Source: Colwellia sp.
Lineage (GTDB): Bacteria > Pseudomonadota > Gammaproteobacteria > Enterobacterales > Alteromonadaceae
Direction of reading: 5' to 3'
NCBI GenBank assembly: GCA_013215655.1
Contig: JABSOX010000051.1
Location: 1-42,048 of the forward strand
DNA: 42,048 bases
Of this stretch, positions 1 through 42,048 are shown piece by piece. A program made the position numbers and the translations under genes. Each line of letters starts with the position of its first letter. Within the stretch, counting starts at the first letter, position 1. Below the pieces are notes generated by a model. That model was not told the origin of the DNA, made no database searches, and was given only the letters and a program-made list of their open reading frames with translations.

Positions 1-1763
1 TGTTAATAAATGGTATTCCTATAACCAATTCATTTCTAGGTAACCGTAACCAGAACTGGGGAGGGATGCCTGTTGAAGCGATAGCGCGTATTGAAGTGAT
101 ACGCGGACCAGGTTCTGCAGTATTTGGTGCTGACGCATTTTCAGGTGTCATTAACATAATCACTAAAAACTCGAAGGATATTAATAAAAATGAAATGTCC
201 TTACGAGCGGGTAGTCATTCCACACAAGATTTTTGGCTATCAGTGGCCAATAATGATGGTGACCTTAAATATTCAGCTGTTTTGGAATATCACCAGACAG
301 AAGGTTCAGATAAAATAATTGAAGCGGATGCACAGACTCGCTATGACAGTCAATTCGGCACTAATGCTTCATTAGCTCCAGGTTCTTTAAGTCTAGGCAC
401 CGAAAATATCGATTTTCGTGGAGAAATAAATTATTTTGATTGGACAATACATGCAGGCTTGCAAAAACGAGATAATTTGGGTTTAGGTGCTGGCTTAGCT
501 GGTGCACTCGACCCTGATGCAGATAAATCGAGTCAAAGACGAAATATCGATGTAAATTATAAAAGTCAGCTCACGGAGCAATGGCAAATAGATGTGCAGG
601 CAAGTTATTTTGATACCAGTCAAGAGATCGACCAATATACAATATTTCCTGTTGGTGCTTTTGGAGGTGCATTTCCTAATGGCTTTATTGGTAATCCTGA
701 AGTATGGGAACGTCATACACGCTTCAATATTACTGGACTTTATACGGGGCAATACAATCATATTATTCGTATGGGAATTGGATATCATAAAGGGGATATG
801 TACAAAGTTAAGGAGACTAAAAACTTTGGCTTAGGACCTGAAGGTAACCCAATTGATCCAAGTGGACCTGTCGTTGACGTATCGGATACACCATATGTAT
901 TTTTACGAGAAACAGATCGGATAGATCATTTTGCGTTTATTCAAGATGTTTGGAATTTCGCCAATGATTGGGAATTAACCGCGGGTCTTCGTTTTGATAA
1001 CTATTCAGACTTTGGCAGCACGTTCAATCCAAGGTTGGCGTTAGTGTGGTCAACATCACTTAATCTATCGACTAAGTTGCTCTATGGTCGAGCATTTAGA
1101 GCGCCATCTTTTGCCGACACAGGTAATATCAACAATCCTGTTGCTCTAGGTAATCCTGCTCTTAACCCTGAAAGCATGGAAACCGTAGAGCTGGCGTTTG
1201 ACTATCATCCACAGTCTGGCTTCGGCGCTATTTTGAGTTTTTATGACTATAAATGGAGTGATATTATTCAGTATGTACCCGATGAAGGAGAAACCACTAG
1301 TACGGCGCAAAATTTTGGTAAACAAGTAGGGTATGGGGCTGAGATAGAGCTAAATTGGCAAATGAGTAAATCGGTTAAATTGGCAAGTAACGCATCTTGG
1401 TCTAAAGCGACGAATAATCAAACCGATCAGGATGTGCCGTATGTAGCTAATAGCCAATTTTATGTTCAGCTTGACTGGAAAGTATCGGATGTTATGCATG
1501 CCAACATTAAGGGTCATTGGATTCGAGGACGACAACGACAAAGTGCTGATTTACGTTCGGATATAGATGACTATGTTATTACCGATGCTATCGTTCGTTG
1601 GCAACCTAATAACCTTCCTTTAGAGATTTCTTTTATGGTTAGAAATCTTTTTAATCATGATGCCCGTGAACCATCATTCAATAATGGTACTGCCGTTAAT
1701 TTACCTAATGATTTACCTTTGTCTGGTAGGACTGCATATGGTGAATTAAGGTATCAATTTTAA
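1..1763 (+). CDS. TonB-dependent receptor, 5'-truncated by window edge
   Basis: The reading frame is open from the window edge (first full codon at base 3) to TAA at 1761-1763, so the true start and signal peptide lie outside the window. What remains is the end of the plug domain, with the hallmark IEVIRGPGSAVFGADAFSGVINIIT, followed by a 22-strand-type barrel ending in a terminal Phe (YGELRYQF), the usual signal for outer-membrane insertion by BAM. The family imports scarce ligands (siderophores, cobalamin, oligomers) across the outer membrane using TonB energy. It is closely related to the next gene: both share GLRFDNYSDFG, NPR.ALVW, TKLLYG.AFRAPSF and LGNP.LNPE, so they are tandem paralogues. 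The substrate cannot be read from sequence. Confidence 0.93.
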   Translation, partial: LINGIPITNSFLGNRNQNWGGMPVEAIARIEVIRGPGSAVFGADAFSGVINIITKNSKDINKNEMSLRAGSHSTQDFWLSVANNDGDLKYSAVLEYHQTEGSDKIIEADAQTRYDSQFGTNASLAPGSLSLGTENIDFRGEINYFDWTIHAGLQKRDNLGLGAGLAGALDPDADKSSQRRNIDVNYKSQLTEQWQIDVQASYFDTSQEIDQYTIFPVGAFGGAFPNGFIGNPEVWERHTRFNITGLYTGQYNHIIRMGIGYHKGDMYKVKETKNFGLGPEGNPIDPSGPVVDVSDTPYVFLRETDRIDHFAFIQDVWNFANDWELTAGLRFDNYSDFGSTFNPRLALVWSTSLNLSTKLLYGRAFRAPSFADTGNINNPVALGNPALNPESMETVELAFDYHPQSGFGAILSFYDYKWSDIIQYVPDEGETTSTAQNFGKQVGYGAEIELNWQMSKSVKLASNASWSKATNNQTDQDVPYVANSQFYVQLDWKVSDVMHANIKGHWIRGRQRQSADLRSDIDDYVITDAIVRWQPNNLPLEISFMVRNLFNHDAREPSFNNGTAVNLPNDLPLSGRTAYGELRYQF

Positions 1764-1928
1764 TGAGTTGTACTAAATAATTAGTAGCAAATTAAAAGAA
1801 TTTTCTTTATGCAAATAAACACAATTTAGCTGAACGTACTACACAAGTTAATGGTTACAGATAAAGCTAATCTTAATAAATAGAATGATTCATAAAATAC
1901 TAAACAAACCTTTTAAAGGTCACATTAT

Positions 1929-4079
1929 ATGCAACTAAAAATGCTTTCACTTGCCGTACTTTGTGTTTTGAGTAGTTTTGCCGATGCCGAAGAAATTGAA
2001 ACTAATGAAGACGATTATTTTGATGATTTTTATGGTAGTGAGGAAATGGTTGAAATTGCTACAGGTACTAAAAAACAATTTCATTTATTACCTTCTGTCG
2101 CATCTGTAATAACCGCACAAGATATTAATGAAATGGGAGCTGTGTATTTAAGTGAGGTTTTAGAAAAAGTACCCGGCTTACATGTTATGCCGTCTCCTCA
2201 AGGTAGAACTACTCCCATATTTTCTGTGCGAGGAATAAATACCGGTTCTAATCCTCAGCTTCTTATTTTAATGAACGGCACTGAGTTTAAGCATCCAACG
2301 AGCGCCGGATTAACTTATAACTTTAGGTATTCCTTGCATAATGTAGAACGTATTGAAATTATTCGAGGGCCGGGATCTGCTGTTTATGGAGCTGATGCTT
2401 ATAGTGGCGTCATCAATATCATTACCAAAAAAGCGAGTTCTAAATCTTCTGTAAATGCGGGGATAACCATAGGTGATTTTTCGTCTTCAGAATTGTGGGC
2501 AAATATTAACTGGGTTGGAGATACCTTTAAAGCGGGTCTATCATTGTCAAAATACAAAACGGATGGTGATAAAAATAGAATAGTGAACTCCGATCTACAA
2601 TCAACATTTGATGGATTATTTGGAACTTCAGCTTCACTTGCTCCAAGCTATTTAGCAAGCCAATTAGATGTTACTGATATTCATCTCGATGTTGAGATGG
2701 ACAATTGGTCATTAGACAGTTGGTATTGGGGTTTGAATAATGGCGGTAGTAGTGTTGGCGCTGTACAAACATTGGACCATGTTGGTGAAGAAAACGCAGA
2801 GAGCTATTTAACTAAACTATCTTATCAGAACCACTATGATAAACACTGGTATGTAGAAGCTAATGTTTCTTACTACACTATCGAAGCTGATAGTTATTTA
2901 GTTTTGTTTCCCGCGGGGTCAATACTACCAATTGGGGATGATGGAAACTTATTTACGCCTAATTTACCTGAAGTTGCTGGGGGAGGGCTGGTAACATTTA
3001 CTCAAGGGGCTATAGGTAATCCTATTCCTTCATTAGATGAAACACGTTTAAACTTTATAGGTACTTATGATGGTATAGATAACCATGTTTTTCGATTAGG
3101 ATTGGGTTGGATTGATAGTCAGTTAACAGCTAAAGAATTTAAGAATTTTGGTCCAGGTATTTTAAATGGTAATAATTTTAACGGTGAGGTCAGTGGTAAT
3201 TTGATTGATGTTACTGGTAGCGACGATATCTATATTAAAGATCAAAAACGCACTGTAAAATACTTATCAATTCAAGATGAGTGGCAAATAACTAATGATT
3301 TAATGTTAACGGCAGGTCTGCGATTTGATAATTATTCAGATTTTGGTAATACCGTTAACCCAAGAGTAGCCTTGGTGTGGCAAACTAACCATAATATTAC
3401 GACTAAGTTATTGTATGGCTCGGCCTTTAGAGCTCCCAGTTTTATTGATTTATCTGCGATTAATAACCCCAGTACACTTGGTAATCCAAATCTTAACCCA
3501 GAAGAAATAGATACTTATGAATTTGTCATTGATTATCGGCCGACAACAGAAAGTAAATTAGTTGTTAATATTTTTAACTATAAGGCGTCTGACTTAATTA
3601 TTCGAATTCCTGATGCCACTCCGGCAACTACAAAAACGTCTCAAAATGCTCGACGTCAAAATGGCAAGGGACTTGAAGTTGAGTTCGACTTGCAAATAAG
3701 TCGCGATATCTCTTGGAACGCCAGTTATTCCTATCAAGACGTAGAAGATGGTATCTCAGGTGTCGCTATTGCGAACATTCCAAAAAAACAATTTTATACT
3801 GATTTACGAATTAAATTCACTGATAATTTTAAAGTTTCTACGCAGCTTAATCACATTATGGATCGCAAAAGAAGCATCGGTGATTCTCGTGGCGAGCTAG
3901 GTGATATTACACTCGTTAACTTAACTGCTATTTATAATATCTCCAATAGCCTAAACATTAAGCTAGCGGCTAAAAACTTATTTAATAGAGAATATTATGA
4001 GGGTACTGATGGTCGTATTGTCGATGATTTACCAATGGAAGGCCGAATCGTTTATGGCATGATAGATTACTCTTTTTAA
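1929..4079 (+). CDS. TonB-dependent receptor, complete, paralogue of the upstream gene
   Basis: 716 residues, a usual length for a FepA/BtuB-type receptor. A signal peptide covers about residues 1-20 (MQLKMLSLAVLCVLSSFADA). An acidic N-terminal stretch (NEDDYFDDFYG) follows, then the plug (about 45-165) with VERIEIIRGPGSAVYGADAYSGVINIITKK, then the barrel, ending in terminal Phe (MIDYSF). AAAGG lies about 10 bases before the ATG. It lies 165 bp after the upstream paralogue on the same strand, so the pair may be co-transcribed. It converges with the histidine kinase/ABC_sub_bind operon, and the whole group may act together. I infer ligand uptake or ligand sensing; the ligand is unknown. Confidence 0.95.
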   Translation: MQLKMLSLAVLCVLSSFADAEEIETNEDDYFDDFYGSEEMVEIATGTKKQFHLLPSVASVITAQDINEMGAVYLSEVLEKVPGLHVMPSPQGRTTPIFSVRGINTGSNPQLLILMNGTEFKHPTSAGLTYNFRYSLHNVERIEIIRGPGSAVYGADAYSGVINIITKKASSKSSVNAGITIGDFSSSELWANINWVGDTFKAGLSLSKYKTDGDKNRIVNSDLQSTFDGLFGTSASLAPSYLASQLDVTDIHLDVEMDNWSLDSWYWGLNNGGSSVGAVQTLDHVGEENAESYLTKLSYQNHYDKHWYVEANVSYYTIEADSYLVLFPAGSILPIGDDGNLFTPNLPEVAGGGLVTFTQGAIGNPIPSLDETRLNFIGTYDGIDNHVFRLGLGWIDSQLTAKEFKNFGPGILNGNNFNGEVSGNLIDVTGSDDIYIKDQKRTVKYLSIQDEWQITNDLMLTAGLRFDNYSDFGNTVNPRVALVWQTNHNITTKLLYGSAFRAPSFIDLSAINNPSTLGNPNLNPEEIDTYEFVIDYRPTTESKLVVNIFNYKASDLIIRIPDATPATTKTSQNARRQNGKGLEVEFDLQISRDISWNASYSYQDVEDGISGVAIANIPKKQFYTDLRIKFTDNFKVSTQLNHIMDRKRSIGDSRGELGDITLVNLTAIYNISNSLNIKLAAKNLFNREYYEGTDGRIVDDLPMEGRIVYGMIDYSF

Positions 4080-4132
4080 GAATGAAGAGTTTTATATCGT
4101 CTTATATCAAAGTAAATAAGTAAAAGTGAATT

Positions 4133-5713
4133 TTAAATGACGGAAAAGAAAAAACTTGGTTTCTCTAAATCTATAGGGAGTGAAACTGTAAATGTAGCTC
4201 CTTTATTCAACTCACTTTTAACGGTGATCATACCCTTCATTAATTCGACAAAACGTTGTGAAATTGCTAAACCCAGCCCTGTGCCACTGTATCTACGTGA
4301 ATGACTTGACTCAACTTGCCTAAATTCGTCAAAAATATAACTTTGTTGCTCTTTTGATAAGCCTATACCGGTATCTTGTATTTCAAAATATATGTGGGTA
4401 TCGTCATTACTGATGGATAAGGTTATCTGACCATTATTTGTAAATTTACAAGCATTGCTTAATAAGTTCAAAAGTAACTGTTCTAATTTTTCCTTATCAT
4501 TGGTGATTTGCGATAAAGTACAGTTTTGATTTATCTTAAAGGTGTTCTTATTTTTCTGTGCTAAGGGACCAATGGTATCAAGTAAGTTGATGACCAGCTC
4601 TTCAACTAAAATTTCACTTTGTACTATATTGAGCTTACCCGCCTCAATTTTTGCAAGATCGAGCAAATCATTAATCATGTTCAATAAGCGTTGTGAATTC
4701 TTAGATATTTTATCCATATCATCAATAAGTTCAAAATTACCTTCAAGCTCAAGCTCTTCAACAACCAGTTCACCATAACCAATAATAGACTGTATAGGGG
4801 TTCGTAATTCATGGCTCATATTTGCCATAAATTCAGACTTATGTTGACTTGCAACCAGCGCATTATCACGTGCTTGTACCAGCTCTTTAGTACGAATATC
4901 TACTTCAGCTTCAAGCTGATCTCTATGGGTAATTAAATCGTATTCTTGTTGTTTTAATACGGTCATCATGTTGTTGTAAGCGCTAGCAATATCGTGGATT
5001 TCTTTTGCACCACTTACTTTGGCTAGTAAGTGTTCTCCTGTATTTCGAGATTGTTGCATGATATTAGCGATCATACCTAGTGGTCTAAATAACCTTAATA
5101 GACCATAACGAAGAATAATGCTAAGAATACTAACGGATAATATACCAACAATAGCAATAAGTGTTGCGACCTGTGTTTGAGCTTCTCTTAGCTTGTCTTT
5201 ACTGTAAATAACCTCGGCGTAACCAATAATTTTTTCATCGATATTTTCAACATCAAGTTCAAATTCGTCTTCTTCACTGGGAGTTGATTGTGGAGATTCT
5301 TTTATTGGTGTTTTGATCAACCAATAATCACTTGTTTCTTTGATGACTTGCGTAGTTTCTATTTCTAACTTGTTAATTATTATGTCGGTAGGGTAATTAC
5401 CCATAACAAGAAAGCTATGATGATTGTCTAATAATAATTGAGCTGCAACAACAGACTGAAAACCTTGTACTTGATTCATTGCTTCTTGTGCATTTTGCTC
5501 TGAGCCAGATAAAATTGAAAATACCGCCTGTTTTGCTAGGACTTCGGTGATCTGGTAAGCATTCTTTAACATCAGTTGTTGAGATTGTAAATTCACCCCT
5601 ATAGCGGTGACAACACTAATGATAATGGTCATTAATGTAATGCCAATGATCATAAAGTGAATGACTTGATTTTTGATGCTTTTATTTGAGTTTTGTAGAA
5701 AGTTAATAGACAT
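4133..5713 (-). CDS. membrane sensor histidine kinase (HAMP-HisKA-HATPase)
   Basis: 526 residues. TM1 is at about 17-40, a periplasmic sensor region at about 41-180 (containing an acidic SEEDEFELDVENIDE patch) and TM2 at about 182-205. HAMP and a coiled coil reach about 290, HisKA has phospho-acceptor His301 in MSHELRTP, and the ATPase domain has an N box (LLSNACKF, about 417-424), G1 DTGIG (447-451) and G2 GTGLGLAI (477-484). There is no receiver or Hpt domain, so the partner regulator must be encoded elsewhere; none is adjacent. The gene starts 14 bases after the ABC_sub_bind-type gene on the same strand, which makes that periplasmic protein its most likely sensory partner. This pairing is inference from position. 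Confidence 0.92.
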   Translation of the reverse strand: MSINFLQNSNKSIKNQVIHFMIIGITLMTIIISVVTAIGVNLQSQQLMLKNAYQITEVLAKQAVFSILSGSEQNAQEAMNQVQGFQSVVAAQLLLDNHHSFLVMGNYPTDIIINKLEIETTQVIKETSDYWLIKTPIKESPQSTPSEEDEFELDVENIDEKIIGYAEVIYSKDKLREAQTQVATLIAIVGILSVSILSIILRYGLLRLFRPLGMIANIMQQSRNTGEHLLAKVSGAKEIHDIASAYNNMMTVLKQQEYDLITHRDQLEAEVDIRTKELVQARDNALVASQHKSEFMANMSHELRTPIQSIIGYGELVVEELELEGNFELIDDMDKISKNSQRLLNMINDLLDLAKIEAGKLNIVQSEILVEELVINLLDTIGPLAQKNKNTFKINQNCTLSQITNDKEKLEQLLLNLLSNACKFTNNGQITLSISNDDTHIYFEIQDTGIGLSKEQQSYIFDEFRQVESSHSRRYSGTGLGLAISQRFVELMKGMITVKSELNKGATFTVSLPIDLEKPSFFFSVI

Positions 5714-5727
5714 AATTAATGGTGTTA

Positions 5728-6675
5728 TTAATTTGGGAAGGTAAGCGCAAACCCTGAACGCTCATTTGAATTATAATCAAAGCCTAAATGTGCGGCTGTT
5801 CTTAAGTTAACCGCTAATTTAATTTTTTCTAAAGTTTTAACGGTTGATGGTCTCGATTTATAGTCTACGTTATTAATAAGTCGTGCAAGTTGTTGCCCTA
5901 AAATTTCATTGTCAGGCAGAGCTGAAAATAGGGCGCCACGTTTTGCATGAGTGGGTTTACTGGAAAATACCACCATTTTATTTTCCCATGCTTTTTCTAA
6001 AATGGTTGGCACAATAATTTTCTCATTTGCGGTGATGGGATCAAGTGGTAACCAGATAGCCATTTTTTCTAAATTAGAACCTTCAAATATATTGTTATAT
6101 GCAATTACCGCTGATTTTATATCATTAACGGCGATATGATTTAACATTAAGCCTTTTGCTTTTGCTTTAGCTTGTGCTTCCTCAATTATCCATTCAGACG
6201 CTGGACTGTATAGCACCGTTATCGTTGTTACTTCAGGCGCCAACTCATGTAGAGAGTCAAAGAGAATATTGGGATCTGCCATTAAACTTACCCCCGAAAT
6301 ACCATTAGGTTTTATTGGTAATGCACCAACAACAACGGGTTGTTCATTATAGAGTTGCTTAGCTATGCGCATACCACGTTTACCTAATGCGATAACTTTA
6401 TTTGTTAATATTTTATTGGCTTGCTTTTTTGCATCAAATTTTCGCGGTAGTTGTATATGATGAACTTTGCCATTAAATTCACTTTGAATTCCGTGAGTAA
6501 TTTGCTGAAAAATTTTATCGTACGGGGCTTTTACTTCTGGATATACCACGGTTAATTCTTCGGCAAATGCACTAATGCAAAAACTTAATAGTGGAATAAT
6601 GCATAATATATAGAAATGGTTTAATTTCACTTCACATCTTTTAATTGTATTAATTATTAGTTTTATAATATTCAT
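5728..6675 (-). CDS. ABC_sub_bind-type periplasmic binding protein
   Basis: 315 residues resembling the ABC_sub_bind family (PF04392, type-1 periplasmic fold): a KKANKIL...VIALGKRGMRIAKQL segment and GVSLMADPNILFDSLHELAPEVTTITVLYSP match that family's layout. A signal peptide ends near FAEE. The first ATG is at 6675 but has no convincing ribosome site; a GTG at 6630 begins a more standard signal peptide (VKLNHFYILCIIPLLSFC) and is a good alternative start. No ABC permease or ATPase is adjacent. Instead the gene heads an operon with a histidine kinase 14 bases downstream, so a role as a periplasmic ligand sensor is more likely than transport. The ligand is unknown. Confidence 0.82.
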   Translation of the reverse strand: MNIIKLIINTIKRCEVKLNHFYILCIIPLLSFCISAFAEELTVVYPEVKAPYDKIFQQITHGIQSEFNGKVHHIQLPRKFDAKKQANKILTNKVIALGKRGMRIAKQLYNEQPVVVGALPIKPNGISGVSLMADPNILFDSLHELAPEVTTITVLYSPASEWIIEEAQAKAKAKGLMLNHIAVNDIKSAVIAYNNIFEGSNLEKMAIWLPLDPITANEKIIVPTILEKAWENKMVVFSSKPTHAKRGALFSALPDNEILGQQLARLINNVDYKSRPSTVKTLEKIKLAVNLRTAAHLGFDYNSNERSGFALTFPN

Positions 6676-6900
6676 ATTAACGGGAATTTTATCTTTAGTC
6701 GATTGAAAATATTAATTAGTTAATCTCTTCATTAGAAAAGGCTTTTAGTTAAATTATTACTTAGAATATTTGATTTTTTAAAGTGGTTTTAATATATTGA
6801 AAATCATTAAAAAACAAATGACTTGTTAAATTTTATTTTATGTTACAGTAATGTTTGTTGTACATATGTATGAATACTGCAGGTTGCATTAATAATTAAA

Positions 6901-7875
6901 ATGAAAATTACTGACCTATCTAACGCTGAACTTGTAAAACAATTTGAAAAATTGAAACAAGAAAATATACGTTTGAATTTTGCTAATAAGTTATTAGAGG
7001 AAAAGCTTTCAGCTGCGCTCGATGATACAGGGTTGTATGTTTGGGAACAGCATATTCCAACAGGTAAGATCAAAATTTATGATCAATCTTTTGGTAGTAT
7101 GTGCGGTTATAGATTAAATGAGCTTGAGGCTACGGTAGAGTCTTGGAAAAGTAACTTGCACCCAGATGATAAAGACATGGCTGTTACAGCACTAAAAAAT
7201 CATTTATCGGGAAAATCAGCATCATACAAAACGGTTTATCGAATGATGCACAAAGATGGTAGTCATCGTTGGGTTTCTGACCGAGGTCGAGTCATAGAGT
7301 TTGATGAACAACAAAACCCTATACGAATAATGGGCACTCACATTGATATTACGGCTGAAAAGCAGTATGAATTATCTCTATCAAAATACGCAAACCTAGA
7401 TCCTCTTACAAATCTATTAAATAGAAAAGCATTAAAACAAGCTTTTGATAACTTAATTGCTTCAATTCATTATCAAGGAGGGGCATTTTTATTCATTGAC
7501 CTTGATGATTTTAAAAAGATTAATGATATTTTTGGTCATAAAATCGGTGATAAAGTACTATTAAATGTTGCACAAAAATTGAAAATGTACTCACCACGAA
7601 CAACCAGTATATCGCGATTTGGTGGTGATGAGTTTGTCATGCTGTGCGACTCATCAGATGAAGACTTTTTAACACAACTAGCTCAGACGTTAATTAATGC
7701 TTTTTCAAAACCTATTACACTTGATAATAAATCGTTCAATATAGGTTTAAGTATCGGTATTTGTAGTTTTAGTGATCGAGAGTTACTTTTTGATGACGTT
7801 TTTGACCATGCTGATCAAGCGATGTATAAAGTCAAAATGAGTGGAAAAAATAGCTTTAAGTTTTGGGAAAGGTAA
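6901..7875 (+). CDS. PAS-GGDEF diguanylate cyclase, cytoplasmic
   Basis: 324 residues without signal peptide or membrane segment. An N-terminal coiled coil (about 5-40) leads to a PAS/PAC domain (about 41-155, with HPDD, VYRMMHKDGSHRWV and GTHIDIT) and a GGDEF domain (about 160-324). The active-site loop RFGGDEF is intact (241-245), so it should make c-di-GMP from GTP. The inhibitory I-site position reads RTTS (233-236) instead of RxxD, so product inhibition is probably weak or absent. It is divergent from the ABC_sub_bind/kinase operon, with a 225-bp shared promoter region. No strong Shine-Dalgarno is visible before the ATG. The PAS cue is unknown. Confidence 0.93.
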   Translation: MKITDLSNAELVKQFEKLKQENIRLNFANKLLEEKLSAALDDTGLYVWEQHIPTGKIKIYDQSFGSMCGYRLNELEATVESWKSNLHPDDKDMAVTALKNHLSGKSASYKTVYRMMHKDGSHRWVSDRGRVIEFDEQQNPIRIMGTHIDITAEKQYELSLSKYANLDPLTNLLNRKALKQAFDNLIASIHYQGGAFLFIDLDDFKKINDIFGHKIGDKVLLNVAQKLKMYSPRTTSISRFGGDEFVMLCDSSDEDFLTQLAQTLINAFSKPITLDNKSFNIGLSIGICSFSDRELLFDDVFDHADQAMYKVKMSGKNSFKFWER

Positions 7876-7894
7876 TCTGGTTTATTTGAACTTT

Positions 7895-7922
7895 AATAAA
7901 GTACATCCATGTACTCTTTATT
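7895..7922. terminator. bidirectional hairpin between convergent genes
   Basis: AATAAA-GTACAT-cc-ATGTAC-tc-TTTATT forms a 12-bp stem with a two-base bulge. It lies between the convergent PAS-GGDEF gene and the symporter gene and could end transcription from either side. Confidence 0.55.
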
Positions 7923-7948
7923 TGTACTTATTTCATTAATGTTAAATG

Positions 7949-9358
7949 TTAAATGTTATTTTTAACCTTATAGCTACCAAACCAAGCAATGGTCATTGCT
8001 ATCACAAAAGGTACAACCCTTTCTAGTAGATCCCCTGGTAAAGCAGGCAATAAACTGAATAAGACCGTGAGGCCAAAACCACTTATAATTGCGGCTAAAA
8101 TCGCTCCGCCATGAATATGTCTACTAGCAAGTTTTACTATAACAACGGGTCCAAATGCTGCACCAAGGGCATTCCATGCAAATAAAACCCGGGAAAAAAT
8201 ATCTTCTGGTGCGTAAATTGCGATTAACATCGCAATAATACACATCGCAGTTACCGTTAGACGAGAAAGTGTTAAGCTTTTCTTGGATTCTAATGAGCTA
8301 ATATCATAGGAAATAGCTGATGCTGCCACTAACAACTGGCTATCTGCTGTTGACATAATGGCAGAAAGTGTCGCTGCGACAACAATACCTGCAAGTACCG
8401 GATGAAAAACTTGTTGAGCTAAAGCAACAAGCGCTTGTTCTCCATTAGCAACAGGGTCAATTAAAACTTTTGCACACCAACCAACAATTAACATGCTAGA
8501 AAAGATAATTACTGACCAACCTATACCAATGTATTTCCCTTGTTGTACTGCTTTTTTATCGCGCAGTGCCATTAAACGATTAACAACATGTGGTTGTCCT
8601 GGGTTGCCTAAACCTATGCCCAGAGTACCTAAAATAAAAGCAATAGCATAAATGCCAGAATATTCTCCAAACCAAAGTAGCTGCGGGCCTGTAAACGCTA
8701 TTTGCATTTTGTCCCACAGCTCTAAAGGACCACCAACAGCCATAACTCCTGCAATGGGCAGCATGATTGCCATAACTACCATTAACATTCCCTGAAGTGT
8801 GTCGGTAATACTTACTGCCCAGAATCCCCCAAGTAGGGTATATATTAATATAATTGTCGTGCCTAAAATAATACTTGCGCTATTACCCATGCCAAAAGTA
8901 TCAGAAAACATATTTCCTGCTGCTTGAAATTGAGCCGCAATATAAAAGGAAAATGAGACAACAATACAAATTGAACATAACCATAAAATATTTTTTGCAT
9001 GGTGTTTACTATCGTGAGCGATAAATTCACTTAACGTGACACTTTTATATTCATTTGCCTTGCGCTGAATACGAGGAGCTAACCATAGCCAATTAAAGCT
9101 ATAACCCAATATCACCGAAGGCACTATCCAAAAGGCTGATAATCCTAACATATAGGCCGCGCCACTCATGCCAAGTAACGACCATGCTGATGAAGCACTA
9201 GCAGCGGCACTAATTGCTGCTACCCAAGGACCTAAACTACGACCACCAATAAAGTAATCATCGGTACTCGAAGTACGCTTATTGCTCCATACACCAATGG
9301 CGATTAATATTATTTTATAAACAACTAAAGTTGCCAGAACGGCTGATTGGTAATCCAT
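7949..9358 (-). CDS. PutP-like sodium/solute symporter (SSS family)
   Basis: 469 residues, nearly all hydrophobic, with about 12-13 membrane segments. DDYFIGGRSLGP near residues 33-44, GNPGQPHVVNRLMA and SAIMSTADSQLLV match the proline symporter PutP closely enough that residue numbers align one to one in the N-terminal part. PutP's Asp55, required for Na+ binding in the E. coli protein, is Ala here (SAAASASSAW, residues 50-59) while Ser57 is kept. The protein may therefore use another substrate or ion site, as other SSS subfamilies do. It lacks a kinase domain, unlike the long SSS-kinase fusion further right in the window. An AAGAAG-type ribosome site precedes the ATG. Confidence 0.88.
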   Translation of the reverse strand: MDYQSAVLATLVVYKIILIAIGVWSNKRTSSTDDYFIGGRSLGPWVAAISAAASASSAWSLLGMSGAAYMLGLSAFWIVPSVILGYSFNWLWLAPRIQRKANEYKSVTLSEFIAHDSKHHAKNILWLCSICIVVSFSFYIAAQFQAAGNMFSDTFGMGNSASIILGTTIILIYTLLGGFWAVSITDTLQGMLMVVMAIMLPIAGVMAVGGPLELWDKMQIAFTGPQLLWFGEYSGIYAIAFILGTLGIGLGNPGQPHVVNRLMALRDKKAVQQGKYIGIGWSVIIFSSMLIVGWCAKVLIDPVANGEQALVALAQQVFHPVLAGIVVAATLSAIMSTADSQLLVAASAISYDISSLESKKSLTLSRLTVTAMCIIAMLIAIYAPEDIFSRVLFAWNALGAAFGPVVIVKLASRHIHGGAILAAIISGFGLTVLFSLLPALPGDLLERVVPFVIAMTIAWFGSYKVKNNI

Positions 9359-9415
9359 AGATATTATTCTTCTTATACAAGATATTGTTTTAAAGACTTA
9401 CGTATTTTTAGCATG

Positions 9416-9847
9416 TTATAGACGTTTGATAAATACCTGTAAGTTAGGTTTTGATTTTTGATATTGTTGATAACGTAACAAATTCGTTTCATTTAGCTGT
9501 TTTGAACTAGCAAGATAATAATTTGCATTTATATAAAGCATACTTAATTCTTTTACAGCAAAACAAATAATTTGCTGTGCATGAATATGATGATAGTTAA
9601 GCAGCTGTGTAGCTAATCCACAATTTTGGTACTGCTTGTCGACAACTAAAGCATGTAAAATATGTTGCGAATTGCACTTATTTAATTGTGAAATTATAAC
9701 TGAAGCGATGATTATATCGTTATGTTTGATAAAATAAACGGTATCAAATCCCATATAACTTGCTGAATAATGCTGTAATCTATAAAACTGCTTAATTATT
9801 TTTTTATCAGATTTATCTGCTATTTGAATTAGAGAATTATTTGTCAC
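9416..9847 (-). CDS. GNAT-family N-acetyltransferase
   Basis: 143 residues with GTG start; AAGGAAG lies 4 bases upstream and supports this start. The acetyl-CoA-binding motif A is visible as HALVVDKQYQNCGLATQLL (a Q-x-x-G-x-A type loop), preceded by a beta strand IIASVIIS. The family moves an acetyl group from acetyl-CoA to an amine. The acceptor cannot be predicted. It lies 57 bp upstream of the symporter gene on the same strand, so co-transcription is possible. The C-terminal half is poorly conserved in motif terms (FAVKELSMLYINANYY), so I am sure of the fold only. Confidence 0.72.
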   Translation of the reverse strand: MTNNSLIQIADKSDKKIIKQFYRLQHYSASYMGFDTVYFIKHNDIIIASVIISQLNKCNSQHILHALVVDKQYQNCGLATQLLNYHHIHAQQIICFAVKELSMLYINANYYLASSKQLNETNLLRYQQYQKSKPNLQVFIKRL

Positions 9848-10036
9848 TTAACTTCCTTAGTGTAAAAAGAATCCACCCAAAGATATTTTCCTTAAAAAGA
9901 ATATTTACATTATATTTTAATTTGTTAGCACAAAATTTAAGCATAAAAATATAAGGTAAATATTATCGATATTTTACTACATTTTTTTTAATAGGTGCCG
10001 ATAACTAATTAGTGTGAATAATTGAGCTAGCCTAAT

Positions 10037-10570
10037 TTGGTTCTTAGTGACGTAGAAAATAACATCCTTGTGCATGAATTACAGCTGGGCGAGCAGCTTA
10101 ATGAGTGTGTGCATAATAAAAGAAGATCTGATTTTTCTTTGATGTTAGCGATGCTTGCTGATGATGTTAGGTCACATAGTCAGTTTTTAGTACCAAAAAC
10201 AGAGCAAGCTGAAATTGTTACTACGGATGATACGCTAAGGAAAGAATTTAATTTACCACCAGTAGAGCCATTAGCATTAACTCAATTAGAAAAGATCAGT
10301 GACTTTAATCAAGCAAACTTGATTGTTGAACAAAGGTTAGCAGATCTTCATTTAAGTAATGCGATCACTCCAATCCCTTTAGCTTTTAGAGATGATGTTT
10401 TGCATATTACACATGATGTTATTGCCAATACCTCTTTATATTGCCAACAACAATATAAGCAAGATAAGTCATCACCAAAAGAGCAGCAACGGTTAGCGTT
10501 TAATGCAAAAGCTTGGTTAAACACCATTCAAGAAACAATTGTAAAATCACCATTATTTGCTACAGCATAA
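10037..10570 (+). CDS. VC2046/SO_2500-like conserved protein
   Basis: 177 residues, cytoplasmic, no membrane segment. HELQLGEQLNECV, RRSDFSLMLAMLADDVRSHSQF and LRKEFNLPP recall the VC2046/SO_2500 family of gammaproteobacterial proteins of unknown function; this assignment is from memory of the pattern. The start is a TTG because the frame has a TAG at 10028-10030 and no ATG upstream; a GTG twelve codons in is an alternative. It is convergent with ychJ, 31 bases apart. No function can be stated. Confidence 0.7.
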   Translation: MVLSDVENNILVHELQLGEQLNECVHNKRRSDFSLMLAMLADDVRSHSQFLVPKTEQAEIVTTDDTLRKEFNLPPVEPLALTQLEKISDFNQANLIVEQRLADLHLSNAITPIPLAFRDDVLHITHDVIANTSLYCQQQYKQDKSSPKEQQRLAFNAKAWLNTIQETIVKSPLFATA

Positions 10571-10601
10571 TACCTTTGCTTAGACTTAGTTGTCACTTTA
10601 T

Positions 10602-11093
10602 CTATTTGTTGGCACAACAACGTTTAAATTTTTTGCCACTTTGACAGATACATAGGTCATTACGACTGGGTGTTGGTAATTCAATGTGCTCTGCAGTATC
10701 AGCATCCACATATCGCCAATGTAGATCTTCCAATACAAATCGAGAATTTTCACGCATTCTAAAGAAGCGCTTTTCATGACGGTAAAAGGCAGTAAAGTCG
10801 ACTGTAGGCAAAGGGTGGCTTGGTGAGTAGTCTTGTTCAAAGGAACTGGTGTGATTAATGATTAAACTAAGCCATTGAGTTTCATTAGCCCACGAGCATA
10901 TATCATCGAGTGATTGCTCTTTTTTACTTATTTTTTCGTAACTGTCGAATATGTACCGGCTAATTTTTTTAGCATAAGCACTATATCTTGAACGCATAAG
11001 TTGTTCGGGTGAACTAGCTTTTACATCACCATTTATGATTGGCAAACAACAGGTTGAAAATTCTATATTAGAGCCGCATGGACATAACGACAT
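10602..11093 (-). CDS. ychJ: YchJ family SEC-C zinc-motif protein
   Basis: 163 residues, the usual YchJ length. It has a SEC-C-type cysteine cluster at each end: CPCGSNIEFSTCC at 4-16 and CICQSGKKFKRCC near the C-terminus. Between them is the NTF2-like core with SPEQLMRSRYSAYAKK, a family signature, and WLSLIINH and VDFTAFYRH. SEC-C clusters bind zinc; in SecA they contact SecB or the ribosome, but YchJ's own role is unsettled. The gene stands alone, convergent with the VC2046-like gene. Confidence 0.92.
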   Translation of the reverse strand: MSLCPCGSNIEFSTCCLPIINGDVKASSPEQLMRSRYSAYAKKISRYIFDSYEKISKKEQSLDDICSWANETQWLSLIINHTSSFEQDYSPSHPLPTVDFTAFYRHEKRFFRMRENSRFVLEDLHWRYVDADTAEHIELPTPSRNDLCICQSGKKFKRCCANK

Positions 11094-11156
11094 ATCAATA
11101 CTTATATTCTATTTATTTAGAATTATTGTAACGATAATTTACAACTAGCCCAAGTA

Positions 11157-11585
11157 TTAATGAAGTGTTTTATTATTTAATACGATGCATTGAGTTTTTC
11201 CTTGTTGTGCATAAGTGGTTAGCTTCTTTAATTCACTTTTCTTAAGGTTTGCATTACATAAAATAACGGCTGCGCAATTTCCTTTACTTAATGCGGTCTT
11301 TACATTTTTTATATTAATTTTTACTTTATTTGTATTTACTTGTAATACTTTTGAAGTATCAATATGAGTACTACTGTTTAGTTGTTCTAACGAGTTAGTT
11401 TTGGGGGTTAATACCAATATCCATTTGTTTTCAAGACTATGTTTTTGACAAATATCAATGTATTGCTGGCTTAGCTCAAAGTCATTCATTTGCTCTTTGA
11501 TATCTAGCCATTGATGTTCAATGGATGAATCAATCATTTTTACTGTGCTTAAATTGTTGAATGTATTGCTATTTATTAAGTTCAT
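11157..11585 (-). CDS. sulA: SulA-like SOS cell-division inhibitor
   Basis: 142 residues. KWILVLTPK....LEQLNSSTHIDTSKVLQVNTNK and ALSKGNCAAVIL match the SulA/RecA-like fold region of SulA, which binds FtsZ and blocks septation during DNA damage. The ATG at 11585 is chosen over an upstream TTG at 11600 because GGAG sits 9 bases before the ATG and overlaps the TTG start. A near-ideal LexA box lies 19-35 bases upstream, strongly supporting SOS control. It is not next to lexA, unlike in some other genera. Sequence similarity to E. coli SulA is weak outside the core, so the SOS box carries much of the confidence. Confidence 0.85.
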   Translation of the reverse strand: MNLINSNTFNNLSTVKMIDSSIEHQWLDIKEQMNDFELSQQYIDICQKHSLENKWILVLTPKTNSLEQLNSSTHIDTSKVLQVNTNKVKINIKNVKTALSKGNCAAVILCNANLKKSELKKLTTYAQQGKTQCIVLNNKTLH

Positions 11586-11604
11586 ATAAAGAAACTCCAA
11601 TTAA

Positions 11605-11620
11605 CTGTATGTATGTACAG
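11605..11620 (-). promoter_or_regulatory. LexA (SOS) box of sulA
   Basis: CTGTATGTATGTACAG: the CTG-N10-CAG core of the gammaproteobacterial LexA operator with an alternating purine/pyrimidine spacer, extended to aactgtatgtatgtacagta. It is 19 bases upstream of the chosen sulA ATG. Confidence 0.9.
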
Positions 11621-11737
11621 TATAGGTGTTTTGGTTGTTAATCAAGCATTTTATTCAACTAATTGGTAATTTATGAATACTGAACTATATTGTTACGCTA
11701 ATGCGTATAAATATAATTAAAACCGTATGGATATATA

Positions 11738-11926
11738 ATGGAAAATAATAAAAATAATACTTTTAATGTGAGTCAGGTAAAAAGCTCATTAGACGATTTA
11801 CAAAACCTAATTCAAGATGATGATTGTTCAGGGGATTCACTACGACGTTTGAGTCAAGCATTAAAAGATATCAATGAAGAAATCAATATGCTAAAAGCAG
11901 TTATTCAAGTTGGTGTTAAAATATAA
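11738..11926 (+). CDS. small predicted coiled-coil protein, unknown function
   Basis: 62 residues, acidic and helical (VKSSLDDLQNLIQDDD, SLRRLSQALKDINEEINMLKAVI), with heptad-like leucine spacing near the C-terminus. GGA lies about 9 bases before the ATG. There is no signal peptide. I do not recognise the family. It stands alone between sulA (divergent) and the DUF1461 gene (same direction, 119 bp later). It is plausible as a real gene because of its length, composition and ribosome site, but similarity evidence is lacking. Confidence 0.5.
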   Translation: MENNKNNTFNVSQVKSSLDDLQNLIQDDDCSGDSLRRLSQALKDINEEINMLKAVIQVGVKI

Positions 11927-12045
11927 TATTTCTCTTTTTATATTTTTAATACAAAGAAAACATTTAAATAAATACTCATTTTAATCACGTACTTTAAATA
12001 TAAATGCGTACAATGACTTATACCTTTTTTGGATAATTTATTGTT

Positions 12046-12798
12046 ATGGTTAAACATGTTACTCAATTAACGCTCTGGCTATTGTGTTGCTTTTCTTTGT
12101 GTATATTTACGCTAGGAATAAGTTGGAAGTTAAATGTTTTTATAAACTTTGGTTATCAACAAATTTATTCAGCACTGTCGATAGATAAAACTATTGAAAA
12201 ATATGCTACTCTAAATCGCTTTGAGAGAAAAGATTTTGTCGAAACGAAGACACAACAGCATGTGAGTTTGTTCAAAGAGATTGTTGAGAGTATTAATCAT
12301 TCAGGAAAGGGCTTAGCTGAGATAACTTATCGCAATAACAGCGAAAAGGAAAAGCTATTATTAACAAATGCTGAAGTATTGCATTTAGAAGATGTCAGCA
12401 TACTTGTTGATGATTTAAGCAGACTTTGGCTCATTAATAATATTCTATTGGTATTATTCTTATTTTATTTTTACTTTCAAAAACAATCAATATCTACTCA
12501 ATCTAAAAAATGGCTGCTCTGTTCATTTACTCTATTTTTGGTTTTAGGTTTTAGTATATTGGGATTTACTCGCATATTTTACTATTTGCACACGGTAGTA
12601 TTTCCTGATGATCATCAATGGTTTTTTTATTATGAAGACTCTTTAATGAGTACTTTGATGAAAGCACCTGATCTTTTTGCAGTAATCGCACTATTGATTA
12701 TCCTGCTAGCTTTACCGATATATATTCTTGTTTATAAGCTTATATTCAGTAAAAGGTATAATCTTATTAATTTAATTAAGCGGATTGATATTACGTAA
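12046..12798 (+). CDS. DUF1461 integral membrane protein
   Basis: 250 residues with four membrane segments at about 8-28, 125-145, 157-179 and 207-233. The region YYLHTVVFPDDHQWFF...MKAPDLF corresponds to the DUF1461 hallmark (FHxLFFPxxxWxF...lfPe.ff, TIGR01906 group). The segment between TM1 and TM2 (about 30-120) probably lies outside the membrane. Function is unknown in the family. The gene ends only 3 bases before the convergent LprI-like gene. Confidence 0.8.
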   Translation: MVKHVTQLTLWLLCCFSLCIFTLGISWKLNVFINFGYQQIYSALSIDKTIEKYATLNRFERKDFVETKTQQHVSLFKEIVESINHSGKGLAEITYRNNSEKEKLLLTNAEVLHLEDVSILVDDLSRLWLINNILLVLFLFYFYFQKQSISTQSKKWLLCSFTLFLVLGFSILGFTRIFYYLHTVVFPDDHQWFFYYEDSLMSTLMKAPDLFAVIALLIILLALPIYILVYKLIFSKRYNLINLIKRIDIT

Positions 12799-12801
12799 AT
12801 T

Positions 12802-13230
12802 TTAATTAGCATTGTTAATCTTACTTAACTCGTTGATCCTATCTCTGGTTAATAATATATGGCATTTTTTATAGGCGGGAGCAGCGTCAATATTTGGGGA
12901 TATAAAGAGGTATTGCCAGCGGCAATTATTTTCTCTGTAAGTCGTAAAGTTTCTTTGTGAACGTCTAAACATTTCAAGTGATGAGCGTCTGCCTGTTGTT
13001 AATGCAAATTCTTCTAATACAAAAATTTGATTATTAACCCACGTTTGTAGTTCTCTGTCGATTGCATCTATTTTTCGATCCAAACATTGAGAAAGAGCAA
13101 CATGTGATTGCTCTTTTTGTTCACATACTTCCACTATTTTGGCTGCATAAGCATTTTTCACGAAAATGAGAGGCACGAGTATGGCGAAAAATGTTTTATT
13201 GAACGCAATTTTTTTCATTCTAAAATTCAT
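12802..13230 (-). CDS. LprI-like exported protein (DUF1311)
   Basis: 142 residues with a signal peptide to about residue 29 (FFAILVPLIFVKNAYA-AKI). The cysteine and aromatic pattern C...SQCLDRKIDAIDREL, then F.TYRENNCRW, then AYKKCHILLTRDRINEL, is that of the LprI/DUF1311 family; the founding Mycobacterium member inhibits lysozyme. Four cysteines fit two periplasmic disulfides. ATG at 13230 is used; an in-frame ATG four codons later is possible. It starts 8 bases after the yciI stop, so it is probably the last gene of a yciB-yciI-lprI-like transcript. Confidence 0.78.
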   Translation of the reverse strand: MNFRMKKIAFNKTFFAILVPLIFVKNAYAAKIVEVCEQKEQSHVALSQCLDRKIDAIDRELQTWVNNQIFVLEEFALTTGRRSSLEMFRRSQRNFTTYRENNCRWQYLFISPNIDAAPAYKKCHILLTRDRINELSKINNAN

Positions 13231-13238
13231 TAATAGTC

Positions 13239-13541
13239 TTATGCTGGAAGAACTTTTTTATAAGGTTTTACTGTTACTTTTTGATAAACACCTGCGGTAA
13301 TGTATGGATCACTGTCTGCCCATAACTTTGCTGCATCTAAGCTAGTAAATTCGGCAATAATTAATGAACCTGTAAAACCTGCTTCACCTGGGTTTTCACT
13401 GTCTATTGCTGGACACGGTCCTGCAACAAGTAATCGACCTTCATTTTGTAATTGTTGTAATCGCTCTATATGCTGTTCTCGAACAGATAAGCGTAACGAT
13501 AAACTATTTTCAACATCTTCACTATATATAAGGTAATACAT
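13239..13541 (-). CDS. yciI: YciI family protein
   Basis: 100 residues, one YCII domain (ferredoxin-like fold): [62 protein letters not shown] and [12 protein letters not shown]. The paired His24 and Asp residue (in DPY) are the conserved residues of this fold. The biochemical role of stand-alone YciI is unknown. The order yciB-yciI is conserved in many gammaproteobacteria and seen here, 76 bp apart on the same strand. Confidence 0.95.
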
Positions 13542-13617
13542 CTTTAATTCCGTTTATTCTTTTATTCACACACTGTTACTGACTGACTTGATAAAGTATA
13601 GAACAGTTATCAGGCTA

Positions 13618-14196
13618 TTATTTACTACTATTGATTTGATTATTTGCTTCATTTTTATCATCATCATCATCATGAGGCATATATTTATATAAAGATAAAA
13701 CAGAGCCAATAGCAAAGACAAAAGTTAGTCCAGTTAAACCAAATACTTTGAAGTTAACCCAAGTTTCTTGTTCAAAATTAAAAGCGATATAAAAATTTAA
13801 TAAACCGCATAATGCAAAAAACATTGCCCAGGCAAAGTTTAACCTTGTCCATATATTTTCAGGTAGGGTAAGTGATTCGCCTAAGAATTGTTTGATGATG
13901 TTTTTCTTAAAAACATAATGACTAACAAGTAAGGCAAGGGCAAAAAATTCATTAATTATCGTTACTTTCCATTTAAGAAAAACATCGTCATGCATGAATA
14001 TTGTTAAACCACCAAATATTGCGATAAGACCAAAAAACACCCAGTTTCTTGTTGGAACAGGCTTTTTTTGAATAACGTAATAGAGAATTTGTAATGCCGA
14101 GGTGACAATAAGAGAGCCTGTCGCCCAATATATATCGCCAAACTTCCAAAAAACATAAAAAATAACTAGGGGAATATATTCAAAGATTGCGTGCAT
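13618..14196 (-). CDS. yciB: YciB/IspZ septation-related membrane protein
   Basis: About 192 residues with five to six membrane segments. FEYIPLVIFYVFWKFGDIYWATG, RNWVFFGLIAIFGGLTIF, FLKWKVTIINEFFALALL and WTRLNFAWAMFFALCGLLNFYIAF are typical of YciB. I place the start at the ATG at 14196 because family members begin a few residues before this first helix; the frame stays open to a TTG at 14256. The tail after the last helix is an acidic DDDDDKNEANNQ stretch. YciB affects envelope shape and septation in enterics; its molecular activity is not established. Confidence 0.92.
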   Translation of the reverse strand: MHAIFEYIPLVIFYVFWKFGDIYWATGSLIVTSALQILYYVIQKKPVPTRNWVFFGLIAIFGGLTIFMHDDVFLKWKVTIINEFFALALLVSHYVFKKNIIKQFLGESLTLPENIWTRLNFAWAMFFALCGLLNFYIAFNFEQETWVNFKVFGLTGLTFVFAIGSVLSLYKYMPHDDDDDKNEANNQINSSK

Positions 14197-14370
14197 AAGA
14201 TACCGGAATAAATTAACGATTAAGGTGATTTTAACTAAAGTGGCATCATTGTCCAAACTATTCCGTGCACAATTTTGCTTTTTATTTGTTTTTATGATGA
14301 TTTTTAAAGGTTGATGTCATCATCAATCTCTAAAAAAGTGTAAAGTGGTGGAATTATGTACTATACAATT

Positions 14371-15450
14371 CTATTGGATTTTAACCTTTTCTCCGTCTTT
14401 TAATCGTTCTGCACCACGAATCGCTACTTGGTCACCATGTTGTAAGTTTCCTTGAATTGAAACACGATCAACGGTTCCTTTTCCTACGACGACAGGTAAG
14501 CGATGTACTGTATTTTCCGTATCAACTTTTACTACGTATACGCCATCTTTACGCAAAATTAATGCATCTCTACTCACCGTTAATGTAGGAGTTGATGCTT
14601 GTACTGGAATAGTCACTCGTACTAATTGACCTGCTGCCCATGACTCATTTAAATGTTCAGGAATGGTTAATCTCACCTCAAACGTTTGAGAACGTGGGTC
14701 GGCACTAGGTATTTTAACTTTAACTGGAGCTGAAATTTTTTGCCCATTAGCTTTTAAATCTAGTTCCTCACCTTTTCGAATATGTGCTAAATACTTAATT
14801 GGAACAAATAATCTCACTTCTAATTGTTCTGTATCTAATAACTTAAGCAATGGTGCGCTACGATTAACGTCAGTGCCAGCACGAACATACCTTTGTGTGA
14901 TCACACCATCAAAAGGTGCTTTTATTGTCGCTTTTGATAATTGTTCTTCTACTTGCCTCAATTTAAGTTGCGCTATTTCTAAATCCGTTTGTGCCAATTC
15001 ATATTTAGACCGCGTTTGATCTAAGGTAAATTGTGATGTTGAATTAGTCACCCGTAATTTTTCCAAGCGTACCAATTCGTTTTTATAATAAGCTAAATTA
15101 ATGTTCTCACGTTTAATTTGAGATTTTTGTTCGGCTTGTTTTAATTGTAATGGTAATAAATCCATTTTTATAATGACATCACCTTGGTGGACATAATCAC
15201 CGGGCTCTGCAAGCCAAGCCAAACGACCATCAACGCCTGCTGTCATTGGAATATGTGCTCGGCTATGCACTGTACCATTTAGTTCATTGGTCGCATTGAT
15301 TGTCATTTCAATAACGGTATCAACTTTTACGGGTTTTGCTGGAATTTCGGCAGCGTTAGTTGCTGTTGTAGCAAGAAGTAAAGCAGCACTAAAGCCGAGA
15401 GACTTTATTATTGGTAACTGCGCTAACTGTTTTATCGAATTATGTTTCAT
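14371..15450 (-). CDS. RND efflux periplasmic adaptor (membrane fusion protein)
   Basis: 359 residues. A signal peptide to about 33 (ALLLATTATNAAE) is followed by a biotinyl-lipoyl half (GRLAWLAEPGDYVHQGDVI), a helical hairpin (about 100-165), a second lipoyl half (KATIKAPFDGVITQRYVRAGTDV), a beta-barrel and a membrane-proximal domain. It links the inner-membrane RND pump to an outer-membrane TolC-like channel; no channel gene is present here. Its ATG lies 9 bases after the pump gene stop, so the two are co-transcribed with the pump first, the reverse of the common acrA-acrB order. There is no lipobox. Confidence 0.93.
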   Translation of the reverse strand: MKHNSIKQLAQLPIIKSLGFSAALLLATTATNAAEIPAKPVKVDTVIEMTINATNELNGTVHSRAHIPMTAGVDGRLAWLAEPGDYVHQGDVIIKMDLLPLQLKQAEQKSQIKRENINLAYYKNELVRLEKLRVTNSTSQFTLDQTRSKYELAQTDLEIAQLKLRQVEEQLSKATIKAPFDGVITQRYVRAGTDVNRSAPLLKLLDTEQLEVRLFVPIKYLAHIRKGEELDLKANGQKISAPVKVKIPSADPRSQTFEVRLTIPEHLNESWAAGQLVRVTIPVQASTPTLTVSRDALILRKDGVYVVKVDTENTVHRLPVVVGKGTVDRVSIQGNLQHGDQVAIRGAERLKDGEKVKIQ

Positions 15451-15459
15451 ATTTTTCTC

Positions 15460-18400
15460 CTAGCGAATGTTCGCTTGAGCTTCTTGTTTAGGCTGTTTAG
15501 CTTTTATTAGGGCGATATTATTGTCTTGCGGGCTTGTTATGCGTTTTTCACCATAGCGTAACAGGCTTGGAAATAGCACTAAAGTGAAAGTGGCACTAAT
15601 ACTCATGCCACCAACAATGACGGTGGCAAGACCGCGGTAAATTTCACTACCGACGCCGGGCATTAACATTAGCGGTAACATGCCAAATAAACTGGTTAAG
15701 GTACTCATGTAGACAGGCCTAGCGCGAATACGTATCGCTTGTGCTACCGCATTGCGTCTTGATAAACCTTCTTTTTCTGCTTGACGTGTTTGGTCAACAA
15801 GTAAAATTGCGTTATTTACCACTAAACCAAGCAAGATAATAAAGCCAATCATAGTTAGCAAGTCTAGTGATTGAAAAGTGAATAGATTTAAGAAGTTTAA
15901 ACCTATTACACCTCCGGCCACAGCCAATGGCATCACTAATAATACTAATAAACTATCCTTGGCAGATTTAAACAGTGCTGTCATTAATAGGAATAAAATA
16001 AGCAATGCTAAGACAAAGTTGGTGATCATATCTGTTATGGCCGATGCCATTTTATTTGCATTACCGCTGAGTAAAATAGAAGCATCACCCGTTTTATTTT
16101 CTAGCATACTTGGTAATACTTTTTCGTTTAATACTTGTAATGCCTCTTCAAGAGACATATCTGCAGGTGGAGTTATTTGAATCGTTATTGTTCTTTTACC
16201 ATCAACTCGCCTGAGTTGAGTGGGACCTGCAGTACGAGTGATGGTCGTTAATTCACCAATGTTTTGTATTCCAGCAAGAGGCGAATAAATAGGTAAGGCC
16301 GCTAATTCATCAGGTGTATTCCATTTTGTACCACGTAAAATCACATTGACACGGTAGTTACCATCAAAATATTCGCCGATAAATAAACCACTGGTAAATG
16401 CTCTAATGGCATTAGCAACGTCACGACGGGTTAATCCTGCTTGTGTTATGCGTTGATCATTGGGTTTTAAGTTAAGCTCTGGCTCTGCTAAGTGTAAACT
16501 TGGAATAGGGAAGGCCGTAGTACCTTTCATATTTTCATTAATTTCGTCAATACCTACTTGGGCAATGCTCATCAAATTCTCGATATCAGAGCCTTTAATA
16601 TCAATATCTATGGTTCTTCCGTTACCACTGCCAGATAACCTGATCATTGAGCCTCGAAAGAAGTAAACATTGGTATCAGGTAAGTCTGCTAATACTTGCG
16701 TACGCATTACGTCCATGAGTTCTTGAACACGCGTTGGATCGTCAGCATAAATAAAGCCTCCGGTATTACTTGTACCAACAGAAAAGAAGTTATAACTCTT
16801 TACTTTAGGCTGTTTTTCTCCTGATAAATAAGGCGTTAACCGCTCTTTAAAGAGCTGTGCTATTTCACTTTCGACAAAATCTACATTACCTCCAGGCGGC
16901 ATATCAAAACTCATAAAAAAACCATCTATTGGTGCTCTTGGCATAAAATCAGTTTTTGGTAAGAATAGAATAGTAATAAGCAAAGAACCGCCAAGTAATA
17001 CCGATAGCCAGCCCGTTCTTTTAAAAGGTGAATTAGTGAGTTTCATCACCAAACTGGTTAACCTTTCCCAATAGTGGTGGAAGGGATCTGTATTTTGTTC
17101 ATCAGCTAAAATAAATTTACTGGCAATAGGTAAAATAGTCACCGCTGAAATAAATGAAGCGATAACCGCGATAGATAGTGTTAAGGCTAAATCTGAGAAT
17201 AATTGTCCTTCAATGCCTGCCATAAAGAGGATAGGTAAAAATATTGCGACACTGGTGGCTGTAGATGCAAATAGTGCCCCTGTTACTTCTAAAGTACCTT
17301 TCATGACCGCTTTTTTATTATCTAACCCTAGGCTTTTTAATCTAACAATATTTTCTTGTACTATGATGGCCGCATCGAGTACTAAGCCAACAGAAAAAGC
17401 TAATCCGGCCAGAGAAATAACATTTAAACTGCGATCAAAAATACTTAAAGCAATAAAAGAAACCAGTAATGAAATAGGGATAGTCGTGGCAATAATTAAC
17501 GTTGTTTTTATCCCTCTTAAAAACAACCATAAAATAATTAACGCTAAAGCAACACCAAGCCCTAAGTTATTTTGTACAAGGTTTAATGCGTTACGTATAT
17601 GAACCGATGAATCAAAACTTAAGTCTATGGTTAAGCCTGCCTCTTTCATTGGACCATCATTGAGTTCTTTAATGGCGATGTTAATTTCATCTAAAAGAGC
17701 AACGGTATTGGCGTCGTTTTGACGAGTGACACTAAAGTAATAGGCAGGTTGTCCTGAACGTAGATTAAATGCAAAGCGATCTACCAGCGTATTTTCAACA
17801 GTAGCGATATCTTTTAAATAAATAGCTCTTTCACCGCTATAACCAATGATCATTTCGGTTATATTGCCAATATTATACTGACCGGAAAATCTTACCGTAT
17901 ACCTTCTTCGTCCAACATTGGCAACGCCACCCGAAACATCACTTGAACGAGAAATTGTTGAACTAATATCACTAATTGATAAGCCTAAAGAAGCAGCTCT
18001 GAGTGGATCAAAAGTAATGCGTAGTTCACGAGGACGACTACTAGCTAGATTGACTTGTCCCATACCGGGGATACGGGCAAAGCGAGGTTTTAAAACGTCT
18101 TCAAATAATTTTTGATATTCACCTAAGTCCGTTGCGTCATTACCCGGTAATGTTTTAATCATTAAAGAGGCTGTATTTGGACCGCCACGGCCACCACCGG
18201 CTGAAACGATAGGTTCAATTGCATCTAAAGGTAAAGGAGGCGCTTGATTGAGATTATTAATCACATCTAACATCGCTTTTTGCATGTCAGCGCCAACATC
18301 AAAGGTTAGCGTGATATTACCAAAACCTTGCTGAATACTTGTTGTTACATTCGTAACGCCTTGAGTATTTTTAACAACATTTTCAATAGGCTCGATAATC

Positions 18401-18585
18401 ACAGATTCTATTTCAGATGGTGCAGCACTGCGCCAACCTGAAGAAATGGTGATTTGTGGTTGTTCAATATCAGGGGTTAGTTGCAGGGGTAATTTAAAAA
18501 CACTGATTAAACCAAAAACCATTACTAGAGCGACAATAACAATAATGGCCGCGGGGTTTTTTAATGCTGAACGGGTAAGGTTCAT
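15460..18585 (-). CDS. RND-family multidrug efflux pump (AcrB/HAE1-like)
   Basis: 1041 residues, the full AcrB-type length: TM1 at about 11-30, two large periplasmic loops (about 35-330 and 550-850) and eleven more membrane helices. GWRSAAPSEIESVIIEPIE (N-terminal porter) and GFIILLGLVVNNAILLVD (TM10) are family hallmarks. In TM4 the proton-relay motif reads GLVLDAAIIVQEN with Asp404 followed by Ala, so one of the two adjacent aspartates of AcrB is missing, as in several non-AcrB RND clades. It exports toxic compounds by proton antiport as a trimer. First gene of a two-gene operon with the adaptor; no local regulator gene. Confidence 0.95.
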   Translation of the reverse strand: MNLTRSALKNPAAIIVIVALVMVFGLISVFKLPLQLTPDIEQPQITISSGWRSAAPSEIESVIIEPIENVVKNTQGVTNVTTSIQQGFGNITLTFDVGADMQKAMLDVINNLNQAPPLPLDAIEPIVSAGGGRGGPNTASLMIKTLPGNDATDLGEYQKLFEDVLKPRFARIPGMGQVNLASSRPRELRITFDPLRAASLGLSISDISSTISRSSDVSGGVANVGRRRYTVRFSGQYNIGNITEMIIGYSGERAIYLKDIATVENTLVDRFAFNLRSGQPAYYFSVTRQNDANTVALLDEINIAIKELNDGPMKEAGLTIDLSFDSSVHIRNALNLVQNNLGLGVALALIILWLFLRGIKTTLIIATTIPISLLVSFIALSIFDRSLNVISLAGLAFSVGLVLDAAIIVQENIVRLKSLGLDNKKAVMKGTLEVTGALFASTATSVAIFLPILFMAGIEGQLFSDLALTLSIAVIASFISAVTILPIASKFILADEQNTDPFHHYWERLTSLVMKLTNSPFKRTGWLSVLLGGSLLITILFLPKTDFMPRAPIDGFFMSFDMPPGGNVDFVESEIAQLFKERLTPYLSGEKQPKVKSYNFFSVGTSNTGGFIYADDPTRVQELMDVMRTQVLADLPDTNVYFFRGSMIRLSGSGNGRTIDIDIKGSDIENLMSIAQVGIDEINENMKGTTAFPIPSLHLAEPELNLKPNDQRITQAGLTRRDVANAIRAFTSGLFIGEYFDGNYRVNVILRGTKWNTPDELAALPIYSPLAGIQNIGELTTITRTAGPTQLRRVDGKRTITIQITPPADMSLEEALQVLNEKVLPSMLENKTGDASILLSGNANKMASAITDMITNFVLALLILFLLMTALFKSAKDSLLVLLVMPLAVAGGVIGLNFLNLFTFQSLDLLTMIGFIILLGLVVNNAILLVDQTRQAEKEGLSRRNAVAQAIRIRARPVYMSTLTSLFGMLPLMLMPGVGSEIYRGLATVIVGGMSISATFTLVLFPSLLRYGEKRITSPQDNNIALIKAKQPKQEAQANIR

Positions 18586-18711
18586 TAAATATACTCTAAG
18601 ATAGATGCTCTGTTAATTATCCTAGAATTTAGACAAATGTACTGAAACTTTAAGTTGAATGGCCAATATTTTACGATGAAAGGATAAACAGAAATGTTTA
18701 TTTACAAATAT

Positions 18712-18725
18712 TGACAGACCAGTCA
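18712..18725. promoter_or_regulatory. possible TetR-type operator upstream of the RND operon
   Basis: TGACAGACCAGTCA has TGAC...GTCA half-sites with 10 of 14 symmetric positions, resembling operators bound by TetR-type repressors of efflux genes. It is about 127 bases before the pump start. The match is short and no regulator gene is adjacent. Confidence 0.25.
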
Positions 18726-18737
18726 CACAGCTGAATT

Positions 18738-19046
18738 TTATTTAACCACGACTCTCATACCATTGAGTCTTTCATTAACTGTTATCTGGCAGGCAAGGCG
18801 AGAACCGGGCTCTTTATTTCGTTGTCTACTTAACAGCATTTGTTCGGAGGGTTTTAGCGGGGCAACAATATTCCTGTAGTCAGGCTCAATGACTATATGA
18901 CAAGTTGCACAGCTGCAATTCCCGCCACATATCGCTTTGATACCATCTATTTCATTTTTCACTGCTGACAGCATTAAACTAATGCCATTAGTGGCTGCTA
19001 TCGTTTTATATTCATCGTTTTTTTGTTTAAAAATAATGTTTGTCAT
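18738..19046 (-). CDS. adrenodoxin-type [2Fe-2S] ferredoxin
   Basis: 102 residues, the normal length. The cluster ligands are CGGNCSCATCH (C-x5-C-x2-C, about 40-49) and the fourth cysteine in SRLACQI near residue 85. There is an extra cysteine inside the first loop (GGNC). MLLSRQRNKEPGSRLACQI is the family's typical C-terminal segment. Such ferredoxins pass single electrons to P450s, Rieske oxygenases or Fe-S assembly. No partner reductase or oxygenase is nearby. It lies 152 bp upstream of the RND pump gene in the same direction. Confidence 0.9.
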   Translation of the reverse strand: MTNIIFKQKNDEYKTIAATNGISLMLSAVKNEIDGIKAICGGNCSCATCHIVIEPDYRNIVAPLKPSEQMLLSRQRNKEPGSRLACQITVNERLNGMRVVVK

Positions 19047-19093
19047 TGTTATTATTTATACTTATGAGTTAACAGTGCAGATAAGTATAGGAC

Positions 19094-19117
19094 AAAAAAA
19101 AGCCGCAAAATGCGGCT
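19094..19117 (-). terminator. rho-independent terminator of the HU gene
   Basis: Stem AGCCGCA / TGCGGCT with a three-base loop. Read on the minus strand, it is followed by seven T residues. It lies 45 bases after the HU stop codon and before the ferredoxin gene. Confidence 0.9.
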
Positions 19118-19161
19118 TAGATATTATTGGTAATAAAGCTTAACGTTGTTACATTACGAGA

Positions 19162-19437
19162 TTACGCGTTACAAGCTTCTTTTAATGCTTTACCAGCTTT
19201 GAATGTTGGAACTTTAGCTGCTGCAATTTGAATTTCTGCACCAGTTTGTGGGTTACGACCTACACGTGCTGCACGGTCATTTACTTTATATGTACCAAAA
19301 CCAACAAGAGCAACGTCGCCGCCACTTGCAAGTTCTGCTGTAATTGATGAAATTAAGCTTTCTAACGCACGACCAGCAGAAGCTTTAGAGATATCAGCGC
19401 CTTCAGCGATTTTTTCAATTAGTTGACCTTTATTCAT
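19162..19437 (-). CDS. HU-family nucleoid DNA-binding protein
   Basis: 91 residues, the HU length. [36 protein letters not shown] and the DNA-arm signature [12 protein letters not shown] are diagnostic. [10 protein letters not shown] and FKAGKALK favour an HU-beta-like member, but the neighbours (no lon, no ppiD) do not settle which subunit. It compacts and bends DNA as a dimer. The extreme C-terminus is KEACNA, with a cysteine that is unusual in HU. AAGGA about 9 bases upstream supports the start; a strong terminator follows, so it is its own transcription unit. Confidence 0.97.
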
Positions 19438-19882
19438 TATTATTTTTCCTTGATGATTATTTTAAGTAGCCGACAACATACTAAGAAAGAAATCCTATTG
19501 AGGCAATAGCTTTTATCAGATATTTGCAATTTTTATCAATATAATTAGCTTTTTAGCTTAAAAACAGCCACAACAACCGCTATAACACTCATCAATTAGG
19601 AATTTTAAAGTGAAGTTTTATGGGAAAATAAAGAATTGATAAAAAAAATTGGACACAGTATACGGAGATTTTGTACTAAAAATAGCCAGTATGAAGAAAT
19701 AATGCACTTTTATAAGCTAACCCAGTAATATCAAAATCCACCATAATTACCCAGGAAATAAGTTTCTTAATTCCTCTTTGATGAATAAAGCGTTGCTCTG
19801 GTACTAAGGTGCTAGATAAAAATAACAATAATTTTAATACAGTAGCGGAGATTAAATAATACATTATTAAAAAGGTTTCAGA
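19438..19882. other. 445-bp intergenic region
   Basis: AT-rich DNA holding the HU promoter at its left end and the bdhA promoter at its right end. A 62-codon minus-strand frame (19676-19864) starting with a hydrophobic stretch is not recognisable as any family. I see no repeats or RNA genes. Confidence 0.5.
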
Positions 19883-20665
19883 ATGTTAGAAGGTAAGGTT
19901 GCCCTAATTACAGGTTCTACAAGTGGTATTGGTTTGGCGACTGCACATGTTCTCGCCGAACAGGGTATTCATCTAGTTTTACATGGCTTGATGAGTAATA
20001 TCGATGGACAAAATTTAGCAAAGGAGTTTAGTGAAAGGTATGGAATAAAAACCTTTTTTGATAATGCTGATTTAAGAGACGAAAACGCGATAGTATTATT
20101 CATGGCTAGTGCCATTGAATGTATGGGCACAATAGACATTTTAATTAATAATGCCGGCATTCAATATACTGAAAAAGTTGATAGTTTTCCTACACAAAAA
20201 TGGAATGATATTCTTGCCATCAATTTAAGTGCTTCGTTTCATACCATTCAACAATCTTTACCAAGTATGAAAAAAAACAAATGGGGACGCATCATTAACA
20301 TCGCTTCCGTTCATGGTTTAGTGGCTTCAGTAAATAAAGCGGCCTATTGCGCGGCTAAACACGGCATTATTGGGTTAACTAAAGTGGTTGCTTTAGAGTG
20401 TGCAGAGCAAGGTATTACTGCAAATTCTATTTGTCCTGGTTGGGTGGATACGCCGTTAATTAAACAACAGATATCAGATGTTGCCACAAAAGATAATATC
20501 AGTTTTGAACAAGCACAATATAATTTGGTTACTGCAAAGCAGCCTCTGCCCGAAATGATGAACCCTCGTCAAATAGGTGATTTTATTCTCTTTCTCTGTA
20601 GCGACAGTGCTCGTACCATTACAGGTTCTGCATTACCTATGGATGGTGCGTGGACGGCACAATAA
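19883..20665 (+). CDS. bdhA: D-3-hydroxybutyrate dehydrogenase (SDR)
   Basis: 260 residues, classical short-chain dehydrogenase. The NAD-binding loop TGSTSGIG is at 10-17, NNAG at about 89-92, and the catalytic Ser142, Tyr155 and Lys159 occur in IASVHGL and AYCAAKHG. IINIASVHGLVAS.NKAAY, KHGIIGLTKVVALE, ICPGWVDTPL and the C-terminus MDGAWTAQ are typical of 3-hydroxybutyrate dehydrogenases, which convert D-3-hydroxybutyrate and NAD+ to acetoacetate. AAAGG lies 8 bases before the ATG. It would be the last cytoplasmic step of the PHB-degradation set spread over the next 11 kb. Confidence 0.93.
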   Translation: MLEGKVALITGSTSGIGLATAHVLAEQGIHLVLHGLMSNIDGQNLAKEFSERYGIKTFFDNADLRDENAIVLFMASAIECMGTIDILINNAGIQYTEKVDSFPTQKWNDILAINLSASFHTIQQSLPSMKKNKWGRIINIASVHGLVASVNKAAYCAAKHGIIGLTKVVALECAEQGITANSICPGWVDTPLIKQQISDVATKDNISFEQAQYNLVTAKQPLPEMMNPRQIGDFILFLCSDSARTITGSALPMDGAWTAQ

Positions 20666-20831
20666 TCGTTAAAACATTAACGTTATTAAAGATATATATA
20701 CATTTAATCAACCAAAAACTGGAGATTTATTGTCTACATTTTTGTATCGATGCTCTTAAACGTCTATTTTGTTAATTAGTCTCAAGATTTTAACAAAGCA
20801 ATAAATGCGCAATGTTGCATAACGTTATAAT

Positions 20832-21353
20832 TTGTTGCTTATTTTTTATTTCCTATCTTTCAAAATTTACGCGCAGGCATGTCAACTGTCTGTTCGTTTA
20901 TATCCTTATCAACCCCTATCTTATAAAAATTCAGAGCATAAATGGCAGGGGCTAAATACTGAATTTATCAACGAATTATTGCAAAAGGTAAATTGTTCTT
21001 CTAAGTATGTGGAATTCCGTTTGCTCGTAGTATAAAGATGAATTCGGCTGCTCAAATAAGATCATCATTAGTTCAAATATAGCGCAAATGATAACAAGGT
21101 TAAAAAATAAGCTGTTGATTTTTAGAGAGGAAATTGCATTTTTATTATCAGCAACAAAATAGTTTCGATTATAAATGATATCGATTATAAAGAGTTCGAT
21201 ATTTAACCCGATAAAGTGGCAGGTGGACCTGTATAGTTTGCTTTTAGTAAAAAATCAGCACCATCAAATTTACTTGCTCAATTAGATAAAGCTAACCAGC
21301 AACTGATCAAAGATGGCACGAATCAACGAATCAACAAATCATTATTTAGATGA
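20832..21353 (+). pseudogene. decayed SBP_bac_3-type periplasmic solute-binding protein
   Basis: The first part encodes a signal-peptide-like LLIFYFLSFKIYAQA, then LSVRLYPYQPLSYKN, KWQGLNTEFINELLQKVNCS and KYVEF, the N-terminus of a family-3 solute-binding protein. Near 21013 a one-base shift is needed to continue into PFARSIKM, which fits the family. After multiple stops, a C-terminal remnant is readable at about 21239-21353: FSKKS, then NLLAQLDKANQQLIKDGTNQR, stop TGA. About half of the middle has been deleted, and no ATG remains at the start (TTG only). It is dead as a gene. Confidence 0.8.
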
Positions 21354-21389
21354 CGTTAATACAAGAGCATGCCATTGGTCCTATTAGGA

Positions 21390-22334
21390 TCAACAGTCGC
21401 CAACAAAGTCACTGATCATTTGATAGGTTTTATCACATTCATCTTTGACCAAACTATCGAGCAACATATAAGCATGGATCATCTCATCAAACTGATAATG
21501 CGTTACTTTTACAGCAGAAGATTTTAGTGTTTTTAGGTATATATTTCCTTCATCTCTAAGTGGGTCACAGCCTGCCGTGATGATAAGAGTCTCCGGCATT
21601 TCTGCAGAAAACCGACCCAATAAAGGAGACGCTTTTCTAACGGTTTCACTATGTAAATTATCCGTTTGAAAATACTGTTGAAAGTACCAAATAATTCGCC
21701 CTTGCTCTAATAAGAAACCTTCGCCATTTTCGGCTATAGAATCGGTACACATGGTGTAATCAACACTTGGGTAGATGAGTATCTGTTTGTCTATTCTAAT
21801 GTCAGGGTTTGATAAACTATTCATCGTTAATGTCGTACATATCGCTCCGCCAGCACTGTCGCCAAGAATAAAAATTTTGTCATTAAAATTTAACTTTTTT
21901 AATACTTGTTGATAGTGAATCAACGCATGCTGACAATCGTCTATACCCGCAGGATAGGGATGTTCAGGTGCTAAGCGATACTCCACACAGATAACGATAC
22001 AATGGGTACGTTTGGCAATTTTTCGGCTGATGGTATCGTATAAATCTATACTGCCACACATATGCCCGCCGCCATGAAAATGCAATATTACCGGTAAGTG
22101 CTCAGTAGGTGCAGGATGATAAATTCTCACCGGTATTTGTCGGTCGTTAAGTTCAAATGCACTATTGCTAACAAACGGTAAGTCCGGCCCTTGGCCAATA
22201 AATACAGAGAGCTTTTCTAAATTAGCTCTAACAATGTCTGGTGTAAACTCAACCTTTTGCAACTTTGCCTCACGAATAGCCGTATTTACATCATTTAAAA
22301 AAGGTTTTAAGTTTTCTGATACGTTGCCGCGCAT
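21390..22334 (-). CDS. HSL-type alpha/beta hydrolase (esterase)
   Basis: 314 residues, cytoplasmic, no signal peptide. The oxyanion HGGG is at about 87-90, the nucleophile Ser160 in GDSAGG, with Asp257 (CDPLRDE) and His287 (IHAYM) completing the triad; YRLAPEHPYPAG is the usual hormone-sensitive-lipase-family (family IV) signature. It hydrolyses short acyl esters. Next to the MFS transporter and bdhA it could cleave 3-hydroxybutyrate oligomers brought into the cell; this is inference. AAGGAG sits 6 bases before the ATG. It overlaps the end of the MFS gene by 28 bases, so translation is probably coupled. Confidence 0.92.
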   Translation of the reverse strand: MRGNVSENLKPFLNDVNTAIREAKLQKVEFTPDIVRANLEKLSVFIGQGPDLPFVSNSAFELNDRQIPVRIYHPAPTEHLPVILHFHGGGHMCGSIDLYDTISRKIAKRTHCIVICVEYRLAPEHPYPAGIDDCQHALIHYQQVLKKLNFNDKIFILGDSAGGAICTTLTMNSLSNPDIRIDKQILIYPSVDYTMCTDSIAENGEGFLLEQGRIIWYFQQYFQTDNLHSETVRKASPLLGRFSAEMPETLIITAGCDPLRDEGNIYLKTLKSSAVKVTHYQFDEMIHAYMLLDSLVKDECDKTYQMISDFVGDC

Positions 22335-23503
22335 AACTGCTCCTTAGCTTTAGCTGTTTCAGGTAAGAAAAAACTGCCAATGAAAAATGTCGAACTAAGC
22401 AAGGTGATCAACATCAGAGAATAGCTGTAGTCGCCGCCATTCATATCAACCATTTTACCAAACAGCCATAAGATAACCGTCGAGCACAGGTAGCTAATTG
22501 AATAAAACAAACTAAAGACAATTGTTATTCTTTGTCCGGTCATTTTAGGTAATTCATGGGGAATAGAAACAAGTGCGGTAATAGGGAAGAAAATGAAAAA
22601 CCCTAATACAATTGCTGATAATGTTTGCAGCGTTGCTGATTGGCTAAATGAAAGGCCATAAATGGTCACTATCATGATCAAGCCCGACCAACGAATAACG
22701 GGAATGCGCTGCGGTATTTTCTTGCTATAGAGTATGCCGGCTAAGGTACCAATAATACCAAAGCCAATCACCCATTTACTTTGGCTAATGCCCGCTTTTG
22801 GAAAGAAGGTAAATAAACAAATATAAAAAGCGAGTAAACCGGAATAGGTAAAAGCATATACCCAGTTAAATTTATCTTTTATGCCATCGCTATAACTATA
22901 ATGCTCTTCAACAGCAACCACATTGTCTTTATTGGCGGCCGGCGCATCAAACTTCACGAATAACCATATGAATGCCAGTACTAAACTTGCCAGTGAAAAT
23001 AAAATAAGGCTTATTTGCCAGCTTCCTGATATTGCATTGATATCTGTCATTGACCACAAAATGACGGCGGTACCGACATTAAAGGCAACGGCATTAAACC
23101 CATTAATCGTTGCGCGTTCATGTGGTGCAAACCAATGCATTACAATGGGATTAAAGTAAACGATCATTAACGCACCCCCTAAGCCCATTAAAAATCGACT
23201 GATCAATAACAGCTCATAATTAGGTGCAAAAGGGGTTAACAATCCGATGGCAATTAACAACCCTGCAATGAAAAAAGCATATTTAATGCCGAACTTTATG
23301 GAAACCCAAGCCGCCAAAAAGGTACCGACAATTTTTGCTATGGTCACTGAGCCACTAATAAAACTTGCCGAAGCTAAACTATCTACTTCCATTGATAACA
23401 TAATTTGATTCATGCTCGCAGCGCCGCCAACCCAAGCCATGGCAAAGAGCACATAACTAAGAAAAACAAGGCCTTCAACTAAATATTTGTTTTGTATTTT
23501 CAT
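22307..23503 (-). CDS. MFS transporter
   Basis: About 398 residues from the ATG at 23503, with 12 predicted membrane segments. The family loop signatures are loose (AWVSIKFGIKYAFF, ISRFLMGLGGALMIVYFNPIV, HERATINGFNAVAFNVG). I prefer 23503 because the first membrane segment starts just after it; in-frame ATGs at 23566 and 23527 would add a short hydrophobic leader and neither has a clear ribosome site. It is the first gene of an overlapping pair with the HSL-type esterase and diverges from the sensor kinase. Likely substrate is a small carboxylate such as 3-hydroxybutyrate or its oligomers, judged from neighbours only. Confidence 0.87.
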   Translation of the reverse strand: MKIQNKYLVEGLVFLSYVLFAMAWVGGAASMNQIMLSMEVDSLASASFISGSVTIAKIVGTFLAAWVSIKFGIKYAFFIAGLLIAIGLLTPFAPNYELLLISRFLMGLGGALMIVYFNPIVMHWFAPHERATINGFNAVAFNVGTAVILWSMTDINAISGSWQISLILFSLASLVLAFIWLFVKFDAPAANKDNVVAVEEHYSYSDGIKDKFNWVYAFTYSGLLAFYICLFTFFPKAGISQSKWVIGFGIIGTLAGILYSKKIPQRIPVIRWSGLIMIVTIYGLSFSQSATLQTLSAIVLGFFIFFPITALVSIPHELPKMTGQRITIVFSLFYSISYLCSTVILWLFGKMVDMNGGDYSYSLMLITLLSSTFFIGSFFLPETAKAKEQLCAATYQKT

Positions 23504-23658
23504 ATATACTAATTCTAAAAACGTCATTATTATGATGATGAAAAAGGTTAACTCAGTTGCCGGCATAAATAACTACTACCTTAGTGCACTATGTTAAATG
23601 TATGCGAATGTTATGCTGGCGATAGACCTGTTATTTACGCTTTTTAAAGGAATTGTTT

Positions 23659-26600
23659 TTGTTAGTTTGGCTCTCTTTAGATACATGGTTAATTACTTTT
23701 CTTTCTATTGCCTATTTGTTGTTACTTTTTGTAGTCGCCTATTGGGGACAAACACAGTCAAATAAAAAGTGGGTGAAAAAACCTTGGCTTTATAGTTTAT
23801 CGTTAGGGGTAAGTTGCACCTCGTGGGCGTTTTACGGCACGGTGGGTCAAGCGGCAACAACGGGAGCGTGGCTTGCGCCGATATATATCGGTTCTATTTT
23901 TTGTCTTGTTTTAGCTTGGCCAATGTTTTTAAGAACATTGCGTATTATTAAACAACAAAACTTAACCTCAATTGCTGATTTTATTGCTTGTCGTTATGAC
24001 CGCTCTCCCAAAATAGCCGCTGCCGTTGCACTGGTTGCCTTAATTGGCACCATTCCTTATATTGCATTGCAACTAAGGGCGGTAAGTACCAGTTTCGATT
24101 TATTAACCGGTACTTATCAATCGGGCATTAGTACGGCCTTTGTTGTTACCTTAGTTTTGATTGTTTTTAGTATTCTCTTTGGTACTCGACAAATCGTGGC
24201 GAGCAAACAAAATCAGGGACTAGTCATCGCTATTGCTTTTAGTTCACTGGTGAAGCTTTTTGCCTTAACGGCGGTGGGCATTTTTGCGACATTTTTTATA
24301 TTTGATGGTTTTAGCGATTTATTAAGTCAACAACCTACTATTGATCATCAATTAAGTGAAAACTCAATCTATTTTACCCTTACCCAAACACTGCTTGGCG
24401 CGATAACTATCTTCATATTGCCACAGCAGTTTCACATGATGATGATTGAAAATCATAGTGAGCAGGAATTAAAAACAGCGCGCTGGCTATTCCCGTTGTA
24501 TTTCATATTAATCAATATTTTTGTATTACCGATTGCCATTGCTGGGCAACTCTCTTTTCCGGGGGGTAGTGTTAATGCCGATACCTATGTTTTAACCATT
24601 CCCTTATTTTATCAACAAGCTTGGCTGGGTGTACTGGTTTATATCGGTGGATTAGCTGCTGCAACAAGTATGGTTATTGTTGCATCAATTGTATTAAGTA
24701 CCATGATCTCTACTGAAATTCTCAACCCCATAATATTACGTTTTAAACTCTTTAATAGTACACAAACACCCAAGCTCTCTGGTTTGTTGCTCAATTTGAG
24801 GCGAATATCTATTGCCGTTATATTATTATTGGCATTTTATTTTGAGCGTTTAATTGATCAACAAAATCATTTAGCGGCTATTGGTTTATTGTCCTTTGTG
24901 CTACTTGCACAATTGGCTCCGGCCATTATAGGTGCATTATATTGGCGAAATGCTACCACCAATGCGGCTTTTGTTGGTTTATTGCTGGGCTCAATTATGT
25001 GGTTATATACATTATTACTGCCCATTGCCTTTCCACATTTCGCGTGGTTATCAACAGGGCCTTGGGAGTTTGCTTGGCTAAAACCAACAGCACTGTTTGG
25101 TTTAGATTTTCTTGATACCATTAGCCATGGCGTTCTTTACAGCTTATTGTTAAATACACTCAGCTATGTTGTTATTTCATTGCTAAGCCAACGTAGTGTT
25201 GGCGAAAGATTACAAGCTGAGCTTTTTATTAATAAAAAGCAAAGTCAATTTGATCGGCTGTTATCAGCCAACGATTTATACAGTTTGTTACAGCGTTTTA
25301 TTGATAAAGATGCAGCCGATGATCTTACTCTTTATTCAAATAGCCTTAAATCACGTTCCGAAGAGAAAAATCAAAAACTTGTTGAATATACCCGCATTCA
25401 ACTTTCCGGTGTTTTAGGCTCTGCTTCGACACGTATGGTAATGAAAGCGGCTTCTGTTTCACAACAAATGCCCTTAGAAGACGTGGTCAGTATCGTTGAT
25501 GAAGCCAGTCAAATGTTTGAGTTCAATCGGGAACTGTTACAATCGGGCGTAGAAAACATTGAACAAGGCATTAGTGTTGTTGACTCTGATATGCGTTTAG
25601 TTGCTTGGAATCAGCGTTACATTGAACTCTTAAATTATCCTAAAGATGTCGTTACCGCAGGTACGCCGATTGAAAAGCTCTTGGGTTATAACATTAACCG
25701 GGGGGTTATTTGTGGCGCGGAAAAAGCAGAATTAATTAAGCGCCGTATTGAACATATGCGTTTGGGCCATAGCCATCATTTTCAGCGCACCATGCCAAAT
25801 GGTATTGTCTTAGAAATTAGAGGACAAGCGATGCCCGGAGGTGGCTTTGTTAGCACGTTTTCTGATATTACTGCGCATATCGAAGCGGAACAAGCATTAA
25901 AAAAGGCCAACGAAACCCTTGAAAATCGAGTGCAAGAACGTACACAACAGTTACTCAATGCCAAGGCCGAGGCCGAAGCAGCAAACAGCAGTAAAACTCG
26001 ATTTTTAGCCGCAGCAAGCCATGATTTAATGCAGCCCTTTAATGCGCTTACTTTATTTACCTCAATGTTGAAAAAGAAAGTGCAGGGCGAAGAATTAACC
26101 TCACTTGCCAATCATATTGATGACTCACTGGTCGTTGTGGAAGCCTTGTTATCTGATCTTGTTGAAATATCGCGACTCGATAGCTCAGCGCAAAAAACAG
26201 AGATCAGAGATTTCTCCCTTGATGACTTGTTGGTGCCATTAAAAAATGAATTTACGGTGTTAGCCAACCAAGAAAATATTGTCTTTAGCTACCAAGCCAC
26301 TAGTTGTATGGTGAGAACTGACAAACAGATGTTAAGACGGGTGCTACAAAATTTCTTATCCAATGCCGTACACTATTGTAATCATGAAAGTAGTAATCAT
26401 GAAAGCAGTAGTCACGAAATTAACGACTGTAATGAGCCACGCTCAAGTAAAATCTTACTGGGTGTGCGCCACAACAAAGATAGTATCCGTATTGAAGTTT
26501 GGGACAACGGTCCCGGCATTCCACTTGATAAACAACAGAGCATTTTCTCCGAATTTGAGCGACTAGAACAAACACGTGAAATACCGGGTTTAGGTCTAGG

Positions 26601-27159
26601 TTTAGCGATTTCAGAGCGTATTGCCAAATTATTAGGGTTGTCAATTTCATTACATTCAATTGTTGGCAAAGGTACCTGTTTTATGATTGATGTACCCAGA
26701 GTTTATATCAGTGAAAGTAGCAGAGAGGATAATTCAACCAAGCCAAGCACAAAGGAGCAGTATAAAGAAACGTCGAACGGTGATGTTTTTAATATCTCGG
26801 TATTGTTAATTGATAACGACGCTTTAATGTTAACGGCAATGTCGTCATTATTACTTGAATGGGGATGTAGTGTCGTAGCGGCTAGAGATCAACATTCTGT
26901 AGATAGCCAACTTAAATCGCTTAAGCAACCACCACAGCTGATCATTGCTGATTATCATCTTGATGATGATAGCAATGGCGTTGATTTAGTATGTGAGTTG
27001 TTAAATAAGCAGCAGTGGCAAGTACCTTGTGTTATATGCTCAGCTGACCCCTCTGAATTGGTACGACAACATACCAGCGACGCTCAGTTCCAGTTTCTGC
27101 GTAAACCGATTAAACCTTTAGCGCTAAAACGATTAATTCGAAAGTTATTAACAGACTAA
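23659..27159 (+). CDS. SSS-PAS-HisKA-HATPase-REC hybrid sensor kinase (CrbS-like)
   Basis: About 1166 residues. About 500 N-terminal residues form a 13-helix sodium/solute-symporter-like domain, then a linker, a PAS domain (about 630-745, GIEQGISVVDSDMRLVAWNQRY), HisKA with His near 788 (AAASHDLMQP), HATPase (NFLSNAVHYC, WDNGPGIP, GLGLGLAIS), and a receiver with phospho-acceptor Asp near 1098 (LIIADYHLD). This is the architecture of CrbS, which with the LuxR-type CrbR controls acetate use in Vibrio, Shewanella and Pseudomonas. I use the TTG at 23659 because AAAGG ends 8 bases before it; the TTG at 23653 is too close. A Ser/His/Asn-rich NHESSNHESSSHE repeat lies inside the ATPase domain. Confidence 0.93.
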   Translation: MLVWLSLDTWLITFLSIAYLLLLFVVAYWGQTQSNKKWVKKPWLYSLSLGVSCTSWAFYGTVGQAATTGAWLAPIYIGSIFCLVLAWPMFLRTLRIIKQQNLTSIADFIACRYDRSPKIAAAVALVALIGTIPYIALQLRAVSTSFDLLTGTYQSGISTAFVVTLVLIVFSILFGTRQIVASKQNQGLVIAIAFSSLVKLFALTAVGIFATFFIFDGFSDLLSQQPTIDHQLSENSIYFTLTQTLLGAITIFILPQQFHMMMIENHSEQELKTARWLFPLYFILINIFVLPIAIAGQLSFPGGSVNADTYVLTIPLFYQQAWLGVLVYIGGLAAATSMVIVASIVLSTMISTEILNPIILRFKLFNSTQTPKLSGLLLNLRRISIAVILLLAFYFERLIDQQNHLAAIGLLSFVLLAQLAPAIIGALYWRNATTNAAFVGLLLGSIMWLYTLLLPIAFPHFAWLSTGPWEFAWLKPTALFGLDFLDTISHGVLYSLLLNTLSYVVISLLSQRSVGERLQAELFINKKQSQFDRLLSANDLYSLLQRFIDKDAADDLTLYSNSLKSRSEEKNQKLVEYTRIQLSGVLGSASTRMVMKAASVSQQMPLEDVVSIVDEASQMFEFNRELLQSGVENIEQGISVVDSDMRLVAWNQRYIELLNYPKDVVTAGTPIEKLLGYNINRGVICGAEKAELIKRRIEHMRLGHSHHFQRTMPNGIVLEIRGQAMPGGGFVSTFSDITAHIEAEQALKKANETLENRVQERTQQLLNAKAEAEAANSSKTRFLAAASHDLMQPFNALTLFTSMLKKKVQGEELTSLANHIDDSLVVVEALLSDLVEISRLDSSAQKTEIRDFSLDDLLVPLKNEFTVLANQENIVFSYQATSCMVRTDKQMLRRVLQNFLSNAVHYCNHESSNHESSSHEINDCNEPRSSKILLGVRHNKDSIRIEVWDNGPGIPLDKQQSIFSEFERLEQTREIPGLGLGLAISERIAKLLGLSISLHSIVGKGTCFMIDVPRVYISESSREDNSTKPSTKEQYKETSNGDVFNISVLLIDNDALMLTAMSSLLLEWGCSVVAARDQHSVDSQLKSLKQPPQLIIADYHLDDDSNGVDLVCELLNKQQWQVPCVICSADPSELVRQHTSDAQFQFLRKPIKPLALKRLIRKLLTD

Positions 27160-27177
27160 CGTGAAGCCCAATTACTA

Positions 27178-27441
27178 GGGTCTGTTGATCTTTCGCGGTT
27201 AAATTTTGTTCGAGATAAAAGCGTTTTAATCGCGGCGAGTAGTGTGTAGCCTAGTCATTCTAAGCAAATACTTCTCAACAAAGATTAAAACACTTTTAGC
27301 CGAATCCTTCGGACAGCATCTGTTGGACATTTTTACGGCGTTATTGCCTTTTTATGTGGAACAACCACATGACAAAGGCTCTGCCTTGTATAAATACTCA
27401 ACAAATAGCTGCAAAAAGAATCTCGAAAGATCAACAGACCC
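27178..27441. mobile_element. 264-bp MITE with 18-19-bp perfect inverted ends and TA duplication
   Basis: AGGGTCTGTTGATCTTTCG at 27177-27195 is matched exactly, in inverse, at 27424-27442. Taking GGGTCTG...CAGACCC as the element, TA flanks both sides (27176-27177 and 27442-27443), the footprint of IS630/Tc1-mariner or IS427-type transposases. It is too short to encode a transposase. It lies between the convergent kinase and regulator genes and ends right at the regulator's stop codon. Confidence 0.88.
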
Positions 27442-27443
27442 TA

Positions 27444-28115
27444 TTAGGAATTTGTTAACTCATTTTGTGATGGCGTTAACATTAATTGTTGATAAGCAAG
27501 GCCGGCTAAAGTGCGGTTATTCACTTCTAATTTTAATAAAATAGCAGAAACATGTTTTTTTACCGTCGTTTCTTTTATATCTAAATCATAAGCGATTTGT
27601 TTATTTAATTGGCCGTCTGCAATTTGTGTTAATACCACATATTGCTGTGGTGTTAACTGTGCAAGTTGTTTGGCTAAGCGTTGATGTTCAGCAACGAGTT
27701 GTTGATTGGCGTTTGCGCTAGTATTTTGCGGCAACCATACACCTCCTTCTAGTACCGTATCTATTGCTTGTCCTATAGTGGTTAAGTCTGCAGATTTGGG
27801 AATAAAAGCGGCGGCACCAAAATTAATGGCTTTTTGCATAGTCTCAGGATTATCGTCTGATGAAACCATAATAACAACAAGGTCGGGGTGATGATTTTGT
27901 AAGTGCGTTAAACCAGTAAAACCGTTGTTACCCGGCATATGTAAATCAAGGAAAACAATTTCTAAACTGGCATTCTTTTCGATAAGGACCAGTAAATCAT
28001 CAAAGCTATCGGCTTCTAAAATAGGGGTATCAACAATACATTCGACAATGGCATGTTTTAACGCGGTTCGAAATAAGGGATGATCATCGGCAATGATAAC
28101 TTTGGCTTCGGTCAT
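27444..28115 (-). CDS. LuxR/NarL-type response regulator (CrbR-like)
   Basis: 223 residues. The receiver domain (1-125) has an acidic pair ADDHP, phospho-acceptor Asp57 (IVFLDLHMPG) and the conserved Lys in IPKSADL. The C-terminal helix-turn-helix (about 150-205, LTPQQYVVLTQIADGQLNKQIAYDLDIKETTVKKHVS) is of the LuxR/NarL type. It faces the SSS-hybrid kinase gene, matching the CrbS/CrbR pairing. By position its targets could be the receptor, depolymerase, esterase/MFS and bdhA genes around it. A MITE begins two bases beyond its stop codon. Confidence 0.95.
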   Translation of the reverse strand: MTEAKVIIADDHPLFRTALKHAIVECIVDTPILEADSFDDLLVLIEKNASLEIVFLDLHMPGNNGFTGLTHLQNHHPDLVVIMVSSDDNPETMQKAINFGAAAFIPKSADLTTIGQAIDTVLEGGVWLPQNTSANANQQLVAEHQRLAKQLAQLTPQQYVVLTQIADGQLNKQIAYDLDIKETTVKKHVSAILLKLEVNNRTLAGLAYQQLMLTPSQNELTNS

Positions 28116-28168
28116 AGTGTGCTCCGCATAAGAAAATAACAGAAAGTTTATTCTGCTTTGGCATTATC

Positions 28169-28200
28169 AAAAAAAGAGCTGACAGATGCCAGCTCTTTTT
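28169..28200 (-). terminator. terminator after the TonB-dependent receptor gene
   Basis: Stem AAAAAGAGCTG / CAGCTCTTTTT with an eight-base loop. Read on the minus strand it runs into a seven-T tract. It lies 24 bases past the receptor stop codon and before the response-regulator gene; the symmetric A/T flanks mean it could also act on the plus strand. Confidence 0.9.
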
Positions 28201-28223
28201 GAAGGTAATACAATAAAGGTTAA

Positions 28224-30494
28224 TTAAAACTGATAGGCAATTGTTAGTGCAATTGTTTGTGGGTCACCATAATAACCAATCAAGGTATTATCGCCGCCTA
28301 AGCCCGGTAAATAACTACCATCATCTTGTGGTGTAACAAACGAATAATTACCCACTAAATACTCTTCATCGGTGATGTTTTTCAGATGTAGGCCAGCGCT
28401 CCAGTTGCCTTCATTACTAAACCAATTGATACCCAAATTTAATAAACCATAACCATCTTGAGTTAATAAATTATCGGTAACAGCAAGGTCATAATCACTG
28501 CGGTAGTAATAATTACCGTTGATAACAAAGTCGCCCATTGAACTGGCAATCTCGTAAGTAAAGCCTACGTTAGTAGTCGTATCTGGGGTATTAATAATGG
28601 TGAAGTTATCACTGATATCAATCTTGTTACCATCAACGTCAAAAGACTTAACATTATCAAACGAAGAATCAATTAAACCCAAAGTAAAGAAAATATTTAA
28701 GGCATCTGTTGCCGCATATTTTATTTCAACTTCAGCACCGGTAGAACTTGAATTACCGATGTTACCTAAACGTTGATTTAAATCACCACTACCAACACTG
28801 GGTAACAATGAAACAAACTGACGGTCTTTATGATCAATAGAGAATAAGGTTGCGTTAAAGCGTAAGCGGTCGTTCCATTCACTCTTCATTCCTATTTCAT
28901 AGGAATCAACCAATTCAGGATCCGCTGCAGGCTCTGCAGTGGTGGCTCTAGGATTAAAAGTACCCGATTTAAAACCTTGTGAGTAACTACCAAAAAACAT
29001 GATGTCATCACTGTACTGATATTCAATACCTGCGCGCGGTGTAAAACGTGTCCATTTTTCAGAGTCATCAAGTACTCTCGGAATGTCAATATCACCACGT
29101 ACATAGCCCGGTACCCAACCTGATTCTGGATATACCGTTTCAAATATTAAGCCATTGTTTACAGTGGCATCTTTTTCTTCGCTGGTAAAACGTGCGCCTA
29201 AGGTCATCGATAACTTATCGGTTAAATTGTATGAGCCTTGGCCATAAACAGCATAACTTTCGCTATTATTACAACCGGTAACTTCACGAGTAAGACCAGG
29301 AAAACCAATAGATTGACCTAATACTTCTAAGATCGCATCAAAATGCCCACAGGACTCACCATCAAAATAATATAATCCTGAAACTAAGCTAAGGTTATCT
29401 GAGTCATAATTTAACTGAAACTCTTGTGATACTTGTTTGTCATCATAAATCGCTGGCACATCAAATATACGTAGGCTGGTATTATCAAAATCGATATTGG
29501 TTGGTGAGTAGCTGGTTCTTTTTGCGGTAACTGATTTAAATGTCCAAAAATCATTAATGTAATATTCCAAAGTGAAACTTAGACCTTCAGTTTCAACTTT
29601 ATTCCATGTTGGCATACTGGTATAGGAGTCATAAACACTGTCAGGTACCGGCGCATCTGTTAACAAACTGGGTAATAAACGATATCCGCCTTTTGAGTTG
29701 GAATCATCATCAGTTTTATCATAATTTAAACGCATAAATAGATCGTCGTTTGGCGAGTATTCAAGTGTTAATCGACCCGAGAAAACATCTTTATTGTAAT
29801 TTTCACTGTCTTGATTAGATAAATCAGACGTTAAGAACTTGCCATAACCATCGCGCTGTAAACTAGCCGCAGCAAATCCCAAATAGAGTTGTCCTTCAAC
29901 TAAGGGCAGTTGCCCTGATACTTTTAAGTCTTGACGTGCATAGTCGCCAAAAGTCCCTTTAATATTAAATTCAGCATCGCCAGTCATTTTACGAGTAACA
30001 TATTTAATGGCTCCACCGATAGTATTTTTGCCATACAATGTACCCTGTGGGCCACGTAATACTTCGATACGTTCAACATCTAAAATATCAAGTACCGCGC
30101 CTTGTGGGCGAGCGACGTAAACATCGTCGATATAAATACCAACGCCGGGTTCATAACCCCATAACGGGTCTTCTTGACCAACACCACGAATAAACGCTGT
30201 TAGTGTAGAGTTAGTACCACGACTACTTTGCAAAGTAGTATTTGGTGAAAACTGTTGTACTTCGGTCATCACACTTATGCCGTTTTGGGCAAGTTGCTCT
30301 GCGCCAATTGAAGTCATCGCTACCGGAACATTTTGTAGGCTTTCAAGTGATTTACGTGCGGTCACTTCAATGCGTTCAAGGCCTTCATTCATATCAGCCA
30401 CAGGCACTGTCTCTTCTGCCATTACCATGTTGCTGGACAGCGCAGTGGCAATCGCCACAGCAAGATAATTGAATTTGTTATTAGTATTTTTCAT
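28224..30494 (-). CDS. TonB-dependent receptor, candidate for PHB-derived oligomers
   Basis: 756 residues from the ATG at 30494, chosen because GGGGAG lies 4 bases upstream; an ATG four codons earlier would overlap that site. A signal peptide ends near MVMAEE, a TonB-box-like ERIEVTARKSLESLQNVP follows, then the plug (FIRGVGQ, GIYIDDVYVARPQG, VERIEVLRGPQGTLYGKNTIGGAI) and barrel, ending in Phe (TIALTIAYQF). It is of the large Caulobacter/sphingomonad-like receptor class, distinct from the two receptors at the left edge. Its position between a response regulator and a secreted PHB-depolymerase-family esterase suggests uptake of polymer breakdown products; this is inference. Confidence 0.94.
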   Translation of the reverse strand: MKNTNNKFNYLAVAIATALSSNMVMAEETVPVADMNEGLERIEVTARKSLESLQNVPVAMTSIGAEQLAQNGISVMTEVQQFSPNTTLQSSRGTNSTLTAFIRGVGQEDPLWGYEPGVGIYIDDVYVARPQGAVLDILDVERIEVLRGPQGTLYGKNTIGGAIKYVTRKMTGDAEFNIKGTFGDYARQDLKVSGQLPLVEGQLYLGFAAASLQRDGYGKFLTSDLSNQDSENYNKDVFSGRLTLEYSPNDDLFMRLNYDKTDDDSNSKGGYRLLPSLLTDAPVPDSVYDSYTSMPTWNKVETEGLSFTLEYYINDFWTFKSVTAKRTSYSPTNIDFDNTSLRIFDVPAIYDDKQVSQEFQLNYDSDNLSLVSGLYYFDGESCGHFDAILEVLGQSIGFPGLTREVTGCNNSESYAVYGQGSYNLTDKLSMTLGARFTSEEKDATVNNGLIFETVYPESGWVPGYVRGDIDIPRVLDDSEKWTRFTPRAGIEYQYSDDIMFFGSYSQGFKSGTFNPRATTAEPAADPELVDSYEIGMKSEWNDRLRFNATLFSIDHKDRQFVSLLPSVGSGDLNQRLGNIGNSSSTGAEVEIKYAATDALNIFFTLGLIDSSFDNVKSFDVDGNKIDISDNFTIINTPDTTTNVGFTYEIASSMGDFVINGNYYYRSDYDLAVTDNLLTQDGYGLLNLGINWFSNEGNWSAGLHLKNITDEEYLVGNYSFVTPQDDGSYLPGLGGDNTLIGYYGDPQTIALTIAYQF

Positions 30495-30699
30495 AAATCT
30501 CCCCATATTTCTTAATTGTTTTGAAACATCTAGTTATTATTTTTATGTTATTTAGCAAACAACATGTCGATGAATTAGACTCTATCTCAATGCAATTAAA
30601 AAATAATTTGTACTATAGTAGTATATGCCGTATTTTCAGTGTTACATGATTGAAAAATAAGCATTATTTAGTTTGTAAATATGCTTTGCTTCTCGTTTT

Positions 30700-31635
30700 T
30701 TACGGTGCTAACTGCCAAAATTTTGCAATATGTAACGCTGCACTAATTGGCGATTCAAGTAAAAATGGACCACTTTCCCCACCGTTCTCCGCTTTTGAAT
30801 TAACCGAAATACCATGGTCAAGACCATCAATCATCACCAGTTCAACGACATTTTGTTTAGTATCATTTTGCCAATGCTGTTTTTGATAACCTTGCTCTTG
30901 ACTAACAATCGCTGCACTATTAATGCCTTTTAACTTCGCCCATTGCAGAGCCAATGTGGTTGAATTGAGTGGATTAACGACTTTATCTGCACTGCCAGTC
31001 CAAATGGTTAAATTTGGCCAGTTCACTGTTGTTTTGCCCGCGTCATTAACCAATGAGGTCAAAGCACTTACCGTTTGAGAAGGCCCATTACGCATACAGG
31101 AAATTGCTTTAATCAGGTCGTCAGCACAAGGAAATGCGATACCAGCGATGATTGCTGCCGAACTAAATAACTCGGGATAATGAACCAGCATCACACTGGT
31201 CATTGCACCACCGGCAGAGAGTCCGGCAATAAAAACATTATCGCTTTTTGTTTGTTTTTTAACGGCCAATATCATGTTTTTAATCGATAAACTTTCACCT
31301 TGATCCTTTTCGATGTCTTGTGGTGAAAACCAATTAAAGCAATCTTTAATATTGTTCTTAGTATTTTGCTGTGGCACCAACAAGGTGAAGCCATTAGTTT
31401 TAGCTAAACCTAAAAAACCACTTTGTTCAGCCATTTTTTCACCGTTTTGTACACAGCCATGCAACAAAACCACTAGGTTTCCATTATGCTCATCGGGTAA
31501 ATAATAGCTGGCGGTTAACTCACCGGGATTGTCACCAAAATTTGTTAACGCCGTAAATTGTGCGTGCACTGGCATCTGTATTAATAATATTAAGAGCAGT
31601 GTTATTATTTTTATGGGCAGTGAAAGTTTAAACAT
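30700..31635 (-). CDS. secreted PHB-depolymerase-family esterase (LpqC-like)
   Basis: 311 residues with a signal peptide to about 25 (LLLILLIQMPVHAQ). The fold matches PF10503 (esterase, PHB depolymerase): LVVLLHGCVQNGEKMAEQSGF, FNWF, the lipase box GLSAGG with Ser140, Asp217 in GSADKVVNP and His274 in GLDHGIS. Members hydrolyse poly- or oligo-3-hydroxybutyrate, but some act on acetyl-xylan or ferulate esters. The nearby bdhA, MFS, HSL-type esterase and receptor favour the hydroxybutyrate reading. There is no separate substrate-binding domain, so it may act on soluble or oligomeric substrate rather than crystalline granules. Confidence 0.9.
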   Translation of the reverse strand: MFKLSLPIKIITLLLILLIQMPVHAQFTALTNFGDNPGELTASYYLPDEHNGNLVVLLHGCVQNGEKMAEQSGFLGLAKTNGFTLLVPQQNTKNNIKDCFNWFSPQDIEKDQGESLSIKNMILAVKKQTKSDNVFIAGLSAGGAMTSVMLVHYPELFSSAAIIAGIAFPCADDLIKAISCMRNGPSQTVSALTSLVNDAGKTTVNWPNLTIWTGSADKVVNPLNSTTLALQWAKLKGINSAAIVSQEQGYQKQHWQNDTKQNVVELVMIDGLDHGISVNSKAENGGESGPFLLESPISAALHIAKFWQLAP

Positions 31636-31698
31636 AAAGTATTACCGAATTTATTAAATGACTAAGTAGATGATCATCGCTTAAAGCATTGGGGTTAG

Positions 31699-31722
31699 GC
31701 TATGGCACTTTAGCACCATAGC
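31699..31722. repeat. short inverted repeat between two minus-strand genes
   Basis: GCTATGG...CCATAGC, 7-bp stem with a ten-base loop, 63 bases upstream of the esterase start. It has no T-tract, so its role as terminator or operator is unclear. Confidence 0.3.
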
Positions 31723-31813
31723 GTTTCTCTAAAATAGTCAGTAACAACAGTGAAGGTGACGAAAATACGGATAAAGCAGGGATAAACTAAGGAGTATGTA
31801 AGGTAATGCCGTG

Positions 31814-31984
31814 TTAATCATCTTTCTTAATGGTTATTTCAATGTTTTTGCTATTGCCTGCATACCAGCTTTGCACATAAATAGAGCCTAAAACGGGTGG
31901 TTTGCCATCTTCGGGTACTTCCATATAACGAACACTGTTTTTGTTTTTCTTTTCTAACTCAAATTTAAGTACGGTTTCAGACAT
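31814..31984 (-). CDS. small conserved-looking cytoplasmic protein, unknown function
   Basis: 56 residues from the ATG at 31984 (MSETVLKFELEKKNKNSVRY...). The frame also stays open to 32005. It has charged and beta-prone segments, including VLGSIYVQSWYAG and ending in NIEITIKKDD, with no signal peptide. The pattern MSETVLKFELEKK... PPVLGSIYVQ looks like a small globular domain rather than a chance frame. I cannot name a family. The ribosome site is weak. It is 178 bp upstream of the esterase gene on the same strand. Confidence 0.6.
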   Translation of the reverse strand: MSETVLKFELEKKNKNSVRYMEVPEDGKPPVLGSIYVQSWYAGNSKNIEITIKKDD

Positions 31985-32154
31985 TTTTAGCTGCAATATT
32001 AACAAAAAGTGTCGTTAGTTTACCTTTGTGTTTATCGTAAATCTAATGATTAATTTTTAAAAGGAAGGACACAATTAAAGAGGGCAGAGACACCAAAAAG
32101 AGTACAGCCAAATGAATGAAAATATGCAATGTGTAAGCAACTCAAAGCATACTT

Positions 32155-32350
32155 AACCTGAGTTCTGGATAATGAATATTAGAATCACTTGAAATTAAAA
32201 GAATAAACTCAAGTTATGCACAATGATGTTAGTTTTGTGGTTATCAAGGCATCTTTACGTATCCAATAGCTGGCTATTGGTCGTAAGGATAACGCCGAGA
32301 AACGCGAAAATAGCTTTATTGTGTGGTATTGCTTATTCAGTATTCAGGTT
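32155..32350. mobile_element. 196-bp MITE-like element with imperfect inverted ends and ACTT duplication
   Basis: The left end AACCTGAGTTCTGGATAA (32155-32172) matches the inverse of the right end (32333-32350) at 15 of 18 positions. ACTT directly flanks both sides (32151-32154 and 32351-32354), fitting a 4-bp target duplication. Near the centre, CCAATAGC-tg-GCTATTGG is a perfect 8-bp hairpin within a longer TTACG...CGTAA palindrome. It fills most of the gene-free stretch 32006-32352; I see nothing else in that stretch. Confidence 0.7.
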
Positions 32351-32352
32351 AC

Positions 32353-32568
32353 TTAAACAATAACGTCTATCGTTCGTCCTGCTCTATTTGCGGCGTCTTC
32401 TCTATTTTGTTCAACACGAATTTGTTGCTGGCGGTTTTCATCTTGACGTCTTATTTGTAGGTCTTCATCTTGTATTCGCTCTTGGGTCTTTCTTTGTACG
32501 AGCGCATCTTGATTGTTTTGATGACGAGAAACGGGCTGTGTGGGTCGAGCGCTGATTGAAGAAACCAT
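32353..32568 (-). CDS. small Gln/Arg/Asp-rich protein, unknown function
   Basis: 71 residues, AGAGG about 10 bases before the ATG. The middle is low-complexity and strongly charged (ERIQDEDLQIRRQDENRQQQIRVEQNRED), likely a single helix or coiled coil; the ends are MVSSISARPTQPVSR and GRTIDVIV. I do not recognise a characterised family. No signal peptide. The stop codon overlaps the ACTT target site of the adjacent MITE, but the reading frame end appears unchanged by the insertion. Confidence 0.6.
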   Translation of the reverse strand: MVSSISARPTQPVSRHQNNQDALVQRKTQERIQDEDLQIRRQDENRQQQIRVEQNREDAANRAGRTIDVIV

Positions 32569-32777
32569 AGTGGGCTGCCTCTGTATTAACGAATTACTCC
32601 TTGATTATAACAGATATAACGACAGCTGGTTAAAAAATGAACAGTGCTGGTTTTTAGTTATTTAAATTGAAAGCAAAAAGATACCCCATTTCTTACAAAA
32701 ATGGCTGTTTAAACGGATACTAAAACGAATACAAAGTTGAATGCAAAGTTGAAGAAAAAGTCGAATATAAAATAGCA

Positions 32778-34547
32778 CTAAAAAGTATTAAATATCGTTG
32801 CGCGATTACGGCCTTGTTCTTTTGATTTATACATAGCGGTATCAGCATCGGCAAGTAGCTGCTCTAACTGATAACCTGAATTTACTACGTCGGTAATGCC
32901 AAAACTAGCTGAAATACTATATTGCTGCCCTGAGTCAATACTGTTTATTTCAGTTAATACTCGTCGATATTGCTCTACTACAATAACCGAAGAGGGCAAA
33001 TCACAATTTGGTAAAATAATACAAAACTCTTCACCGCCAATGCGGGCAAATATATCTTCTTGACGGATAACCGTTTTAATAGTTTTTACCACTTCTTTTA
33101 ATGCCCAATCGCCACAGGCATGGCCGTAACTGTCGTTTATTGATTTAAAATAATCTAAGTCAAACATCACTAAACACAAATCTTGCTGGGTATTTTTTGC
33201 ATAGGCAAGGGCGGTTTTACCTAAGTGGGTAAAATGGCCACGATTATAAATACCGGTGAGTGGGTCAAACTCAGACAAGGCTTTTAATTGTTTTTGGGTA
33301 TGGTACGAACGGAAGCCAAAAAAGGCGAGAAGCACAACTATAATGCTTAATAAACTCATAAATAAGCGGTTATTGGCAAGTTCTGTTTTACTGAGTTGGC
33401 GTTCAATGGTTAATAATTTATTTTGTTTGTCTAATAGCTTTATTTGGTTTTGTTGTTCTAATGACTTGTGTTGCGCTATTTGAAAGGCAAGCTCTTTAGC
33501 GCTGCTTTCATCGGTAAACGCTTTTTCTGTGGCTAGGTATAGTTTGTGGTAGTTTAAAGCTTGAATGTAATCTTTGTTTTGCTCGGCTATTTTAAACAAT
33601 GATAGATAAGCTTGTGAAACAGGCTCGCTGGTTTCTAAGCCTTTACTGTTTTTGATTACTTTTAGGGCAAAGTATTGCGCTTTTTTCAATTTATTTTGTA
33701 ATAAATACGCTTTTGATAAATTGACATAGAATTCAATTGATAATCTAGGATAACTCGCAGAATCAACTTCAAGAAGGTGATTTGATAAAAGATCAATTGC
33801 CTGATTTGGTTGATTGCGTTTGTTGTATAAATGAGCTAAATCGGAACGAATAAAATTGGCCATTACTGGTTCATTTGCAATATGGCAAATGCTAATCCCT
33901 TTATCGACCTCAGAAGTAGAATCTTTTAGAGTATTGAGCTTTAATTTTGACCTCAAGGACAACATGTTTACCATGCAATAAGTACGTTTATCCAAATCGT
34001 TAATATCTAATAATTGAGTATAGAAAACACTACGTTCATATTGTCCAAATTGGTAGTAGATAACCGCGGCGACCGTTACCCCCATTGCATAAAGTTTATA
34101 ATCATCGACAGTTTGAAGAGAAGGGATTAATTTGGAAAGTGCAATCATGCCACCGTTCCAATTTTTTGATATTGCCAGCGTATTTACTAAAGATAGATTA
34201 GCTCTAAATTTAATCTGTTTATTAGCATTTGAGCTTAATATTTCCTTATATATGGTTACAGCTTCATCTAGTTTTCCGCTGAATGTCGCTAAATAACCAT
34301 TGAGGTATTTTAGATAGTGTTTCTGTGACAATGATAATTGTATTTGTTGTTTATTTAGTTGTCCGATTATTTTATTGAATTGATGAGGGTTGCTAGATCT
34401 AATTTCATCTGCACTTGTCAAAATAGTATCAAAACTATCCACTTCTTTAGCAAATAGACTTGTTGGAAAAACTGAAAACAGAGCAAACAGCACAAATATG
34501 TATTGGTATTTAGAATGCCTATTTGCTCTTAAGAAATAGCAGTACAT
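32778..34547 (-). CDS. periplasmic-TPR, membrane-anchored GGDEF diguanylate cyclase
   Basis: 589 residues. A signal peptide/first helix is at about 17-34, then a TPR-rich periplasmic domain (about 40-350), a coiled coil (about 355-395), a membrane helix at about 398-418 (LFMSLLSIIVVLLAFFGF), and a cytoplasmic GGDEF domain. The active loop GGEEF is at 504-508 and the I-site RQED at 495-498 is intact, so it should make c-di-GMP with product inhibition. Its ATG is two bases after the stop codon of the second borosin precursor, with no clear ribosome site of its own, suggesting translational coupling. The TPR domain probably senses a periplasmic peptide or protein; the ligand is unknown. Confidence 0.93.
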   Translation of the reverse strand: MYCYFLRANRHSKYQYIFVLFALFSVFPTSLFAKEVDSFDTILTSADEIRSSNPHQFNKIIGQLNKQQIQLSLSQKHYLKYLNGYLATFSGKLDEAVTIYKEILSSNANKQIKFRANLSLVNTLAISKNWNGGMIALSKLIPSLQTVDDYKLYAMGVTVAAVIYYQFGQYERSVFYTQLLDINDLDKRTYCMVNMLSLRSKLKLNTLKDSTSEVDKGISICHIANEPVMANFIRSDLAHLYNKRNQPNQAIDLLSNHLLEVDSASYPRLSIEFYVNLSKAYLLQNKLKKAQYFALKVIKNSKGLETSEPVSQAYLSLFKIAEQNKDYIQALNYHKLYLATEKAFTDESSAKELAFQIAQHKSLEQQNQIKLLDKQNKLLTIERQLSKTELANNRLFMSLLSIIVVLLAFFGFRSYHTQKQLKALSEFDPLTGIYNRGHFTHLGKTALAYAKNTQQDLCLVMFDLDYFKSINDSYGHACGDWALKEVVKTIKTVIRQEDIFARIGGEEFCIILPNCDLPSSVIVVEQYRRVLTEINSIDSGQQYSISASFGITDVVNSGYQLEQLLADADTAMYKSKEQGRNRATIFNTF

Positions 34548-34549
34548 GT

Positions 34550-34813
34550 TTAAAAGTTTATTATTGCTTTTATTTCTTCTTTTTCTTCTGAATCATCTTC
34601 AGACGGTTCATCATTGTCAGGCGCAACCACGATACAAACAATATCGGGACAAATATCCAATGAACGTTCAAGGGAAGTAACGTCTTTGTTAATGAGTACT
34701 TCAGTAAGTTCGTTGTCTAGCTCTGCACTAGTTACGTGGGACTCAATATTTTCTGGTGTTTGTAAGTTAGCATCTTGACCAAGTTGTTCTAATACTTGCA
34801 TTATTTTTGACAT
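34550..34813 (-). CDS. SonA-like split-borosin precursor peptide, copy 2
   Basis: 87 residues. The ATG at 34813 is chosen because GGAG lies 6 bases upstream; the frame continues open to 34858. Residues 1-50 resemble the helical borosin-binding domain of SonA (LEQLGQDANL near 8-17; VLINKDVTSLERSL near 39-52). The candidate core is CPDIVCIVVAP at 55-65, a short hydrophobic stretch with two cysteines. A very acidic tail follows (NDEPSEDDSEEKEE) and the end is IKAIINF. In the family, the partner methyltransferase adds methyl groups to backbone amides in the core. It is the paralogue of the next-upstream gene and ends two bases before the TPR-GGDEF start. Confidence 0.85.
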   Translation of the reverse strand: MSKIMQVLEQLGQDANLQTPENIESHVTSAELDNELTEVLINKDVTSLERSLDICPDIVCIVVAPDNDEPSEDDSEEKEEIKAIINF

Positions 34814-34873
34814 AGTATGCTCCGTTGGTTTTAGATTAACGCTTGTTTTTATTTTCACTTTTTACATTGTTTT

Positions 34874-34900
34874 GTCGAGCTTCGCTGCGCTCAGGTCGAC
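34874..34900 (-). repeat. leader hairpin of precursor copy 2
   Basis: GTCGAGCTTCGCTGCGCTCAGGTCGAC written as GTCGA...TCGAC: a 27-base imperfect palindrome 61 bases upstream of the precursor ATG. It differs at two positions from the copy before precursor 1. It may be a processing or attenuation hairpin, or a dispersed REP-like repeat. Confidence 0.65.
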
Positions 34901-34961
34901 CTACAAATGAATTTAGCCATGCAATTGAAAATTAGCATGGCTAATATTCTTTGCTGCGGAC

Positions 34962-35213
34962 TTAGCCGTTGCTGACTGCTTTTGTTTCATTCTGCTTAAT
35001 CTCAAATTCGTCATCTTCGGGGGTAGCGATGATACAGACAATATCAGGGCAGACATCTAATGAGCGTTCCAGTGAACTAACATCTTTATTAACTAGTGCT
35101 GTAGTAAGTTCTTTCTCTAGCTCAATAATTGTTAAATAGTTTTCAATACTTTCTTGTGATTGTAAATTGGCATCTTGACCGAGTTGTTCTAATACTTGCA
35201 TTATTTTTGACAT
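34962..35213 (-). CDS. SonA-like split-borosin precursor peptide, copy 1
   Basis: 83 residues, ATG with GGAG 6 bases upstream. Residues 1-18 are identical to copy 2, and LVNKDVSSLERSLDVCPDIVC matches it closely, while 19-37 diverge. LEQLGQDANL corresponds to the TQLGQDAQL segment I recall in SonA of Shewanella oneidensis. The candidate core is CPDIVCIIATP at 55-65, followed by an acidic tail EDDEFEIKQNETKAVSNG. There is no signal peptide, and no protease or exporter gene is adjacent. It lies 122 bp after the SonM-like gene on the same strand. The methylated residues cannot be read from sequence. Confidence 0.87.
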   Translation of the reverse strand: MSKIMQVLEQLGQDANLQSQESIENYLTIIELEKELTTALVNKDVSSLERSLDVCPDIVCIIATPEDDEFEIKQNETKAVSNG

Positions 35214-35272
35214 AGTATGCTCCGTTTGTTTTAGATTAACGTTTGGTTTTCTTTTTCTTGTTACATTCTTTT

Positions 35273-35299
35273 GTCGAGCATCGCTGCGCTCTGGTCGAC
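35273..35299 (-). repeat. leader hairpin of precursor copy 1
   Basis: Imperfect palindrome with GTCGA...TCGAC ends, centred on GCATCGCTGCGCTCT, between the methyltransferase stop and precursor 1 start. It is part of the duplicated unit that also carries the leader and ribosome site of both precursor genes. Confidence 0.65.
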
Positions 35300-35335
35300 C
35301 TACATTAGTAACATATCTTTATTAGCAAAGCACCA

Positions 35336-36157
35336 CTAACATACGACGGTTAATTTAGGGCCTTTTTTTATTCTATCTTGTTGTCGGTCTATTTCTGCTA
35401 AACGGTCGAGTACTTGCTGATTGGGCTGCATTTTTTCACACGGTGGTATCACCATGGTGGTATGCATAAAAATTTCTGCATCAATAAAGTCGCGCAATTT
35501 AATAGTATCGGCGCGCATGGTATCTATCGGTAATACTTTTGCTTGATATAATATAACTGGATGATCTAAGGGGTAAATTTTACTTAATAATTCCACCAAG
35601 ACTTGCCGATAGGCTCTGCCGGTGGCGTATTTGGTTAATGATTTATCACCCGCTAGGCCTACTTGCCAGAGAATTAAATGAGCAGCAGGGTCAATATTGC
35701 GTTTAAAAAACATAAACTGGCTGGCTTCAAAGTGCTGACAGCCGGTTTGTCCGGGATCAATGCATAAATCAGCAAAGAGACAATCTTCGGCAGAGATACC
35801 GGGTTCCATATGCGCGGGAAGTTCTTCTTGATGTGCTTTTTTTATAGCGCGATGGGCAACACAAGCAAATACGCCGGGGTGACCATAAAAAGCGGCAACC
35901 ACTTTTTTACCTAAACGTGTTTCCACTAAAATGGCTTCAACCATTTGATTGTAAGTAATATTGCGGTTTTTACCTTCTTGGTAATAAGGCTGTAAGCTGC
36001 GAACATCGGTCGCCATTTCTTCGACCCAACGTTCAACCAGTCCACTCGACATCAAGGAGAATACGACATCGGCTTGTTCGATATGGCTGCGACATATCGG
36101 GCTGATATGTGCACCTAAGGTCATGCCGGTACCGACACAAACTAAACTTCCTGACAT
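35336..36157 (-). CDS. SonM-like split borosin peptide backbone alpha-N-methyltransferase
   Basis: 273 residues, tetrapyrrole-methylase fold. SLVCVGTG (4-11) and YGHPGVFACVAH (91-102) form the SAM site, and PYYQEGKNRNITYNQM carries Tyr58/59, Arg65 and Tyr69, matching the catalytic Tyr-Arg-Tyr set known in OphMA and SonM. HMEPGISAEDCLFADLCIDPG, HFEASQFMFF and YPLDHPVILYQA also closely match SonM. It should transfer methyl groups from SAM to backbone amides of the partner precursors. Unlike fungal OphMA it carries no fused precursor, but its C-terminus is an odd KKGPKLTVVC tail. The ATG has AAGGA about 11 bases upstream. The two precursor genes follow on the same strand. Confidence 0.93.
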   Translation of the reverse strand: MSGSLVCVGTGMTLGAHISPICRSHIEQADVVFSLMSSGLVERWVEEMATDVRSLQPYYQEGKNRNITYNQMVEAILVETRLGKKVVAAFYGHPGVFACVAHRAIKKAHQEELPAHMEPGISAEDCLFADLCIDPGQTGCQHFEASQFMFFKRNIDPAAHLILWQVGLAGDKSLTKYATGRAYRQVLVELLSKIYPLDHPVILYQAKVLPIDTMRADTIKLRDFIDAEIFMHTTMVIPPCEKMQPNQQVLDRLAEIDRQQDRIKKGPKLTVVC

Positions 36158-36402
36158 CAGGCAATAATCCTTATTATTGTTGTTTTTATTTTTACTTCAA
36201 ATAGCGCTTAATCGGCTATCAACGTTATTGCTCAAACGCTATCGGCAATAGACCGAGTAACTTAAATGAAATTTAGTGAAAAATATTTTATTTAAGTGCT
36301 GCTAAGTTGTTATTAGCAATAATATTTATGTTAAGAGTGAATTAAAAATAACAGTATTTACTACCTAAATACAAGGAGTTTTCTCTTGGTGACGAAGTTG
36401 AT

Positions 36403-37053
36403 TTATTTAATGTTTGCTTCTTCTACTGGTGCAGCTACTTTTTCTATAAGGTTTTTACGCCAGTGATTTTGATTAACATACTGATATTCAATCAATGGGT
36501 CTAGCGGTTGATTGTTCATATCTAAAGTACAGCCAAGCTTTTTTAAAAAACGTTTAGTGACGCTATGCGTTTGGTAATAAAACAAGTGAATGGTGGCAAT
36601 TGCTAAATGTTTATAAGCGAATTCCATTAGTGCCCCCATTGCTTCTTCTGCGTAGCCTTTACCCTGCGCGGTTTCTGTTAACATAATACCCACTTCGGGC
36701 TGATCGCCGGTTTGAAAGAGTGGATCGGTTTTGGCTTGTGGCCATTTTCGCCATGACAGTGCTTGAAAGCCAATTTTTTTGCCGGTAGCTTTTACTGTTA
36801 TCGACCACCCTATAATTCTAGGTACATCCTTTTTCATGCTTCTTAACATAATGTCAAAGGAATGTTCGGCTTTTTCTGGTGTTAATGCCGGCGAAATATG
36901 AAGCATGATCTGTTTATTGGTATATAGACTACAAATTAACTGCTTATCTTCTTCGACTAACGGCGATATGATAAAGCGCTTGGTACTAAAGGCACTGATA
37001 TTGTTTTTTATTATTGTTGCTGGCGGTAAAACTTGCTGCTTTGCTTTAGACAT
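36403..37053 (-). CDS. GNAT-family acetyltransferase (RimJ/RimL type)
   Basis: 216 residues from the ATG at 37053, chosen because GTGGA lies about 9-13 bases upstream and it starts two bases after the radical SAM stop; an ATG at 37074 would give 223 residues and overlap that gene. The N-terminal strand FIISPLVEEDKQLICSLYTN, EVGIMLTETAQGKGYAEEAMGALMEFAY (motif A, Q-G-K-G-Y-A) and SVTKRFLKKLGC are of the RimJ/RimL type, which acetylates protein N-termini or small amines. It forms a tight pair with the radical SAM gene and lies 245 bp upstream of the SonM-like gene. A link with the peptide pathway is possible but unproven. Confidence 0.88.
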   Translation of the reverse strand: MSKAKQQVLPPATIIKNNISAFSTKRFIISPLVEEDKQLICSLYTNKQIMLHISPALTPEKAEHSFDIMLRSMKKDVPRIIGWSITVKATGKKIGFQALSWRKWPQAKTDPLFQTGDQPEVGIMLTETAQGKGYAEEAMGALMEFAYKHLAIATIHLFYYQTHSVTKRFLKKLGCTLDMNNQPLDPLIEYQYVNQNHWRKNLIEKVAAPVEEANIK

Positions 37054-37055
37054 TT

Positions 37056-37970
37056 CTATAATCCACGTTGCCATTCTTGACGAAGAGGGATGACCCCGGG
37101 TTGTTGTAGCGCCATTTGTACTTGCGAGAGTAATATTTGTTTATCTTTACCTAAAGTGCCCTTTAAGACGAGATAATTAGAGGCATGATCAGAGCGAAAT
37201 ACTGTTTTTGTAAGCTCCAAATTTGAAAGTAGCACCTCCATTTCAGTAAATAATTCGTGTTGTTCTAATTGGCGAAACGGCTGGCGAGTACGACCATCAA
37301 ACTCTTTTGCAAACTGCTCAGCAAAGCGTTGTTCACCCATCGGGAAACTAACCACTAAGGTCGATAAAAAATTAGGCTGAGTCTCATTCATTAATTTTGC
37401 TGAATTAAGCGCATGCTGCTTTGATAATTCGGGGCCGCCTAAACCGTTGAGAATCATTACTGAGCTTTTCATGCCTGCTTGTTTAATTTTATTTAAGGCC
37501 ACCACTGAGCTCTGATAGGTTTCGCCTTTATTGATAAGGGCAAGTACTTCATCGTCGCCACTTTCACAACCTACATACACTAGCTTTAACCCTAATACTT
37601 GTAATTCAGCTAATTGTTCAACGGTTTTATTAGTCAGATTTCGTGGTAAACAGTAACTTGAAACACGGGTAACTTGTGGCAAATGTAATTGGATAAGCTC
37701 TAGTATTTCTTTAAGGCGTTTAAAGGGTAACATCATCGCATCGCCATCAGCTAAAAAGACTCTTCCTGTCGGTAGACCTGATTGGGCAATGGTGACTATT
37801 TCTTTTTCGATATCAGCAATTTTTTTAGGACGAAACTTTTTATTTTCATCGGTATACATGTCGCAAAAGCTACATTTGTTCCAAGAGCAGCCATTGGTGA
37901 TTTGCAGAATAAGGCTTTTCCATTCACTGGGCGGGCGAAAAACGGGTTCGATATAATTAAGTGGGTACAT
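37056..37970 (-). CDS. radical SAM protein (Elp3/HemN-like core)
   Basis: 304 residues. Cluster cysteines are 28, 33 and 36 in NGCSWNKCSFCDMY: spacing CX4CX2C rather than the common CX3CX2C. FLADGDAMMLP, VYVGCESGDDEVLALINKGET and MILNGLGGPE are typical of Elp3/COG1032-type radical SAM enzymes that bind SAM at a [4Fe-4S] cluster. There is no SPASM tail with extra cysteines and no recognition domain for RiPP precursors, so I do not claim a maturase role. It ends two bases before the GNAT start, so the two are co-transcribed. The substrate is unknown. Confidence 0.88.
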   Translation of the reverse strand: MYPLNYIEPVFRPPSEWKSLILQITNGCSWNKCSFCDMYTDENKKFRPKKIADIEKEIVTIAQSGLPTGRVFLADGDAMMLPFKRLKEILELIQLHLPQVTRVSSYCLPRNLTNKTVEQLAELQVLGLKLVYVGCESGDDEVLALINKGETYQSSVVALNKIKQAGMKSSVMILNGLGGPELSKQHALNSAKLMNETQPNFLSTLVVSFPMGEQRFAEQFAKEFDGRTRQPFRQLEQHELFTEMEVLLSNLELTKTVFRSDHASNYLVLKGTLGKDKQILLSQVQMALQQPGVIPLRQEWQRGL

Positions 37971-38126
37971 TCGACAAATGAATAATAAAAATTGCTGAGG
38001 GCAGCTTAAGCTAACTTAACGAAATTTACGAGTGCTTTACGGTGTGGGTTATTAAAGGTTAGTTAAGATTGGGTGATAATGTAGAGTGATAAGCTTGAGT
38101 AATAGAGTTAAGTCATATGAAAAGCG

Positions 38127-38159
38127 AAGTACCCACACGTTAACTACTTGTGAGTACTT
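38127..38159 (-). terminator. hairpin after the DUF3718 gene
   Basis: AAGTACcCACA / TGTGaGTACTT stem with a one-base mismatch and 11-base loop, 26 bases past the DUF3718 stop. On the minus strand it is followed by TCGCTTTT, a modest T-rich stretch. Confidence 0.6.
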
Positions 38160-38184
38160 TCGAAGACCATATCATAAATTTATT

Positions 38185-38535
38185 TTATTCGATAAAACTT
38201 ACATTCATTGTTGATAGTGAAGCCACATCGGTAATGCTTACTTGACCAATACGATTGCGTAATTTATTAGCAACTTTATTGGCATTATGCTGCTCGGCGA
38301 AACTGATCAGGTCGGTATTATTACAAGAAAGATTTAATGTCACATTGTATTCACTTAACTGAGCGCTAGCTAATTTGTCTTTCAACTTCATCACATTGTT
38401 ACTTGCTGCTGCTTTACAAATACTGATTAATTCTTTTTCTAGCCCTGGGTCCATTGAAGCTTGGCTAGACATAGATGCGAAAAATAATGGTAAAGTTGCT
38501 GCTAAAGCTAAAGTAGTTTTTTTAAATGTATTCAT
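38185..38535 (-). CDS. DUF3718 exported protein
   Basis: 116 residues, signal peptide to about 26 (LALAATLPLFFASMSSQAS). ELISICKAAASNN, LNLSCNNTDLISFAEQHNA and ANKLRNRIG follow the DUF3718 pattern known from Shewanella and relatives, with two cysteines that probably pair in the periplasm. The function is unknown. GGAGAT lies about 6 bases before the ATG. It is a single-gene unit with its own downstream hairpin. Confidence 0.82.
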   Translation of the reverse strand: MNTFKKTTLALAATLPLFFASMSSQASMDPGLEKELISICKAAASNNVMKLKDKLASAQLSEYNVTLNLSCNNTDLISFAEQHNANKVANKLRNRIGQVSITDVASLSTMNVSFIE

Positions 38536-38922
38536 GGTAGATCTCCGCTGGTTTCTTTAAAAGTGATAACACGTTTTTGCTTGGTACAATGTAATAGTGG
38601 CGTATTTCTCAAAAAAAGTTGCACGATTTATGCTACCGAATGTAAGCAGATATATTTTTAAGGTATTGTTAGTTTTGCTTTTAAAGTGTTGAGTTTTATG
38701 GTGTTTTATGGTTGTTTGTGGAAGGAGGACGACATCAACTATTACATCTGATGGGGAAATGACACACAAATATTAGAAAAACACAATGTTTATACGAAAT
38801 TTATTTAACATTGTATTGAGTTTTTTCTATTTTACCTTGGTAATTATTCTTGAGAATGCTCTATTTCTTATTTAAATAACGCTGCATCACGTCTTTTTAA
38901 AGTAACATTCCAGAAATACAGA
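38536..38922. other. gene-free region
   Basis: AT-rich; a 70-codon minus-strand frame (38557-38769) has no ribosome site or recognisable pattern. It probably holds the DUF3718 promoter. I see no RNA gene or repeat until the GCAACTCATA array begins. Confidence 0.5.
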
Positions 38923-38984
38923 GCAACTCATAGCAACTCATAGCAATTCATTGCAACTCATAACTAAGGCGCGGTTATGAGTTG
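38923..38984 (-). repeat. tandem 10-mers feeding a 12-bp perfect hairpin
   Basis: Four direct units of GCAACTCATA (third one GCAATTCATT) at 38923-38962; the last is the left arm of GCAACTCATAAC / GTTATGAGTTGC (38953-38964 and 38973-38984), a perfect 12-bp stem with an eight-base loop. It lies 17 bases past the DUF885 stop, so it probably ends that transcript, but there is no T-tract. Confidence 0.7.
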
Positions 38985-39001
38985 CTAAAGAAATTATCTT
39001 C

Positions 39002-40747
39002 TTATAGTTGTTTGTTAACCCAGTCTGTCGTTAACTCTTCTAGCAAGGCCAAAGGTAAACTACCGTTTTTAAGCATTTGATCATGAAAGCTGCGAATATT
39101 AAATTTATCGCCCAGCTTATCTTCTGCCATTTTACGTAATTGTCTAATTTTAATTTCGCCAATCTTGTATGAAAGCGCCTGAGCAGGCCAGCTTATATAG
39201 CGGTCTATTTGACCAATAACATCTGCCATACTCAGTGCAGTATTTTCAGCCAAATAATCAATAGCTTGTTGACGTGTCCAGCCTTTTGCGTGCATGCCGG
39301 TATCAACAACAAGTCGACAAGCGCGCCATGCTTCATAAGTTAAGCGACCAAAGTTACTGTAGGGGTCTTGATAAAAACCAATTTCTTTACCTAAACGCTC
39401 TGAATATAATCCCCAGCCTTCACCATATGCTGCGTGGTAGAGTGTTTTACGAAATTCAGGCATATCTACTTCTTGTGCAATGGCACTTTGAAAGTGATGA
39501 CCGGGCTCTGCTTCATGAAAAGTTAGGGCTTCTAAGGTATAAAGTGGTTGGCTTTTAAGATCTTGGGTATCTAAAAAGTAAGTGCCAGAGGTTGTGCCAC
39601 TACCATCTGAAGCAACATAATAAGCGCCACCATTAGGGGCAGGTTTTATATCAAAGGTTTGACGTGGTAATACCGAAAACCATTTAGGTAATTGCGCCGC
39701 CATTTTACGGGTAATGTAGCTGGCTTTTTCAATTAAATCACGAGGATCATCAGTATAAAATTTAGGATCGGTACGTAAGTATTTAATGAAGTCTTTGAAA
39801 CTACCTTTAAAATTTAACTCATCAATAATTACCTGCATTTCTTTACGAATGCGTGCTACTTCATCTAAACCAAGGTTATGAATTTCATCAGCAGACATTT
39901 CAGTGGTGGTGTAATACTCAATAAGGTATTGATAATAATCTTCACCGCCTTTTAGTTCACTGATGCCGACATTACTACGACATTTGCTCATGTAGTCTTT
40001 GGTGAAAAAATCATAGAATTTTTTATATTCAGGAATAACGGTAGAAGTGATTAACTTGGCTGTTTTCTGTTGATAATTAGCTTTATCTTGTGCTGAAAAT
40101 TTTGCCGGCATGTCTTTTATCGGTTGATAAAAAACGCTGTCATTAACATTATCGACGATATGTTTGCTGATGCTTTTGTGATAATCCTTAAAACTCTCAC
40201 AGTAATGAATATGCCCTTGGTCAATAGCTTCACTGAGGTTGCTGATATGCTCTTTATTATAACGAGGAAAATCAGCTAAACTGATCAAATAATTGTCGTA
40301 ATCTTTTTCCGTTAAAAATGACATGTTTGCTGGCGCACCGGCAAAATAACTATGAAACCCTGAATAATAAGTGAGTGGGTAATAATGATCTATTTGCTGA
40401 TAGCTTTTTGCTTCTGCTTGACGCTCATATTTAAATAAACGGTAAGTGACTTGCTCTTTATCAGAGAGCTTATTAACGTTAATGTCTTTTAACTGCGTCA
40501 ATAAAGAATAATTATATTTTTCTCGTCGATCACGTGACGACTTTGAAAAAGAAGGTAGTTCACCGTTCATTCTAAAGGCGTCTGGGTCTTTGCGAAAAAA
40601 GACTTGTTCTTGGTTGGCATTTTGCCAATGATCTTTTAATAAATCATTGAACTGGGATGATGAATCAGCATAAGCAAAGTTTACCGCTGAGAGTGACAAT
40701 AGCGATGTTGCTAATGTCACCGTTAGTAAGGTTCTTTTTATTGTCAT
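39002..40747 (-). CDS. DUF885 family exported putative metallopeptidase
   Basis: 581 residues, signal peptide to about 27 (TLATSLLSLSAVNFAYA). DUF885 (PF05960) hallmarks are the zinc-site-like HEAEPGHHFQ beginning at His411, GEGWGLYSERLG about 35 residues later, and TRQQAIDYLAENTALS. The HExxPGHH and GEGW pair matches thermolysin-like metal ligands, so it is thought to be a periplasmic or outer-membrane metallopeptidase; direct activity data are scarce. Length is normal for the family. It is a single-gene unit, divergent from the barrel-like gene. Confidence 0.92.
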   Translation of the reverse strand: MTIKRTLLTVTLATSLLSLSAVNFAYADSSSQFNDLLKDHWQNANQEQVFFRKDPDAFRMNGELPSFSKSSRDRREKYNYSLLTQLKDINVNKLSDKEQVTYRLFKYERQAEAKSYQQIDHYYPLTYYSGFHSYFAGAPANMSFLTEKDYDNYLISLADFPRYNKEHISNLSEAIDQGHIHYCESFKDYHKSISKHIVDNVNDSVFYQPIKDMPAKFSAQDKANYQQKTAKLITSTVIPEYKKFYDFFTKDYMSKCRSNVGISELKGGEDYYQYLIEYYTTTEMSADEIHNLGLDEVARIRKEMQVIIDELNFKGSFKDFIKYLRTDPKFYTDDPRDLIEKASYITRKMAAQLPKWFSVLPRQTFDIKPAPNGGAYYVASDGSGTTSGTYFLDTQDLKSQPLYTLEALTFHEAEPGHHFQSAIAQEVDMPEFRKTLYHAAYGEGWGLYSERLGKEIGFYQDPYSNFGRLTYEAWRACRLVVDTGMHAKGWTRQQAIDYLAENTALSMADVIGQIDRYISWPAQALSYKIGEIKIRQLRKMAEDKLGDKFNIRSFHDQMLKNGSLPLALLEELTTDWVNKQL

Positions 40748-41070
40748 AATCGTTTCTTATTGTTATTTATTTTGCATACAATATATCAGCTGTTATTTAT
40801 CGAAAATAGTGTAATTGAAAAAAAGTTTGAAATTCGCGGATTTGAATTATAATGATTTTATAAAGTCGTCTGTTAATAAAGTGTTAACTGTTGTTTTTAT
40901 TGTTATTTATAGTTTTTAAATTTACATAGGTTAAATGTTTTACAAAAACTGTAGGTAAATCAAACAGTCAATTTTTATCAATAAAAAGTATATCGTCTTT
41001 GCGACATATGGTTTGAAAATTGCAGCGTTTTGTAGTGAAATAATAATCGTCAAATTTAGGTGGTATAGTA
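40748..41070. other. 323-bp divergent promoter region
   Basis: AT-rich DNA between the divergent DUF885 and barrel-like genes. No recognisable gene, repeat or strong hairpin; a 67-codon minus-strand frame overlapping 40968-41171 looks fortuitous. Confidence 0.5.
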
Positions 41071-41685
41071 ATGAAAAAAACAACTGATTTTACCCATTTT
41101 GGTCTAAGTCGTTTTATCAGTCGGAAAATAATTGCCGCTCTAATAGGTTTTTCATCATTTATTTTAATCACACCTTCAAGTCTGGCATCAGAGGCTGGCC
41201 TAGGTCTACTAAAGGGTGATGAGTCAAAAACCCAAGGTTATTCACTCTCATTTGGAGATCAAATTGCTCGAGGTAGTCAATTTCATTGGGAATTATCCTA
41301 CAATAAACTTAATGACGTTAAAGTAGATTGGAACAACCGTTCTTTATATTTTACCGTCGATACTATTGAAGCCTTGGTGTCGTATCGTCAACGTATAAAA
41401 TCATACAATGCTTTTACTAAGAATTTGATTTTCGAATATCAAGCGGGTGTTTCTGTAGCTTTGACCGAAAATAAGTTTTTCTGGCCTGAATTAAATGAAA
41501 CCAAGTTCTTCTCTGAAACAGGTGATATTAATGGTGTAATAGGTTTTGCCATTCAATATAAGTTGGGAAAAAGTACATCGTTAAAACTTGGTATTAAACA
41601 TATTCCCAGTTTTTCAGAATTTGACAGTAACAGTACTGTACATTTAGGTTTTATTTATAGGTTTGGTACCCGTTATAATTATTAA
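41071..41685 (+). CDS. outer-membrane beta-barrel-like protein
   Basis: 204 residues with GGTGG 7 bases before the ATG. A long N-terminal signal peptide runs to about 47 (FSSFILITPSSLASE). The rest is alternating short beta strands (SFGDQIARGSQFHWELSYNKL, EALVSYRQRI, LIFEYQAGVSVAL, GVIGFAIQYKLG, VHLGFIYRFG), fitting an eight-stranded OmpW/PagL-like barrel. The lipid A deacylase PagL has an H-x-S-N motif; here only KHIPSFSEFDSN is present, so deacylase activity is not supported. Function unknown. It is followed 120 bp later by the secreted repeat protein. Confidence 0.65.
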   Translation: MKKTTDFTHFGLSRFISRKIIAALIGFSSFILITPSSLASEAGLGLLKGDESKTQGYSLSFGDQIARGSQFHWELSYNKLNDVKVDWNNRSLYFTVDTIEALVSYRQRIKSYNAFTKNLIFEYQAGVSVALTENKFFWPELNETKFFSETGDINGVIGFAIQYKLGKSTSLKLGIKHIPSFSEFDSNSTVHLGFIYRFGTRYNY

Positions 41686-41805
41686 TCGGGCAAGGTAATA
41701 TTTTTTGATAACGGACATCAATAGTATTTTTAAAATTTTAATACCAAAAAAGTGAGATTTCCTTTGGGTATTAACGAAAATAAGTAGTAGATACTGGAGA
41801 GTAGT

Positions 41806-42048
41806 ATGTCGTGTGATCTTAGATTAGCCGCATTAGCTGTGGTGATTGCCACAAGTTTAAGTTTTACATCAAATGTGCATGCAGCCGTATGTCCATTACC
41901 GCCCCCATTGACCACGACTGATACAGATAGCGACCTTTACGATGACAGTATCGATTTGTTTCCTACTGCTCCTCTCCGACATTATGTCTATGACCTCGAC
42001 GGGATCGCCAATTTTGACTATACAGATGATGAGAATGACGGTGTGCCT
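41806..42048 (+). CDS. secreted protein with acidic (thrombospondin type-3-like) repeats, 3'-truncated
   Basis: The 81 codons visible are open to the window edge. GGAGAG lies 8-10 bases before the ATG. A signal peptide ends near HAA (VVIATSLSFTSNVHA). After a Pro/Thr stretch (CPLPPPLTTTD) come DTDSDLYDDSIDLFP, YDLDGIANFDYTDDENDG: spacing of Asp residues as in calcium-binding thrombospondin type-3 or dockerin-like repeats. It is probably a large cell-surface or secreted protein; the C-terminus, which would show its anchoring, is outside the window. Confidence 0.75.
   Translation, partial: MSCDLRLAALAVVIATSLSFTSNVHAAVCPLPPPLTTTDTDSDLYDDSIDLFPTAPLRHYVYDLDGIANFDYTDDENDGVP

What the first reader, a model, noticed from the sequence alone, without database searches (positions are those of the whole stretch)
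34550..36157. Split borosin RiPP locus: SonM-like backbone N-methyltransferase with two SonA-like precursors
Seen: a 273-residue tetrapyrrole-methylase-fold protein with YGHPGVF, Tyr58/59-Arg65-Tyr69 spacing and GISAEDCLFADL, followed by two small genes with a helical LEQLGQDANL domain and a hydrophobic CPDIVCI segment. Known: this pairing is the split borosin type (SonM/SonA in Shewanella oneidensis), in which the enzyme methylates backbone amides of a separate precursor. Inference: the peptides receive N-methylated residues around 56-64. Two precursors for one enzyme, with two conserved Cys in the candidate core and an acidic tail, makes this a distinctive member.
Basis: partly seen in the sequence, partly recalled or inferred. 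Interest (0 to 1): 0.92.

Follow-up and report, generated by a model that had tools for sequence, protein, structure and literature searches.

The report
Methylated-peptide operon with paired sensor
A marine bacterium carries genes for small peptides whose backbone is probably methylated by a dedicated enzyme, and in its relatives these genes usually sit beside a membrane sensor that makes a signalling molecule, which suggests that the peptide is a signal.

Summary
The enzyme matches SonM at E=2e-79, with Tyr59/Arg65/Tyr69 in place of SonM Tyr58/Arg67/Tyr71. A profile of the precursor family finds SonA (E=1.3e-6). Missed was the gene 2 nt downstream: a 589-residue protein with a predicted signal segment, TPR-like helical domain, membrane helix and intact GGDEF diguanylate cyclase. 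In 80 named loci fetched by the enzyme alone (best 80 of 124), 78 have this sensor after it; in the other 2 the contig ends 1 and 127 nt later. The window genome has 68 GGDEF matches but only two of these TPR sensors, one at each of its two borosin loci. In distant relatives the TPR part stays while the output becomes a histidine kinase, hybrid kinase or nothing. A pepsin-like protease occurs in 38 of 394 sampled genomes, all 38 with the enzyme, but not in the window genome. I infer that the methylated peptide is the ligand of the TPR sensor. Methylation, binding and c-di-GMP effects are not shown. One paper's figure legend already names GGDEF among borosin architectures.

The parts
35336..36157 (-). 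SonM-like backbone N-methyltransferase, 273 aa
   Evidence: phmmer to SonM E=2e-79; catalytic Tyr59/Arg65/Tyr69; Pfam TP_methylase
34962..35213 (-). precursor A, 83 aa
   Evidence: profile of its family finds SonA E=1.3e-6; five-helix model
34550..34813 (-). precursor B, 87 aa, 64-65% identical to A
35010..35051 (-). candidate core of precursor A, residues 55-68
   Evidence: CPDIVCI at 55-61; position after the helical domain; limits inferred
34610..34651 (-). candidate core of precursor B, residues 55-68
   Evidence: CPDIVCI at 55-61; limits inferred
32778..34547 (-). TPR-sensor diguanylate cyclase, 589 aa, starts 2 nt after precursor B ends
   Evidence: adjacency in relatives
33369..34448 (-). 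TPR-like sensor domain (residues 34-393), predicted periplasmic; Cys191 and Cys221 invariant in 55 relatives
   Evidence: topology from hydropathy only
33312..33368 (-). predicted membrane helix, residues 394-412
   Evidence: hydropathy
32802..33272 (-). GGDEF domain with GGEEF (504-508) and RxxD (495-498)
36403..37074 (-). GNAT acetyltransferase, possible accessory enzyme
   Evidence: Pfam PF13302; same profile on the enzyme's strand in 35 of 80 named loci
34874..34904 (.). REP-like palindromic repeat between precursors A and B
   Evidence: short matches elsewhere in the genome
35273..35303 (.). REP-like palindromic repeat between enzyme and precursor A

Best explanation
A type IV split borosin operon whose peptide product is most likely a signal read by the sensor encoded beside it. 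Steps: (1) the SonM-like enzyme methylates backbone amides in the hydrophobic core of the two precursors, which it holds through their helical N-terminal domain [inferred by homology]; (2) the methylated C-terminal part is released by a protease, a pepsin-like enzyme in many relatives but an unknown one here, and is perhaps capped by the GNAT [inferred]; (3) it reaches the periplasm by an unknown route, perhaps helped by its methylated backbone [speculative]; (4) it binds the periplasmic TPR domain and changes c-di-GMP synthesis by the GGDEF domain [inferred]. The gene coupling is shown; no biochemical step is shown. The borosin identity by itself I put at about 0.97; the figure below is for the whole reading, signal included.
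For: SonM match and catalytic residues; SonA by profile and fold. TPR sensor after the enzyme in 78 of 80 named loci, the other two cut by contig ends, and precursor directly before a sensor in 76 of 80. In 394 sampled genomes 95 have the enzyme, 80 the sensor, 73 both; 108 of 128 sensor places lie within 5 kb of an enzyme on the same strand. The window genome has two such sensors, both at borosin loci, among 68 GGDEF matches. Output domain swapped while the TPR part stays. Several precursor-sensor pairs sharing one enzyme, with native pairing giving the best correlation of eight arrangements in three loci.
Against: Single-sequence search found a sensor within 5 kb for only 97 of 144 enzyme places; of 18 unmatched loci that I fetched, 16 have one by profile and 2 (L170, L176) do not. 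L161, in another part of the phylum, has neither precursor nor sensor by profile. Seven stand-alone TPR-GGDEF genes have no recognisable precursor upstream, two of them in genomes without the enzyme. No precursor was found in L059 and L062 although the sensor is there. No exporter was identified among the genes I looked at. Window genome lacks the pepsin. Pairing statistics are modest and mixed by distance class. No experiment.
Confidence: 0.5

Rival explanations
1. A split borosin natural product with another role (for example antibiotic or metal binding); the TPR-GGDEF senses something else and only regulates production or release.
For: Gene adjacency alone fits a pathway regulator as well; the precursor cores vary widely in the family.
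Against: The TPR part stays while the output changes, and precursor-sensor pairs are repeated under one enzyme, which fits a sensor of the peptide better than a general regulator.
Confidence: 0.22
2. The TPR protein is an immunity, chaperone or export partner of the peptide, and c-di-GMP output is secondary.
For: TPR proteins without output domain follow the enzyme in L138, L140, L177 and L178.
Against: Every full-length sensor in the 80 named loci carries GGDEF in the same frame (73 of 78; the other five run off the contig), and its catalytic residues are invariant in 55 aligned relatives.
Confidence: 0.13
3. The precursor is not cut; the full-length methylated protein acts in the cytoplasm as a protein partner of the enzyme or of the cyclase.
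For: No signal peptide on the precursors, no exporter recognised, no pepsin in this genome.
Against: The part of the sensor that is kept is the predicted periplasmic TPR domain, not the cytoplasmic output; pepsin-like proteases co-occur with the enzyme.
Confidence: 0.12
4. A cobalamin or siroheme type tetrapyrrole methylase with two unrelated small genes.
For: Pfam and NCBIfam name the superfamily.
Against: NCBIfam matches are far under their cut-offs; SonM E=2e-79, then fungal borosin enzymes; SonA-like precursors adjacent.
Confidence: 0.01

Closest known systems
SonM/SonA type IV split borosin of Shewanella oneidensis (PMC8429565)
   Same: Enzyme at E=2e-79 with the same catalytic residues; separate precursor with a five-helix N-terminal domain and a short core.
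   Different: Two tandem precursors here, with a longer acidic tail and Cys in the core. The sections and passages that I read do not mention a GGDEF gene (word count 0).
RcbB TPR-GGDEF cyclase of Vibrio (PMC12282931, passages)
   Same: N-terminal TPR domain controlling a C-terminal GGDEF domain.
   Different: There the known partner is the TPR protein RcbA and the complex is studied at the cell pole; the words borosin and methyltransferase do not occur in that paper. Not compared by sequence here.
Bacterial pepsins, shewasins A and D (PMC2761423 and PMC4814920, passages)
   Same: Family A1 protease, upstream of the enzyme in many relatives; the L045 protein has 441 residues as has CPS_0549 of Colwellia psychrerythraea, and matches Pfam Asp.
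   Different: None in the window genome. Not aligned here with a shewasin sequence.
RRNPP peptide receptors (Rap, PlcR, PrgX; recalled, from no call)
   Same: Working idea only: a helical-repeat domain reads a ribosomal peptide encoded next to it.
   Different: Those are cytoplasmic and act with unmethylated peptides in Gram-positive bacteria (recalled); here the sensor is predicted to span the membrane. Homology was not tested.

Membership tests
Type IV split borosin | SonM-like alpha-N-methyltransferase with the catalytic Tyr/Arg/Tyr set | tested here: met
   E=2e-79; Tyr59, Arg65, Tyr69, Tyr91
Type IV split borosin | Precursor encoded apart from the enzyme | tested here: met
   Separate genes 34962-35213 and 34550-34813
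Type IV split borosin | Helical borosin binding domain related to SonA | tested here: met
   Profile E=1.3e-6; five helices; 6 of 21 Foldseek matches are SonA chains, TM by target 0.62-0.72, but all E-values are above 1; single-sequence searches found none
Type IV split borosin | Backbone N-methylation of the core | not testable with these tools
   Needs mass spectrometry
Type IV split borosin | Dimer of enzyme-precursor heterodimers | not tested
   Only single chains could be predicted
Cobalamin or siroheme methylase | Reaches the curated score of such a family | tested here: not met
   Best NCBIfam matches 13.5-42.9 bits against cut-offs of 163-525
TPR-GGDEF diguanylate cyclase | GGDEF domain with intact active site | tested here: met
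   153.6 bits against 23.8; GGEEF and RxxD; invariant in 55 relatives
TPR-GGDEF diguanylate cyclase | TPR domain over the Pfam cut-off in the window protein | tested here: not met
   17.3 bits against 25; the homologue in L044 scores 32.4 against 30.1 and the model is a stack of helix pairs
TPR-GGDEF diguanylate cyclase | Sensor domain in the periplasm | tested here: inconclusive
   Two hydrophobic segments, 15-33 and 394-412; invariant Cys pair; no dedicated topology tool
Peptide-receptor signalling system | Peptide and receptor genes paired across species | tested here: met
   76 of 80 named loci
Peptide-receptor signalling system | Peptide is exported and binds the receptor | not testable with these tools
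   Needs binding and reporter assays

The most novel reading that the evidence does not exclude
Split borosins of Gammaproteobacteria are a class of peptide signals: backbone-N-methylated ribosomal peptides, in many species released by the unexplained bacterial pepsins, read by dedicated transmembrane TPR receptors whose output is swapped between diguanylate cyclase, histidine kinase, hybrid kinase or none, with several peptide-receptor pairs sharing one methyltransferase.
Probability: 0.42. Interest if true: 0.92.

Novelty: new variant of a known kind. Interest (0 to 1): 0.72.

Why it matters
In the papers that I could read, type IV borosins have no final product or function assigned (PMC8429565, discussion), and the passages that I saw on bacterial pepsins give no gene partner. 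The conserved order enzyme - precursor - TPR sensor, and a pepsin that in this sample occurs only in genomes with the enzyme, tie these questions together and make them testable with deletions and c-di-GMP reporters in laboratory strains.

Tried and rejected
Single-sequence PDB searches with each precursor found no SonA; the family profile did. The radical SAM gene at 37056-37970 was considered as part of the cluster and set aside: no relative in the other 81 loci scanned with it, though that scan used a filtered ORF list which dropped some genes in GC-rich loci; the sensor counts were therefore redone with stop-to-stop segments. Stand-alone TPR-GGDEF genes were checked for hidden precursors: none recognised in 7. 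Foldseek with the whole TPR-GGDEF model showed GGDEF structures in the 50 rows listed and told nothing about the TPR ligand. Three papers wanted were not held: Imani 2022, Crone 2023, Cho 2022. When the hits were pasted into, one fragment row (G393:C187, 55 residues) was left out, so 144 places were counted. The Fisher values are not corrected for phylogeny.

Full report
OBSERVATION. The minus strand holds, in order of transcription, a 273-aa enzyme (36157-35336), precursor A (35213-34962), precursor B (34813-34550) and, 2 nt further on, a 589-aa protein (34547-32778). The enzyme matches SonM of Shewanella oneidensis (E=2e-79), then fungal borosin enzymes such as dbOphM and OphMA (E about 1e-44 to 1e-43). 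Its Tyr59, Arg65, Tyr69 and Tyr91 align with SonM Tyr58, Arg67, Tyr71 and Tyr93, residues that Miller et al. mutated (PMC8429565, section 9). Pfam gives TP_methylase; NCBIfam matches to cobalamin-type and related methylases are far under their cut-offs.

PRECURSORS. The two precursors are 64-65% identical and lie in a 249-nt repeat of 80% identity. Single sequences gave no convincing family or PDB match. A profile grown from them on six-frame segments around related enzymes reached 124 sequences, among them the short SonA-like one of L038. A 60-sequence alignment (A1: the two of the window and 58 of the 88 non-redundant ones listed) finds SonA in the PDB at E=1.3e-6. The AlphaFold2 model (mean pLDDT 73) has helices 3-13, 15-18, 20-30, 34-41 and 45-51, like the five-helix binding domain of SonA, residues 1-53. 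Six of 21 Foldseek matches are SonA chains (TM by target 0.62-0.72, rmsd 2.2-2.8), but all matches have E above 1 and the first-ranked one is not SonA. The core is the stretch after residue 54. Of 60 aligned precursors 35 have Cys at the column of Cys60, 8 at that of Cys55, and 47 have Pro at that of Thr64. Methylation sites are inferred.

THE MISSED NEIGHBOUR. The 589-aa protein has hydrophobic segments at 15-33 (signal-like) and 394-412, RxxD at 495 and GGEEF at 504-508. Pfam finds GGDEF at E=5e-45 and TPR only below its cut-off; the homologue in L044 passes it. Its model (mean pLDDT 92) is a stack of helices followed by one long helix, 327-426, and the GGDEF fold. In 55 aligned relatives Cys191, Cys221 and the GGEEF residues are invariant.

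IS IT PART OF THE SYSTEM? The 80 named loci (L045-L124, the best 80 of 124 relatives) were fetched by similarity to the enzyme only. They are Alteromonadales and Xanthomonadales-type organisms by their record titles, many of them of the same genera. A TPR sensor starts within 2.6 kb after the enzyme on its strand in 78 of 80; in L101 and L124 the sequence ends 1 and 127 nt after the enzyme. The sensor has GGDEF in the same frame in 73 of the 78; the other five run off the contig. A precursor was found in 76 of 80, and in these 76 one lies directly before a sensor; L059 and L062 have a sensor but no precursor that the profile finds. Of 17 more loci with the enzyme (L161-L164 and L167-L179) 14 have one; L161, L170 and L176 do not. 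In L183 a precursor-sensor pair stands beside the enzyme but on the other strand.

GENOME SAMPLE. In 394 genomes of the order 95 have the enzyme, 80 the TPR sensor (single-sequence search, E up to 1e-5) and 73 both. Of 128 sensor places 108 are within 5 kb of an enzyme on the same strand; of 144 enzyme places 97 have a sensor so found. I fetched 18 of the unmatched loci, and the profile finds a TPR sensor in 16 of them. The Fisher value of 7e-51 ignores phylogeny, and only a few candidates per genome were scored. The window genome has 68 GGDEF matches and two TPR sensors, one at each of its borosin loci, window and C23. L127, a close SonM/SonA relative (E=1e-138 and 7e-26 to the PDB chains), is followed by a TPR-GGDEF too.

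WHICH PART OF THE SENSOR MATTERS. In distant relatives the TPR part stays and the output changes: hybrid histidine kinase (L136, L142, L171, L172, L174), histidine kinase (L135, L143, L175, L179), no output (L138, L140, L177, L178). A small gene lies before the sensor in 10 of 11 such loci looked at, and for L179; most are precursor-like by size, place and start only, and the profile itself finds those of L143, L177 and L178. In L138 and L140 the precursor precedes the enzyme. These loci were picked as unusual or unmatched, so they do not give a frequency. In L046, L047 and L049 two precursor-sensor pairs share one enzyme; swapping partners within these loci gives eight arrangements, and the native one has the highest precursor-sensor correlation (0.428; next 0.387; lowest -0.087), which is one chance in eight. 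Over 97 adjacent pairs in 92 loci the partial correlation of precursor and sensor distances given enzyme distance is 0.24 (0 of 300 permutations as high); by region 0.31 for the core and 0.16 for the binding domain, but by classes of enzyme distance the picture is mixed, the binding domain being ahead in the two nearer classes and the core in the two farther ones.

ACCESSORY GENES. A GNAT of one profile is on the enzyme's strand in 35 of 80 named loci and a pepsin-like protease in 13 of 80. In the 394 genomes the protease occurs in 38, all 38 with the enzyme, and within 3 kb upstream on its strand in 23 (Fisher 4e-27, not corrected for phylogeny). It matches Pfam Asp. Colwellia psychrerythraea CPS_0549 has 441 residues (PMC2761423, passages), as has the L045 protein; shewasin D is mainly cytoplasmic (PMC4814920, passages). 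I did not align it with a shewasin. The window genome has none (the same query matched 38 genomes), so here another enzyme would be needed, or no cut is made.

MECHANISM. I think that the methylated peptide is the ligand of the TPR sensor. For it: the near-constant adjacency, the kept TPR part under changing outputs, the repeated precursor-sensor pairs. Against it: stand-alone TPR-GGDEF genes without recognisable precursor (7 inspected; two in genomes without the enzyme), loci with the enzyme but no sensor (L161, L170, L176), no exporter recognised, no experiment. The route to the periplasm is the weakest step.

WHAT IS KNOWN. Type IV split borosins are known (PMC8429565; outline, section 5 part 1, sections 9 and 16, and passages). 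That types V to X exist, from Imani 2022 and Cho 2022, I take from PMC11285071 (passages) and PMC11395268 (introduction, passages and legends); the two primary papers are not held. The legend of Figure 1 of PMC11395268 explains 'GGDEF, GGDEF-sequence-containing domain' among borosin architectures, so others have noticed a GGDEF link in some form that I could not see. My searches cannot exclude more: (borosin, diguanylate cyclase, GGDEF, c-di-GMP, any two) listed 20 of 1,997 papers, ranked so that papers with borosin were not shown; RiPP with GGDEF gave 6 papers, one on borosins; borosin with quorum 6 (listing); borosin with tetratricopeptide none; papers with borosin since 2022, 24 of 26 listed. 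None of those listed presents borosins as ligands of TPR sensors in title or the shown start of its abstract. The library lacks most subscription papers. Hence: new variant of a known kind.

Noticed in passing
34874-34904 and 35273-35303: Two copies of a REP-like palindromic repeat before the two precursor genes; 24 of the 26 genome matches are short matches to this stretch (only 40 of 98 candidates were scored).
   Followed up: partly
L044 4725-8733 (G000:C23): Second borosin locus of the same genome: GNAT, enzyme (56% identical), two diverged precursors, the second without an acidic tail, and a TPR-GGDEF.
   Followed up: partly
L176 4648-4857: Precursor with many repeats of a motif like DAAIIKGYA after the helical domain, suggesting several cores in one precursor.
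   Followed up: no
L058 5944-6207, L060 5947-6210, L072 6024-6287: Precursors whose hydrophobic core stretch appears twice in a row.
   Followed up: no
L086, L087, L092, L103, L114 (precursors listed): Rhodanobacteraceae precursors that keep the helical domain but have a polar stretch with GHEDDE-like sequence instead of a hydrophobic core, although enzyme and sensor are there.
   Followed up: no
L135 4989-6630: Two methyltransferase genes in tandem before the TPR-histidine kinase.
   Followed up: no
L165, L166, L180, L181, L182, L184, L185: Stand-alone TPR-GGDEF genes without recognisable precursor upstream; the one in L180 is close to the window's sensor (E=2.7e-80).
   Followed up: partly
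37056-37970: Radical SAM gene overlapping the GNAT gene; no relative in the other 81 loci scanned with it.
   Followed up: partly
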